Part shown: one piece after another, positions 1 through 64,000 of the stretch
How positions within the stretch are numbered: position 1 is the stretch's first letter
Layout of the letters: each line of letters begins with the position of its first letter
NCBI GenBank assembly: GCA_963575745.1
Contig: CAUYUJ010009458.1
Span: 378,750 to 442,749 of the forward strand
Length of the DNA stretch: 64,000 nt
Direction of reading: 5' to 3'
Source of the DNA: Prorocentrum cordatum
Taxonomy: Eukaryota > Sar > Dinophyceae > Prorocentrales > Prorocentraceae
The notes under the pieces: model-generated
The model's input: the letters and a program-made list of their open reading frames with translations, nothing else
Databases searched by the model: none
What the model was told of the DNA's origin: nothing
Made by a program: the position numbers and the translations under genes

Positions 1-747
1 GTCGTCGCCGAAAGGCCGCCCTTTGCGCCGGGGTTCGGTCTTGCGCTGTTCCTCTCTGGCGGGGGTCTTGCACCCTGACGACGCGGGGTCTTGCGCCCGT
101 TGCCTCAGGTTGGCGTGGTGCCGTGTTTGCGGGGGCTGTGCGCGTGCCGTGCCAGGGTCCGTGCGGTGCCGATGCTGCAATTGTGTTTGTGCCGAGTGGT
201 GTTGCTGGTTTGATGAGAAAGTGAGTGTGCGTGGTGGAAGTGTGTTCGTGTGAGTGTGTTGCGGTCGGAACACGTGTGGTGTTTGTGTGCACGCGGCGTG
301 TTGGGCTTACTAGTCTCTGCGCGTGTGCGTCTGTCTTAAGCGTGCCAATGTTCGGCCTTTCGCTGGTGCCCCAATCATCGGCATGTTCTTCCAGGAAGGG
401 CGTTTCAAGGCTTGACATACCGATGATGCGCTGAACCAGTTCGTCTCCCTGTCGGCCTCTCTCTCTCGTTCTCCCTGCTACCCCGTTGAGTCGCGTGGCC
501 TGGGGGGGGGTCCGCCGTGGTGGGGGGGTGTCTTGGTTTCCCGTGCCCCTCTTCCTCCTCCTCCTCCTCCCCCTCCGGCACGGGGTCCAAGACACCGCCC
601 CGTCTTGGCGCGCTCCCCCCCTCGCGTTCGGGGCGTGGGGGTGAGGGTTCCGGTCCGGGCTTCGGGGGGAGGGCGCGGGCAGGCCCTCGGGGCCCACACG
701 CCCGCCGACACCAATACCAATACCAACACTTGCCTTGTAGGATACGC
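1..747. other. GC-rich left edge, no gene seen
   Basis: Nothing here resembles a protein, RNA gene or known element. The only structure is a short TCC-rich tract near 548-575 and a CAATAC triplet of repeats near 711-728. The open frames on both strands are proline, arginine and glycine strings produced by base composition. Confidence 0.5.
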
Positions 748-845
748 CTATGTGGCCAATCGTTCGGGCAACGTTTGGCCACGCTATTGGACCATGCGTT
801 CCCCAAGCCGTTGTGGAAACCCTTCGAGGAACGCGTCGGGGAGGA
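748..845 (+). repeat. Satellite-leader module, copy 1
   Basis: About 95 bp that recurs at 1641-1735 and, in part, at 33665-33750. The shared core includes TCGGACCATG-type sequence followed by GTTCCCC and a GTTTGGAAA/CCTTCGGGGAAC stretch. In all three places it lies just upstream of a block of the 12-bp satellite. Comparison by eye shows about 70-80 percent identity. No coding potential was recognised. Confidence 0.6.
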
Positions 846-889
846 ACCGGAGGAGGAGAGGGCGGGCAAAGGAGGATGAGGAGAAGGAT

Positions 890-1405
890 GAGGAGACCTC
901 TCGGGAGCCTCTTGGGGCTTTTTCGGGGCCTCTCCTGGGAGCCTCTCAGGGGCCTCTGGGAGGCCTCTTGGGGGCCTCCTTTGGTCTCTTGTAGGCCTTA
1001 GCTCACCCGTTTGACGCCGTCGGAAACCGTCTTGGGGGCCTCTCTGGGCCGTATGGGTGCCCTCTTTGTGGCGCCTCAGGGCCGGTCTCGGAGGCTATCT
1101 TGGGCGTCTTGGAGACCATCTGGGACCAATTTGGCTCCTTTGGCCGTCTCTTGGGGCCTCGTGGACCTCCCCGGGGCCATCTTGGAGGCCTCTTGGGCGC
1201 TCTGATTTTGACCTCTTCGGGCCTTCCTGGAGGACCGCTTAGAGGCCTCTTGGGCCGTCATGGGGGTCTCATGTGGTGCTCTGGTGCCGTCTGTAAAGCC
1301 ATCTTGGGCCGTCTGTGGTGAATCTTGGGCCGTGTTGGGTATCTTGGGGGGCTCACTTGGGGCCATCTTAGCCGTCTTAGGAGCATCTTGGAGGCATCGT
1401 GGAGG
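890..1405. repeat. 12-bp-periodic satellite, block L1a
   Basis: Degenerate tandem repetition of the 12-mers GGCCGTCTTGGA and GGCCATCTTGGG with C/T and A/G variants. Because the period is a multiple of three and the unit has no stop in most frames, several frames stay open on both strands. These are not genes. The block is separated from the larger L1b block by a Q repeat and a second leader module. Confidence 0.8.
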
Positions 1406-1464
1406 CCATCTTGGGCCGTCTTTGCAGTCTTGGACGCGAGTTAACCAACGAGAGATGGATTCTG

Positions 1465-1605
1465 GAAGCTTTCCAGGTGGCCGGCGGGTTGGGCCGAAGC
1501 CCCGGGGGGAGTTCTATTAAAGCGAACCAAAAAAACACCAGGAGTCCAGCACGGCAGGCACCCCTGAGATACATCAGCAGGGGGCGGTGGATCGAACACG
1601 CCTAC
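1465..1605 (+). repeat. Dispersed repeat Q, copy 1
   Basis: About 140 bp matching 3381-3518. Shared landmarks are GTGGCC(G/A)GCGGG, GGCCGAAGCCCC, GGGGGAGTTCTAT, a GAACCAAAA tract, CAGGCACCCCTG and CAGGGGGCGG. The two copies are in direct orientation and bracket satellite block L1b, so they may be arms of one unit or a segmental duplication. Function unknown. Confidence 0.65.
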
Positions 1606-1640
1606 GGCGAATCACCGCCGCCCCGTGCCTTTGTGGAAGC

Positions 1641-1735
1641 GCCTATGTGGCCAAACGTTGAGGCCAGACCTGCCAAGCCATCGGACCATTTGTTCCCCGA
1701 ATCGGTTTGGAAAGCCTTCGGGGAACACGTGGGCA
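1641..1735 (+). repeat. Satellite-leader module, copy 2
   Basis: Second copy of the module seen at 748-845, again directly followed by the 12-bp satellite. It shares CCTATGTGGCCAA, ATCGGACCAT, GTTCCCCGAA and CTTCGGGGAACACG-type landmarks with the other copies. Confidence 0.6.
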
Positions 1736-3350
1736 TCTTGAAGGTCATCTTGGCCGTCTTGGAGGCCTCTTGGGTGATCTTTCGGCGATCTTTGGGGGCT
1801 CTTGGGCCGTCTCGGGCCGTCGGAAGGCCGAAAAGAAGGAAATATCAAAATCCGTCAAACACCTCAGGAACATCTATGTTTTCGGCCTCTGCTGGCCTTC
1901 CTGGAGGCCCTCTTGGGGGCCTCTTGGGCCCTTTTGGGCCAGCTTCGAGCCAACTTCGGCCATCTTGGTGGGTTCCTGGCACGTCTGACGCCGTCGGGAG
2001 CCGTCTTGGGGGCCTTTCTGGGCCAACGGGGGACCCTCTGGGGGCGCTTCGGGGCCGTCTTGGAGGCCATCTTGGGCGTCTTGGAGGCCATCTTGGGCGT
2101 GTTGGAGGCCTCTTGGGCCGTCTTGGGGCCCTCTTGGGGCCATCTTGGAGGCCAATTGGGCAGTCATGGGGCCGTCTTGGGCCGTCGGAAGGCCGAACAT
2201 GTGCAAATGCCAAAATTCTCAAACACCTAAGCAACACAAATGTTTTTAGCCTCTTCGGGCCTTTCTGGAGGACCTCTTGGAGGCCTCTTGGGCCGTCTTG
2301 GAGGCCTCTTCGAGGCCTCTTGGGCCGTCTTGGGTCAGCTTGAGGCCATCTAAGGCCGTCTTCGGTGCATATAGAGCCGTCTTAGTGGCATCTTGGGGCC
2401 ATCTTGGCTGTCTTGGAGGCAATATTTGCCGTCTTCGAGGCATCTTGGATGCCATCTTGGGCCATCTTGGCCGTCTTCGAGGCCATCGAGGGCTTCTTGG
2501 AGGCCTCTTGGGCCGTATTGGGTGGGGTCCTCTTGGGGCGGGCCTCTTGGGCCGTCACAGGGCCATTTTGGAGACCTCTGAGGCGACCTTGGGTCCTCTT
2601 GGGCCGTCTTGGGCCGTCGGAAAGCCGAACATGCGCAACTGCCAGAATCCTCCAAAAACCTAAGGACAACCAATGATTTTGGCCTCTTCGGGCCTTCCTG
2701 GAGGACCTCTTGGAGGCTTCTTTGGCACGTCTTGGAGGCCTCCTGGGGGCTCGTGGGCCCATCTAAGGCCGTCTTGGAGGCATCTTGGGGCCATCTTAGC
2801 CGTCTTGGAGGCCATCTTGGCCGTCTTGGGGGCATCTTGGAGGCCATCTTGGGCCATCTTGGCCGTCTTGGAGGCCATCTTGGGCGTCTTCGAGGCCTCT
2901 TGGGCCGTCTTGGGGCCGTCGTGGGGCCGTCTTGGGGGCCTCTTGGGCCGTCATGGGGCCATCTTGGAGGCCTCTTGGGCGATCTTGGGACGACTTTGGG
3001 GGCCTCTTGGGCCGTCTTGGGCCGTCGGAAAGCCGAAAATGCGTCAATGCCCAAATCCTCCAAAAACCTAAGGAAAACCAATGAGTTTGGCCTCTTCGGG
3101 CCTTCCTGGAGGACCTCTTGGAGGCCTCTTTGGCCCGTCTTGGAGGCCTCTTGGGGGTGTCTTGGGCCATCTTGGATCTTGGAGGCCTCTTGGGAGCCTC
3201 TTAGGCAGTTTTGGACCATCTTGAGGCCATCTTATGCGGTCTTGGGTGCATCTTGGGCCGTCTTGGAGGCATCTTGGGGCCATCTTAGCCGCCTTGGACG
3301 CCATCTTGGCCGTCTTGGAGGCATCTTGGAGGCCATCTTCGGCCATCTTG
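1736..3350. repeat. 12-bp-periodic satellite with higher-order units, L1b
   Basis: The same 12-mer array as L1a, here organised into longer units. A non-12-mer insert beginning CGGAAGGCCGAA, passing through an A-rich CAAAANCCT tract and ending in GGCCTCTTCGGGCC recurs at about 1821, 2186, 2618 and 3026. That gives unit lengths of about 365, 432 and 408 bp. Diverged copies of the same insert occur at about 34199, 36070, 37775 and 39107, so the higher-order unit is dispersed across the window. Long open frames on both strands are a side effect of the period. Confidence 0.8.
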
Positions 3351-3380
3351 AGCGAAAAAGCCGACGAGATTGGGATTGAG

Positions 3381-3518
3381 CGCCTTCGGGTGGCCAGCGG
3401 GACGGGCCGAAGCCCCAGGGGGAGTTCTATGGGAAAAAGAACCAAAACCTAGAGGGTTCAGCACAGCACGCCAGGCACCCCTGTGATTAATCAACAGGGG
3501 GCGGCGGATCTATTGGCA
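3381..3518 (+). repeat. Dispersed repeat Q, copy 2
   Basis: Direct-orientation partner of 1465-1605, lying immediately after satellite block L1b. It has the same GGCCGAAGCCCCAGGGGGAG landmark. Downstream a short stretch (CGGCCC-CCGCCACCGTGCC, about 3520-3542) also recurs near 37435. Confidence 0.65.
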
Positions 3519-5073
3519 TTCGGCCCGTTCCGCCACCGTGCCTGGGCCGCGGACCAGAGGCCTCGTGGAGCTCTCCAGGAGAAAACACGAACACCTTTTA
3601 GGAGTCGTGGGGTCTCTGAGGGGAACTCCTCGTTGGCCTCTTGGAGATCTTTTGAACTTCTTGAGCCCTTCTCGGGGCCTCTTGGGCGCCTCGGGAGCCT
3701 CGGGGTGGCTATCTGGGGTGAAGGGCTCCAAATGCCAATTCTAGTTCCCCCTTTTGTGCGCCTCATGGGCTCGTCGCGGTTGCCTTTTGGTCCTCTATTG
3801 GGGGCTCTTGGGCCAGCTTTTGGCGACCTTGCAAGCGTCGTGCAAAGTTGGCACCAGATCCTCCGGGATCCTGGCAGCTCTGACCTCGATAGGGCCAGCC
3901 CCGAGGGCTGCCAAGAGAGCCTCAGAGGCCCCTGGGAGATCTCCAGGACGGGCCCTGGGGACCATCCCGGAGCGTGATTCGGCGGCGAGCCTGGGGGGGG
4001 GAAGCGAGGGGGCCGCGGGCGTTCGCAGCAGGCTCGGAAGGCATCCGGCCCTCCGAGAAGTATTTTTGGGCCTCCCCGGAAGACGGGGGCGGCTTCTCAG
4101 GAGACCGGACGGATGGCTTCTGCGAGGCCCTGCCGCCTTCCGAGAAGGCCGGGGCCCCCATCTCGCTTCCCCCTTTTCCCCCCCCCCCCCGCGCGCCTCC
4201 GAGTGATTGACACGCATGTCTCAAACTACGTTCCCGCGCCCGCCAGAAATTCAACGCGGACCACCCCAGGAGCACGCAAGAGGTCGGCAATCTGGATTCT
4301 GGTTCCCTTGAAGGGAACACCGAGAGACCTGAGGGCACGCCACCCAGTCCCCACGGCACGGTGGCGTATATCGGGTAAGGCAGTGTAGAGCTAGGATGGC
4401 CCGGTACTTGAGCTATGAGTAGGGCAGGCAAGGCGAGCCGTGTTGAGACCGATGCTGCTACATCCGGAATTCGAGCAGAAGGAGGACATGGAATCAGAAG
4501 CAGCAGTGCCACCAGCTCCTTCACGAGCGCATGCGCGAGCAGTAGCTGCCGCAGGGTGAGGGGGGCCAAATATTCATTCGTATCGGTCCTCCATGTGCGG
4601 ATGGGTCTCCTTTCTCTGACTGTAGTTCAGCTCTGGCCATGGTCCCCTCATATTTCTCGTCGTCGCCCTCCTCCTTTCTCACGCCAGCTCAGGTTATGTT
4701 CCCGAACTCCCAGCCGTCCTTGGCGCAGGCAAAGGCGGCAGCCCGCGCAACCCGGACTTTTCGCATCAACCGCGTCATACGGACCGAACCTCGTGCGAGG
4801 AAGAGCAAGCGGCGTAGGAGGAGGAGGAGGAGGGAGCGGCCACGACGACGAATTGGGTGAGAGAGGCGAGAGGCGCATCTTGCAGCACTTGAGGAGAGCG
4901 CTCGGGGCGGGAGCGGGATGGTGCGAACAGAGCCAGAGAGTCCCAGTCGAGAAGGACATGGTATCCCATGCCGCCAGATCCAGGATCGACAGACAGACGC
5001 ATGTTCATCCGAGTGCGCGTGCGTATTTGCGTGTTTGCGTGAGAGAAGGCGGGCATATTTCACGCTTGTATGC

Positions 5074-5074
<1 letters not shown>
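3519..5074. other. No gene seen
   Basis: 3600-3860 is a weak, diverged version of the 12-bp satellite. The rest is mixed GC-rich sequence without recognisable coding, RNA or element structure. Open frames of 140-450 codons cross this stretch but have no domain and are compositionally skewed. Confidence 0.4.
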
Positions 5075-5115
<41 letters not shown>

Positions 5116-5130
5116 GTGTGAGTGTGTGTT
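5075..5130. repeat. (GT)n microsatellite
   Basis: An almost pure GT tract, broken by single C and A changes, about 55 bp long. Confidence 0.95.
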
Positions 5131-5499
5131 CTTTGGGGCTTCACTTGGCACCAAACCGTGCTGTTGCCACGCCGCAACTCGGGCGGGCGGAACACACACG
5201 GGGGTGACGAACGGCGCACCTTTCCAGTTTTTTTTTTGCGGGCGCGGAGACAGTCCAGGAGCCCTCTGTGCCACTTGTAGGGCCACTTTTCCTGCAACTC
5301 GCGATTGCCGCCGTTCAGCGATCCCCCGCGAGCATCCACCTGGCTGGCTCCCCAGGCCCCCCCTTTGCTGTCCCCCCTCTTTCGGCCGCCCCGATGCTTC
5401 TTCGGGGCGTTGTGCGGCGGGGCTCGCTCTCGAGTCCCCCAATTACGTCTGGCTGTGGTTTTTCTGTTTCAATCCGCGGGGCCTGGACCTCTCCAAGAC

Positions 5500-5699
5500 T
5501 TATGGTGTTCCAACTTGCATTAGCCTTGATCACTGGACAGAGCTTCGAGCACCAAAAAAGTATCGAAGCTCGAGGGTTGTCACGCGTCGGGCCCTGGGAG
5601 GCACTCGTCCGACACTGTTTCGACACTCTTTCGACACTCTTCGGGGTGCTCGAAATCATTTCTTGGGTGTGGTTCTTAAGTACGATGGGAGCAACATAA
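5500..5699 (+). mobile_element. Inverted-repeat element D, copy 1
   Basis: About 200 bp non-coding element. It begins TTATGGTGTTCCAACTT and ends GATGGGAGCAACATAA, which pair as an imperfect terminal inverted repeat. Inside lie TTCGAGCACC and its complement GGTGCTCGAA, giving a second inner inverted repeat. Homologous copies occur at 11684-11895 in the same orientation and 46416-46608 inverted. It has the size and structure of a non-autonomous MITE-like element. No target duplication was identified with confidence. Confidence 0.75.
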
Positions 5700-5705
5700 T
5701 CCAAG

Positions 5706-5851
5706 CAGGGCTGGACCTAAACTGTGTCTTGGGTGATTTCGTGGGCCGTTTTCGTTTCGACTTCGTTTTGCGGTAAAGACGGATTCGAGACAAAAGCGAG
5801 GGACAACGAAAACAAAACGAAAACGGACAACACCGTTTAGGTTCAGCCCTG
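5706..5851. mobile_element. Inverted-repeat element R
   Basis: About 146 bp with long imperfect terminal inverted repeats. The left end CAGGGCTGGACCTAAAC pairs with the right end GTTTAGGTTCAGCCCTG, and CCGTTTTCGTTT pairs with AAACGAAAACGG further in. Only one copy was seen, directly abutting D1. It would fold into a strong hairpin. Non-coding. Confidence 0.7.
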
Positions 5852-6509
5852 AATCCGAGACGCCCTCTGGGTCGCAGCTGTGCGGGGGGCGCGCCCTGTG
5901 CCCGTTGGGGCGCCAGAGCGGTCCGCGGGCCGACACGGTGTGCCCCGTGCGGGCGGCTGCGGCCAGCGACGCTGGCTGGGCCGCCCGACCAGGGCTTTCA
6001 TTCGGGCAGCAGCTCCGGGCGGAGCTGCTCTGTCGGTTTCACCCCCGTCCCTCCCCCCGTCCCCTTTCTCCCCTCCTCGCCACGGGTTTCCTTCGCGCGT
6101 GTAAGAAAAAAGTGCCCCGTGCGGGGCGGGGTGGAGGAGAGGGCGGCCGCGGAGGGGGACAACAGGTCGGGGGAAGCAGCGCGCTCGGGTCGTGCAGAGC
6201 TTTCATTTGAGGTCCCCCAGCGAATCGCATCGGGCCCCCCCCCCCCAGAGAAGCGTGGGGACCGCTCCGCGCGGTGGGTCAGCGTCGCAGGTCTAGACGT
6301 GGACACCAACACCAGTATCGGCGGCGTGCCTCCACCGAGGGAAGAAGAGCCCGATCTCGGCGATGGTGGTAAGATTCTGGCTTCCAGGTGACCGACATAG
6401 TACCGCCAGCACCGAAGCCTAGGATCATCTTCCCCCTGTGGAGGCAGCCCCCTGTGTTGGTGTTGGTGCCCATTTCCAGGCCTCCAACAGCGGGGATTCG
6501 GGGTCAACG
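5852..6509. other. GC-rich spacer, no gene seen
   Basis: Proline, glycine and arginine-rich open frames only. No repeat copy was found elsewhere in the window. Confidence 0.4.
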
Positions 6510-6690
6510 CGCGGTTTTGTGACTTGAGAGTCGGTCTTCGAGGACGTCTCGAGCGACCAGGGCCGCCAGGGTCCCAGAACCGTGCGGTGACGGACCGCGC
6601 GGTGAGGTCGTTGGGGATTCCGAGGTCACCACGCGGTCCACCACCACACGGTTTTGGGGTCCCGAAGTCCAACGTCTTGACACCACCATG
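6510..6690 (+). repeat. Dispersed repeat H, copy 1
   Basis: About 180 bp matching 53800-54010. Landmarks are CGAGGACGTCTCG, AACCGTGCGGTGACGGACC and GCGGTGAGGTC, then an inverted partner ACCACGCGGTCC and CACACGGTTTTGGG. The internal complementarity suggests a hairpin-forming element of the MITE type. No coding potential was seen. Confidence 0.65.
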
Positions 6691-7053
6691 GCGGAGGTCG
6701 CAACCAGCCGCGCCAGAGCCAGTCCCGACAGAGGCGGATCCTCGGGCGGGGGCTCCGAGAGCGACACTGGCCGGCGGCTCGTTTCGTCATCTCGCGAGTT
6801 CTCCAGCCAGAGATCCTTGGCCCCGAGTCGAAGGTTGGCGGTCGGCAGCGTAAGGGGCACAGAACGTGGGGGAGCCGAGGGCAGCAGGAAAGGAGCCCCA
6901 AGGGGGGCCCTCGAGGTCCCCGAAAGGGGCCCTCGGTGCCCCAAACGCGCTGCTGTCTTCTCTCCACGCTGCTCGCCCCTGCGTTGCCGGCCGCCCGAGA
7001 AGGACACGAGGCGGCGCAAGCATCACTTGTCGGAGGTCCGTGCTGATTTCAGG

Positions 7054-7238
7054 TCAGGAGGGACAAAACACACAGACACACACACACACACACACTGACA
7101 CAATTAATCGTCGATTCCCCAGAAAATGTGGGAGAAGATGGGAAGTGGGGGGGAAGACAGAAATCCCGAAAATATAGGAAAATATTTGAAATTTGATTAG
7201 CTGTGACTATTTATTTGTGCGTCCCAGTTCCCCTTCAT
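7054..7238 (+). mobile_element. Inverted-repeat element B, copy 1
   Basis: About 185 bp, from TCAGGAGGGACAAAACACAC to GTCCCAGTTCCCCTTCATG. It includes an (AC)n expansion, AATTAATCGTCGATTCCCCA, an AAATAT/GGGAAGTGGGGGG core, and a TATTTATTTGTG end. Other copies lie at 40951-41115, 44313-44475 and 60532-60693, all in the same orientation. The ends pair only loosely as an inverted repeat. It is AT-rich compared with its surroundings. Confidence 0.75.
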
Positions 7239-8169
7239 GATTTCCTGGGTCGGCGTTGGGGCCCGCCATGGCGGCGAGTCTAGCGCCGCGATCCGCACGT
7301 CAGGGAGGGGGGGGTCCAGCGCCGATCCAAGCGGACCCCGGAAGTTTATATGTTCTGTGTTGTTTTTTTTCTGCTGGTGCTGAACACCCAGGCGCCAGGA
7401 CCCCTAGGGCGGGGTCCGTTTCGATGCGACCGATCCGTTTCGATACCGATTCTGGCCGGCCAGATTCGATCCCGTTCCGATGGTCCAATGATCTGGTGGG
7501 GTGCGTGTCGGGTCGGACGAATGGGGGGGATGCAGAAAGGGGCGGGGTGCGAAGTCTGCTGCGTGGAGCTGGCCTTGGCCCCGCCGCCAGGCGCTTTCTT
7601 TCAACGATACATTGGCGTTTCTGGCGCCTAGAGGCGCCGTGAACACAATTCACGTGAGCTGTTTACTAGCGCCCCCTCCGTCCAGCCCGAGCGATGCTTG
7701 CACTTGGCTCTGTTGCGCGTCCTGGCTTGGCCGATCCGCTTCGATTACGACTCCGTGCCAGTGCGGCTCGATTCGATCTTGGGTCCGATTTGGTCCGATG
7801 CCATGGTTCGGTGTTGGCAGATCTTGCCCGCGGGCGCCCCTTTTTGCCCCCTGTTCCTCCCCTCCTTTCCCTCAGGGCTTGCCGACTCTTCTCCAATCGA
7901 CTTGCGGGGATCAATGGAGGCATGTCGACGCAGACGTACGAAAGTGTTCCGATCCCACTCGATCTATCGATTCGATACTGGCGGCTTTGCGGGGGGCGGC
8001 GTCGCTCCTCGTCACGGAGTTGTTGGCTGATTTGATCTGTGTGCGATCGCGGGCAGTTTTTGGACAGCAGTGGAGAGGGGCGGTTCGCGTTGCGCGCGGA
8101 TTGGGTCTCTCGTTCGTAGGCCAGCCCTGCACATACTCAGGAGGCGCTGATACACAGTCAACCCGTATA
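7239..8169. repeat. Region with CGATCCGATTCGAT-type repeat K
   Basis: About 7415-7500 and 7725-8010 are dense in GATCCGATTCGAT-like words (for example TTCGATACCGATTCTGG and GGCTCGATTCGATC). The same word dominates 28165-28365, 43155-43325, 58785-58985 and 59620-59775. Between these words nothing is recognised. The frames that cross it are unlike proteins. Confidence 0.55.
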
Positions 8170-8340
8170 GGAAGGATGCGCGATAAGGATGCAAGGGCCT
8201 TGCCTGCCGATTTCGAAGCTTTCCGAGCGCGGGGCGGCCAACGAAGGTGGCCAAGGACGGAACGAGCAGGCCAGGATGGGAGGGGTACCACTGGGAAGGC
8301 TCCCCATCCCTACCATGTGGGTTGACTGTAAGGAACAGTT
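8170..8340 (+). repeat. Dispersed repeat J, copy 1
   Basis: About 170 bp that matches the reverse complement of 30660-30835. Landmarks include AAGGATGCAAGGGCCTTG, TTCGAAGCTTT, GGCCAACGAA, GGAGGGGTACCA and CCATGTGGGTTGACTGTA. Two inverted copies 22 kb apart. No coding function was recognised. Confidence 0.7.
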
Positions 8341-8453
8341 CGGTCTCGGACGGGCTCGCTGTTCTTCGGGTCCTTCCACGGCGGTTCCTCCGGTGCTCCT
8401 CCTGCACCCAGGCGCTCTGTGGAGGCCGAAACGGGGCTTCGTGCCAGACCTAG

Positions 8454-8614
8454 ATTTAAGTTGGGCATGGCCCCTTACAGGAGGAATATTCAAGAGTAGT
8501 GCAAGATAATCTGGGGACGGTTCTTCGACTGTTCTTGAATATGTTTGAACATGTGTCTTCTATGTGTCGACTTTCTCACAAAATCCGCCTGTAGGAGGAC
8601 ATGCCCGAGATACA
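8454..8614. mobile_element. Inverted-repeat element A, copy A1
   Basis: About 160 bp. The left end TTGGGCATGGCCCCTTACAG pairs with the complement of the right end CTGTAGGAGGACATGCCCGA. The interior is AT-rich (GAATATTCAAGAGTAGT, TTGAATATGTTTGAA), as in copies A2-A5. A diverged member of family A. Confidence 0.75.
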
Positions 8615-8649
8615 TTTTGATGTCAGCCAGCGTGGACTCCAAACAGTGC

Positions 8650-8890
8650 GTGTCTCTAGCAATACATGGTGTGCAATCTATGCGGAGCAATCGATATTGT
8701 GCAATATACGTGGTTCAATATAACCTATGTGGTGCTCAATGTATTCGGTGCAATATACGTTGTGGGGTGCAATCTGTGTGGCGCACAATGCAGTGCCACC
8801 GACGTGGTGCAATACAAGTGGTGCAATCTATGTTGATCTATCGATGTGGTGGACTGCGCGTGGTTAAATTCATGTGGTGCAACCTATGCA
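8650..8890. repeat. Degenerate GTGGTGCAATCTATGT array N1
   Basis: A loose tandem array of a 10-18 bp word, GTGGTGCAAT with CTATGT or ATACGT. It abuts dispersed repeat I1 on the same side as similar sequence abuts I4 (58400-58560), and a longer array in the complementary sense lies at 62081-62340. Confidence 0.65.
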
Positions 8891-8909
8891 GTGCAATTAA
8901 TTTCTATTC

Positions 8910-9430
8910 GCAGTGAGTTGTTTACTCCACTGCTCGCGTAATCATCCCACCCACCCACCCGCAACGTGGTTTGTAAAACCCATGCGGCAGCGATTGCGAT
9001 GAGTGCTTGGAGTTTGCTGGTGCATCTCTGCGGCCGCGCGCAGCGGCCATCTAGTCTGGTGCTACCGGCGTTGCCACGGTGGCCACAGCTGGGCACGTCC
9101 TAACGGGCACTTCAGTGCGAGTCGGTGACTTCGGCCGGCGCGGTATCATGGCAACGTCGACAACGGAAAACGAGATGATGATGGTAGCGATACTCGTGAC
9201 GATGGTGACAACGGCGACGGCAAGGCCAGTGACGGCATCGATGTTGATGACTCCGACGACGATGACGGCGCCCTTGCGTCGGCGATGAAGGTTTCAGAGG
9301 GAGTTCGACGTGCGCTCGCGGCCGACGCGAAACAGTGGCACGCGTGATTTTATTCGACACGGATGGTGCCCATCCCAGCACGCGCGCAAGGCATTCGAAT
9401 GATTTCGTTATGCAGCGCGGGAGGGGCGGG
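8910..9430 (+). repeat. Dispersed repeat I, copy 1
   Basis: About 520 bp, closely related to 10450-10970 (same orientation) and to 55780-56395 and 57800-58375 (inverted). Landmarks are CCACTGCTCGCG, CATCCCACCCACC, AAAACCCATGCGG, GCGGCCGCG, GGTATCATG, a GACGATG-rich stretch and GCGCGCAAG. The GACGATG stretch produces short open frames, but they are not conserved between copies. It is a non-coding repeat of unknown class. Confidence 0.7.
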
Positions 9431-10083
9431 CGTTTGGACATTGCAAACAGTGTTCAAGATTTGTTATGTGTAAAGAATTAGCAAAAACGCAAGCGCAGGC
9501 ATTTTCCTGAACTGATGTTGGACAAAAAACAGGTGCTTGTTTTATGTTTCCGGGACACCCGGTGCTGAACCTCTTACGAAACCTTCGTGTAAAACAAAGT
9601 AACACAAATGATTCCGGCATGCGCGCGCGACGACGCGCGCGCGTGCGCTTCGTCTCGTTGTTTCGGTCTTGGGGGGGGCAAGAGGTTTTTGCAGCAACGC
9701 GCGCGCGAGGGAGTTCGAGCGATTCCGACACATTCCGACATGCGCGCGCGATTGGCCCGTTAGGTAGCGAGTGGTGAAATTCGAACTTGGTGGTTTTCTT
9801 TCGAATTCGCAAGAGCCCGAACGCAAGTTGGTTTGAACATTCTTGTTGCGAAACTAATGTTTCTATATGTTATCTGGACTCTCGATTTGAACCTCCTTAA
9901 GACACCTGTATAATATATACGTTGCACCCCGCAGATGCGGATAAGAGTGAGGGGGCGTTGGGGACGTCGGCCGTTTGCGAGACTGCGGAGAAGCCTGCCG
10001 CAGGCGCCAAAGGTTCACAAATTATACAACGAAAGCGCCGCATGCGCCGATTCTTGATTGTTTGTATACATAATATACAGATG

Positions 10084-10115
<32 letters not shown>

Positions 10116-10440
10116 CGTAGTAAGAATGAACACAATACGTATGATAACAATGACCCCCCCGAACAAAAACGGCATGCATGCTCGCTCGACGACGCGCGCG
10201 TGAGCACATCGTCCTTTCTTCTGTTGCAAAGGATTGAAAACATATGATTTTGATGAACGAGTGTGCGCGCATAGTGTTCTTGCTGGTGATAAGGGGGGTA
10301 CCGTTACCGGTGTGGTTTGGATGATACGAGTTCATTTTCAGGATGGTCGATGGGGCAAGGTCTTCTGTACATTGCAACCAAAAACGGGTGACCCCGTTAA
10401 GTCCGTAGGGGTAACCATACGTGTAAGAAGGAGAATATGT
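9431..10440. other. Spacer between I1 and I2
   Basis: Contains GCATGCGCGCGCGACGACGC-type CG-rich near-palindromes at about 9617-9650, with related words at 10171-10205 and 13385-13415 and complements at 55565-55600 and 57607-57640. An (AT)n microsatellite lies at 10087-10115. No gene was recognised. Confidence 0.45.
10087..10115. repeat. (AT)n microsatellite
   Basis: Pure AT dinucleotide tract of about 29 bp. Confidence 0.95.
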
Positions 10441-10449
10441 TGGTGCAGT

Positions 10450-10970
10450 TCGTTTGTTCGCAATGGAATGTCCACCCCACTGCTCGCGCAACCATCCCAC
10501 CCACCCGCCCGCAAGTTGGTTTGCAAAACCCATGCGGTGGCGACTGCGGTGATTGCTTGGCGCTGGCTGACGCAACGCTGCGGCCGCGTTAGCGCGCGCG
10601 GGATCACGCGCAGAGCGGCCAGTTAGCTCGACGCGACCGACGCGGCCGCGGTTGCGCTGACCTGGACGCCCCATCGCGTTTCCACAGGGCGCGTTGATGC
10701 GCGGGCTCCGCAGAGCCCAGTCGGTGGCGGGCACGGTATCATGAAGACGTCGACAGCTGCACGCACGATTCTGATTGTAGCGGTGTTTGTGGCGACGATG
10801 GTTTTGACGACGGCGAAAACAACTTGCCAAAGGGATTTCGACATGCGCGCGCGGCCGACGGGCGCGAGTGTCCCGCATGGTGTTCGTTGACAGGGATCGT
10901 GCCCCCCGTCAGCACGCGCGCAAGATCGTTGAAATGGTTTCGGCATGCGAGCGCAAAGCGCACGTTTGGT
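10450..10970 (+). repeat. Dispersed repeat I, copy 2
   Basis: Direct-orientation partner of 8910-9430 with the same CCCACTGCTCGCG, CATCCCACCCACC, AAAACCCATGCGG and GGTATCATGAAGACG landmarks. A GTGCAGTTCGTTTG stretch precedes it in the place where array N precedes I1. Non-coding. Confidence 0.7.
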
Positions 10971-11224
10971 GGAAAAAATGCTGACGTTTCGCGTATCCCC
11001 ACCAGCCCATCCAGCAAAGATGCCCACGATATCTGGGGTGACCAGGGATTTATAAGAGCAAAACAGTGGGCAGCCCTTATCAGTCGAATGAGGAGGAGGC
11101 TGGCGGAGTAAATCGAAGAGGAGTCGCAGGAGGAAGACGAGGACATAGAAGGAGAAGGGATTAGGCAGATGAGAAGCAGGAGGGCAAGGAAAAGGGCGAG
11201 CAGAAGGCCAGTGGTTCCTTGGAT

Positions 11225-11600
11225 GCCCAGGAGTTTCCTTGAAGGCCGTGGTGGCCGCCTTGGATGCCTCTTGGCGGTCCCCGGGGCCCTTTGGGGCGAC
11301 TTGGGTGCCGTTGGGGGGTTGCCTCTTGAAGCTTCTTGGGGCCGTTTGGGCACCTCTTGGGGGCCTTTTGGGGGCCTCTTGGTGCTCTTTCGGGAGCCTT
11401 GGAAGCCAACTTGAGGCCATCTTGTAGGACATCGATCAAGGAGGGGATGGTCCTTGATTACAGGCGCCCCTCTAGAGCGTCTATGATCGTTTTTGGGGGC
11501 CCTCTTGGAGCGCTCTTGGGCGCTTTTCGGGCCGTCCTGCGGCACTCTCGGGTTTCTCTCTGTGCCTTACTTGGGCCATCTTGGAGGCATCTTGAGGCTC
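11225..11600. repeat. 12-bp-periodic satellite, block L2
   Basis: A diverged short block of the CTTGG(A/G)GGCC(T/A)(C/T) satellite, interrupted at about 11421-11485 by unrelated sequence. No higher-order insert was recognised. Confidence 0.65.
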
Positions 11601-11683
11601 CAGAAGGCCATCGGAAGCAAAAAGGTGAGGAAGCAAAACACATTGATTCCCCGCAGGTTTTCAGCAGATGTTGACCTCCTGGG

Positions 11684-11895
11684 TTATGATGTTCCAACCT
11701 ACTCTAGCCTTGATCATCAGAGATAATTCGAGCACCAAAACAAATACCGAAACTCGAGGGTTTTCACGTGTCGGGCCCAGGGAGACACTCGCCCGACGCT
11801 CTTCCGACGCTCTCTCGACACTCTTTCGACACTCGTTTCTGGGTGCTCGGCATTACTTCTGGGATGTGGTCCTTGAGCACGATGGGAGCAACATA
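11684..11895 (+). mobile_element. Inverted-repeat element D, copy 2
   Basis: About 210 bp with ends TTATGATGTTCCAACCT and GATGGGAGCAACATA. It shares the TTCGAGCACCAAAA, AAACTCGAGGGTT and CGGGCCCAGGGAG landmarks of D1. The interior repeats CTCTNTCGACACTCTTTCGACACT. Confidence 0.75.
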
Positions 11896-11900
11896 TGTAA

Positions 11901-12070
11901 TTCCTGGGGGCTCCCTTGGGGGTGCTCACTGAATATGGGTACCATTTTTGCATGTTTTGGATATTTTCGGGCAATTTGGGAGTATGTTTATTTGTTCGTC
12001 CAAAATTTGCCTGTAGGGGGGCATGCCCGACCTAAATGTTGGCTTCCTGGGGGCTCCCCTGGGGGTGCTC
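11901..12070 (+). mobile_element. Truncated element A (A2) in 27-bp direct repeats
   Basis: A right half of family A (about 11930-12034) ending in CGTCCAAAATTTGCCTGTAG and GGGGGGCATGCCCGACCT. It is bracketed by 27-bp direct repeats at 11901-11927 and 12044-12070 that differ at one base. The repeats are far longer than the 5-9 bp duplications that cut-and-paste elements normally make. They may instead come from a local duplication or from strand slippage. Confidence 0.6.
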
Positions 12071-12202
12071 CGGGGCCGCTTGGAGCCGTCCTGGGGCGGG
12101 TTTGGCGCCGCCAGGGAGCCTCCCGGAGGCCGCTTTCTTGGAGCGCTCCTTGGAGCCCTCTCGAGCCGTCTTGGAGGCCATCCTGGGCTCTCTGGCCCTG
12201 AG

Positions 12203-12305
12203 ACTAAGTCAGGCTTGTCCCTCTACAGGAGGACTATTCAAGAACAGTCAGAATATAGTCTGGGGACTATTGTTTGAGTATGTTTTGACCATTTTGGAGT
12301 ATCAA
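12203..12305 (+). mobile_element. Truncated element A (A5), left half
   Basis: Starts ACTAAGTCAGGCTTGTCCCT and continues ACTATTCAAGAACAGTCAGA, as in A3, then loses similarity after GACCATTTTGGAGTAT. No matching right end was found here. Confidence 0.65.
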
Positions 12306-12370
12306 CGTGCGGGGGACCATCAACATGCAGTCCACCCAGCTGGCGGGGGGGGGGATCGGTCGGCTTCCCC

Positions 12371-12513
12371 TGACGTTCCAGGAGGGCTAACAAATAGCAC
12401 CCGACTTAAAAACCTACCCAAAGGCTAGTATACGTCTTGGTTTTAGGCTGTTTCGTTTAGTTTTTTGGGGTTTTTAGGTCTCCAGTGCTAAAAAATAGCT
12501 CTCTGGAAGGTCA
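12371..12513 (+). mobile_element. Inverted-repeat element O, copy 1
   Basis: About 143 bp, homologous to 43908-44056 in the opposite orientation. The left end ACGTTCCAGGAGGGCTA pairs with the right end TAGCTCTCTGGAAGGT. Inside are AAATAGCACCCGAC, a CGTCTTGGTTTTAGG tract, GGGGTTTTTAGG and GTGCTAAAAAATAGC. Non-coding, with a MITE-like structure. Confidence 0.75.
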
Positions 12514-12720
12514 GGGTCGCTGCGTGTGGGGGCAGGGGGTGGAGGGGGCTCGGGAGAGGGCAGTGGAACTCTCTTACGGGCGTCACCTCTCCGAGGCGGG
12601 AGCCCCGTTGTCTCTGGGCCCTGGCTTTCAGACGGGCGCCTGTCCACGGAGCTGCTTCTATACTGCCCACGCTCTCGCAGACACTCTCTGAGGAGCGCCA
12701 TGTGCTTCCCCATGCTAGCC

Positions 12721-12882
12721 TTAAGTCGGGCCTGTCCCGCTACAGGGGGAATATTAAAGAATAGTCAGAAAATAGTATGGGGACCATTTTTGTTAGTTTG
12801 TTTTGGCCATTTTGGAGTATTTTTTGAGTATTTTTTTTTTTTTCGTCGAAAATCACCTTGTAGGGGGATATGCCCGACTTCA
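12721..12882 (+). mobile_element. Inverted-repeat element A, complete copy A3
   Basis: 162 bp. The left end TTAAGTCGGGCCTGTCCCGC and right end GGGGGATATGCCCGACTTCA form an imperfect inverted repeat of about 40 bp that extends into TTTCGTCGAAAAT. The AT-rich middle contains AATAGTCAGAAAATAGTATG and a T tract. Best reference copy for the family. No open frame. Confidence 0.85.
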
Positions 12883-13734
12883 CCCTGAGATCCGACGCTC
12901 CGACAAAAATTGGAGCGGCGGGATTTTAGTAGTTTTCCGCCTCCGGGGGCCCTCGCCGGGCCTCCGGAGCGTCAAAAAACGATGCAGGACGAAAAGCCGG
13001 TCCGGGGGAAGTGGTCCGGACCTCCAGGGCCCGCGCATCGAAAAAATTGGAGCAGCCGGATTTCTGGGGAGGCCTTGTCGGAGCCATCATTGGCTATCTT
13101 GGACGCTCCAATCGATCGCGGTGTGCCCCGACCAGGTCCAGGGGGCAGGGGGCAGGGGGAGGGGCAAACCCCTCCCCGAAGGGGAACACGCGCTAGACCG
13201 CTCACGCCAAGAGGGCTGGTGTGGTTCGAAGAGCACGTTCGCAGACCTTTTTTAAACACCCATGTTGCGAAAGCATGTGCTCATATATTATATATCTACA
13301 CATATGTGTGTGCGTGTGTGTGTGTGTGCTTCGAGCACTCGGTGTTGAAATCCTCGCGAAACCCAAGATTGCGGAAGGATTTCGGCATGCACGCCCGACG
13401 GCACGCGCGTGTGCATTTCGTCCGATTTGTTGCGAGGGATTTTTGAAAATTCAGAAATATGTCTGAAGGGGTGTGCCCCCATCATGTTTTGTGCAAGGGG
13501 TTCGGGGGGTCGACACCAGCTGGGCTGGGGCGGTATGATTTCATAGTTAGAACTAACGAGGGTGCAGAAGCACATGTAATTTGTACATCCCTGGGGTGGA
13601 CAAGTCTGGCCTCGGGAGGGTGGTGGATCCTAATTATTTTGGAAAGGAGATTGTATGGGCGGCGACGAGGCAGCAGACACAGACATAGAATGACAGAGCG
13701 ATGCTAGGCAAGGCTTATCACTGCCATTCCAAGC
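12883..13734. other. No gene seen
   Basis: Mixed GC-rich sequence with a GT microsatellite near 13303-13329 and a GGCATGCACGCCCGACGGCA word related to the CG-rich near-palindrome at 9617. Nothing else was recognised. Confidence 0.4.
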
Positions 13735-14115
13735 AACGCAGAGCAACTCAAAGCGAGGCACAACAACGCGATGCAAAGTAATGTAACGCAACGCAACGCA
13801 ATTCAAGGCAAGGCAACCAACGCAATACAACGCAATGCAAAGCCATGCGAAGCAATCCAAAGCAATACAAGGCAATGCAAACCAATACAAAGCCTCAGCA
13901 ACGCACAGCTATGTAAAGCAATGTAGCACAATGCAAGTCAAAGCACAACAACGCGACGCAAGGCCATGCAAAGCAACGCAAAGCAGCGCAAAGCAAGGCA
14001 AAGCAACACATTGCAAATATGTAATGTACTGAAAAGCAAGACAAAGCAACCCAATGTAAATCAATACCAAGCAATGCATCGCATCGCAAACCAATGCCAA
14101 GCAATGCAAAACACC
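13735..14115. repeat. Degenerate GCAATGCAAA minisatellite
   Basis: About 380 bp built from 5-10 bp words such as GCAAC, GCAATGCAA, AAGGCAA and ACGCAA, strongly purine-biased on this strand. A shorter, more diverged array of the same kind lies at about 45540-45760. It directly precedes minisatellite M1. Confidence 0.8.
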
Positions 14116-14135
14116 ATATAAATAGTGCAATCTAG

Positions 14136-14290
14136 CAGCGGTAACGGACGGCGACTGCGGCGAAAGGATTGCGACGTCGGCAACATCGCCGCTAGACTGA
14201 CGCACAGGCCCAGACAATGTCCGGCGATGAGGCGGCGACGAGGCGGCGACGGCGGCAACATAGCCGCCAGACCGACGCACAGGCCCTGCT
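14136..14290 (-). repeat. GCCGTCGCC minisatellite M, locus 1
   Basis: Two units of about 75 bp, here in the complementary sense (GGCGGCGACG, GGCAACAT, CCAGACCGACGCACAGGCCC). The same unit forms arrays at 55027-55345 and 61861-62080. Frames through it are repetitive and not conserved. Confidence 0.7.
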
Positions 14291-15122
14291 CCGTAGAAAA
14301 GAAGTAAGAGCCCCTGAGTGCAAACGTTGTTTGGGGAGATTCCTTATAATAGTAGCTTGACTATGCCTTTGCGTCCTGTCTATCACGTCTGGTGCCATCA
14401 TGTCAGGGGCACGGGTTGCCCTCCCTTGTCTCCTTTCTTCCTGCTCTTCCGTCGCCGTTTACCCTCGAGGTGCTCGTGGTTTGGGGCTTGGGCGTCGGAC
14501 CTCGGCCCAAGGGCAGCAGACGTCGTTAAACCCTTGACGACCCTCGCTCTTGCCCGCCCGGTCGCGCCGCACGCCACCCCCGAGGATCATCAGGGTCGTC
14601 ACGCTGGTCCCGCGGATGGCTGACACCTTCCTGAAGCGCTCGAATGTCGACCAGGCCGCGCGCCCGCCCGCCGTCGCTCCAGGCAGGGTTCGAGCCTCGA
14701 GGTTCCAGGCGCCCGCGGTTCTCGAGGCTCTAGCATGGGGGAGGCGGGTCCCGCGGGAAGTGGGTCCTGGACCCTCATACAGAGCCCTCCCCCAGGACCA
14801 GCTCTTCGTCCCGAGCCGTTTGCTGACAGGTCCCGGGGCCCCGGGGAGGGCCCCGCGAGCCCGGACGCGGCGAGGCACCTCGGGACCCGCTGCCCTCGGG
14901 ACCCGCTGCCCCCCGGGTGGCGCACGGAGAGGCCCCTCGTCGCCGCGGCGAGGTGATCCGCCTCGAGGCCCGCGGGTCGGAGCGCACTCCTCCCTGGGGA
15001 GCTGGCCCCCGGGGGCGCACCCGCGCACCCCCCCCGCCGGGAACCGGGGTACCGCGACCAGGGCCCCGGGGCCGACGGGAGCGGCGCGCGTCCAGAGTCC
15101 TCTTCGCTCCTCCTCGCTCCTT
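14291..15122. other. GC-rich spacer, no gene seen
   Basis: Very GC-rich. Open frames of 190-320 codons exist on both strands at the same place, with alanine, glycine, arginine and proline dominating, which points to composition rather than genes. Confidence 0.4.
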
Positions 15123-15170
15123 CTCCTCCTCCTCCTCCTCCTCCTCCTCCTCCTCCTCCTCCTCCTCCTC

Positions 15171-15195
<25 letters not shown>
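15123..15195. repeat. (TCC)n microsatellite
   Basis: About 70 bp of CTC/TCC triplets, a pure polypyrimidine strand. Similar tracts occur at 26006, 33760, 40221, 44579 and 59005. Confidence 0.95.
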
Positions 15196-15202
<7 letters not shown>

Positions 15203-15295
15203 ACGGGGGTCCGCGTCACGGAAGACTCGCGACGCCAGGGTTCAGCGGGTCGAGGGTCGGCTCTCTTCTTTTTCTCTGCGGTCGGCGAGGACCTG

Positions 15296-15510
15296 GGCCT
15301 CCCAGGTGGGGTCCGAGCAGACGGGGTCGGAGGATCGCGCCCCACCGCCGATGCAGCGGCGATGCGGCTCGATGTGGAGCCCAATTTTCTCCACGCGGGC
15401 GTCGCCGACGCACCGCCGGCGTCGCCGATGCATCGCCGATGCATCTGCAGCGCAGCGGCGATGCGGCGCGATCTTCCGACCCCATCCATTCGGACCCCAA
15501 CTGGGAGGCC
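15296..15510. mobile_element. Foldback element E, copy 1
   Basis: About 215 bp that is nearly all inverted repeat. GGCCTCCCAGGTGGGGTCCG at the left pairs with CGGACCCCAACTGGGAGGCC at the right. The middle is a string of GCCGATGCATCGGC-like palindromes. A homologue lies at 31990-32219. A foldback or MITE-type element with no coding content. Confidence 0.8.
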
Positions 15511-15852
15511 TCTAGAGGAGCAGGATTTTTTTGTTTGGATTGCAAGGCTGATGAAGCACAGCGCCTGTCCGCAATAAAAAGCAGCGCGACGCTGGCAGAA
15601 TATTAGCGGGAGCTAAAAAGTTCTGCACGGGCGCTAAGTCAAACAGCCACCACCAGTTCAGGGCAGTTAAAGCAATAGAGAAAAGCAGGGCAGTCCTGCT
15701 GGTACTGGTTGCCGACAACTCCCTGGCGACCGGTCAAGTAAGGGTGAGCAGTGACAGAAGGCGGCGAGCTCGCAACTCCCTGGCATCGCCTAGCCTTCAC
15801 AGTACAAGAGAGGAGAGTACAAACTTCAAAGCAAGGAGACGGGGGTAGTCGT
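15511..15852. other. No gene seen
   Basis: Contains GCAATAAAAAGC (about 15571), which resembles a polyadenylation signal but has no gene attached. Repeated short words ACTCCCTGGC occur at 15718 and 15774. Confidence 0.35.
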
Positions 15853-16310
15853 GCAAAGTATCTGCAAGCTCGCCCGTGGGAGACCACGACAGGCACGAGT
15901 GTCGAAATCGTGTCGGAGCTTGCAGGAACCAGAGCACAACCAACTTACAGTATGAACTGCGAGTCAGAGCAACTGGCAACCAAGAACGCAGAGCGTGGGA
16001 TCCACACCTGTGAGATAAGTGGCTGGGGCATCTGACAACAATGACCATACACAGGAGTCTCATTCCTGGGCCAGCTGCACTCGAGCTGGGACGCAGGGAG
16101 GATGCCAAGCGGAGAGTTGGGATCCCCTCCGAGAGCGGCCCTTGCGATGGCATCGGTATGCACGTGCGGCACAACATGGGACTGGCCGAGCGTATCCACA
16201 GACTGGCAAGTACTGCTCTGGTATCGGAGACCGATCGAGTCTGAGAAAGAGAGACAAAGGTCAGATCAGCAAGCTGGGTCAAGGCTAGCAGACGAAACAG
16301 CTCCCGACAT
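15853..16310 (-). pseudogene. Mosaic of non-LTR element fragments
   Basis: Seven short blocks match pieces of the large minus-strand element, with the intervening sequence missing. Reading on the minus strand they correspond to about 23660-23527 (start of ORF2), 25240-25206 (ORF1 zinc finger), 25003-24961, 24830-24762, 23366-23337, 23293-23259 and 23085-23045 (RNase H region). Apart from the first block the order follows the element. A 161-codon frame (about 16282-15797) reads across all of them and keeps LCRTC, LLCMVIV, VLWFLQAPT and GELADT, although one block is out of its original frame. It is probably a rearranged, deleted derivative copy, not a gene. Confidence 0.7.
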
Positions 16311-16820
16311 CAAACTCACCTCCTCCCCAATTCTGCAACCCTGCAAGTGATGCATGCGGGCAAGCGGCGGCGGCGATCAGGTGCATGAGCACCTGGCGAG
16401 CGGCGGCGCCCCCGGGAGAACACTCGGGGGTCCGGTGCCACACGCAACGGGTGTGTGGTTAGCGACGGACTACGCTCACCGGGCCCCCTGACCGCTGCCC
16501 CCCGCGGGCACAGGTGTGAAGATACAACAGTAGTTGCAAGCGGGGGCACCTCTGAGGAAGGCGACCGCGCCGAGAGAGAGGGCGGGCGGCGCATGCAGGC
16601 AGGCCGCGGACGAGAGCGAGCGAGGGAAGCAGGCTGCCGCTCTCTCTGCATTCCCTAACCCACCTCCTCCCAGTCTCTCGCTCGCACGCGCGGGCGGCGG
16701 GGCCGCAGGCGGCGGCGGCGGGCGGCGGGGAAGCAGAGGGGCGGCGGGGCCGCATGGGCGGCCAGTGCCGCACGCGGGGCGGTTCATCTGTCCTCACCTC
16801 CAAAGTCCTCCATACCCCAT
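16311..16820. other. Possible 3' untranslated end of the non-LTR element
   Basis: GC-rich sequence between the end of the methyltransferase-like ORF and the mosaic. No poly(A), tandem tail or target duplication that would fix the 3' end of the element was recognised. Confidence 0.35.
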
Positions 16821-18863
16821 TCAACCCACCTCCTCGTTCAAATGGCCCGTGCAAGGCTTAAGAAGTAAGTGAAGCTGCACGGGGGAGCCATCAAGCTCAA
16901 AGAGCATTCCAATGATCCTGCGCCCAATCCTGGGCGGAACACGGGGCTCGAAAAACTGGTCGCTGCTCGGGGGCCGGGGGATCCAGTAGTCCAGCATGCG
17001 ATTCCAGGGCGCGACCTCGAGCAGACGGGCTCTCTGGCGTGCAGCACGGCGCTCACGAGCGATGGCACGATTGCGCGCAATGCGCGCACGCAGATCATCC
17101 GAGAGGGGCAGGGGAGCAGGGGGAGAAGGCACGGGGGAACAGGAAGGTGGGGAAGCAGCAAAAGCCAGGGTATCGGCATACTCTTGCTCCTCGTCGGCCT
17201 CCGCAGGGCCCGCTGGACGCGGCTCGGCTGTAGGGTCGAGCACGCACTCGGGGGCGGGAGGCGAAGGGGGAGTGGGGGGCAGGAAGCGCTCTCGCTCGGG
17301 ATCGACCCGAGTGGCGCTCCTCCCGTTGAGCGCGAAGTCGGGGGCCCAACCCTCCTCAAGTCCTAGATAGGGATCCCACTCCACGTAAAACGTTGCCAGG
17401 GACCCCCGGAGCTCAGCCTCCCCCTCACACATGTCAAGGGGCAGCGTCCCGTCGTCACAACTGTCGTGCATGTGAGTCACAGCGTCCACGATACTATGTG
17501 CCAGTGCACGACACAGGTCGGGCGGATAAGTTTTCTTCTTAGCCGTCCTCCATTCGTCACGTTCACTGTCAAAGCCCATAAGAACACTGTGTGCATTCCT
17601 GCCGTGCGAGCAGCGTCCGCGTCCAGGGGTATCCATCAAGCGTCCGTGCAGCGTGCTCATCCGAAGACTGAGTATGCGCGTCGGCGCACGTGCCACCTGT
17701 CCATGCTCGCACTGGTCGAAATCCGAAACCGTAGCGGCTGGCGACGACATGACGGCTCGTAAGGGCGGGCACAAGAACGAACTGACCGAGGCCTGCCGCC
17801 AACTGGCGGGCATCGGGTGCTCCATCCAGCAAGACGTGCCGACGAGCATGTGCACCCCAAACAATTCGATCATGGCCCCGAGCAGCTCATTGCCCACTCG
17901 GAGTTGCATCATCTGTCTAGGAGTGACAAGTAGTTTACCCCAAAACTCGTCATGCGACCGCAGTGGTGGGGGGCCGCCATCATCAGCCCAACGTATAGCA
18001 GACCAAGTCTCACAGGGGGGACCCCCACCCGAGAGAACGACGCGTCCGGAGCGTATGTGCTCCTTCCATGTATCTAGGGTCTTCCTGCACATCATGTCAC
18101 CCATCACAGCATCAATCGCAATATCTATGGACAAGACAATGATGGCGAAGTTGGGGAGGTAGTGGGACCATTCGACACAAGACTGAATGTCACCGGGACG
18201 GCGGCGGCCACGGTAAAGGTTAAGCGCAAAATACTCAGTGCGCCTTATGGCAGCGGGCATGGGGTCGGCGGCATAACCAGTGTAGTTGTCAGTAAGGAAC
18301 ATACGCGTAGGGTATCGCTCGCTCTGGTGGGGCGGCCACTGAACATGGGCCGCATGATGTTCAGCTGGCTGCGGTGGTAAGGGCTGTAGCATCTGTACGG
18401 CCTCCGGTGTTCGGGCAGAGTCGGACTGCAACAGTAGGTATCTAGCATCATCCTGAGTCATTCGTGTCAGCATACTAGTGGCCAGCTCCGTAAGGGGGCC
18501 GGCGGCCTTCGTAGTAGGTACGACAACATGACGACGAGGGATGGGGACTTTGCCAGACGGGACTCGCCTGGCTGTGGCGTCCGGGGCAGGCCCGCTCAGG
18601 TGGTAGCTGGCCTCGTACGTGTCAGTGGGTACTAGCTGTAGGGTATCTGGGTCTAGCCGTCCTGAGACCGTAAGAATCGCGGCACATAGACATCTAGGGG
18701 CGTCGAGAGCTAGGTGATCAATCAGGTGGCGTCGGTCGTAGAATACAGATAAGCAGGTAACGCACTGCCCGTCCGTGCGTGCATATCCCCTTGCAGTAGT
18801 GGTAAGCTGCCGGTGTAACCGAGACACATGTGTTCTTAAGCTACTGTGCCGTACCATGGGCAT
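16821..18863 (-). CDS. Zinc-finger and C5-methyltransferase-like protein
   Basis: 680 codons, uninterrupted. Residues 1-60 hold zinc-finger-like motifs: HSSLRTHVSRLH at 6-17, and CVTC at 34-37 with later His and Cys. Residues about 208-460 look like a cytosine-5 methyltransferase fold. NLYRGRRRPGDIQ (215-227) is in the place of motif I. SIDI (245-248) may correspond to motif II. GPPCETWS (281-288) resembles motif IV with its catalytic Cys, MEHP (347-350) sits where ENV is expected, and TYPPDLCRALAHSI (445-458) resembles motif X. The C-terminal 200 residues are Pro/Ala-rich, then basic. The ORF probably continues the reverse-transcriptase frame, because a frameshift falls inside the first zinc finger. 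If active it could methylate element or host DNA; that is inference. Similarity outside the motifs is weak, so another Rossmann-type enzyme is possible. Confidence 0.65.
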   Translation of the reverse strand: MPMVRHSSLRTHVSRLHRQLTTTARGYARTDGQCVTCLSVFYDRRHLIDHLALDAPRCLCAAILTVSGRLDPDTLQLVPTDTYEASYHLSGPAPDATARRVPSGKVPIPRRHVVVPTTKAAGPLTELATSMLTRMTQDDARYLLLQSDSARTPEAVQMLQPLPPQPAEHHAAHVQWPPHQSERYPTRMFLTDNYTGYAADPMPAAIRRTEYFALNLYRGRRRPGDIQSCVEWSHYLPNFAIIVLSIDIAIDAVMGDMMCRKTLDTWKEHIRSGRVVLSGGGPPCETWSAIRWADDGGPPPLRSHDEFWGKLLVTPRQMMQLRVGNELLGAMIELFGVHMLVGTSCWMEHPMPASWRQASVSSFLCPPLRAVMSSPAATVSDFDQCEHGQVARAPTRILSLRMSTLHGRLMDTPGRGRCSHGRNAHSVLMGFDSERDEWRTAKKKTYPPDLCRALAHSIVDAVTHMHDSCDDGTLPLDMCEGEAELRGSLATFYVEWDPYLGLEEGWAPDFALNGRSATRVDPERERFLPPTPPSPPAPECVLDPTAEPRPAGPAEADEEQEYADTLAFAASPPSCSPVPSPPAPLPLSDDLRARIARNRAIARERRAARQRARLLEVAPWNRMLDYWIPRPPSSDQFFEPRVPPRIGRRIIGMLFELDGSPVQLHLLLKPCTGHLNEEVG
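17484..18242 (-). other. C5-MTase-like domain region
   Basis: The part of the 680-residue ORF bearing the ordered motifs. The PPCETWS codons lie at about 18000-18020, the MEHP codons at about 17814-17825 and the YPPDLCRALA codons at about 17502-17531. The catalytic Cys of motif IV and the Glu of motif VI are both present. A clear FxGxG motif I is not visible; its place is taken by LYRGRRRPGD. Target-recognition sequence cannot be assigned. Confidence 0.55.
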
Positions 18864-21175
18864 TCGTACCTTTGCACCGCTGCGGGGACAGGGGGGTCAA
18901 TCAGAAGGCCCCGCTCGTCTGTGTAGACCCGGGGGGGCACGCCTGCTGGCATGGCATCAGCGAAAAACGTCTTCTCAACTTGCTCGGCAAGGACATTGCG
19001 CGAGTGCTGTTGGGCAGACGCATAGGCGGCAGCACGGACGAGGCGCTTCCACCCAGGCTGGCTCTTGCGCACGAGGATCTCCCAGGGCCCCAAGTCGTCA
19101 GCGGGGGGGGCAGCTCGGCGCACACTTTCACCGTGATACGTAGCCACTCCAGGTCAGCAAACAAAAGTCCGAGTCCCGATCGAGCACGCTGGTCGGGGCG
19201 CGCGGCTTCCCATTCTGCTGCAAGTAGGGCAAAGGCAAGCTGAGGACCACTGTGGTGCAGCGAGCCAAACAACCGAAGACGTGCGCACCGCAACGAAATC
19301 TCTGGCGTGGGTCGATGCAACCTGGCCAGAACGAGGGCATCCGAGACCTGGGACCCAGATTCCTGAAAGCGCACTCGAGCTGCAGCTCTGTAAACCTGCA
19401 GTACAGAGCTGTGGAGCAGTCGTGATTCCCCTTGCGTAAGAGCGGGCCATGCACCCGCGTTGCAAAGACGTCCCGAGAGCACCAGGCTGTCGGCCAGCGT
19501 TAGCCGTAAGTCCTCGTCCAGGTTGTCCGTGGCGAATACTCGCCTGCGGAGGACCTGGAGGGACGAGGCCGTGGTCGAAGTCCGATATTTGATCTCCGGT
19601 GTCAGGGAGCCACGCGACACAAAAACATACCCAAGATGCACGTAGTTGGGTACAGGGGCCCGAAGGGTGCCTGAAAGTTCGGAGGTCCCACGTGCATGCC
19701 CGCCCTGCTGGTGCCAAACCTCATGTCGCGCTGCCTTGGCCCCAGGTCCCCGTAAATTGAGGAGAGCAGCGGTTTTGGTGGCGCCGATATTAAGCAGATG
19801 CCCCCTCCTGGCAAAGGTGTCGGAAACTATGACTAGTATCTTGCATAAAGCAGGGTGCACATCGCATGCTGGCATCATCACAACCACTGTACCGTCGTCG
19901 GCGTATGCTATATCCGCCAGTGAGGTGACATGTATGGCTGTGCCTGCCAATAGTGCTGTGAGGCTTCTGCCGTCGTGTGCAACCAGTGTGGTGGTAAGAC
20001 CTTCAGCTTCTAGTGCCGTCCGTACATCGCGCATGCAGTCAGCCATTTGCAGCTCGTAGAGGACATCTGCGAGCGGCTGTCCCGGGAATACCGAGCGTTG
20101 GGGAAGTGAAACTTGCCGAGACCCCTCGCAAACAAACCAGGGGGCCTGGTAACACTGTGTAACCTGTGCGACGACGTGCGGGTCCACTGTAGAGCGTTCC
20201 AAGGAGGCCCCATGGTCGCGTAACCGTGCGGCCAATTCGTGCATGGCCGCGGGGGGCAGGCCAGCTGCTTTCACGATATGTGCGATCGAGTCGTCGTCGA
20301 GGGTAGAGCGAATGAGGAACTCACGAACGGCTCGATAAAACGCCTGTGTCACGTCCAGAAACAAGCCACCAAGAGCCAGATTGCGAGCCTGAGCCAGTGC
20401 CTGTGCCAGTCACAAACAGTACGATGCATGTGTCGTGCCGCGCCCTGGCAATCCTCCAAACTGGGTCTCGCCAGCCTCCTGGGTAAGCCAGGGAATTAGC
20501 TGAGCCCGCAGACAACGCCGCGAAGCCTTGCCAATCTGGGAAGAGACCAGGATGGACCTGGAGCTGGAGCACTGGGAGGGGTCAGCCTGGCCAGCCTTGA
20601 TCAGGTCCCTGTAAAATCCCCCTTTCCATTGCAGTGGTTCAGCCAACGTAAGGGAGCATTTCAGCTGCAGAGCGTAATAGTACTCAGCCAAGACCGACGC
20701 GTGTGCCCGCAAGAGCCCTCCTGCGATGCCGTCGCACCCCGCAGCGGATCGCTTGCTTTGACGGCAAGACCGTTGGAAGTCCGCCAGGGACGGCAAAGAT
20801 GCAAGGGTGACCGGCTGGGAGGACATCCGGGCGTACGGGTCACGATAAAAGTAGCCTCGAGAGTGACGAGCTTCGACGGCAGGTATGGTGGCGGCAAATT
20901 CCAGGTCTGCAAAGTGCTGCTGCCACCTCTGTGCTACCTGTTCGTCACTTGCGATCGGTTGGCCCCCAACGTCGCGCAGCATCGGCAAAACACGATCATG
21001 ACGGCGACGTTTCGACCCAGCCCCGATCCGACGCAAAGCTGCAAAAGCCTCCGTAAACTGCCTGCGATCCCATGCTACTCTGACACCTCTGGCCACTGCT
21101 GCAACATGTCTCGCAGAGTCATGACTGGTAGACTGCTGTATGACGTACGATGCGGCACGTAAAACAAATCATACT
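18836..21175 (-). pseudogene. Reverse transcriptase region of ORF2, broken
   Basis: Two open stretches in one frame (21096-20410 and 20364-18901) are separated by a single in-frame TGA after THASYCL. Together they give a non-LTR reverse transcriptase with these motifs: GCDGIAGGLL, FGGLPGRGTTHA, LFLDVTQAFY with the first catalytic Asp (about 20355), PGQPLADVLYE, and YADD (19894-19905) with the catalytic Asp pair. A frame change at the run of eight C near 19107 moves the C-terminus into a 103-codon frame (19147-18836), which carries WKRLVRAAAYASAQQHS and VYTDERGLLIDPP. The frame then changes again into the methyltransferase-like ORF. The upstream junction with the endonuclease frame (about 21260-21100) is also shifted. 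The catalytic residues survive but the chain cannot be made. Confidence 0.8.
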
Positions 21176-21263
21176 GGTGGCCCAGAAACAACCAAGCCAT
21201 TGTCGGGCCCGAGACAGTACGGTGTCCAGGGCAGGGGGCGATGTCGACGCTGGGCCGGGTGGG

Positions 21264-22771
21264 TCACCGACCGAGGTTAGCAAGTCGGGCAGCCCAGGGC
21301 GAGTAGAGTAATTCTAGAGTCGGCAGCCGACCGAGCCTCCATAGTCCAGTTAAGTGGTCACTTGTGAAAGGCGGGAGTGTTGTACGGCCAGTAGGGCCGC
21401 GCAAAGGGGTCGCAAACGCACGAGCGGCATCGTGGGCAGCATGTCCAGCATATGCTACGGCATAGCAAGCATCGGCAACCAAACCTCGCGCAGGACCATC
21501 ACGCAAGGCATAGCGCCACTGTAACCTGCGGTACCAAAACCACTCGTCAGCACTGGCACTATCTGTGGCCCAAGCAGTAAAAACACAAGCTAGTAGCAGC
21601 TGGGAGAGCCGTCGTCGCATTGTGCGCAACCACCTCCGACCGTCGGTCCTGCTGTCCATTAGTGCAAGTGTGTGTTCCGAAATCCAGTTCTGTCGGGGAC
21701 GCCGTCCAGCTGGGGGCTGTCTGGGGGGGAACGCCTCCTCAACGGCCCGCTTCAGCTGATCATTAAGATACTGGGCATGGTCATCTGGGTGCATGTCGAA
21801 TTTGGGCTGCGGAATCGCACGCAAGGCATCGTGAAAGATCTGACACCGCACAGGGTCGCCATACTTGTCGGGGTCGTGAACAAGTTTGGGCCAGCGGGAG
21901 GCGAGGGGCACTGCTGTGGCAGGGGGCACCTGCACACCAGCCGTCACAACAAAGTGGTCGTCATTCCGAAGGAAAAGGTACATATCCATTTCCACCCCTT
22001 GCCGAGGAACGTTCATGAGCCGATCGAGCGGGACCGTCACATAATCAATGCGGCGTCGGGGAACTTCACCACACGAGCGAGGAGGAAGCCAATCACCGTG
22101 GACCCCAGAGTGAGAGTCCAAAAGCGTGGCGGGCAAGCACTGTTTAGTCGTCCGCAGAAAGTCGTGAAAACGCAAGCCAGCAAGGGTTTCAGACTCGGGC
22201 GCCACGGGGCCGACGTGCTCTGACTGTACCGATCCAACTGTAGCAGTGGCATGGAGCAAGCACTAGAGAGGAGCGGGTTGGGCACGACTGCTAACTGCAT
22301 CCTCCATCTGTGACCATCACTGATCAATCGCTGTGGCCGTGTAGCGTGAGTGCGGCGCATGCCCGACAAGCACCTCCATGCCCAAACCCGGTGCGCGAAT
22401 ACTGACAAGCATGTGACGTGGTGAATATGACAGTACGCGCACGTGTCGTCGCTCTAGCCCGCGTCCGGGCATATATTCACGCTCCATGTTGACCCACAAA
22501 GCGACCCCAGGACGTCCCTGCGGCTCGGCTGCAGACGTGAGCACACAAAAGTTACCAGCGTTCGTCCATGCATTACGGCGTACACGCGTCTCTAGGGTAC
22601 CCACAGTAAATAGGCCATGATGTGCAAACTGCGCCGCCAACGCCATCATCCGTCCGGGTATGTCGAGACCAGTAGCATCCTGATAACGACACCTGAGACG
22701 ACTCCCTCCTCTCCGATTTTTCGTCCTGCGCGGCCGGAGAGTAAGGACATTTGCCACGGCTAGTCGCAGGA
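21264..22771 (-). pseudogene. Apurinic-type endonuclease domain of ORF2, broken
   Basis: An endonuclease/exonuclease/phosphatase-type domain that would nick the target site. Seen in order are the N-terminal strand VANVLTLRP with the conserved Asn, FTVGTLETR with the metal-binding Glu, a GHAPHS segment, RIDYVTV with the Asp, and DDHFVV with the terminal Asp-His. Two in-frame stops (TGA at about 22319-22317 and TAG at about 22274-22272) interrupt it without changing frame. The LxxDxNA motif is replaced by LLHATAT, so the Asp and Asn are both lost. This copy is therefore dead for two independent reasons. Confidence 0.8.
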
Positions 22772-23819
22772 CGGCATGGCCAGAGGCTGTGGCAGGATCT
22801 CGAGGGACGCTCGAGCTTTCCTGTCCGCGTCCAGCGTCGGGCGACAAGAAGGCCAGTGAGGGGCACATGAGAGGGGGCAGTATGGGAGGCAGGGGATGCA
22901 TGCCAACTTTCGGGAACTGCCCTGAACTGGCGTGGTGGTCGGAGGCCAGCCACATCCACGGTGCAGCGGCTGTAGCTGCATGCAGTGGCGCCCACGGCTG
23001 AAAGGTCGGCTCCACCGACGGCGCAATACCCATAGAGGCCAGTCGTGCAATAGTATCTGCAAGCTCGTTCCGTGGGTCTGCACAATGTCCACGTACATGC
23101 AACCATCCCAGACGTACTTGTGTTCTCAGTAGCTTGAGGACCCCATCGAGCAACTGTGGTAGGTCCCCGCATGAGCCGTACCGTACCCCCCCCGCAGCCG
23201 CCTGTACCACCATGAGATTATCCGTATATACTGTGATAGGGTATCGTCGATGTTGTGTCGGAGCTTGCAGGAACCAGAGCACAACCCACAGCGCGGCTTG
23301 AAATTCGGCAGCATCGGAGACACTAGTAACCTGATCGCAGAGTGTGGGATCCACACCTGTGAGATATCCTTCGACCCGATATCGACCGTCTGACGACACT
23401 GCACACAGCACCCATGCCCACGAAGGTGGCCCGCCCAGCAGAGCATGTTTCGAGCCTCCTGACCCATCGGCATGAACCTCGTAGCGCACGATTTCCGAAT
23501 CCAGGGCGGGGGGGTGAGCTCCGAGGGTATCCAGAAACTGGCAAGTACTGCTATGTAGATATGGTTTAAAAAGACAGGAATCGGATGACTGATCGAGACC
23601 GAGAAAGAGAGGTGTGAGAGACGATTCAGCAGGCCAGGGCTCGGCTAGCAGGCGAAAGAGCTCCTGGCAGTCGGGAAGAGGGCAAGGCGGGCGCTCGTCC
23701 ACGGGGTCCTCCCGTGGCGGCGCCTGGGGGGCGGCCAGCAAAATGCGGGCCGCTGGCAGGCCGCGCGGCGCCTGCTCCGGGGCAGGCGTCTCAGGTGCCG
23801 CGGCCTGCGGGGGTGACAT
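22317..23819 (-). pseudogene. ORF2 N-terminal part: RNase H plus endonuclease start
   Basis: About 500 codons from the ATG that overlaps the ORF1 stop. Residues 1-60 are Pro/Ala-rich. Residues about 111-261 are a complete RNase H1-type domain: VHADGSGG with the first Asp, AAEFQAALWV with the Glu, TVYTDNLMVV with the second Asp, and LHVRGHCADPRNELADT with the His and last Asp. The endonuclease begins near residue 350. The frame ends at a premature TGA in the endonuclease. All RNase H catalytic residues are kept. Confidence 0.8.
23037..23489 (-). other. RNase H domain placed ahead of endonuclease
   Basis: About 150 residues with the D-E-D-H-D signature in order and the usual spacing. Expected role: removing RNA from the RNA-DNA hybrid during reverse transcription. 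Its position at the N-terminus of ORF2 is the unusual point. Fragments of it (VLWFLQAPT, NELADT) recur in the mosaic at 15853-16310. Confidence 0.8.
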
Positions 23820-23821
23820 CA
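23817..23821 (-). promoter_or_regulatory. TGATG stop-start overlap of ORF1 and ORF2
   Basis: On the minus strand the sequence reads GGGGTGATGTCACCCC. TGA ends ORF1, and ATG one base later starts ORF2 in a different frame. Such TAATG/TGATG overlaps serve as termination-reinitiation sites in some non-LTR elements (shown for the UAAUG of SART1). Here the function is inferred from the arrangement. Confidence 0.7.
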
Positions 23822-25738
23822 CCCCGGCGACGACTCAGGGCTGTCTTCTTCTCCGCGAGCAGGGCGTACGGGCGGGATGCGGCTGGCCAGCATGCGCCCT
23901 GGGCGCAGCGGTGGCCCCTCTCGTCCCTTGGGTGAGGGGGCGCGAGGGTCGTCCACGTGCCCAGGCGGAGCGACCGCCGCGCGCCCACGATGCGAGGCCG
24001 CCTCTTGCTGCCGCTGGGCAGCATCCTGCTGTCGCTGCATGGCCTGCTGCAGGCCCTGCTGCCCTGGCGGCCTCGCAGCTCGCTTGGCATCCCTGGCCGC
24101 CTGGCGCGCCTCCTTGGCCGACTGCTTGCGCGCCGCCTCCAGCCGTCGCGCCTCCTCAGGCGTCGGGCTGCGGCCCTCGCGCGCCGCGGCCTCGGCGGCT
24201 GCCTCCATGCCCGCAGGCGGGGCCTCCGCGGCGGGCGGGCGGCGCTGGGCGGCGGTGGCATCCGCAGCGGCCGCGGGGCCAGGCGGCGGCGCGGCGGGCC
24301 CGGCCACGGGGCCAGGCGCGTCGGGCGCGGGCGCGGCGCCGTGGCTGCCCGCGGCCAGAGCGGTCTGCAGCGAGGCCAGGACGCTGGACATCTTCGCCAT
24401 CTCCGCCGCCAGCTGCAGCTGCCCCGCCTGCAGCTGCGCGACCACGGCGACGGCAGGCGGCTCCTGCGCGGGCGGCGTCGCAGGCTGCGACGCACCAGCA
24501 GCGGGCGACATGGCCTCGTCGGCGCCGCCGACCTCGACGAAGCTTCCATCCTCAGACTTGGCGGCCGGCGTCATCTCCTCGAGCTGCTCCAGCAGCAGCT
24601 GCGCACGAGCGAGCTCCTGCTCCCGCTGCTGCGCCTTCTCCTCCAAGTGAGTCAGCTCATCTCGGCAGGCGACGACGGCCGACTGAGCCTTCTCCAACTT
24701 CGTCTGCGCTCGAGCCACGAACGCACGTTGACGGTCGCAGCGCACTCCCGGGCTGCGTGCAACAATGATCATACACAGGAGGGCAGCGTGCTCGGCTTCC
24801 TGGGCCTCGAGCTGGGCCGGCTGCACTCCGAGGTCTCGGGCCGCGCGAATGTGCTGGCCTGTCGCCGCCGCCATCGGCTTCAGGCTCTTGCGGTGGGCGG
24901 CCAGCTCCTTCTCCGAGGACGGCGGCTCCACCCAGCACTGGTGCTTGCGAACAACCTCGGGGAGCGCAGGGAGGATGCCAAGTGGGGAGCTGGCCCCCCC
25001 CTCCGAGAGCACCCCGTCCTCGTCGACGTCGTCCTCGAAGCCGACGTGGCGCTCATCCTCGCGGCGGCGGCTGCGGCGGCGGCGGCTCGACGTGGTCCGA
25101 GTCGCACTGGCCGCGCGCTCATGGCCAGCACTGGCCGCGCGGCGCCGCTCTCGCCGCTCACCCGTGTGCAGCTCGGGGGCTGGAGCGTCGGCGCGCGGCC
25201 CATGCGGCGGCATCGGCATGCGCGTGCGGCACAGCAGATCGTTGACTGCATTCGCCATGCCGCAGGTCGGGCACCACCAGCACTGCGGCGGGGGGGGCGG
25301 CACAGCGCCCAGCCAGGGCTGCAGGCCGGGCTGCAGGCCGACGCCCTTGCCCAGGCCAGGCACGCCTGCACCGCCCTTGGCGCCGGCTCCGCCCTTGGCG
25401 CCGCCTCCAGCGCAGCCCCGGCACCCCGCAGGGCCCTTGCCACCGCCACCAGCACCGCCCTTGCCCATCATGGGGTCGGCGCTGTGGTGGGCGGCCAGGC
25501 GAGCGCGGGCGGCCTGCACGCGGCGCTCCTCCGGGAGCGCGAGCCGCGCGCGGGCGCGCGCGACGCCGCGCCTGGCCGCGCAGCCAGCGAGCCCGGCGAT
25601 GCCAGGCCGGGTCAGGGCGCGCTCGGCGCCGCCCGCGGGGCGTGACGCCTGGGCGCGGTGCAGGCGCGCGGCGCGCGCGGCACGCCTGGCAGGCGGCGCA
25701 CGGCGCGCGGTGCGCGCGGCACGGCTAGCGCGCAGCAC
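23819..25738 (-). CDS. ORF1 protein with RanBP2-like zinc finger
   Basis: Up to 639 codons from 25738. That first codon is not ATG, and the upstream part is Ala/Arg low complexity. The first good ATG pair is at about 25471-25466 (MMGKGG), giving roughly 550 residues. After a Gly/Lys-rich start comes WWCPTCGMANAVNDLLCRTR. It has the RanBP2-type spacing W-x-C-x2-C-x3-N-x6-C-x2-C, except that the last Cys is Arg. An Arg/Ser-rich linker, an acidic patch and a likely coiled coil (KLEKAQSAVV to LLLEQLEEM) follow. The C-terminal half is Ala/Pro/Gln-rich. ORF1 proteins of non-LTR elements bind element RNA, and that is the expected role. The frame is open throughout and ends in the TGATG overlap with ORF2. 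Confidence 0.7.
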   Translation of the reverse strand: MLRASRAARTARRAPPARRAARAARLHRAQASRPAGGAERALTRPGIAGLAGCAARRGVARARARLALPEERRVQAARARLAAHHSADPMMGKGGAGGGGKGPAGCRGCAGGGAKGGAGAKGGAGVPGLGKGVGLQPGLQPWLGAVPPPPPQCWWCPTCGMANAVNDLLCRTRMPMPPHGPRADAPAPELHTGERRERRRAASAGHERAASATRTTSSRRRRSRRREDERHVGFEDDVDEDGVLSEGGASSPLGILPALPEVVRKHQCWVEPPSSEKELAAHRKSLKPMAAATGQHIRAARDLGVQPAQLEAQEAEHAALLCMIIVARSPGVRCDRQRAFVARAQTKLEKAQSAVVACRDELTHLEEKAQQREQELARAQLLLEQLEEMTPAAKSEDGSFVEVGGADEAMSPAAGASQPATPPAQEPPAVAVVAQLQAGQLQLAAEMAKMSSVLASLQTALAAGSHGAAPAPDAPGPVAGPAAPPPGPAAAADATAAQRRPPAAEAPPAGMEAAAEAAAREGRSPTPEEARRLEAARKQSAKEARQAARDAKRAARPPGQQGLQQAMQRQQDAAQRQQEAASHRGRAAVAPPGHVDDPRAPSPKGREGPPLRPGRMLASRIPPVRPARGEEDSPESSPG

Positions 25739-26005
25739 GCCAGGCGGGCGTGGCGGCCAGCGCGTATGGCAGCTGTCCTGCGGCAGTCGAGGTTCGCAGC
25801 GCGCGGTACCCTGTACCGAGGCGCTGCACCCAAAACCTCGAGCCGGGACGGCGGCTTGAGGAGCAGGAGGCAGGGAGGATAGGGGAGGGGGCAGCTTGTT
25901 CGGCGGCTTGGGGGGGGATCCAGGCGCGCTCTGGGGTGAGGGGGCCCTCCACTCCCCCCGTCCTCCGTCTACTTGCCCTGTGCCTCCTCTTTCTCCTCCG
26001 CCGAC
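25739..26005. other. Upstream flank of the non-LTR element
   Basis: GC-rich sequence that may hold the 5' untranslated region of the element. No conserved landmark was recognised. Confidence 0.35.
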
Positions 26006-26082
26006 TCCTCCTCCTCCTCCTCCTCCTCCTCCTCCTCCTCCTCCTCCTCCTCCTCCTCATCATCATCATCATCATCATCATC
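26006..26082. repeat. (CTC)n followed by (ATC)n microsatellite
   Basis: About 53 bp of CTC triplets run straight into about 24 bp of ATC triplets. A second, shorter CTC-rich run follows at 26170-26210. Confidence 0.95.
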
Positions 26083-26414
26083 CCCGTTCGAGGCAGGAGC
26101 TTAATTAGTCTGCTCTCCTGATCCTCCTCCCTCCTCCCTGCAAGCCGAGGGTGGCGCTAGGACAGTCGGCCTCCTCCTCCTCCTCCTCCTCCCTCCTCCT
26201 CCTCCTCCCTCCGCCGTTCTCCCTCATCCATCCTCCGCCGTTCTCCTCCATCATCATCCTTCCCCCTCGTCCTTTACACGCTTCCCCGAAACATCCCGTG
26301 CTGGGCCGTTGCGTTCCTCCTCCCTCGATCGTACTTCTCCGCGTCTCCTGATTCACTGGCTTAAACCACACCTCCGACCCCTTGGGGAGGCAGTAATCGT
26401 CCCCCGCGTGACCT

Positions 26415-27770
26415 GTCCGGACAGCCCGTGAGGCCCCTCTAGACACGTTTTGGAGCCCTCTTAGGACCGTCCTGCCGTTCCCCCGGACCGTTGCTATAGT
26501 TTCTGGGGCTTTCGCGGGGCGCCTGAAGGCCGTCGTGGAGCCTTTTGGAGAGTCTCGTGGGGCGCCAGAGGTCGATCTTGGAGGTTTACTGGGCCGTTGT
26601 GGGCCTCGTGGAAGCCCAAGAAGCGAATATGCTGAAAATGCACGTTTTCCTACGGGAATGGTACGGTTTTTGCTTCTGGAGGCCTGCTTGGAGCGCCTCG
26701 TGGTCGCGTATGCAAACGTCGTGGACTCCCATGGGGCTGTCTGGAGGCAATCTTGGGCGGTTTGGACCAAATCGTCCCCCACGTGGGCCGTCCGGACAGC
26801 CTTTGGGAGCCCTCTTGGCCCGTTTTGGAGCCCTTTTGTCGGGGGTGGACAGAACCCCAAACAGTGACACGTCGATTAGAGACTTGTCCGTTTTCGGTTC
26901 TCGAGAGGGCGCCGTGGCCGTTATTTTCCAGGCTTGCGCCCGCCAGGTTTGGGCCTCAGGTCGTTTTCACTAAACCACGTTTTACTAAAGGGGGATCTGT
27001 CCATCCCCGATAATTTTGGGACCGTCCTGCGGCTTTCCTGCCGTTGCTATGATTTCTGGAGCCTTCGTGGATCGCCCAGAAGCCGTCTTGGAGCCTTTTT
27101 GGGAGCCTCTTCGGGTGACGGGGGTCGATCTTGGAGGTTTATTGGGCCGTTGTGGGCTTCGTGAAAGCCCAAGAAGCGAATGTGCTGAAAATGTACGCTT
27201 TACCTAGGGAATTGGACGGCCCTTGCTTTTGGAGGTCTTCCTGGGGCGCCTCGTGGTCGCGTATGCAAACGTCGTGGACTCCCATGGGGCCGTGACCGAA
27301 TGGACAGCCTTTGGGGGCCCTCTTGCCCCGTTTCGGAGCCCTCTTGTGACCGTCCTGCGGCTTTCCTAAGCCGTTGCTATGGTTTCTGGGGCCTTCGTGG
27401 ATCGCCCGGACGCCGCCTTGCAGCCTTTTTGGGAGCCTCTTGGGCTGGCGAGGGTCGATCTTGGATCTTGGAGGATTCTTGGGCCGTTTTGCGCCGCGTG
27501 GAATCCGAATGGGCGAGTGTGGTGAAAATGTACGTTTCCCCTTAAGAAATGAAATGATTTTTGCTAATGGAGGGCCTCTTTGGGGCGCCTCGTAATATTG
27601 TTTCAAACGTCTTGGGGACTTATGGAGCCGTGTGGAGGCAATCTTCGGCGTTTTGGGGCCATCTTTCGTCGATTCGTAGCTCTCTTGGACCGTTCCGGGA
27701 ACCTTTGGAACCTTTTTGGCCCGTTTTGGGGCGTCCTGAGGCTCCAAGTGTGCGGATGACGGATTTGCCC
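26415..27770. repeat. 12-bp-periodic satellite with long units, L3
   Basis: Three long units begin near 26545, 27095 and 27435. Each carries GTCGATCTTGGAGG, TGGGCCGTTNTG, an AAGCGAAT(A/G)TGCTGAAAATG-type insert, GGGGCGCCTCGT and CAAACGTC. The first two also share GCGTATGCAAACGTCGTGGA exactly. Between the inserts the sequence is the usual CTTGGAGCC satellite. No coding function is supported. Confidence 0.75.
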
Positions 27771-28164
27771 TCCCCCCCCCCCTTTCCAAACCGGCCGGAC
27801 CAGGCCCCCGGGAGAGGGTTTTGGGGAGGGGGGAGAATCTCACACGCCGTGAGCAGTTCTTGCGTTGGCGTCACGATGGTGCCCTTCGATTCCTCTGACC
27901 CCTTTAGTTGTCCTCCTTGTCCTGGTTCTCGTCCTCATCAATGCGCAGTTTATTCCCACTCCTCTTTTCTCCTCATCCTCTTTCCTCGTCGTCGGTCGTC
28001 GTCGTCTGTCTGTCCCTTTTCCCCCCTCCGTCTCCCTCCTTTCCGCCCGTGTTGCCACAGCCGCAGGTGCGGAGGGTGTTGCGCCAGAAGCTCCAGCGCG
28101 TCTTCATGGCCGTCGACCTTGACGTCGCAGGCGGTCCGCCGACCTCCCTGATCAGGGCGGCAGG
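27771..28164. other. No gene seen
   Basis: C-rich at the left, TC-rich in the middle. No repeat copy or domain was recognised. Confidence 0.4.
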
Positions 28165-28365
28165 GCCCATTTCGATCCGTTTGAGCCGATTCGATATCGA
28201 TTTCGGCCCGCTTGATCCGATCCGATCCCGATATTCCGGCGATCCGATGCGGCCCGATGCTTGCATGCCGCTGGTGTGCGCAGACGATCCGATTCGATCT
28301 CGACTCCGTGCCGATGCGTTCCGATCCGACACACATTCCGATTCGATTCGATTCTCAGGCTCGAT
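28165..28365. repeat. CGATCCGATTCGAT-type repeat K3
   Basis: About 200 bp homologous to 58785-58985. Landmarks are GCCCATTTCGATC, GATATCGATTTCGG, CCCGATATTCCGGCGAT and GATGCTTGCATG. Dense in GATCCGAT words. Non-coding. Confidence 0.7.
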
Positions 28366-28762
28366 GTTGATGGATGTGGGAGGCCAAGCGGGCGCTGCGC
28401 CCTGACGACACCAAAAAGGAGGGAGATCCCTGGGGTCGGCTACTGTCGGACCGAGGTACAAGTTCGAGGTCGGCTCCTGGAGTGCACCCTAAATGTGATG
28501 CGTGCTTGGTGGATGTTAGTGTGCATCCTGGGGGAGGGGGCCCTCGGATGTTCTCGGTGTGTTTTGGCTGACGGAGGGTCTCGTGCTCTTGCGGGACGTT
28601 CCTCTGGCCCAGGGTCCGACGGCACGGCGGGCCCGTGGCGTGTCGACGCGGCGGCGAACCGCGCGCGGGCGCTCCATGCGGAGCGCCGCCGGTGGCCCCA
28701 GAGGCAGCCGCCGTCGAACTACCCGCGCTGCCGGAGAGCCGCGGTCGCTCCGGGATGGACCG
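28366..28762. other. No gene seen
   Basis: GC-rich, with overlapping arginine and proline-rich frames on both strands. Nothing was recognised. Confidence 0.4.
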
Positions 28763-29033
28763 CCCGCGTGGCGTCGGACTCCAGCGCGCCTCTGGACGCC
28801 CGAAATGGGCACGGAAAGAATGGGTACAATGCCCAGCAGCAGTTCCTGTTCAGTTTGAACAGGATTCGCTGTCCGCGCCGCCGCGGCCTGTGTCCGTTCG
28901 AGACAGAAGGCCGCCTGCCCAACAGCGGCCGCTGTTGGTTTGGGACAACATTTGTTGTTGGGCATTGTACCCATTCTTTCGGTACCCATTTCGGGTGTCC
29001 AAAAGCCCGCGTGGTGTCGGACTCCAGCGCGCC
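28763..29033. mobile_element. Inverted-repeat element G1 in 28-bp direct repeats
   Basis: The element (28791-29005, 215 bp) has terminal inverted repeats of about 47 bp: GGACGCCCGAAATGGG then GAAAGAATGGGTACAATGCC on the left, with the complement on the right. A second pairing lies around GGCCGCTGTTGG. It is flanked by 28-bp direct repeats (28763-28790 and 29006-29033) that differ at one position. A diverged homologue lies at 53351-53568. Non-coding. Confidence 0.75.
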
Positions 29034-30659
29034 AGTCGTCGAGGCACGAGCTCGCCGCAGGGATGTTCTTCCCCCCGAGGAGGGGCCCCGGCCGAACCCA
29101 GCTCGCTCCCTCCTCGTTGGCCCGCCCGGTCGGGGCTTGCTTTGGGCGCGGGCCGGGCCTCGGGGGCGGGGGGGGGGGGCGGGAGTCGCAGGCTCCCGAG
29201 ACCATCCGAGGCGGCGTCAGTTCCTGAGCGTTCGGCCTTCGGAGGCCAGTTTCGGTCTCGGGAGACCGTCGAAAACGGCTCGGGACGAACTCGGCGAAGC
29301 GCAAGACTCGAAGAAGCCAGAACTCGGTTTCTGCCGGCGTTTTTTGGCGAGCCCGTCCCGGATTTCCACGGTCCGGTTTCCGTGGGATGTCCGCAGCGGG
29401 AGTTCGCGTCAAATTTCAGATTGGGTCTCGTCAGTTTCATGAGAGCCCCGTCAGGCCAACCCGAGTCCCCCGTACCCGAGTCTTGCGTCTCCCCGACTAA
29501 CAATTGGCCCCAGGGAAGTGGTCGAGAAGTCCGCCTATCCAAGCAGTGCGCGGGGAGTCCGTGTGCAGAAAGTTTGAGGCAACATCAAACCAAACGACAG
29601 CTCACTTGAGCTACTCGGCGACATCATATCAAACAGGAGAATCGCAAACCACAGCGTTGCATAGACATTCAGTCGAATGTAACACGGAGTCGAACCAACG
29701 CCACGCAACTCACATCCTTTCGAACCTAGCCGACTGTAATAATCATTTGTGCAACGCAGCCAAGACATGCAAGTCAAAACAAGTCACGGTGTCGTAACAG
29801 GTAACAGTCAAGCGAGTCATTTCGAAATGAAGGTCGAGCCTCGCAAGTCTGAACACATCGCAGCATTTTTGTGTGGTTGCCTCTCTTAGCCATTCGTTGC
29901 CCGCCTTGTATTGCGTTTGCCAGCCTCTGCATGCCTGGCAGAGTTGGCATCCTAATTTAAAGTATGATGATATCGTGTTGCTGTCGGGTGATGGTTGCGG
30001 TGGCGTCGAGGGCAGCATGCGATCATTAGATATCATTTCATGGTGTAATATCTTTCTCCTCGTTGTCACAGGCACTGTGCCACGGTCTACGCTGCAACTT
30101 TGCCACGACCATATACGAGGAGAAGAGACCCGCAGGAGACATTTCTCAATCTTGATAGTCATCATATCATTGAGTGAGGTAGCGTTCGCTCGCAGGGGCG
30201 TACATGATTTGGTTTGCTTGTATCGCATGTTATTGCAACTGTGGTGTTGTATTTTGGTGTGTGTGGCTTGCTTGCGCACATTCTATGCAGGTTCATGATC
30301 TGGCGTGGGAAACTCAAGGCACATGACTGGTGTGAGCGAAGTCGCTACTGCATTGGATGGTGGTGGTTGTGATGTGTGCCTTTGTTTTGTTCTGCTCTGG
30401 AGGGGCTTGCTGACAGCGGTCCTGATGGCAGATCTCTTGTAACAAACTGTTCTCCAGGAGAGGTCCGCGGTTTTCGAGGAGTCGCGCGCGTGCTTCCTTC
30501 TCAGGCCTTTGACGTCGTGATATGCGTTTCCGCAGCCAACGGTTTGGGGGGAAATGGCCCGCGTTGGTCTCGCAGGAGGGTAAGTGTTCATCTGGCGTTC
30601 CCCGCCCAGCGCATCTATGCTCAACTGAGGCCTCAGAGGAGAGTTGTTCCTTATCCAAG
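29034..30659. other. No gene seen
   Basis: 29034-29500 is GC-rich. 29600-29820 is rich in GTCGAAC/AACGC-like words resembling a worn tandem array. The remainder is closer to 50 percent GC. Frames up to 178 codons occur but carry no recognisable domain, repeat or compositional sign of a gene. Confidence 0.4.
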
Positions 30660-30835
30660 GCTCCTGATGGCACTACAGTCAACCCACATAGTAAGGATGG
30701 GCAACCTTCCCAATGGTACCCCCTTGCATCCTTGCCTCCTCGGTCCATCCTGGGCCGCTTTCGTTGGCCACGCCCCTCTCGAAAAGCTTCGATGTGGCCT
30801 TCAAGGCCCTTGCGTCCTTACTGTACAGGTTGAAA
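30660..30835 (-). repeat. Dispersed repeat J, copy 2
   Basis: Inverted partner of 8170-8340, with TACAGTCAACCCACATAGTA, GGTACCCCCTTGCATCCTTG, GTTGGCCACG and CAAGGCCCTTGCGTCCTTA. Non-coding. Confidence 0.7.
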
Positions 30836-31508
30836 GTAGCTTGGTTGTGGCAGGATGACGTAGGGGGGCGATGACACAAATCGGCGTTGGCTCGTATGGT
30901 GCGGAGAGGTCGACCAGATAATATACAAATGCTCTGACAACGCCCACGAGCAGAGCCAGAAACCAACTGTGTGAATCACCACCCCGGGCGCTGATGCGTG
31001 ACCCCCCCCTCCCGGCCAGCTATAATCTCGGCGAACGACCTGCATTATGCACCGTGCCGCGTTGGCGCCTCCCGAGGCGTCGGCGATCCTCGGCCCAGGA
31101 AGGATGCGGTGCATAGTTGTGCGACCCTCGGAGCCGAAGCACTATGCACCGTAGCGCGCAGGAGCGTGGCCTGAAGGGAGCCCAGACATGGTACGGTGCA
31201 CGTGCGCCGCTCTCGTGCAGTCGCCACCACCCTGCACCATCCAGAGGGCCCTCGATGGCAAGGCTCAGACTGTACGCTGCCCCCCAGGGCTTTCGACCCC
31301 ACCCCCGCGCGTGGACGGACTCCTCCGTCCTGGCGGCCCCCCAGCCGCGAGGCCCAACCCCATGATGAGGCCGACTCTGAAATCGCAGAGTCTGGTGGCA
31401 CGCAGAGGGGGGGGTCAGCCCGAGGTGGGGTGAGTGAGCGCACCGCGCTCGGGGCTGATCGCTTTCCGGTGCACGGACCGTCCAGAGCGTTTTTGTTTTT
31501 GTTTTCTA

Positions 31509-31539
<31 letters not shown>

Positions 31540-31769
31540 TCACACCACCTGCAGCCCTACCCCGCGAGAAGGTCTGCGGTCCGCGATCCCTGTCCCGACG
31601 CCTGGAGGCTCGGGTCCCCTCTCCTGCGGGCTCGGCTCCCGGGGCTCCGGGGCCGCCCAAGTGGGGGTCCGAGCAGGCGGGGCGAGGGGCTTCTGAGAAG
31701 GCAGGGGGGGCCTTATGCGGAGCCCTCCCGGGCCTCTGAGAGCCCTCCGACGAGGCCCCCCTGGGTTCT
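30836..31769. other. Spacer with (TC)n tract
   Basis: Holds a short near-palindrome around TGCACCGT (about 31048 and 31144) and a TC microsatellite at 31508-31534. Otherwise GC-rich and unremarkable. At about 31655-31690 a fragment resembles the outer arm of element E. Confidence 0.4.
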
Positions 31770-31974
31770 TCTGATCGGGGGCGGCAAAGAGGGGGGTGAT
31801 CACTGGGGGGGGCGGATATCATGGCGGGGGCCATGATATTTCTTCAGATTTCACGGCGCCTCTCCTTATTCCATTACGTCCCTGGTCCCCCCGCTGGGCC
31901 GCGCACATGCCGCCGGTCATGATTTGCACCCCCCCCTCTTGGACACCCCCCTCTTGGCCGCTCCCGATCTGAGA
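31770..31974. mobile_element. Inverted-repeat element F, copy 1
   Basis: About 205 bp with terminal inverted repeats: TCGGGGGCGGCAAAGAGGGG on the left against CCCCCCTCTTGGCCGCTCCC on the right. Inside are GATATCATGGCGGGGGCCAT, CGGCGCCTC, CATTACGTCCCTG and CGCACATGCCGCCGGTCATG. Copies are at 43684-43885 and 53571-53744. Element E2 follows 16 bp later. Confidence 0.8.
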
Positions 31975-31989
31975 AGGCCGAAAGATCCA

Positions 31990-32219
31990 GGCCTCCTGGA
32001 TGGGATCCAAGTAGACGGGGCCGCAGGATCGTCCCGCATCGCCGATGCATCACCGAGCCGCTTCGGTGAGGAGCCCGATTTTCTCCTCGCAGACGGCGCC
32101 GATGCGTCGCTGACGTCGCCGATGCATTGGCGGTGCATCGGCGATACATCGCCGATGCATGGGCGATGCAGCGCGACCCTCCGACCCCGGCTAACCACTC
32201 GGACCCCATCCAGGAGGCG
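31990..32219. mobile_element. Foldback element E, copy 2
   Basis: About 230 bp homologue of E1, with GGCCTCCTGGATGGGATCC at the left and GGACCCCATCCAGGAGGC at the right. The centre is a run of GCCGATGCATCGGC-like palindromes, as in E1. Confidence 0.8.
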
Positions 32220-32511
32220 TCCAGAAGAGCACCCATGCCTCCGTGAGAAACATCCTCCTGTTCCTCCTCCTCAAGACTCCCTTACGGCACGGCACCAACA
32301 CGAACAAAGACAATAATACCAGCAATACGAATTAGATCTAGAACAACAAGGCCAATAACAGCAACACCACCAACAACAACAACATCAACATCCAAAACAC
32401 TAACAACACCGCCAACACCAACAACAACAACATTAAGTCCCACGCAAGGGAGAGCCCAGCTTTGAAAAGGAACCGTCCGTGCCTACGATGGGGGGGCGAA
32501 TAATTTTGGCG
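32220..32511. repeat. AAC/ACC-rich tract
   Basis: Degenerate AACAACACC triplet array at about 32325-32435 in an otherwise featureless stretch. Confidence 0.7.
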
Positions 32512-33440
32512 GTGCGGGTGCTAAGATAACGCGGCGTGCGTGGCGGGGGCGATATCCTCGGATGCACACTACCCCACACGACGGCCGGGAAAAAACATGT
32601 TTTCAATAGCGGTGGAAATAATAATCGTATAGGACAAAGATGATGAAGAAAATGAGAAAAAGGAGGGGGAGAGGAAAGAAGCAGGGGAGCCCGTCTGTGT
32701 CCCATTCTTACGTTTATTATTATCCTTACTCTTATTCGCATTATTATTCTTATTATTCATATTATTCTTATTTGTATTGCCATTCTTATTATTATATGTC
32801 TTGTATTTGTGGTGAAGCTGTCGTAATTATTTCGTGCGGGTGCGGTGCTAAGATAACGCGCTGTCCCTGGCGTGGGCGATATCCTCGGATGCACCACCCC
32901 ACGCGACGGCCGGGAAACATACATGTTTTCAACAGGGGTGGTAATACACATCGTACAGGACAAGGATGATGACGATAATGAGATCAATATGTTATTATTA
33001 TTCGCACTCTTATGTTTAATAGTATTCGTATTCGTATTATCCTTGTAATTATGACTCTTATTATTTTTTCTGCTTATTATGATTATGGTTCGTATTCGGA
33101 TTATGATAGTGATACTGATTCGTAGTTGTATCATGTTTACTCTTATTCTTACTCTTCTCATTATTATTACTACTCGTACTCTTACGAGTATCCTTAATAA
33201 TAGTATTGGTATCATGTTTAGTTTTCATTGTTGCTATTACTCTTATTATTATTGTTACTCGTATTCGTATTCGAATTCGGATTATTATGCGTGTTAGGAG
33301 TAAACGTATCACTCTTATTATTACTCATAGTACAGTTAGTACTTCTCTTACTCGTAGTATTAGTACTAGTTGTCTTATTCGTATTATTCGTATGTCACTC
33401 TTATTATTATTCCAATTCCAATTGGGATACCACCCGAGCC
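32512..33440. repeat. Duplicated ~145 bp block with TTATTCGTATT arrays
   Basis: Two direct copies (about 32512-32658 and 32838-32983) share GTGCTAAGATAACGCG, GGCGATATCCTCGGATGCAC, CGACGGCCGGGAAA and CATGTTTTCAA. Each is followed by a degenerate TTATTCTTATTCGTATT array. The second array runs to about 33420 and is the longest AT-rich stretch in the window. A partial GGCACGGTGCTAATCAG echo follows at 33473. Frames here are Ile/Arg/Tyr strings with no gene-like features. Confidence 0.75.
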
Positions 33441-33664
33441 GGGGCGCGGGAATTATTTGTGTTCGTTTCATTGGCACGGTGCTAATCAGATCGTTCGGCG
33501 AAAACCGCCCCCCCTAATTATTTAATTACGGTGTCGTGCTAATGATAATCCCGGGGGGTCCTTAATAATGGCTTGATGGGGGTCATTGCTTCCCCCAAGT
33601 GTTGCCGCGTGGCGAGTGTAATGGAATGCGCAGCATCGAAGACGCCCACGGCGAATCACCGAGT

Positions 33665-33750
33665 TGTGTCAAGAGCTCTGCCAAGCTATCGGACCATGTG
33701 TTCCCCCAACCGTTGTGGAAACCCTTCGGTGAACGCTTTGGGGAGGATGG
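33665..33750 (+). repeat. Satellite-leader module, copy 3
   Basis: Shares GCCAAGCTATCGGACCATG, TGTTCCCCCAACCG and TTGTGGAAACCCTTCGG with copies at 748 and 1641. It is again followed, after a GGA microsatellite, by a 12-bp satellite block. Confidence 0.6.
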
Positions 33751-33759
33751 CGGGGAAGA

Positions 33760-33835
33760 TCAGGAGGAGGAGGAGGAGGAGAGGAGGAGGAGAGGAGGAG
33801 GAGGAGGAGGAGGAGGAGGGGGAGGAGGAGGAGGA
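33760..33835. repeat. (GGA)n microsatellite
   Basis: About 75 bp of GGA/GAG triplets, a pure purine strand. Lies between leader module 3 and satellite block L4. Confidence 0.95.
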
Positions 33836-33839
33836 ATGA

Positions 33840-34580
33840 GGGGGCGTCTTGGGAGCCTCTGGGGGCACTCTTGGGGCCTCCTGGGAGCTTCCTGGGAGCA
33901 CCTTGGATGCATCTTGGGGGCCTCCTTGGGCCTCTTGGGCGCATTCGGGAGCTTCTCGAGGGCCTCTTCGGCCGTCTCGGGGCACTCCTAGCCCGTCGGA
34001 CGCTGTCGGAAGCCGTCTTGGGTGCCTCTTTGGGCTGATTGGAAACACTCTTGGGGTGCTCCAGGCGCCTTGGAGGCCTCTTAGGCCGCCTGGGAACCCT
34101 GTTTTGGGCCGTCTTGGGGGCCTCTTGGGCCGTTCTGGGGCTAACTTGGAGACCTCTTGGGCGCTCTTTCGAGGCTCTTGGGCCGTCGAAAGGCAGTCGA
34201 AAGGCCGAACGGAAGCAAATACAAGACTCCTTCAACCACCTAAGGGAAATCAACGATTTGGGCATCTTCGGGCTTTCCTGGGGGCCCTCTTGGAGGCCTT
34301 TTGGGCCGTCTTGGAAACCTCTTAGGGGCCTCTTGGGTCGTCTTGGGCCATCTTAGAGCCATCTTGGGCCGTCGTGGTGGGCTCCTGGCCCGTCTGACAG
34401 CCGTCGGAAACTGTCTTGAGGGCCTCTGTGACTGGGTGTCTCGTGGGGTGCTGCAGGGCCGTCTTGGAGGCCATCTTAGGCGTCGTGGAGGCCTATTGGG
34501 CCGTCCTGAGGCCATCTTGGAGGCCTCTTGGGCGCTCTGGGGATGATCTTTGGGGCCTCTTGTGCCGTCTTGGGCCGTCG
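33840..34580. repeat. 12-bp-periodic satellite, block L4
   Basis: The same array as L1, with one higher-order insert near 34190-34265 (GTCGAAAGGCCGAACGGAAG, an A-rich middle, then GGGCATCTTCGGGC). Ends where the RNase H pseudogene begins. Confidence 0.75.
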
Positions 34581-34599
34581 TCAAGCTTCTTCTTGAGAG

Positions 34600-35020
34600 G
34601 TGTTTGGGGGCTCGTGCCAGAGTGCCTGCAGGGTGGAGGCCGCCTTCTGATCAGCAGATAGCGTGGCATCGCCATTCGGGCCTTGGTATGATTCAAGCCC
34701 CGCAGGCCTACCTTGATGGTTCGGTCTTCAAAGGTGGGTTGGGCGGAGGGGTCGGTTGCGGGGCGGGCTATCGTCGCGCTTGCATCGGGTCCGCTGGGAA
34801 TCCAGGGCATTGCGAATGGTCTGTGTCCAAGTCCCGCGCGGGACATAGGTGGAGTCAAGTTGTCTGCGGTGGCGCAACTTCTTAAGGTGGCGGTTCCCCC
34901 GATTGAGGCCATCACCGACTGTAATTTTGTGTTCCAAGGAGTTTGCGAGAGAGGCCCTGGGCGGACAGCTGCGCATTGCAGCGCTTGGGCCTCCATGTGG
35001 CGTAGCTTCTGGGCCTTGTT
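34600..35020 (+). pseudogene. RNase H fragment of a retroelement, decayed
   Basis: Two frames joined near 34800 read as an RNase H domain. AYLDGSVFKGGLGGGVGCGA gives the first Asp. After the frame change come GLCPSP, GVKLSAVAQLLKVA where the catalytic Glu is replaced by Lys, and AITDCNFVFQGV with the second Asp. CSAWASMWRSFWALL follows. The frameshift and the lost Glu mark it as dead. No reverse transcriptase is recognisable alongside it. A possible reverse-transcriptase remnant (FADVCQKLSLGKCQAVW, about 36620) is too weak to call. Confidence 0.55.
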
Positions 35021-35739
35021 AGGGGGTTCGGGGGGCTCGGCGAGGGCGGCTTCGGTCCCTGCGCCGACGTCTGTTCATTGCTGGGAGTGCCCGATTGGAA
35101 GGCAGCCGTCTGAGAATCCTCACTCGTGCCAAAACACCTTTCCTGGAACTTGAACGCTGCGGATCAACATGGCTGTTGCGTCCTGACAGTCCTAAATCGT
35201 GCCAGAAAGCCGTTCCTGGGACTTCAGCACCGCGGATACACGTGGCTGCTGCGCCCTGGCAAGCTGGGGAGGAGATCGCAGGCGCAGGCGATTTCTCGCT
35301 CCCACTTCCTGGGGGGTATCCGCGGGGATGCACCCCGAGGGAGGCTGTGCTATTCGAGCGCACCCCCGTCGAGGGTGGACGGCCCCCTCATCGTATAGCC
35401 CCGAGGTTGGCACCATTTGTCGGTCCAGACGGGAGACCCACGAAATCCTGGGATGCTGGTCGCCATTGCCATGTTCCCCGTCAGTGCCGGGAGGAGGAGG
35501 AGGAGAAGGAGATGGCGTTCTGGGGATAGTGATAACGGACACACTTGTATTGCTCCACGGGGCGGCATCCGCGCCGAAGCGAGCGCAAACCTCCCTAGTC
35601 CACATAAGATGTGATCGGCGCCTGTAGTCCCAAGGCTTGACTCCCAGATCTCAGAGAGCAGGCATGGACGAGAGCTTGTCCGAAGAAGATGAGTGCGCTA
35701 TCTCATGGTTTTCGGCCCATCCTGTGCCTGGGTCATGGA
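35021..35739. other. No gene seen
   Basis: About 35110-35215 and 35190-35290 share GGAACTT(G/C)A(A/G)C and GGAT(C/A)(A/C)ACATGGCTG-like words, a short tandem duplication of about 80 bp. The rest is unremarkable. Confidence 0.4.
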
Positions 35740-36240
35740 TGCCTTTCGGGGGCCTCTGGGAGGGCTCTTGCAGGCCTCCAGGGGCATCTTGGGGGCCTCT
35801 GGGCGCATCTGGGGAGTCTATTGGGGACCCTGGGGGCGTCGTGGGGGCCTCCAGGGGGCCTCTTGGGAGTCTGCTGACGGTCCCGGGGATGGTCATCTTA
35901 GGGATGAGGGCTCGAATTGTGAGTTCGTATTTCCCCCGCTGTGGGGGGGGGCGTCGTGGGGGCCTTTTGGGCCATCTTGTGGCCTACTGAGCCGTCTTGG
36001 GGCTCTCCTTGGGGCCTATTGGGCTGTCTTGTGGGGATCTGTGTGGCCTCGTGGGCCATCGTGGAGCGTCGGAAGCCAAGAAGGCGAGAGCACAAAGTTT
36101 CTTCAAAAGTCGCTGGAAAGTACATGATATTTGCTTTTGTGCGGCCTCTTGGAACCAGGGGTGTGTTGGGGGCCTCTTGGGCAGTCTGGAGTCCATCGTG
36201 GGCTGTCTTTGGATCCGCATGGGCCGTCTCGGTGCTCTCT
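35740..36240. repeat. 12-bp-periodic satellite, block L5
   Basis: CTTGGGGGCCT-type array with a higher-order insert near 36065-36145 (GCGTCGGAAGCCAAGAAGG, then an A-rich stretch to TTTGTGCGGCCTC). Confidence 0.7.
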
Positions 36241-37439
36241 AGGACCGCCTTAGGCGTTTCGCGGGAGACTGTCGGCAGTCCATGGAGTTGTGGGCGGGCG
36301 CACCGTCCCAGAAGCCCATCAGCCACGCCCAGGGAGCGCCCGGCAATTCCAGGAGATTCGTGGTCCGGGCCTTCGAAGAACCAGCAATCTTTTGAAATCT
36401 CGCAATTGTATGAGCCTTGGTGCACTCCACTACGTGCTGAAGGTACGGTGGCGGATGTCAGAATTGATTTCAACGAGTTCACCCCAAAGCCGAGCACCCA
36501 AAAGTCACGACCCTCAAGTTGCAAGGGCGGTGGTCCTAGCAATGACCTGTGGGTTGGTTGGTTTGGCCCTCCTGGGGCCCATCTTCGGCATGGCTGGAGC
36601 CGCTTTTAAGGCGGGTTCAGGTTGTTCGCAGACGTCTGTCAAAAGCTGTCGTTGGGCAAGTGTCAGGCAGTTTGGTGTGGCAAGGATCGCGTGCTCCTCT
36701 GCGCAGGGTTGGCATGGACGGAGCAGGGTAGCGCCCAGGAGCAGCACACGCACTGCGTTAGGGGCCAGCCTTCGCAGACTGGAGACTCGCACGACCTTGA
36801 ACGGCGTGACAATCCCGGACGCGTCGGACGCCGTTGTCGATGAGCCCATCGGAGACGAAGCGGTGGCCGATTGTCTGGTCGTGTCAGTCATTTGTCCGCC
36901 TGATCTGTTCCCTCTCCCATCGTCATGTTCGGGATCATGTGTGGATAATTGTTTCTGTCACCCAGCAGGGTAACAGAGACAGACATCGTCGTTTTGCGGA
37001 ACAGGAATCAATTTGATGATTTCAAGCCGGTCGGCACTCCATGCTATCATGATTTCCCCGATCGTTGTTTTGATTAAGCGAAATTGCACAGGCCACATTG
37101 TAGATGTGCGAGGGATAGATGCGACCCGAGTGATTCCTGAGTGTTTACTACAAGGCATAATGACCTGCAGCAGGAGGGCATGCGGAGATACGGGTTGCCC
37201 CAAAGAGGAGGGCAGAAGCCGACGGAGCGTATGATGCTGGCCAGGTGGACTTCGAGACGTTTCAGAATGAGCTTCTGCATGACGAACTGGAGTGCCCCTC
37301 AGCAATCTTGATGCGTACGCTCGGTAGGGCTTAGGCGTTCGCGATATCGACACTCATGTATCACGGCAATCAGCGCAGTTAGTGCATCAGTGTTTGGTTT
37401 TGAGCGAGTTCGTTCATCATTATTTGATGGCCTTCGGCC
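36241..37439. other. No gene established
   Basis: Lower GC than the surroundings. Several frames of 60-230 codons have mixed amino-acid content, and FADVCQKLSLGKCQAVW at about 36620 is reminiscent of non-LTR reverse transcriptase thumb regions, but neighbouring motifs are absent. May be an old retroelement remnant. Not enough to annotate as a gene. Confidence 0.35.
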
Positions 37440-38010
37440 CACCCCGCCACCGTGCCGGGGTTGTGGGTGATGTGCCTCTTGGATGTTCGTTGGGATCTCG
37501 TGTGAGGCCTCTCGGCGGCTTCCTGGAGGCGACTTTGAAGGCTCCTGGGGTCTGTTTTGGGGCCTCTTTCAGGCCTCTTGAGGGCGGAAGGCGCGGATTT
37601 TCGGTTCGTGTTCCTCTCTTTGGGCCCTTCTTGGAGCCGTGTTCGGGCCCTCTTGTGCTGACTCGGGAGCCTCTGGGGCTGTCTTGGGTTCCTCTGAGGC
37701 CGTCTTGAGGCCCTCTTGGACGCCATTTTGGGCCGTCTTGGAGCGGTCTTGGCGGCCTCTTGGGACGTCTTGGAGCGTCGGAGGCTCGAAAAATAGAGAA
37801 CACAAAACATTGGAACACTGGAGGGAGATCAATGATTTTAACCTGTCGGGGCCCTCTCGGGACGCCTCTTGGAGCTCATTCGGAGCGTCTTGAGGACCTC
37901 CGAGGCCGTCTTGGAGCAATCTTGTGCACCTTCGAGCCATCGTTCGGCGGTTCGGGGCACCCTTGGCCCGTCTGGGCAGCCTCTTGGGACCCTCTTGGCC
38001 CGTCTCGGGG
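37440..38010. repeat. 12-bp-periodic satellite, block L6
   Basis: Diverged satellite with a higher-order insert near 37770-37850 (GCGTCGGAGGCTCGAAAAAT through GATCAATGATTTTAACC). It starts right after the GGCCCACCCCGCCACCGTGC word also found at 3525. Confidence 0.7.
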
Positions 38011-38505
38011 CCCTCTGCGCCCCGACAAAGTTGCAGTGGGCACCCGTGCCAAGAAACGCCCTGCCTCTCGGGATTGGCTTCTTGTGGAAGGCTTCTTGTG
38101 GTCGGGCCCCCACTGGTATGCGGGAACGCTTCCAGGGGCCCAGGGGGGCACGCGATGCGCCCCGGGGGCCACGCGACAAGCCCCGGAAGGTTTGTGAGTC
38201 CTGGGCTTGGCATCGCTCGGACGTGTGCATTTTTCCTTCGGCGAGGACCATCGAGGAGCATCCTTGATCATTTGGCGAAAAAGCCACGCACGAAACAACA
38301 AAAACACACAGCGAATGGACGTCCGAGCGATGGCCAGAGGGTCCGGGCCCCTGAAAGAATCTTCAGGATTGAGTCGGCGTCACGCCAACATACGAGTATT
38401 ATGTGCGTCGCCCCCCCGTGCGACGCGCGCACCGAGAAATCTTGGAGTGTATGCGTCGAAGCTGGCGCGTCCTGGCCACACCGCTCGGGAAACGGTATCT
38501 CTTTC

Positions 38506-38537
<32 letters not shown>

Positions 38538-38759
38538 AGACTGCAGTGGCGCTTCGCGCCATGCACCTTGGTCCTTGAAGTTTGGTATGTAGGCGGAATG
38601 GCAGGAAGGTCAAGCCGACAATTTAGCGATAATTCCTGATTGCCTTTTCCGGCATCGCCGCTATAATGATGTTATTCGTTATCCTTCCTCCATGCGTATT
38701 GTTCCTTATTTTCGCCATACCTTGCGCATTCTCACCATCCTCCTCAGCTCTTTTTTGCG
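38011..38759. other. Spacer with (AT)n microsatellite
   Basis: An AT tract at 38506-38532 is the only structure seen. No gene was recognised. Confidence 0.4.
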
Positions 38760-39310
38760 GAGGCTCCTCCTTGGAGAGCCTCTAGGGGCCTCACAAAAGT
38801 TGTTTCGGGCTTTCTTAGGCCTTCTGGAGGCCTCCTGGAGGCCTCCTGGGCGTATTCTGGGGGCCTCCAGGGGCTTCCTCGGGCCACCCTGCCTCCAACC
38901 GCCGTCTCCCTGAACGACCGAATCACGATTTGGAATTCTTCGGAGGGTGTCTTTGGGCCATCTTGGGCCTCTGAGGGCCATCTTGGACCCGTGTTGTGCT
39001 GTTTGGGGGCTCTCTTGGACTGCCTGGAAGCCCTTTCGGATGGTTGTGGGGCGATTTGGGAGCCTCCCAGGCGGCTTCGGACGCCCAGAAGACCGCCGTC
39101 TTGGAGCGTCGGGAAGCCGAAAAGAGGAGAACCCCAAAATGTTCCCAAAACCAGCAGAAAATCAATGATTTTTGCCTCGGGGTGCCTTCTTGGGAGTGCT
39201 CTCGGAGGCCTCTCTGGGGCCGTCCTGGAGGCCTCTTGGGCCATCTTGAGGTCACGTCGGTCACTCTTGGAGCACTCTTGTGCTGTCTTGGGGGTCTCTG
39301 GGACGTCTCC
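38760..39310. repeat. 12-bp-periodic satellite, block L7
   Basis: Array of CTTGGGCC/CTTGGAGGCC type with a higher-order insert near 39105-39180 (GCGTCGGGAAGCCGAAAAGA through AATCAATGATTTTTGCC). Confidence 0.7.
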
Positions 39311-39498
39311 GATGACCCCCCTGATCGCCCTAAGTGTGCTGGGAAGGCTTGGCAAAACGCCTTGCGAGGCCCAGTGGCCGCTTCGAGGCCCGTCCGGAGG
39401 GCCCCAAAGCCCCAGGTCCCGGGAGTCCGGTTTTTTTTTGGGGGGGGGTGACGGGTTTTCCCCCCGCCCGGGCTTATAAAAATATAGGTAGAGGAGAA

Positions 39499-39550
<52 letters not shown>

Positions 39551-40950
39551 CATACTACATGATGGGTATACAATATGTTCGGGTCGGACGCGCGCCTCCA
39601 AGGAGAACATATAGTATTAGTATGTTTATGTGCGTCCCATTGAGGACTCAGGCTTCGGGGACTAGGCCAAGGACCTGAGGACCCACGGAAATCAGCGCAG
39701 TTGGTGCAGCAGTGACTGACTTGAGCTACGGTATTGCAGTCAAGACGCGGAAATCAGGACCCGCTCAGGTTCGGAAGGGCTCGTGCTTCCTCAGGTACTT
39801 GGCATGGTTGTTCCTCTGGCGCGTTCCTTGTGCACCCAGGCGCTTCTGCGCAAACAAGGCGTCGTTCCGTCTTGCATTAACATACAATATACTAATCTAC
39901 GAATGATAACACTAATACCAATAATAACTAACACTAGTTCTATGATATACACATAATGGACTCCAGCTCATTGTCCAGGCCGATGGGCCGACCATCAAAA
40001 CACAACTCAGGATGATAATCACCGTATGACGTGCCGGCATCCGCCTGGTGCAGAGAGTCGCAGATCCGCTGCCCCAGGGAGATTCCTCCATCGTGGCCAC
40101 ATGGGGCGCAGGTGCTTCAGAATAAGAAAGGCCAGTTTGTCTCCGGCCCGGGCGTCTCGGAGGGCATCCTCGGCGATCAGCCTGGCCCAGGATGAGCCTG
40201 GCCAGGCTCGGTGCAGATGCACAGGAGGAGGCGGAGGAGGAGGAGGAGGAGGAGGAGGAGGAGGGCATCCTCGGCGATCTCGGAGCACGTCGGGGCACCT
40301 TTGGGGGCGTCGGGCAGAGGCCTTGAGGCATGTCCCGTGGGCCGCCCCGGGCTGCCCTGGCAACGTCGTTTGCCGTCGAGGGGCCCGCGCCGTTGTATGG
40401 TTTGCTTTCGTCGATTCGACCCTGGGAGGAAGACAATGACTGAAGCTTTTTGTTGTGCCTGGACAGAATACCTGGGCGACAACCCGAAGGGAGGTGCCCA
40501 AGGTGCCTGCATGAATTCGCATGCAGTCAGACCTTGCAACATGAACGGCGGCACAGACACCCCCCAGGCGTCACATCTGCGCCGCCGTTACGAGGTGCCT
40601 CGAGATGCCACCCCGAGACACGGCCACTGGCACCACCCCCACTTGGCCACCGGCCTCAAGCAGCGGAGAGCCCTTGCCCAAGGACTTCAGTTCCCGCGCC
40701 CCCCACGTCGGGCGACCCCTTCTAGTGACCCCATCGGGCCTCTCAGGGGTGGTACGGCGGGCCCGCACCTACTGTGGCTTGCCAGCCACAGGGCAAGAGT
40801 CTCTCCCACAGCCCCGTCGAGCTGTGGTGACGATCGGGCTGCCAACCCGCCTGCTTTCCTGGGACGCCACGAGGGCACCCAGCAGCACAGGTCCAATGGC
40901 TGAAGAAACACTGCCAGGTTTTGTGATCGCTTTTGTTGAGCCTTTGTTTT
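39311..40950. other. Spacer with (AT)n and (GGA)n microsatellites
   Basis: An (AT)n tract lies at 39501-39540, running into GT repeats, and a (GGA)n tract at 40221-40263. CATCCTCGGCGATC occurs on both sides of the latter (40166 and 40265), a short direct repeat. No gene, RNA or element was recognised. Confidence 0.45.
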
Positions 40951-41115
40951 TCAGGAGGGGAAAAACACACACAGGCACAATTAATCGTCGATTCCCCAGA
41001 AAATATAAGGAAATATGGGAAGTGGGGGGCGAAGACAGAAACCCACAAAATATTGGAAAATATAGGGGATCCTGCTATTTGTGTGTATTTATTTGTGTGT
41101 CCCAGGGCCCCTTCA
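40951..41115 (+). mobile_element. Inverted-repeat element B, copy 2
   Basis: About 165 bp, TCAGGAGGGGAAAAACACAC to CAGGGCCCCTTCAG, with AATTAATCGTCGATTCCCCA and a TATTTATTTGTGTGTCC end. Closely similar to B1, B3 and B4. Confidence 0.8.
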
Positions 41116-43154
41116 GTTTTGCCGATCGGCGCGGGCCCTCGACCCCCCCCGCTTCCCCGCCCCCCCCCATGGAGTAGATCTTGGCCGTTTTGGGCGCCTG
41201 CTTTTCGCAGGTGGAGTCTCCCCCACGGGGCGCGCTGCCGCAAACAGTCGCATTACAGTCGGCCCTGATCATTAGGCCGACCCTGCCAAGTCAAGGGTAC
41301 CCTTGGGTACCCTTGTGTCCTGTGCCTCGCAGCCCATGCCTCCCACATCCCCCGTGGCAAAGTGGCCCTCGGAAGGGTCTTGTGTCTTCTCGCGTGTCAT
41401 GTCCAATCAAGGCCGACTGTACGCCGAGGTCCGGAGCCAACCCCCCCCCTCCCCCCCCTTCCGCACAAGGTCGAAAAACTTCGAAAGAGGAAACGCTCAC
41501 CTTCGGAAGGGCGGACGTCCTGGTGCCCGGGGGGTCGCGTGGTCAGCAACTCGCACTCCCTCACGTGCTGCCCAGACCCAATCGCCAACTGGTGCATTCC
41601 TGAATGCGCGAGTGCACAGGATGTTACACATGGTGTCACCAGCGTGCGCACACAATACAGCCTTCAATCTGGGCTCACGCCGAATTATGTGGTTGCAATC
41701 TGCCGCCCTCCGCCGCCGGTCCCCGGCGACAGCTTTCGTGGGATCAGCATGAGGCCTTACTGATGCTAGAGTTGCGAGTTTTTGTTTGACGTTTTCGGTA
41801 CCTCTTGGGGCGTCCCGGGCCTTCGTGGGGCCACCATGGTGCGCAGACATGGACTGGTTGGGCGTATCATTGGCGGTTCTCGAGAGCCTTTACAGTCGTG
41901 GTGTTCGATGTTGCAGTGTTCGTGGGTCGGTTGGTCGTGTTTGGCAATTTTCAAGTAGATCCGAATGCCAGGGAAGCAACTATACAATCACGATTTCCCC
42001 AAAAGTGCCCAGGAAGCAATGGAGATTCGGCCAGACAGTTACTAGGCATTCTCAAACGGCTCAATCAGCCGTCGACACGAGCGCGGATGAGAAGGTCCAG
42101 GTCTTGTTGTGAAGCTGGCGGTTTGGGCAACGCGAAAAGTAGGTTGGATCGAAGATAAGCGAATCCGCTCGAAGGAAGCCTGGAGTGTCGTTGGATTCGG
42201 TCGCATGAGGTGCTGGTGTTTTCGGGTGAGCTTGGAACGTGGGTTCTCGATATGTTTGTAAGCTCCGCGCTACGATGTGGAGGAAGAACAAGAGGACAAC
42301 GTCCACGCTGTATCAGTAGCTTGGGCTTGCGCCCGCCATTATGTTTGGCATTTCGTGTTGATGGTGGTTGCGCGTTGGCGCACGTGCCAAACCAGCAAAA
42401 AGATGCAGACTTGCGTTCGACTTGCAGATCCAAGGGGATTCCATCATTGGCAGAAAGCCTGCAGTTCCCACCTCTGCGGTTGCCGAGGTCGCTGCATACC
42501 TGCGCAGCTCGTGTCAGCGCCAGCTGAAAAAGGGCAACAACATGGCAAACATCGGCATGCGGCAGCTTGAGGATACCCGCTGCTTGTCTCCTCTCGACTC
42601 TCAGGTCCTGCTGCGCTCATCCGATTATGCTGAGTGGGCCGGCTCGTCATACTGGTGTGGCCCGCTCGCGCCTGTGCGATGTTCTTTCCTCGCCCCCTAC
42701 ATTGGGTACGCTACGGGGGCAGGCGACGCGGGATGCAGCCAGGCACTGAAGCATCAGGCAGATAGGAGCGAAGCGGCCGATGGTGTATTCTTTCTGTTAT
42801 CTCTCTGGATGCCCCAGATGCCCTGAGCGTGAGAGGAGTGTCTAGATTATCGTCCTCCTCTTCCTTGGCGTCTCTGCACAGAGATGCTTCTGACATCGCT
42901 GGCAAGCGAGGACATCAGCATGAAGGTGGCCGTGGGCGTGTTGGCGATGATGGTTGTGTTGAATGTGTTGACGCCCGCTGCTCAGTGCTGGTAGGACTGG
43001 GATGAGCGTATTCACCCGCTGTTTGAGAGGCGTTTCGTGTGTCCCCTTCACCTCGCCCTCCTCCCCCTCCCAGCCTTGTAGAAAAAGTGCACGTAATAAA
43101 CTGTCGGAGGTCCGCGTGGACCTCTGAGATTTCCATACAGGTATCCCCCTAATC
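41116..43154. other. No gene established
   Basis: Two kilobases without a repeat copy or recognised domain. A 152-codon frame at 42371-42826 has a fairly normal amino-acid mix but matches nothing I know and has no clear start context. No splice pattern or repeat explains it. Confidence 0.35.
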
Positions 43155-43325
43155 CCAGGGTTGTTTTCGATCCGAATGAGTCGATCCGATATCAATGCCA
43201 GCCATCGCTCGATCCGATTCGATGCATCCTGCCGCAACCGATCCGATATGATTTCGATTCCGTACAGATGTAGCCCGGTCTGACGCACATTCCGATCCCG
43301 CGCGATTTTGCCCGATTAGATGCTG
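43155..43325. repeat. CGATCCGATTCGAT-type repeat K4
   Basis: Dense in TCGATCCGATTCGATG-like words, resembling 28165-28365 but more diverged. Non-coding. Confidence 0.6.
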
Positions 43326-43332
43326 ACCGATC

Positions 43333-43502
43333 CCGCATCCTCCTCCTCGCCCTCCTCCCTCGCCCTCCTCTGCCTCCTCCCTCGCCCTCCTCCCTCGCCC
43401 TCCTCCCTCGCCCTCCTCCCTCGCCCTCCTCCCTCGCCCTCCTCCCTCGCCCTCCTCCCTCGCCCTCCCCCCTCGCCCTCCCCCCTCGCCCTCCCCCCTC
43501 CT
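43333..43502. repeat. CTCCCTCGCC minisatellite
   Basis: About 16 near-perfect copies of a 10-bp unit, CTCCCTCGCC, with CCCCCTCGCC variants at the right end. Pyrimidine-rich on this strand. Spacers are absent, so it is not a CRISPR array. Confidence 0.95.
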
Positions 43503-43683
43503 GCGCACTGCCTGGCCGCCCGCGAGCAGCGCCAGTGCAGCCGCGGCCTCGGGCTCGCCGCGGCCTCGGGCCGGGCTGCCGCCCGCCTCCGGGAGGCCGT
43601 GCGGGCTGCCCGAGGCCAGGGCGGGTGCCCGCGCCGCCGGCGGGCGGCGCGCGCGGTGTGCGGAACGCGAGGCCCGGCGAGCG

Positions 43684-43885
43684 GAGGTCGGGGGCGGAAA
43701 AGAGGGGGGTGATGACTAGGGGGGGGTGGATATCATGGCGGGGGCCATGATATTTCCCCAGATTTCATGGCGCCTCTTCTTATTTCATTACGTCCCTGCC
43801 CCCCCCGCTGGGCCGCGCACATGCCGCCGGTCATGATTTGCACCCCCCCCTTTTGGACACCCCCCTCTTGGCCGCTCCCGAGGAG
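43684..43885. mobile_element. Inverted-repeat element F, copy 2
   Basis: About 200 bp, very similar to F1. It shares TCGGGGGCGG, GATATCATGGCGGGGGCCAT, TTTCATTACGTCCCTG, GCTGGGCCGCGCACATGCCG and the CCCCCTCTTGGCCGCTCCCG end. Element O2 follows about 20 bp later. Confidence 0.8.
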
Positions 43886-43907
43886 GCATGTGGAGGTCGC
43901 CCCGCCG

Positions 43908-44056
43908 TTGACCTTCCAGAGAGCTATTTTTTTAGCACCGGAGGCCTAAAAACCCCACAAGCAGAACGAAGCGCCCTACAACCAAGACGTCGAAAAGCTC
44001 TGGGGTCGGTTTTTTGGTCGGGTGCTATTTTTTTTTTTATGCCCTCCTGGAAGGTC
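43908..44056 (-). mobile_element. Inverted-repeat element O, copy 2
   Basis: About 150 bp, inverted relative to 12371-12513. Ends ACCTTCCAGAGAGCTA and CCCTCCTGGAAGGTC pair as an inverted repeat. It contains a T11 tract beside GGGTGCTA. Confidence 0.75.
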
Positions 44057-44312
44057 GGGGCCGATGGGGGCAGTCGCACAGGAGGAGGCCGTGCGGGGAC
44101 GGGGAGGCGCACCACCATCCTGAGGGGAACGAAGAATTGCACAAGCATGCAGGACTCGGAGGTCCGCGCGGATGTCTCGGATCGGCGCCGGGGCCCCCTG
44201 GAGCCGCCTCCGGCGCCGCCCCCGGCGCGCTGCGCGCGCCAGGGCCGGGGGGGTGCAAGCTGCGCGGAGCTCCGAGACTCGTATGTTTCTGCAATTTTTC
44301 GTTCCCCCACTC

Positions 44313-44475
44313 TCAGGAGGGAGAGAAACATACGGACACAATCAATCGTCGACTCCCAGGAGGATATGGGAAAATATAGACAGTGGGGGGAAAGACAAGA
44401 ACCCAGAAAATATGGGGAAATATGGGGAATCTTGTCATCTGTGTGTATTTATTTGTGTGTCCCAGGGCTCCTTCA
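44313..44475 (+). mobile_element. Inverted-repeat element B, copy 3
   Basis: About 163 bp, TCAGGAGGGAGAGAAACATA to CAGGGCTCCTTCATG, with ACAATCAATCGTCGACTCCC and GTATTTATTTGTGTGTCCCA. Element C1 lies 350 bp downstream, as C2 lies near B4. Confidence 0.8.
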
Positions 44476-44578
44476 TGCTCGCCGCCCTGAGGGCGTGCAG
44501 GAGGAGCTTCTGCCTGGGCCGCCCGCGGGGTGCGCAGACCACCACGCGCGGCGCGCCACGGCTTGGGCAGGAGGGGCT

Positions 44579-44703
44579 GCCCTCCTCCCTCCTCCCTCCT
44601 CCCTCCTCCTCCCTCCTCCCTCCTCCTCCCTCCTCCTCCCTCCTCCTCCTCCTCCTCCTCCTCCTCCTCCTCCTCCTCCTCCTCCTCCTCCTCCTCCTCC
44701 TCC
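44579..44703. repeat. (CTC)n and CTCCCTCCT microsatellite
   Basis: About 125 bp. The left part is a CTCCCTC variant and the right 70 bp is pure CTC triplets. Pyrimidine-pure on this strand. Confidence 0.95.
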
Positions 44704-44827
44704 AAGGGGGTGGCGCGAGGGCGCGGAGGCAGAGTCGCGCATCGCGCGTCGTGGGGCGCGGTGCGCCAAGTGGAGTGACCCGGTTTATGCCGGATGCGGG
44801 CGTGCAGGAGTCCCCGCGAGTCATTCA

Positions 44828-45058
44828 ATGGCGAGGCGTCCTGGCTCGCCTATAGGCCTGCCACACGGTATTCTAAGGATCCTTTGTGGTTCCCACGGAG
44901 TGTTCTCAGAACAGTTCTGGTTGGGACTGTTTTGTTTTATCACATCGGGTTTCTGGTCTAAGAACATTGTTTTGTTTTTGTTATTGGAACATGTTTGGAT
45001 GGGTTCTGAGAACATGTCGTGGTTGGACTATAGGAATGCCGGGACGGTCGGTCCCTGC
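44828..45058 (+). mobile_element. Inverted-repeat element C, copy 1
   Basis: About 230 bp related to 59983-60218. The left arm GGCGAGGCGTCCTGG and GCCTATAGG pairs with the right arm CTATAGGAATGCCGGGACG. The interior repeats the near-palindrome AGAACATT/AATGTTCT and GTTCTNAGAACA. Non-coding. No clean target duplication at this copy. Confidence 0.7.
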
Positions 45059-45239
45059 TCGAGCGAGATCGCCCGAGAAGGGCTGCAGCACCGCCCACCC
45101 CTGCCACCACCCCTCCCCGCCTCCACACTCCCAGGCGGCGGCGGTGTATGCATCTTCCTCTTCCAGGGTCCCCTGAGGCGCTCCCCTGGACGCCTCGGGA
45201 GGCCTCTAGCGGTCAAACAATGGCAGAGGCGTTCTCCAT

Positions 45240-45350
45240 GATGGTGGCCTTCTGGCGCCCTCTTGATGGCCTTCTTGGGGCGTCTCGGGTGCCTCTTGGG
45301 CTGTTTTGAGGCCATCTTTGGCGTGTTGGGGCCCGTCTTGCTGTGGCCCT
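45240..45350. repeat. 12-bp-periodic satellite, block L8
   Basis: Short diverged remnant of the CTTGGGGCGTCTCGGGTGCC kind. Confidence 0.5.
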
Positions 45351-46415
45351 GTGGCTTGTGTGATAGTCACGCGAGAAGCCCCGAGACTCACGTGGCAAGC
45401 CCTGGGCAATCAATCCCTTGGGAATGGCCCCCTTGAAGAGCATCCACAGTAATTATTCGAAGTGACCTGGGGGCACGGGCACTCCACTGAGTACCTGGCG
45501 TCACGGGGCGTATCTTCCTTCTTGAAGACCTACGTGGGCAATGCAGTTGCTGAATATGCAAGGCAATGTGGTGCCATGCAATGCACATCATAACACAGCA
45601 TACGCGTGCATAACATAGCACCGATCAGCATATCATGTCACGGCACCATTTCGCACCAATGAAACACAGAACGTGACATATCATAGCATTCGCATAAAAT
45701 GGTGCAGTTTACCTGAGCACGGTATGATGTAATCATTGCACAGCATGGAATGGCATTGCATTGAGCTGAAGCTGATCATCAGCATCGCACCGCGCATCCT
45801 GACGCGTGCGCGAAGAGCGAGCGCCCAGGTCGCGGTGCGAGGCGTCTGGGCTCCGTCCGCACAGTGGTGATTTCACTCCTGCTGCACAGCTCACACATCG
45901 CCAGGGCGTGAGGGGTATTTGCGCGGCCGCAGACGGCGACGCTTCGGGCGCAGATGCGCCAGCAATGCGCACACCGTTCTGTCCGGAGCGTTCGCTGTAG
46001 TGCTCGAGCGTGTGCGCCGCAGCACCGATCCTGGCAAGACCCATCCTGGGCCCACGACTTGTGCATGCGCCTTTCTTGGCCACGCGAGGAGGGCGTGCGC
46101 GCCAGTCCTGGGCCCAGGATGGGCCCCGTCAGGGCCCGCGTCGGCGTGCAGCTGGGCGCCCTCCCATGCCGGGGTGATGCGATGCTGCTCTCTGTGGTTC
46201 CCCTCGTCCGCCCAGCGCCTCGGCCTCGCTCGCCGTCCCTGCGTTCCCCGGCCCGCGGCGCCGCGTGCTCGCCCCCCGGCCGCCGCCGAGCCCTCCTGGC
46301 GCGACGTGCCGAGGCCCGTGGAGCAGGACACCGCCCTGCAGAATGGGCTGGCGTTCATGGACGCCGAGGTGGAGTGGAAGCTGGCGTCCCAGGAGGGATG
46401 CTCTCCCCCTGGGGC
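45351..46415. other. Spacer with worn GCAATGCA array
   Basis: 45540-45760 contains repeated GCAATG, CATAACA and GCATA words, a weak relative of the array at 13735-14115. The rest is GC-rich with arginine, proline and alanine-rich frames on both strands. No gene was recognised. Confidence 0.4.
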
Positions 46416-46608
46416 TGATGCTGCCCCCAGCGTGCTTAGGGGCCACGTCCCAGAAGTGATCTCGAGCACCCCGAAGGAGTGACGAAAGAGCGTCGGGCGA
46501 GTGGCTCCCAGAGCCCGACACGGCAAGACCCTGGAGGTTCGGTACTTTTTGTTGGGCGCTCGAGATTCTTTCTGGTGGTCAAAGTTACAGCAGGCTGGGA
46601 CATCACAA
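46416..46608 (-). mobile_element. Inverted-repeat element D, copy 3
   Basis: Inverted copy of D1/D2, more diverged. On the minus strand it runs from TTGTGATGTCCCAGCC, through CGAGCGCCCAAC, TGCCGTGTCGGGC, ACTCGCCCGACGCTC and GGGTGCTCGAGATC, to GGGGGCAGCATCA. Confidence 0.7.
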
Positions 46609-47000
46609 CTTGGGGACACTGGCAGCGATGCCTGGCCCACCCGTGTGTGCATGGCGGAGGCATGGATCCAAGGGCGCCCTCGAGGGCGCGAAGTTATTCG
46701 CGCTTCGCGGTTCGGCTCCGATTCCTCATCCTCCTCTTCTCCCCTGGGAGGCGGCGCGCGAGCGCGAAGTTATTCGCACTTCGTGCTTCCCGCAGCGCGA
46801 AGCGCGAAGCTGGGAGCCCTTGTGTGTCCGGCCACAGGGCGCGCCCCGAGCACCGCGTGCACGGCGGTGCAGGCCCTGGAGCAGGGACGGCCTTGGTCGC
46901 GGGGGCGCCGGATGCAGGATGTTGTCTCCGCCCTTCGGGTTGGTGTTAGGTCGGGCGTGTCCCCCTACAGGGGGATTGTCGACGAAAAATAAAGAATACC

Positions 47001-47230
47001 TGCGGCGATTTCAGGGGTGTCAGGTGCAATGTAGTCCAACCCTGGCTGACACATTAGGGTCCTGCATGGTAGTATGATGTTGTAGCGAGCTGCAGGGTCA
47101 TCTGGTAGAGGAATGCCCCGCCAGATTTTGATTCCCGTTGCTCTGTGTCAGCACTGGTGATCTGTCGGTGATGCTTTGGCTCAAGTCAAAAGGATGTTTC
47201 AATCCGTTCGGCTGACGCCCACTCCGCGCA
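47001..47230 (+). repeat. 5' LTR of the copia element
   Basis: 230 bp, starting TG and ending CA. Identical base for base to 52937-53166 by direct comparison. It contains TTTGGCTCAAG at 47175-47185, matching the last 11 bases of the dinoflagellate spliced leader. It should carry promoter and RNA-end signals, but no TATA box or AATAAA was seen. Confidence 0.95.
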
Positions 47231-47246
47231 TGGTAGCCTGGAGCCG
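47231..47246 (+). other. Primer-binding-site candidate
   Basis: TGGTAGCCTGGAGCCG directly after the 5' LTR. TGG complements a tRNA CCA end, and TGGTAGC fits the GCTACCA end of eukaryotic initiator methionine tRNA, the usual copia primer. The rest does not match that tRNA, so the primer remains uncertain. The second copia-like element (62530) has TGGTAGCGGAGCC at the same place. Confidence 0.6.
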
Positions 47247-47250
47247 TGGT

Positions 47251-47412
47251 TGACACGATCGACGAACTGTGGTCGACACGATAGAGAGCGTGGCAGTGAA
47301 CACGATAGAGGTCGTGGTCGACACGATAGAGAGTGGAGTGAACACGATAGAGGTCGTGGACACGATAGAGAGCGGTGTGAACACGATAGAGATCGTGGGC
47401 ACGATAGAGAGT
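47251..47412 (+). repeat. ACACGATAGAG tandem repeat in copia leader
   Basis: Seven copies of (A)CACGATAGAG plus one degenerate copy, in a dimeric unit of about 40 bp (GACACGATAGAGAG, then GTGAACACGATAGAGGTCGT). It fills the space between the primer-binding site and the Gag start codon. No ATG occurs within the repeat, so the leader is clean for translation. A role in RNA packaging or translation is possible but not shown. Confidence 0.85.
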
Positions 47413-47413
47413 G

Positions 47414-50400
47414 ATGGAGGCGCTGACGCAGAGGCTGGCCCAGCTCGAAGAGCAACAGCGGCAGCAGCGTACGGTGATCGAGACTCAGCAGAGGCAGCTC
47501 ACGGCGGCGCAGAATGAGCTGGCGGCGGTGCGGGCAGCAGGCGACGGCGCGGCAGCCCAGCAGCCAGCAGGAGAAGCACGAGCAGGCGCGCCGATCTCTT
47601 TGGTGGACCTGCGAGTTGGCAACAAGCCCGAGATCTTCACAGGCGAGGCCAAGGAGTGGAAGAACTGGTCGTTCAAGATGCGTCAGTACCTGTCGGCGAT
47701 AGACGAGACGCTGCACGCGGAGGTGCTCGACGTGGACGCGAACCCGACGAGAGAGCTCACGATGAACGACATGGCCGCCGAAGCCCAGAGGAGAGCCAGG
47801 CAGCTGGCGTTCATCCTCACCATGCACACGAAGGACGTAGCGTTGCAGATGGTCACGAAGCTACCAGATCCCAGCAACGGCTACGAGATCTGGCGGAGGT
47901 TCTTGGAGGAGTTCGAGCCGGCCCACAAGGGCCGCTTCAGGGCGATGCTGATGCAGATCCTCCAGTACCAGTTCACAGGTGACCGTGGACTAGCCATCGA
48001 GGAGTTCGAGAGGCTCGTCAGGCAGTACGAGGCGCAGTCTGGCGACATCCTCCAGGAGACCATCAAGGCGGCGGTGATCTCGAACAACCCTGAGGACCCT
48101 GAATGGAGGAGACACGTCGGCCTCAACGCGACGAGATTGCAGGACTACGCGTCGCTGAAGGACGAGTGGAAGGCGGTTCACCAAGCGGAGAGGCGTTGGG
48201 GTGTCGATGGCGACTCGGCTCCCATGGAGGTGGACGCGCTTACCTCGAAGGGCAAGGGCAAGGATGGCGGTAAAGGCAAGGGTAAGGATGGCGGCAGAGG
48301 CAAAGGCAAAGGAGATGGCAAGGGTAAGGACGGCGGCAGAGGCAAAGGTAAGGGAGATGGCAAAGACAAGAACAAAGGCGAGGCCAGCAAGAAGGAGAGG
48401 AAGTGTTTCTTCTGCAGAGAGAAGGGCCACGAGCGCAAGGATTGCCCGAAGTTCACCGCGTGGCTCGAGGAGAAGAAGAAGGCGGGACACGCTGGAGGCT
48501 CGGGGACGGCCGCGGCGCTCAACACGGTGCAGCAGGACGACGGCTGGGTGTTCATGGTTGACGAGGAGTTCGAGGGCGACGAGCTGTGCGAACTCATCAT
48601 GGTCGACTCAGGCGCCTCGGCAAACGTATGTCCTCGAGACCACGTGCCCGAGAACGGCCTGCGAGAGGAAGCACGTCCGAGGCGCATGACAACGGCGACT
48701 GGCGAGCTGATTGCGCAGCATGGGCGACGTCGGGTTTCATATGAGACGGAGTTCGGTAAGATCACGACGGACTACAGGGTGCTAGACGTGAAGAGGCCGA
48801 TCTGGTCGCTGGGCGCGATGATCGAGTCGGGGTGCGACGCCTACTTCACGAAGAGCAAGTCGTGGATCGTCAAAGATGGCAAGGAGTTGGAGCTGATCAG
48901 GAAGGGCAACTTGTTCTACGCGATCGCTCGGCCTTCGAAGATCGGAGGCTCGAACGCGCTGGAGCTCAACCCTTTGACGCAGGCGGAGATCGAGCAGAGA
49001 GCGCTGGCCAGAGAGCACGCGGCGTTCGGGGCGGCTGGACCAGCAGCCGAGGCCACGCTTGCAGAAGATGGGGATCCAGCAGTTCGCATCAAAGTGCCGA
49101 CAGGACCTGCCACGCCGACGGCAGAGGAACGGGCTCAACACGAGTCCGCGGGGCACGTACCCTACAGGAGCTGGTGCAGTCACTGCGTGGCGGCGAGGGC
49201 GGCGGACAAACCTCATCGACGAAGCGAGGACCCGACGGGCCTGAGCGCAGAGGAGGCAGCGATCCCACGCATCGAGTTTGACTTCGCGGAGATCGGACGA
49301 GAATCAGATGCAAGCCCTGGCATTCCGTCCCTCAACGGAGTAGACGTCGGGTCGGAGAGCTTGTCGGCGACTCTGTGCCCCAGCAAGGCCTTCAGCGAGT
49401 ACCTGGTGGAGACGATCCTGGCGTTCGTGGACGCGCTGGGCCACAACGCGGTGCTGCTTCACTCGGACCAGGAGCCAGTGCTAGTGCAGTTGCTGAAGGC
49501 GGTGCAGAGCAAGAGGGTGAAGCGGACTCTGGTCAGGCATGGGCCGAGAGGCAGCCACCAGAGCCAGGGCAAGATAGAGGGCGCCAACAGGGTCATCAAC
49601 GGCGTCCTGAGAGCGATCTGGATCAACATGGAGGAGCACATGGGCGAGAAGGTGTCGACCGACAGCATCCTGATCGCCTGGGGGGTCAGGCACGCGGCAT
49701 GGAGCTTGACGAGGTTCCAGGTGAAGAGCGACGGCCGAACCCCCTACGTGCGGATCTTCGGCAAGGCCTACGGCGGGGAGGTGCTTCCCTTCGGCGAGCG
49801 CGTGATGTACAAGTACACGGCGGTGCCCAGCGGCAACCTGGACCAGAAGTGGGCGCACGGGGTGTGGGTCGGCAAGGCACCGCTGACGGACGAACACCTC
49901 GTCCTGACCGTGGACGGCGTGAAGAAAGCGAGATCGGTACATCGACTGCCAGTTGACGAGCGGTACGTAAAGGAGGAGCTGGCGAAGGTGAAGGGTCTGC
50001 CGTGGAACGGCACGGCATCGGATCTGAAGGCGCCGATCGTGTCGCAGCAGGATCAGGGGCCATCAGGGCACAGGAGGCTCTACCTGACGAGGGCGATCGT
50101 GCAGAAGTACGGGCCTACGCCTGGGTGCTCGGGCTGCGCGGGGCTGGGGCCACATACCGAGGTGTGTCGAGCGAGGCTGGAGAAGATGGTGGCAGACGCG
50201 GCGGCAGGGCCGAGAGGCATCGCAGTCGGCACGCCGCTGGCGGCGAGACCAGACCCAGGGCCGCCCGCAGGCGCTGCAGAACCATCGTCGGCAGCGAGCG
50301 GCGACGCTCCCAGGACACCAGCTGGGGGCGACGGCAGCGGAGGAGTCGCGGCCGAGAACATGGAGGTTGACAGAGCGGACGCTTCGACACAGAGAGGTAG

Positions 50401-52762
50401 GCCCGCGGCGGTGGCCTTTCCGCAGGAGGCCCCCGAGCGCCCGACGGCGAAGGTGAGGTCTCAACCCCCTGTGGCGATCCCAGCCGTGGGAGGCGCAGGC
50501 ACGGTCGTCGTCAGCGAGAGCGAGGCGAGGTCCAGCACAGACGACGTGATGATCGGGGGCCTGCACGTGATCGATGGCGTGGACGTGGTGGCGATGCTCA
50601 TCCCAGAGGAGGACGAGTGGAGGCTCGCGGCGATGGACGACGGCAACTTCGAGACCACCACCGACGACAGCCAGAGCGACATGATCGGCGAGGTGAACTA
50701 CGAGGACCCCGCGTCGGCGGAAGGGATCGTGGCGTACGACTCGAGGACTGGCGAGCAGCTGGACAGCGAAGAGGTGCGCAAGGGGAGGTCCAAGGAGCTG
50801 CGCGACCTGGCGGAGTTCGAGGTGAAGATCGAGGTGGACGAGTCCGAGATGATCAGCAAGCCAGGGAAGAAGATCTGGTCGAAGTGGGTGGAGACGCGGA
50901 AGGACCCGAACAGCGCCGAGGTCAGGAGCAGGCTGGTCGCAACCGAGATCAACACAGGCGAGGTTAGGACGGACTGCTTCGCTGCGACGCCGCCGTTGAA
51001 GTTCGTGAGACTGATACTGGCGTGGGCGGCGAGTTACAGTCCCAGAAGGAACAGCGCGGGGGTCAAGATGATCCTGTTGCTGTTTGACATCTCTGTGGCG
51101 TTCTTCCACGGCCTGGTGCGGAAGGTCCTGTACGTGGTACCGCCGAAGGACCTGCGCAAGAAGGGCAAGGTGTGGAGGCTGCTTCGGAGCCTATATGGAA
51201 CGAGGGACGCGAGCCAGGTGTTCCAGACGTACGTGGCGGACAACCTGAGCGAGCACGGCTTCGACAGGAACGCGGTGGTCCCGTGCTTGTACTGGAGTAG
51301 CGAGCTGGAGGCGCTGGGGGTTCACTGGGGCGATGACTTCATCTACGCCCTGCCGAACGACAGCGCCGACGACCTCGAACAGCTGATGAGGGAAGTGTTC
51401 AAGGTGAAGATCTGCGAGCGCGTGGGGCCCAACTGCAAGTCCAGTGCGGCGTTTCTGCACAGGACGCTTTCATGGAGTTCGAAGGGTTTCACCTGGGCGC
51501 ACGACCCGACTCACACCGTGGCGATGGCCAAGGCTTTCGGCTTCGACGGGCAGACACGCTTAGACCAGGAGAAGTGGGTCGTGACGGTCGCGCCGGGCTC
51601 CAAGACGGTGGGCAAGACTCGTGATGCTGCAGACCCCCTTGACGAAGAAGGAGCAGCACTATACCGAGCACTCGTGGGGACGGCGCTCTATGTCGGCCAA
51701 GACCGTCCCGAGGCGCAGTACGCGACAAAGGAAGTCGCTCGCCACATGTCGACGCCAACGAGATCGGCGTGGTGTGCCCTCAAGCGATTGTGCAAGTACT
51801 ATTCGGAGGTGCCGTTGCTCGTGTGGGAGTTCAATTACCAGAAGATGCCAGAGGACGTGAGAGTGGTCACGGACGCGAACTGGGCTGGCGAGCTGGAGGC
51901 ATTGCGTTCTACCTCGGCTGGCTGGGTATACTTCGGAGGCCATCTGCTCGAAGCCTATTCCTCGACGCAGCAGATAGTGGCCTTATCGACGGCGGAGAGC
52001 GAGTACATATCAATAACAAAAGGAGCTGCACATGCATTGGAGGTCAGGAGCGCGCTCGCCGAGTACGGCTGGGTCAAGAAGGTGATCTGCGAGGCGGACT
52101 CGTCAGCTGGACGGTCGATGGCCACAAGACGTGGCGTGGGTCGAGTGCGTCATCTAGACGCGCGCCTGTTGTGGCTACAAGAGTTGTGCGCAGACGGCAC
52201 GATCGAGATGCGCGTGAAGCCTGGGGAGTCCAACGAGGCGGACCTGGGCACCAAGATGGTCGACATACAGAGGGTGACCAAGTTGATGAAGACTACGTCG
52301 CTGCGGCCTCCTGGGGGCTGGGGCTGCTGGGTTGTGGCAGCGGCACTGGAGAAGGCGACTGCAGCAAACGACTGCAGCGTCGACTTGGTCAAGTACGACG
52401 GGGAGATGGATCGGACCAGCAGGAGTGTCTTCGAGAGCTGGGTGCTGGTAGCCCTCATCGGCATGGGCGTGCTCTCGTTGATCCTGGGGCTCGCGTGTGG
52501 CTATGCCGTGGGAAGGTGCTGCTCGCCGAGGAGCGCCACTGGCGAACGGCGCAATGTGGAGTCCACGCAGACGGAGGAGCTCGAGATCATTCCGTACTGG
52601 GAGTGGCTGCTGAACGACCTGCAGAAGGAGCTGCACTCCAGGGGCGTGAAGGCGATCCCGAAGCTGAAGGGCCACTGCATCCAGAAGCTGTTGGAGATCG
52701 ACCAGGTGCGCCTGGTGAGGCCACAGCACTGGCCGCGGGTCAAGAGAGTGAGGCAGTTTTGA
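47414..52762 (+). CDS. Copia Gag-Pol polyprotein
   Basis: 1,782 residues from ATG 47414, the first ATG after the leader repeat. In order (approximate residues): coiled coil 2-40; Gag 63-260; Lys/Gly repeats 278-325; CCHC knuckle CFFCREKGHERKDC 331-344; aspartic protease VDSGAS 397-402; integrase zinc motif HESAGH to CSHC 576-591; integrase core with FDFAEIG (Asp 622), HSDQEP (Asp 685) and QGKIEGANR (Glu 722); reverse transcriptase with RLVAT 1173, FDISVAFFHG (Asp 1225) and HWGDDF (Asp 1307-1308); RNase H with TDANW 1486, STAESEY 1525, EADSS 1560 and NEADLGTK 1607. A hydrophobic segment 1675-1697 and a SAP-like segment 1730-1762 follow RNase H and are unusual. No stop or frameshift; Gag and Pol are fused in one frame. 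The polyprotein would be cut by its own protease and act in virus-like particles. Confidence 0.95.
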   Translation: MEALTQRLAQLEEQQRQQRTVIETQQRQLTAAQNELAAVRAAGDGAAAQQPAGEARAGAPISLVDLRVGNKPEIFTGEAKEWKNWSFKMRQYLSAIDETLHAEVLDVDANPTRELTMNDMAAEAQRRARQLAFILTMHTKDVALQMVTKLPDPSNGYEIWRRFLEEFEPAHKGRFRAMLMQILQYQFTGDRGLAIEEFERLVRQYEAQSGDILQETIKAAVISNNPEDPEWRRHVGLNATRLQDYASLKDEWKAVHQAERRWGVDGDSAPMEVDALTSKGKGKDGGKGKGKDGGRGKGKGDGKGKDGGRGKGKGDGKDKNKGEASKKERKCFFCREKGHERKDCPKFTAWLEEKKKAGHAGGSGTAAALNTVQQDDGWVFMVDEEFEGDELCELIMVDSGASANVCPRDHVPENGLREEARPRRMTTATGELIAQHGRRRVSYETEFGKITTDYRVLDVKRPIWSLGAMIESGCDAYFTKSKSWIVKDGKELELIRKGNLFYAIARPSKIGGSNALELNPLTQAEIEQRALAREHAAFGAAGPAAEATLAEDGDPAVRIKVPTGPATPTAEERAQHESAGHVPYRSWCSHCVAARAADKPHRRSEDPTGLSAEEAAIPRIEFDFAEIGRESDASPGIPSLNGVDVGSESLSATLCPSKAFSEYLVETILAFVDALGHNAVLLHSDQEPVLVQLLKAVQSKRVKRTLVRHGPRGSHQSQGKIEGANRVINGVLRAIWINMEEHMGEKVSTDSILIAWGVRHAAWSLTRFQVKSDGRTPYVRIFGKAYGGEVLPFGERVMYKYTAVPSGNLDQKWAHGVWVGKAPLTDEHLVLTVDGVKKARSVHRLPVDERYVKEELAKVKGLPWNGTASDLKAPIVSQQDQGPSGHRRLYLTRAIVQKYGPTPGCSGCAGLGPHTEVCRARLEKMVADAAAGPRGIAVGTPLAARPDPGPPAGAAEPSSAASGDAPRTPAGGDGSGGVAAENMEVDRADASTQRGRPAAVAFPQEAPERPTAKVRSQPPVAIPAVGGAGTVVVSESEARSSTDDVMIGGLHVIDGVDVVAMLIPEEDEWRLAAMDDGNFETTTDDSQSDMIGEVNYEDPASAEGIVAYDSRTGEQLDSEEVRKGRSKELRDLAEFEVKIEVDESEMISKPGKKIWSKWVETRKDPNSAEVRSRLVATEINTGEVRTDCFAATPPLKFVRLILAWAASYSPRRNSAGVKMILLLFDISVAFFHGLVRKVLYVVPPKDLRKKGKVWRLLRSLYGTRDASQVFQTYVADNLSEHGFDRNAVVPCLYWSSELEALGVHWGDDFIYALPNDSADDLEQLMREVFKVKICERVGPNCKSSAAFLHRTLSWSSKGFTWAHDPTHTVAMAKAFGFDGQTRLDQEKWVVTVAPGSKTVGKTRDAADPLDEEGAALYRALVGTALYVGQDRPEAQYATKEVARHMSTPTRSAWCALKRLCKYYSEVPLLVWEFNYQKMPEDVRVVTDANWAGELEALRSTSAGWVYFGGHLLEAYSSTQQIVALSTAESEYISITKGAAHALEVRSALAEYGWVKKVICEADSSAGRSMATRRGVGRVRHLDARLLWLQELCADGTIEMRVKPGESNEADLGTKMVDIQRVTKLMKTTSLRPPGGWGCWVVAAALEKATAANDCSVDLVKYDGEMDRTSRSVFESWVLVALIGMGVLSLILGLACGYAVGRCCSPRSATGERRNVESTQTEELEIIPYWEWLLNDLQKELHSRGVKAIPKLKGHCIQKLLEIDQVRLVRPQHWPRVKRVRQF
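52430..52762 (+). other. C-terminal membrane and SAP-like tail of Gag-Pol
   Basis: Beyond the usual end of copia RNase H the frame continues about 110 residues. It has a hydrophobic stretch of about 23 residues (SWVLVALIGMGVLSLILGLA), then CGYAVGRCC, a polar linker and DLQKELHSRGVKAIPKLKGH. The last resembles the SAP DNA-binding helix-turn-helix. The residues are plain to see; membrane insertion and DNA binding are inference. It may be a 3' insertion of the env-like or targeting kind. Confidence 0.6.
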
Positions 52763-52922
52763 ACGTGGATTCGCGCCGATGGCACTTCTCGGGGCGTTTA
52801 AGTCCTGGCCAGGCCTGCAAAGCAGATCAGGCAGCATCGGTGCGTTTCAGAGTGCGTGCGCCTTGAGCACGCGAGGACTGCAACCTGACAGATGCCGAGT
52901 CGACTTGCGATTGAGCATGCGC

Positions 52923-52936
52923 GAGTCGAGAGGAGG
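52923..52936 (+). other. Polypurine tract of the copia element
   Basis: GAGTCGAGAGGAGG, purine-rich and ending exactly at the first base of the 3' LTR, where plus-strand DNA synthesis is primed in LTR elements. Confidence 0.75.
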
Positions 52937-53166
52937 TGCGGCGATTTCAGGGGTGTCAGGTGCAATGTAGTCCAACCCTGGCTGACACATTAGGGTCCTG
53001 CATGGTAGTATGATGTTGTAGCGAGCTGCAGGGTCATCTGGTAGAGGAATGCCCCGCCAGATTTTGATTCCCGTTGCTCTGTGTCAGCACTGGTGATCTG
53101 TCGGTGATGCTTTGGCTCAAGTCAAAAGGATGTTTCAATCCGTTCGGCTGACGCCCACTCCGCGCA
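52937..53166 (+). repeat. 3' LTR of the copia element
   Basis: 230 bp, no difference from the 5' LTR. The spliced-leader-like TTTGGCTCAAG is at 53111-53121. The ATACC target duplication follows at 53167-53171. Confidence 0.95.
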
Positions 53167-53350
53167 ATACCCCAAAAATATTCCAAAAAGGTCAAACAAT
53201 ATTCAAAAAGTAGTCCCCAGACTATGTTTGGCCTATTTGTTGTTTATTTTGGGGGTATGTTTTATTTTTCGTCGAAAATCGCCCTGTAGGGGGACAGGCC
53301 CGACTTCAGGCTGGTGGCAGTGTCCACGTCCCAGGGCACGCCTCCACCGA

Positions 53351-53568
53351 ACGGGTGGGTATCCAGTACGGTCGAGACGGGTACGGAGAGAATAAGGGCG
53401 AAGTGTGGCAGCAGTGCCTGCCCGCTTGTTGAGCAGGATTCGTCGTGAAGGTCGCACGGACATGATCCACGTGATACAGAAGTCGCCTGCCCAACAAGGG
53501 CCAGTGTTGCTTTTGGACAGCATTCGTTGTTGGTCAGCTCCGTCCCCAATTCGAGCGTCCAGAGATGT
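53351..53568. mobile_element. Inverted-repeat element G, copy 2
   Basis: Diverged homologue of G1. GACGGGTACGGAGAGAATAA at the left corresponds to the arm ATGGGCACGGAAAGAATGGG. On the minus strand TCTGGACGCTCGAATTGGGG, CCAACAACGAATGCTGTCC and GCCCTTGTTGGGCAGGCG match the other arm and centre. It lies between A4 and F3. No long direct repeats flank it. Confidence 0.65.
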
Positions 53569-53570
53569 GT

Positions 53571-53744
53571 CCTGGCGGTCCAAGAGGGGGTGAGGATTAG
53601 GGGGGTGCATCTCGTGGCCATGGAATCTCCCCGACTTAATGGCCGCCTCACCTCCTTTTGACACTGCCCCTGGCCCCACCTGGTCCGTGCACATGCCGCG
53701 CGCCATGATGCGCCCCCCCTTCTTCCTGGCCACCCCCTTTCCGG
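53571..53744. mobile_element. Inverted-repeat element F, copy 3
   Basis: The most diverged F copy. Left GGCGGTCCAAGAGGGGGTGA, inside GTGGCCATGG and GTGCACATGCCGCGCGCCAT, right TTCCTGGCCACCCCCTTTCC. The ends pair as in F1 and F2. Confidence 0.65.
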
Positions 53745-53799
53745 CCTACCCGAATATTGACGACCATCCCTCGGGGGCCCCCAAACGGGGTGGTGACCA

Positions 53800-54010
53800 C
53801 ACCGTGCGGTGAGTTGGTGGGGATTCGGTGGCACCGCATGGTTTTGGGACTCGGGTCGTTCTCCGAGGACGTCTCGGGCGACAGGAGCTTCCGGGGTCCG
53901 AAAACCGTGCGGTGACGGACCGTGCGGTGAGGTCTCTTGGGCCTCCGAGGTCGCCGCACGGTCTGTCACCGCACCGTTTCGGGACTCCAAAATCCCCGCG
54001 TGGACTACCT
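53800..54010 (+). repeat. Dispersed repeat H, copy 2
   Basis: Homologue of 6510-6690, about 210 bp, with CCGAGGACGTCTCGGGCGAC, AACCGTGCGGTGACGGACCG and CGGTGAGGTC. CGTGCGGTGA is present near each end in inverted sense, so the copy can fold on itself. Confidence 0.7.
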
Positions 54011-55026
54011 CGCCGTCGCTCAGGCGGGTCCTCTGCGCGTCTCGCCCCCCGGCTCCACCCTGTCCGCCAGCAGCGGTCCTCTGCGCGGGGCGCGCCTGGA
54101 TCGCGACCCCGGCTGGCACCCGCCAGCACGTGGAGCCCAACCCTCCGTAAGTCCCCGCTCCGTGGCCCCTGGCCCCAGGGAGCGAGGGACCGGAAGCGGC
54201 ACGGTCATAAATTTTGGGAGGTCCGCTCAGAGTTCCTGGGTCGGTGCTGCCCCCATCACTGGCGCGGGCAGCGCGGCAGGGGCGGCGCCAGAGGCGCCGC
54301 CGGGGGGGTCCAACGCAGAGCTAAGGACTCCGCGCGGAGTTCCGAAAGTTTCTGTTTGTGCCGTTTCTGCTCCTGTACAGGAGGTCCCCGGCATCTGCCG
54401 TCCTGCAACAGTGAGATTGCCAGTTTTGATGAGTTGATTTCATGTTATGTCTCCAGAGGCCAGCTTCGGGCCAAATGACTCAAAAAAACCATCCCCCGGG
54501 ACGGTGTCGAAAGGCCCAGGTGCCCATGTCCAAAAAACATCGAACCGCTGGCTGTCTGGTATAAGGAGGTGGAACATCACCAGCAGGAGCGCAACATCGA
54601 GGGGAGGAGGAAAAATGACAGCAGCAGGAGGGGAGGGGGGGCGGGGCAAGCTAGGTAAGCTCTGACATCGTATCCACCCCACCCATCTCTTCACACTGCG
54701 CTGATGTTTTTTCTGTCCGCTGACGCGTGTCGTAGCGGACCTGGAATGATTCCATCGTGTTTCGCGCGATCGGAGAAGATTGAGCTACGTACGCCGGAGG
54801 GGGTGGCGGATGAGCAGGAGGATAAGCAGGTGGACACGGGTGAGGATGAAGGAGGAAGACGCGGACAGCAGCGGGATCTGGAGTGGAACGCGCGAGAGGA
54901 AGAGGAGGACCAGGGGAAGGCGGAGGAGGGGGCAGAGCGCCGATCCTAAAATGAGGCCCGCTGCGTCGGCAGCACCACGCAGAAGGACCGACACGACTTG
55001 GTTCAATGACGATAGCGTGTGCTCTG
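54011..55026. other. No gene seen
   Basis: GC-rich left half and a mixed right half with GGAGGA and GAGGAG words. Frames are short or repetitive. TGTCTGGTATAAGGAGG near 54557 looks like a TATA-type word but has nothing downstream. Confidence 0.4.
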
Positions 55027-55345
55027 CGGTCGGTCTGGCGAGGATGTTGTCGCCGTCGCCGCCTCGTCGCCGCCCGTCGCCTGGGCCCGACGGTCGGTAT
55101 GGCGGCCATGCTGTCGCCGTCGCCGCCTCCTCGTCGCCGCCCGTCGTCTGGATCTGACGGTCGGTCTGGCGGCTATATTGTCGCCGTCGCCGCTCGTTGC
55201 CGCCTGTCGCTCGGGCTTGGCATTCGGTCTGGCAAAGATGTTGTCGCCGTCGTCGCCCCGTCGCCGCCTCGTCGCCATCCGTCGTCTACTATGCATGATG
55301 GGCGGTTTGGCGGCTGTGTCGCCATCGCCGCCCAGTCGCCGCCAC
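55027..55345 (+). repeat. GCCGTCGCC minisatellite M, locus 2
   Basis: About four units of 75-80 bp. Each runs GGTCTGGCG, TTGTCGCCGTCGCCGCC, TCGTCGCCGCCCGTCG, then CTGGG/TCGGG before the next. Units differ by a few bases. Same family as 14136-14290 and 61861-62080. Confidence 0.8.
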
Positions 55346-55779
55346 GCATAGAGTCTCCGGTGTAAAATGGAATTTGGAATTTGGATCTACCACCCACCCC
55401 CCGGGGTTATCCGCCCACCTTGGGGATCCGCAATTTACGTATGATTCTGCCCCGCCGAGCTGGATTCGACCCCCCTTTTCACATCCTCATCAAATAAGAC
55501 GATGCGCCCGTATGCGTAAATCAGAAAAATCGTACATTCCCAAGAACCCCATCACAGCATCTGGGACGAAGTGCACACGCGCGTGTCGTCGCGCGCTTAC
55601 CGAAATCCTTCAAATACTTGGGCTTCCGTAGTGAATGTTCAATGGAGTGTCCCGAAACCCTCGAAACACACATTGTGTTGCAGCATGGTTCTTCAAATGC
55701 ATATGCCCAGCGTTTTTGCGAATACTTATGGGAACCATCGGTTTTCAACCTGCAAATCCAGTGCAACCAAACGGGCCCC
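55346..55779. other. Spacer, no gene seen
   Basis: The left part includes ATGATTCTGCCCCGCC, also found near 58650. The right part includes the complement of the CG-rich near-palindrome (CACACGCGCGTGTCGTCGCG, about 55571). Confidence 0.4.
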
Positions 55780-56395
55780 TCGCGCGGGCATGTCGAAATC
55801 ATTCGACGAACGCCCTTGCGCGCGGGGGTGGTGGCACAGTCCTTGTCAAGTGCTACCATGCAGGCGACTTGCGCGCGTCGGCCGCGCGCGCATGGCGAAA
55901 TTCTTCCAACGCGCCAGTGACCGACACGTGGACGTCATCATCGTCGTCGGCGTGATCCGCATCGGCGCAGTCAGTGGTCTTGTCGTCGCCAATGTCAGTT
56001 TCGACACCAGGATCGCTACAATCATCATCGCGACCGCCGCCGTCGACGCCCCCACAAGGCCAGGCCCGCCCGAGCCACCGACTCGCACTGAAGCGCCCGC
56101 GCGCCAGCGCGGCTTGAGAGACGCGCGGGGAAGTGCCCAGCGGATGTCGCCATCGCGGCCGCGTCGGTCGCGCCATAGTAGTTGGCTGCCCTCCCGCGAG
56201 TCCGCGCGCGCCAGCGCGGCCGCAGCGATGCGCTACCCAGCGCCGAGCAGTCATCGAAGTCGTCGTCGCGCTGGTTCTGCATACCAAACTGCGAGTGGGC
56301 GGATGGGGCGATCGCGCGAGCAGTGGAAGTGGCAATTCTGGTCGGCAGGCCGAATTGCACCGCGCAGATTGCCCCGCATCGGTTTCGCCACGTAG
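55780..56395 (-). repeat. Dispersed repeat I, copy 3
   Basis: Inverted relative to I1 and I2 and more GC-rich. On the minus strand it ends in CATGTCGAAAT complements, with GACGATGATGACGTCCACG-type sequence, GCGCGGGCGCTTCAGTGCG (a near match to GGGCACTTCAGTGCG in I1) and CGCGCGATCGCCCC. About 600 bp, non-coding. Confidence 0.6.
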
Positions 56396-57799
56396 AGCGC
56401 ACCGCTTATTTTGTATCGCGCGGGTCCTCCTTTCTATTGAGGAATCAGGTTCTGCCCCTCACCCGCATGGGCTATTTGTCCTTCCTGGAGATCTGCTGTT
56501 TACGCATGAGTTTACAACGCTCCAGCCAGGCCTGGCTCGATCCCCGAAAACGCGCGCGCCGCGACCACCTCCGCGCCGTCCCACGTAGCCGACGCTGCAC
56601 GCGCGCGCCCGTTCATCACAAATGTCAAATTCCAAAGGGCACCGTGCCACCGATGGAGCGAGGCGCGCGCGCCACGGTAGGTCGGGCCCCAGACCCCGAG
56701 CCGGCGCGCCCCGCAGTCGCGTCTCTGCCCCGTCGCCCCCTTGGCCGCGTCGCGCGCCGAGTGCGCGCGCGAGGGGATGTTGTTGGCGCGCAGCTCGCGC
56801 CCTTGCGCTTTGGACACCGCGCGCAGCTGTGATATTGGGAAGCAGCAGCGCTAAAGTGCATCGCTGCCTACGGGGCCTCCGTCGCGACCCTGGGGAGCCC
56901 GCGACGCTGCCCCCGCGGACTCGCGTCGTTGGCCCGGGAGGCCTGCGTCGCGGGCGCGAGGATTCGCATCGCTGGGCCCGGGGTCTGGCGCCCGCGCCCG
57001 ATCGGGTCTTCGGGCGCGCTCCCCGACGCGACCGCCGTCGGTCCATCTCGGGGGCCCCGCGCCCGAAGGCGCCGGTTCCGCGGCGCCCAATTTTCAGGGG
57101 CCGCCCCCAACGTGGCGCCGAATGCCCAAACAGGCGCGTGGAGTTGCGTTGCGCCCAGATTTGGTCCGGGGATCTTCCGCGCCGTTTGCCCGCCCCCATG
57201 CGCGACGCGTCTGCGGGCGCTGGGTTTTTCCCCCGGGGCGCGACTGATTTCTCGCGGGGCGCGCGTTTGTGCGCGCGGCCGTTAGATGCAGGCGATCATT
57301 CCGGGCGCCGCACGGGCTCCGCTCTGAGCGCGCAGAGGGCCCAGTCCAGGCGCGCGCCCAGGCGTTCGAGAGATGGGCTGCCAAGATCCCGAGTCGACGC
57401 AGCGCTGCGGCGGTTCGCGACGGCGCGGCGCCGCCGCGGCCCCGCGTCGCCAAGACCCGCGTGGGGGCATCGACGGGGGCCGCGGGGCCATGGGCCCGGC
57501 GACTCACACCGCGCGAACGCGCGCACGAACCATGAACTTGGGAGCACCGTTTCGAACGCACTTCGGGCATCGCGCGGGGCGCCGCAATTTTCCTGGGCCA
57601 GCCCCGCGGCAACGGGCGCGCGCGTCGTCGCGCGCGCGCGTGCCGAGATCCATGCGTCACGTTTCGCACGGGCATCTGACTCGAGCGCCCCAGAACTCTT
57701 AAGAACGCGCGCCGCTGCAACAATGTGCTGCCCGGGAACAAATGCGTGTGGCCGAAAACCATAAGTCGCGCAACATTTCCAAGTGCGACTGCGCGGGCC
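56396..57799. other. Very GC-rich spacer, no gene seen
   Basis: 1.4 kb dominated by CGCG. Long frames are open on both strands at once, with arginine, alanine, glycine and proline making up most residues, which argues against coding. A near-palindrome GCGCGCGTCGTCGCGCGCGC lies at about 57607. Confidence 0.45.
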
Positions 57800-58375
57800 T
57801 CTCGCGCGCGCATGTCGAAATCACTCGACAGCCCCAGCGGGGAGGGCGCGGCCCCTGTCAAACGGCGCCGCGTGAGCCATTCGCGCGCGGCGGCCGCGCG
57901 CGCGTCGATATCCCCCCGAGACTGTCGCCGCCGACGCGCGGGCGCCATCGTGGCCGTCAGCGCGATCAGCGTCGGCGCCGTCGCAGGCGTTGCCGTCGCC
58001 CTCGCCGTCGTCGTCGCCGGCGCCGCTGCGATCATCGTCGCGCATGCCGCTGTCGACGTCGCCAGATGCCGCGCCCCCCAGGGTCGCCGACTCACACTGA
58101 AGCGCCCGCGCGTCAGCGCGGCCTGCGAGACGCGCAGGGGCGCGCCCGACGGTCCGCGCCACCGCGGCCGCGTCGGGTCACGCCGGAGGCCGGTCGCTCT
58201 GCCCGCGGGCCCGCGCGCGCCGACGCGCGGCCGCCGCGGTGCGCTGGCCAGCGCCAAGCAGTCATCGCAATTACCGCGGAATGGATTTGCGGGCCGGCGG
58301 GCGGGGCGATTGCGCGAGCCGTGGAGTTGGCGACTCACCGCGGGCAAGAATGAATTGCGCCGCGCAGACTGCGCG
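57800..58375 (-). repeat. Dispersed repeat I, copy 4
   Basis: Inverted copy, closest to I3. Shared landmarks are CGCATGTCGAAATCA, GCCGTCGCC-type GAC/GTC strings, CTCACACTGAAGCGCCCGCG, GCCAGCGCCAAGCAGTCATC and GGGGCGATTGCGCGAG. Followed at 58400-58560 by GCGCCACGCA/GTGCAAT words like array N. Confidence 0.6.
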
Positions 58376-58784
58376 ACGATGATCGCACCGCGCCGGCTGC
58401 GCCGCGTGAGCTTCGCAGCGTCGGTCGCGCCCGATAGATTGCGCCACGCAGTTAGCACCCCCTTTTTTGAAACGCGTATATTGCTCCAAATATATTGACC
58501 AGGATAGGTTGCACTGCGCGTGCTCCGCCACGTGGACAGCGCCGCGTAGGCCGTGCAAAATCGAACGCGCGAAATAGATCCCTCTTTGCCACAAGTTGGG
58601 ACCCCCCTCCCCTTCATCTGCCCCCTTTGTCGACTCGCAATGTTCACCTGATTCTGCCCCGCCGCCCATCCTAAAGATGAATTCGCGCCGCCCCAGCCGG
58701 GCTGGCGTCGATGCCCCCCTCGGCCTCTTGCAAAACATATGTTAAGCGCGCATAACTCCGAAGGTCTTGTGGGGAGGTAGCGCC
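58376..58784. other. Worn N-type array and spacer
   Basis: 58400-58560 has loosely repeated GCGCCGCG/TTGCGCCACG and GTTGCACTGCG words resembling array N. Beyond it nothing is recognised. Confidence 0.4.
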
Positions 58785-58985
58785 CATTTCGATCTGATCG
58801 AACCGATTTGACATCGATTTCGGCTGGCCCGCTCCGATCCGATTTTAATATTTCGGCGATTTGATGCGTCTTGATGCTTGCATGGCGCTGTTGTGCACCC
58901 TGGCGCGGCCGATTCGATTCGATTCTGACACGATGCCGATGCGGCCCAGTTCGATATCTGTGTTGATCCAATATGATTAGTCGAT
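58785..58985. repeat. CGATCCGATTCGAT-type repeat K5
   Basis: About 200 bp homologous to 28165-28365, with GCCCATTTCGATCTGATC, GACATCGATTTCGG, ATATTTCGGCGAT, GATGCTTGCATGGCGCTG and GATTCGATTCGATTC. Non-coding. Confidence 0.7.
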
Positions 58986-59004
58986 TCGGTGATGGCCGCT
59001 GCTG

Positions 59005-59045
59005 GGAGGAGGAGGAGGAGGAGGAGGAGGAGGAGGAGGAGGAGG
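59005..59045. repeat. (GGA)n microsatellite
   Basis: About 40 bp of pure GGA triplets, followed by GGCGGAGGCG variants to about 59085. Confidence 0.95.
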
Positions 59046-59094
59046 CGCAGGCGGAGGCGGAGGCGTAGGCGTCGGAGGCGGAGCTTGGGGCAGA

Positions 59095-59590
59095 GAACAA
59101 GCGGCGTTAAGCTTTATAATTCTTCGGTGCCAGAGTTTGTGACGGACCACATCGAGGTGTGGATGCAGAATTGGCCGAGCGAGGACCCGCTGGGCACGTA
59201 TGTTTGGAGCACATGATTGCGAGTGTTCGCACACCGATATTGTGGCCCCATGCGGTCAGCTATTGGTCTTGGCATGTGCGCAAGTTTCACATTGACGGGA
59301 ATCGTGAGGCAGCTGTAGTTTGGTAGCGAGGGCGAGGGAAACAAATCATATTTTTGCACAGGACTTTGAGTTGGTTTACCTTGACTTGGACAAGCGCGTG
59401 TTCTGCAACGAGTTCCGAGAACATGGGCAGAGGTGCGATCCTCTGGTCCTGGACTCTCCCCGTTATTGGTCAGAGCGCTTGTCCCTGACTGATATCGACG
59501 AGGACATGTTCTCCTCGCAGTACAGACTACGTGATCTTTCTTTTCATACTTGGCCAGACCTGGAAGCCAGCCTCTCTGAGGACCCGCTGG
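59095..59590 (+). other. Possible pair of host exons
   Basis: Two open stretches have a balanced amino-acid mix unlike the surrounding frames. The first, about 59095-59197, reads KLYNSSVPEFVTDHIEVWMQ and onward to SEDPLGT and is followed by GTATGT. The second, from about 59362, is preceded by TTTTTGCACAG and reads DFELVYLDLDKRVFCNEF and onward to SLTDIDEDMFSSQY and SLSEDPLARL. GTATGT and TTTGCACAG resemble splice sites. However, joining them exactly there would not keep the second frame, so another donor or a different gene model is needed. No family was recognised. Confidence 0.3.
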
Positions 59591-59619
59591 CACGCCTCTC
59601 TTCTGTTCGGCCATGGCTG

Positions 59620-59775
59620 CCCACGGTCCGATTCGATCCCTGGACCTCGATTCAGGTCTCGGTCCGATCCGATCCGACACGAGCTGGATTCCTCTCTGAA
59701 ATGCAGGGGCCGAGCTCCGATGCGCGACCCTAGACTCCAGACTATCCGCTCCGATCCGATTCTACGATTCGGTCC
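59620..59775. repeat. CGATCCGATTCGAT-type repeat K6
   Basis: GGTCCGATTCGATCC, GGTCCGATCCGATCCGAC and CCGATCCGATTCTACGATTC words. A diverged member of K that may overlap the end of the possible exon. Confidence 0.55.
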
Positions 59776-59982
59776 AGTTTAGGCCCTGCAGGTGGCGGAG
59801 ATCGAGTTCTGTCACAGGGGGGCCACGGAACCTCCCAGATGTCATTGCCCCCGCATCTTCTTCTTCTTCCTCCTCCAGCACATCCCCCGTGAGGAAACTC
59901 CTGGAGGACTCGCGCGGCGCGCAACAGTTGCGTCAGGCCCGCCCTGACCTGGGCCGGCGCAATTCCGACTCCATCCTACAGT

Positions 59983-60218
59983 TCAAGCAGTGGCGAAGCG
60001 TCCCAGCGTGCCTATAGCCCTACCAAACAATATTCTAAGAACCTTTTGTGGTTTCCACGGAATGTTCTTAGAACATTTCTGGTTGATATGGTCTTGTTTT
60101 AACGCATCGGGTTTATGTTCTAAGAACATTGTTTTTGCTCTTAGAACATGTTTGGCTTCTAAGAACATTTCGTGGTCTATAGGAATGCCGGGACGGTCGG
60201 TGCCTGCTCAAGCAGTGG
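59983..60218 (+). mobile_element. Inverted-repeat element C, copy 2
   Basis: An 11-bp direct repeat TCAAGCAGTGG (59983-59993 and 60208-60218) flanks a 214-bp element. Its ends CGAAGCGTCCCAGCGTGCCT and CTATAGGAATGCCGGGACGG pair as an imperfect inverted repeat sharing CTATAG. The interior has five AGAACATT/AATGTTCT-type words and is AT-rich. The clean flanking repeats make this the best evidence of mobility for family C. Confidence 0.8.
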
Positions 60219-60531
60219 AGACCCATGCCAAGAAACACCCTGCATGCCTCCAGGGTGCCCTGGGTCTCTTGGGTGTCCCTGGTCCTGCTGCAGGAAGCGC
60301 GCCGTTCCCACGCCACAGATCAGCGGACGTCCTGGGCTCTCGGGGTTGGGTTTCTTCTGGAAGGTCTTTTGCGGACCGGCCTCCACCGCACGTCCGGCGC
60401 GACTCCGACGTGAAGCCGCCGCGAGTTCGACTCGACCCTGCGCGAGCCCGGCCTACGAAGTGCGACGCGGATCCGGCGCAGGTTGGGCCTCAGGCTGCCG
60501 CGCGCGCGGCCTCCCCTGGCCCCCCCACCTC

Positions 60532-60693
60532 TCAGGAGGGAAAAAAACACACAGACACAATTAAGCGTTGATCCCCCAGAAAATATAGGAAAATATGGGA
60601 AGTGGGGGGGAAGACAAAAACCCAGAAAATATGGAAAAATATGGGGAATATGTCCATTTGTGTGTATTTATTTGTGCGTCCTGGGGCCCCTTT
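60532..60693 (+). mobile_element. Inverted-repeat element B, copy 4
   Basis: About 160 bp, TCAGGAGGGAAAAAAACACA to GGGGCCCCTTTAA, with ACACAATTAAGCGTTGATCC, GAAAATATAGGAAAATATGG and GTATTTATTTGTGCGTCC. Lies 315 bp after C2. Confidence 0.8.
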
Positions 60694-61860
60694 AACTTCG
60701 TCCGCACACGCGCCTCAGGCCAGGGTGCGCTCCCTCCCCCACTTTGCGGCTACCCATCGGTCGTCGAAAGCAGGTTTTTGTTGGGGGACTCCCAGATCCC
60801 AATCTGCTTTGAGCGCCTCCCTACTTCAAGGGATCGAGTGGCTAGGGGCGGACGGAGCGCAGTCTGCCTTCGGCGCCTTCCTCCTTCATGTCTCTACCTC
60901 TTTCCCTCCCACCGATGGCTGCACGTCAGACCGACCTTTCCCAGGAGTGACCCTCGGTGCGGCCACGCTGGGACCCCCCCCCCGATTGCAGACTGCGGTG
61001 CGACCGCAGCGGCCTGCGCGCTCGGGGCTCGGTGCGGCCACGCTGGGCGCCCCCCCCCCCCCCCCCCCCGATCGAAGACTGCGGCGCGACCGCAGCGGCC
61101 TGCTGTGCGCGGGTGTGGCCTCCCCAGTGGCCCCCGAAGCCTGCGCACCGCGGGCCCCTCCTGCCCAGAGGGCGCCCTCCTGCGTGTCGCCAGCTCCTCT
61201 TCTCCGCGAGAGGTGGTCGGCACGCCGCGAGGGCCCCCCATTTGGCGGGGGGGGGTCACTGCCAGCGGCAGAGCGGCCACGCGTGGGGGGCACGGCGGCT
61301 CCACAGTTCGTTCGGGGTGAGAGTCGGCTTGCCGCGGCCGCCCTCCCTCCCTCCTCCCTCCGCCGCTTGCTCCCTGGCCTTGCTTATATCCGCTGGTCTG
61401 CTCTTTGCCCGCGCCCGCTCATGCTTGCGCTCGTCTGATCGGTCGTATCTCCGGCATCCTTGTTGTTTAAGTTATCCTGCTCATCCTGCTGCTGCTGCTG
61501 CTGCTCCTCTTCCTCTCGGCGGCGAGCGAGGGGGGGTCTTCTCCATTCGCCTCCGCACCCCGCGCACGGAGCGCCACGCCGAGGTACCGACACCCGCGAT
61601 TGCGATCCTTAGCGCTGTCGATACCTAGCAAAACGCTGTTTGGCTGGTCCCCCAGAAGGGAATGAACAAAAATAAACGCTGTATTCAGTGAGTATATATA
61701 TATACACAAAACTATGGGGAAATTGAGGGGGAGAGGAACACCCTGGACATATGGACAAGTACGGAGGATTCCGGAATTCGTTCCCCAACCGGTGCTTGCA
61801 CTTAGGGATTCTTGCTACTGTTCTGATGGATTGGGCGTGACGATCCTTCGACCGGCTATG
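60694..61860. other. GC-rich spacer, no gene seen
   Basis: 60950-61100 contains a tandem duplication of about 70 bp: GGTGCGGCCACGCTGGG, then CCCCCC, CGATTG/CGATCG and ACTGCGG(T/C)GCGACCGCAGCG. The duplicated GACCGCAGCGGCCTG occurs at 61004 and 61090. A (CTG)n stretch lies near 61488 and a short (AT)n at 61692. No gene was recognised. Confidence 0.45.
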
Positions 61861-62080
61861 TAGTCACCGTCGCCGCCCCGTCGCCGCCCGTCGTCTCGGC
61901 CTGACGGCCGGTCTGTCGGCTATTTAGTCGCCGTCGCCGCCTCGTCGCCGCCTCTTCGCCGCCCGTTGTCTTTGCCAGACGGGCCAGTAGTCGCCGCTTC
62001 GTCGCCGCCCGTCATCTGGGCCTTGGTGTCGGTCTGGCGGCTGCGTTGTCGCCCGTCGCCGCTCCGTCGCCGCCTCGCGT
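61861..62080 (+). repeat. GCCGTCGCC minisatellite M, locus 3
   Basis: About three units of 75 bp, such as TCGCCGCCCGTCGTCTCGGC, CTGACGGCCGGTCTG and GGCTATTTAGTCGCCGTCGC. It directly precedes array N2. Confidence 0.8.
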
Positions 62081-62340
62081 GAATTGCACCGTCTTAGGTG
62101 CACCGCATAGATTGCGCCGCACAGGGTGCATCTGATAGAATGTACCGCCTAGATGGCACCACGCGTATTGCACGACATCGATTGCACAACACTGACTGCA
62201 CAACATGGATCTCACAACATGGATCGCACAACAAAGATCGCACCACACACCTTGCACCATAGATCTTGCACTGTATGCGTAGTCTCCACCGCGTCTATTG
62301 TTCCACATAAATTGCACAACATTTATCGCACACCATATAT
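62081..62340 (-). repeat. GTGCAAT-type array N2
   Basis: About 260 bp of worn 15-18 bp units such as CACCGCATAGATTGCGCC, CACAACATGGATCTCACAAC and CACAACAAAGATCGCAC. In the opposite sense this is the GTGCAATCTATGTGG array N1. Confidence 0.7.
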
Positions 62341-62529
62341 TATCATTTTTTCAGAGTGGGTCGTCGGATCGACCCCCCCCCGCCGGAATTAATGGTTTTT
62401 TTTTCGTGTTGCAGTTTGCATATGATTCTGTGCCAGAGCGACGAACATAGTTATAGGGTTGTTGGGGGGCGCTGTGACGCATCCCTCTTGGTTCAAAAAG
62501 GATCGCGGCTCCGCAAGGGGCGCCGCGCA
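62341..62529 (+). repeat. Probable end of a second copia-type LTR
   Basis: The stretch ends GGGCGCCGCGCA just before a primer-site-like TGGTAGCGGAGCC, the same arrangement as the ACTCCGCGCA/TGGTAGCC junction of the intact element. CTTGGTTCAAAAAGGAT at about 62489 resembles TTTGGCTCAAGTCAAAAGGAT in the intact LTR. The left end of this LTR and its 3' partner cannot be found in the window. Confidence 0.45.
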
Positions 62530-62544
62530 TGGTAGCGGAGCCCG
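62530..62544 (+). other. Second primer-binding-site candidate
   Basis: TGGTAGCGGAGCCCG follows the inferred LTR end and shares TGGTAGC with the site at 47231. Confidence 0.45.
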
Positions 62545-62587
62545 TGGCCTGAGGATCCACGGGTTCTGCGTCGGAAGTGCCAGCTTA

Positions 62588-62722
62588 GCAGCCCAGCGGG
62601 GAACGCCGCGGGCTGCGGAGGGCAGCCGCCCAGCCCAGCGGCCCAGCGGGGAACACCGCGGGCTGCAGAGGGCGTCCTAGCGCCCTGCGGGGAGCACCCG
62701 CGGGGCAGCGGAGGGCAGCCCC
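62588..62722 (+). repeat. ~50-bp tandem repeat, three units
   Basis: Units contain CAGCGGGGAAC(G/A)CCGCGGG, CTGC(G/A)GAGGGC and, in two, AGCC. It lies between the inferred LTR and Gag, the same position as the tandem repeat in the leader of the intact copia element, but unrelated in sequence. Confidence 0.75.
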
Positions 62723-62750
62723 CAAACCCTTTGCAGGCCGAGGTTCAACC

Positions 62751-64000
62751 TTGGCGGGCACCACAGCGACGGGGCGCAAGAAACCGAAGAAGCAGCGAGG
62801 GCGGCGGCGATCGGAGGACGCTGCCTGGCGACGGCAGCGGCGTGGAGACGTTTGCAGGCTGCTGGAGTCGGCGCTGAACCCTTGTCGAGAAGATCGTCGG
62901 TCACGAGATCGACCTGCCAACGTTCACGCACCGCGTGTTCGGGGACGTCGTCTTCGACAAGGAGCTGGGTCACGCTTGGCCGCTCGGCGTCGTGGACGAG
63001 GACGGTCACTCCTTCATACCCCGCGAGAGCGAAGCCTACGCGGCCTTCGAAGCGCGGAGGTTCAGAGATGGAAGAGGGGCTGCGAGCATCCGCGGCGCAG
63101 CAGGCAGCGGGCGACCCCGCACCGCGGCAGCGGCTGCAGCATGAGCCTTGCCACAGCAGCAGCCGACGGCCCAGCAGGTGATGGACGCACTGCGGACGGC
63201 TGCAGCTCGAGCGGAAGCTGCCGAGAAGCGAGCCCTGGAGCTGGAGGCGCGAGCAGAGACGACAGCCAGACAGCAGCATGCTCAGCTTCAGCAGCTTCAG
63301 CAGGCGCTCCAGCAGCTGACCGCCGCGGGGAGCACCGCGGCGGCGAGCCCAGCGCCGGCGAGGAGCGAGGGTCGTCGGAAGTGGGGCATCATCGACGCGA
63401 AGCTGCTGACGAAACCAGCCCAGTTCAAGGGCAGCGAGGCAGCGTGGCCCGCGCGGTCGATCAAGCTGGCGGCGTGCATCGCGACGCTGGACGACGAGCT
63501 GTACCAAGAGATGATCACGGTCGGGCAAGAGGCCGAAGAGGACGTCACCAACGAGACGTTGGACCTGACAAATCCAGCGCTCGTCGGCGCGTCGCGGCAG
63601 CTGTGCCACATGCTCGCGCTGCTCCTGGAAGGCAAGGCGTTCGCCATGCAGCGGCCGATCCCGGAGGGCGAAGGACTGCTGGTGTGGCGCAAGCTCGTGG
63701 GGGAGTTCGAGCCCGGCCAGCCAACGTCAGCTCCGGGTCGGATGAGGACGCTGCTGAGGCGGACGGTCGGAGCAGCGACGATCAAGACCGACATGAACGA
63801 GTTTGACGTGGCGGTCCAGACGCACGAGCGGCACGGCAGCGCGGTGCCCAGCGACATCGCGGCGGCGATCCTCATAGCGGGATCCAGGATTGGGATTTTC
63901 AGCAACAGCTGATGGTCAAAGCCGACCGCCTCAGGGACTACCTACGACGGGACCGCGAAGCACGCGAAGACGTGCCTGACGAGCAGGAAGACGTTCAAGG
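62751..64000 (+). pseudogene. Gag-like start of a second copia-type element
   Basis: Runs off the right edge. A basic N-terminal frame (KKPKKQRGRRR, about 62780) gives way to VGHEIDLPTF and FGDVVFDKELGHAWPLGVVD. An in-frame TGA lies at 63142-63144. It continues in the same frame as a coiled coil (AEAAEKRALELEARAETTA) and a Gag body (AKLLTKPAQFKGSEAAWPAR, LLVWRKLVGEFEPGQP). A frame change near 63890 leads to QQLMVKADRLRDYLRRD. The layout parallels residues 1-250 of the intact Gag (coiled coil, FTGEAKEWKNW, IWRRFLEEFEP) but identity is low. The stop and two frame changes mark it as decayed. Confidence 0.65.

Follow-up and report, generated by a model that had tools for sequence, protein, structure and literature searches.

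A dinoflagellate LINE with RNase H ahead of its endonuclease and reverse transcriptase and a predicted C5-methyltransferase-fold domain behind them

Features of the insertion

The window (the whole stretch of Prorocentrum cordatum DNA analysed, 64,000 nt) contains an insertion of ~10.3 kb at 15526..25857, on the minus strand, as are all of its parts described below. It is flanked by a target-site duplication (TSD), the 11-mer TCCTGCTCCTC, with the 5' copy at 25858..25868 and the 3' copy at 15515..15525; in a search of the whole window this 11-mer was found only twice, once at each end of the element. The 5' end was set by the TSD and by two copies, that of the window and that of C3653 (L055), which agree to within 1-2 nt. 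Among the five upstream stretches compared, L055 alone included 5' sequence of the element; the match of L051 was to 174 nt of ORF2, that of L053 to 181 nt outside the element only, and L052 and L054 gave no match. The 3' end, at ~15534, is common to six close copies (L017, L018, L019, L021, L022 and L023; window positions 15515-15536), in which it is followed by a short A-run and then by unrelated flanks, and C3653 is a seventh copy with the same ending (L056). A similar repeat also flanks C3653, but it lies inside a pyrimidine tract and is weaker evidence of a TSD than that of the window. The extent given by the original prediction, 25738-16821, was too short: the element runs from 25857 to 15526, and an ORF1 upstream is joined to ORF2 by TGATG.

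ORF1 extends from its first Met (MMGKGG) to its stop at 23819..25471. It contains a zinc finger, WWCPTCGMANAVNDLLCRTR (25279-25220), which we take to be RanBP2-like; the pattern WWCxxC...CxxC is present in four other copies of the same genome (L046-L049, described below), and the last Cys, found there as RAC or RTC, is lost in the window copy. The stop of ORF1 overlaps the start of ORF2 in the TGATG at 23817..23821, and GGGGTGATG is found in L046-L049 too.

As read in L046-L049, ORF2 is one polyprotein of ~2.3 kaa with the order RNase H, APE endonuclease (EN), reverse transcriptase (RT), C2H2-finger region and C5-methyltransferase-fold domain. In the window, the type 1 RNase H domain (23028..23483) displays the D-E-D-H-D set in HADGSG (23474-23457), AAEFQA (23312-23295), VYTDN (23231-23217), VRGHC (23096-23082) and NELADT (23069-23052). 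The APE-type EN (21945..22763), identified by its motifs and by alignment of the family with canonical LINE EN, is broken by stop codons lying between 22319 and 22263; its motifs are LAVANVLTL (22763-22737), TLETR (22598-22584), RRRIDY (22058-22041) and DDH (21962-21954). The RT (19100..21168), also identified by motifs, includes a fingers motif (20565-20524), a stop at 20412-20410, FLDVTQAF (20361-20338), PGQPLAD (20085-20065) and YADD (19905-19894), and is 59.6% identical to the database protein P0001 over 438 aa. It is followed by the C2H2-finger region (18723..18896), damaged in this copy and seen as sub-threshold C2H2 matches in L046, L048 and P0001, with none in L049. The methyltransferase (MTase) domain (17454..18239; model residues 89-350) carries GRRRPGD (18209-18189), SIDIAID (18131-18111), GGGPPCETWS (18029-18000), MEHP (17825-17814), QCEHGQVARAPT (17714-17679) and TYPPDLC (17531-17511). 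The RNase H, EN, RT, C2H2 and MTase-like motifs were found on the minus strand at the positions of the original prediction, and all five domains lie within the single insertion.

The window copy itself is dead and broken. Its ORF2 passes through frames 2, 1 and 2 with stops and frame changes, the Asp-x-Asn motif of the EN reads HAT, there is damage to the first C2H2 finger, and changes are seen at some of the catalytic or zinc residues.

The 3' UTR (15526..16820) terminates in GCAATCC and an A-rich run. Parts of the element's RNase H and ORF1 coding sequence recur in it on the same strand, between 16304 and 15847. Such partial duplicates, present in the 3' UTRs of the window and L046-L049, are 25-233 nt long and ~72-100% identical; their order varies between families, and those of L049 run collinear with a large part of the RNase H region and the sequence after it. 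Imperfect direct repeats of ~30-250 nt lie immediately upstream of the element (26395-27732), and a long run of short degenerate GCAA-type repeats lies downstream of it (13699-14109).

Class of the element and its other copies

The element is an APE-type non-LTR retrotransposon (LINE). It has a TSD and a 3' end common to its copies, and no terminal repeat was present among the repeat families listed for the window (20 of 26). The EN lies on the N-terminal side of the RT, and a profile of the two aligned with one from five canonical LINE loci of the same genome over 731 columns (hhalign, E 1.1e-5, probability 82). The EN motifs N, E, DxN, RRIDY and DDH are complete in L046 and L049, while L047 has GDH and L048 has RRIDH; a relative, P0023, scored 24.3 bits for Exo_endo_phos against the Pfam cut-off of 24.5. 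The RNase H shows both the fold and the D-E-D-H-D residues of type 1, and in the relative P0022, which reads as RNase H followed by EN and the start of RT, it exceeded the Pfam cut-off (35.3 vs 25.8 bits). Pfam placed no domain above its cut-off in the element (window frames and open ORF2s), P0001-P0012, ORF1 or the frames of the divergent families described below. PDB sequence searches gave chance matches only for the EN and RT alignments and only chance or finger matches for P0001, and a search of viral contigs with P0001 returned none.

The same genome (a 4.128-Gb assembly of 21,875 contigs) was searched with the MTase frame, which yielded at least 65 matches, the window included, with 64 of 148,523 candidates scored. 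Five stretches of 10 kb were fetched, and in four of them (L046-L049) the full domain order was found in one open frame, with ORF2s of 2331, 2192, 2381 and 2190 aa, respectively; the remaining stretch, L050, contains an N gap on its upstream side. Since at least 65 matches occur in this genome and four of five stretches hold the whole order in one frame, the occurrence is not due to chance. L046-L048 are 97-99% alike, and L049 is 73-74% like those three. L047 has FLGVVQAF in the RT where L046 and L048 have FLDVVQAF, and L049 has lost histidines of its first finger; judging from these changes, an open frame is not to be equated with an active copy. The 3' regions of L047 (the same copy as L025, C20735) and L026 (C13323) are 100% identical over 1055 nt, and L025 and L026 gave identical figures against L024 over 1457 columns, suggestive of a segmental duplication or a duplicate assembly.

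The arrangement was also seen beyond these close families. With P0022 (RNase H-EN-RT) as the query, the same genome gave at least 69 matches (50 of 7,512 candidates scored), 18 of which were single matches running from query residue 79 or earlier to residue 883 or later at 26-30% identity, one with an internal stop. For two of these 18, C19044 and C3836, the downstream parts were read, and the same frame continued into RT and C2H2-like fingers and then into an MTase that has GGPPCETWS and EHP; identity to P0001 was 30-33% in the MTase and 24-26% in the RT. As judged from match coordinates, which join the RNase H-EN-RT half to what was read, both divergent families appear to have the same tail behind the same half. 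Database proteins, by reading, cover successive parts of the order: P0021-P0023 have RNase H (only its end in P0023) and then EN, P0001 runs from the RT palm to the MTase, P0005 and P0010 hold the end of RT, fingers and MTase, and P0004 the post-RT part, fingers and MTase.

The broken frame of the window copy, together with the pieces of RNase H and ORF1 repeated in its 3' UTR, could be taken to mean that the RNase H or the MTase is part of an adjacent element, brought in by a chance joining or by misassembly. Such a chimera is, in our judgement, exceedingly improbable, and it was rejected: the frames of four copies are uninterrupted, a TSD surrounds the whole element, two divergent families share the layout, and adjacent domains are joined in P0001, P0004, P0005, P0010 and P0021-P0023. 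The prediction of one element with this domain order was thereby borne out by RNase H and MTase in a single uninterrupted frame in L046-L049, as was that of a distinct lineage with regard to its distinct architecture; copies with the same order do exist elsewhere in the genome (four of the five stretches), and the possibility that the parts belong to separate elements failed. We are almost certain that the architecture is no artefact and occurs in further copies.

The methyltransferase-like tail

The original prediction of a methyltransferase-like tail was upheld by structure, which groups the tail with C5 methyltransferases; Pfam and profile comparison do not. In the fold comparison all 50 listed entries were C5 MTases, for a model of moderate quality (mean pLDDT 66.3), and the tail is a predicted C5-methyltransferase-fold domain. 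As in the C5 DNA methyltransferases DNMT3, HhaI and HaeIII, it has the fold, the PPC Cys and a motif-VI-like Glu. All 11 rows of the alignment and all 12 proteins P0001-P0012 have the motif IV Cys; the motif VI Glu is nearly invariant in the alignment, and EHP or EQP is found in 10 of the 12 proteins. The register of both residues relative to HhaI was taken from motif order. The tail differs from those enzymes in motifs I and VIII: motif I reads FxGRRRxGD versus FxGxGG in the bacterial/phage C5 set, and QxRxR is absent, with QCxxGxxxRxPT in its place. Its profile match to bacterial/phage C5 MTases (thin profiles) was not significant (probability 1.4, E 0.036, 35 columns round motif IV). PF00145 had no match in the window frames or open ORF2s, and a PDB sequence search with the MTase alignment gave a weak HaeIII match at motif IV (E 1.8), ranked under two chance matches.

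The MTase domain is under strong purifying selection. Between L046 and L049 (Nei-Gojobori; dS high or saturated), pN was 0.141 for RNase H, 0.157 for EN, 0.140 for RT and 0.108 for MTase. For the pairs L046/L048 and L047/L048, respectively, omega was 0.076 and 0.035 in the MTase, 0.048 and 0.067 in the RT, 0.135 and 0.167 in the EN, and 0.224 and 0.195 in the RNase H, with linkers at 0.755 or less. The MTase frame was unbroken in 25 of 30 loci, which give 300 pairs that are not independent; 127 were binned by dS, the rest being saturated or outside the bins. Median omega was 0.642 at dS <0.02 (4 pairs), 0.203 at 0.02-0.06 (33), 0.096 at 0.06-0.15 (61), 0.08 at 0.15-0.4 (27) and 0.053 at 1-3 (2). 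The domain arrangement is actively kept by evolution.

Known elements and a possible role for the tail

I-group LINEs likewise possess APE EN, RT and RNase H, with the RNase H C-terminal to the RT, and Ingi has a C2H2 finger at its C-terminus; in L046-L049, unlike in the I group, RNase H precedes EN. RNase H upstream of RT was called unique to the oomycete Utopia elements (PMC4640811, 2015), in a paper whose available text also lists the LINE clades with RNase H. Utopia is described there as RLE-type: a restriction-like endonuclease forms its C-terminus, and its RNase H has the H replaced by R, whereas here an APE EN lies between RNase H and RT and the H of the RGH/LGH/HGH motif is kept; the available part of that description mentions no MTase.

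A close likeness among methyltransferase carriers is SymbioLINE-Dnmt (de Mendoza et al. 2018, PMC5890265), which, so far as the available portion of the paper states, is also a dinoflagellate LINE with TSDs and a cytosine-methyltransferase domain under purifying selection. Its DNMTs were found by PF00145 and in most cases sit in a separate ORF, upstream of that of the RT, whereas the present domain is Pfam-undetected and C-terminal in the RT polyprotein, after the C2H2 region. Here, in addition, RNase H leads ORF2 and a short A-run ends the element, while SymbioLINE-Dnmt is given as lacking poly-A. The same portion reports DNMTs in the Pol of DIRS elements; SymbioDIRS-Dnmt3 has methyltransferase and RT in the same ORF, but with split LTRs and a tyrosine recombinase instead of the APE EN and TSD, with no LTR seen, of the present element. 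No tyrosine recombinase was found by Pfam in the frames of the window or in the ORF2s scanned. Listings of the open-licence PMC literature showed no LINE with RNase H before APE or MTase after RT, which does not prove absence, and the available part of PMC6338049 had nothing on an RNase H-first, MTase-last layout. The element shows that RNase H can lead the polymerase in a LINE polyprotein instead of trailing it, and it adds a further position for the C5-methyltransferase fold in LINEs, here physically joined to the RT. As Pfam misses the tail, methyltransferase counts for dinoflagellate mobile DNA may be too low in surveys that rely on PF00145.

The suggestion that the element methylates its own DNA copy was not borne out by base composition. 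CpG o/e was 0.933 in the element (ORF2 0.893, 3' UTR 0.825), 0.899 and 0.969 in the flanks, 0.912-0.949 in the ORF2s of L046-L049 and 0.913-1.076 in eight other LINE loci, with no depletion in the element relative to flanks and other LINEs. C-to-T changes per site at CA, CC, CG and CT were 0.0213, 0.0347, 0.0319 and 0.0399 in eight window-family loci and 0.0078, 0.0065, 0.0095 and 0.0118 in 15 L046-family loci; CT exceeded CG in both families tested, with no CpG-specific excess. TpG/CpA o/e was 1.21-1.26 in L046-L049, a figure without a comparator. CG depletion is reported for SymbioLINE-Dnmt (PMC5890265); either the present element differs in this respect, or methylation goes without a trace in this host.

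A scheme can be proposed in which the element would move by target-primed reverse transcription. The endonuclease would nick the target and the RT copy the element RNA from the nick; the built-in RNase H would strip the hybrid of its RNA and so allow second-strand synthesis, and the fingers would hold the tail domain on the complex. The tail may then transfer a methyl group to cytosine in nucleic acid of the element itself, whether new cDNA, hybrid or RNA, a mark that could protect this nucleic acid or label it as self. The combined statement, an APE-type LINE with the described order that uses target-primed reverse transcription and a tail methylating its own nucleic acid, appears to us rather probable, the catalytic role being the part that we infer. 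With strong selection on the tail, and enzyme and polymerase in one molecule, why a retrotransposon would methylate becomes a directly testable question.

One alternative is that the tail acts on RNA, as Dnmt2 does, and marks the element's own transcript or RNP and not DNA. We regard this as unlikely; a location after RT and fingers fits DNA equally, and the fold cannot separate the two substrates. An additional scenario, to which we assign a decidedly low probability, is that the tail keeps the fold as a nucleic-acid or SAM-binding module and is not a methyltransferase, as the divergent motif I, the absent QxRxR and the non-significant profile match to bacterial/phage C5 MTases would allow; yet the PPC Cys and the EHP Glu are nearly invariant across divergent families, and purifying selection is strong. 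Retaining a methylating tail, we put forward more tentatively that the order RNase H-APE-RT-C2H2-C5-MTase defines an old LINE clade, whose Pfam-invisible C5 MTase branch is common to a second retroelement type (P0006) and might methylate the new element copy while this is still on the RT.

In P0006, by reading only, the same MTase-like domain (GGPPCATVS, EQP) stands in a DIRS-like pol, which suggests that this domain family is not confined to one type of retroelement. EukProt assigns to Pyramimonas a fragment, P0018, that reads MEHPMPASWR...QCEHGQSARAPT, nearly as in the window, which points to contamination or to a wider host range.
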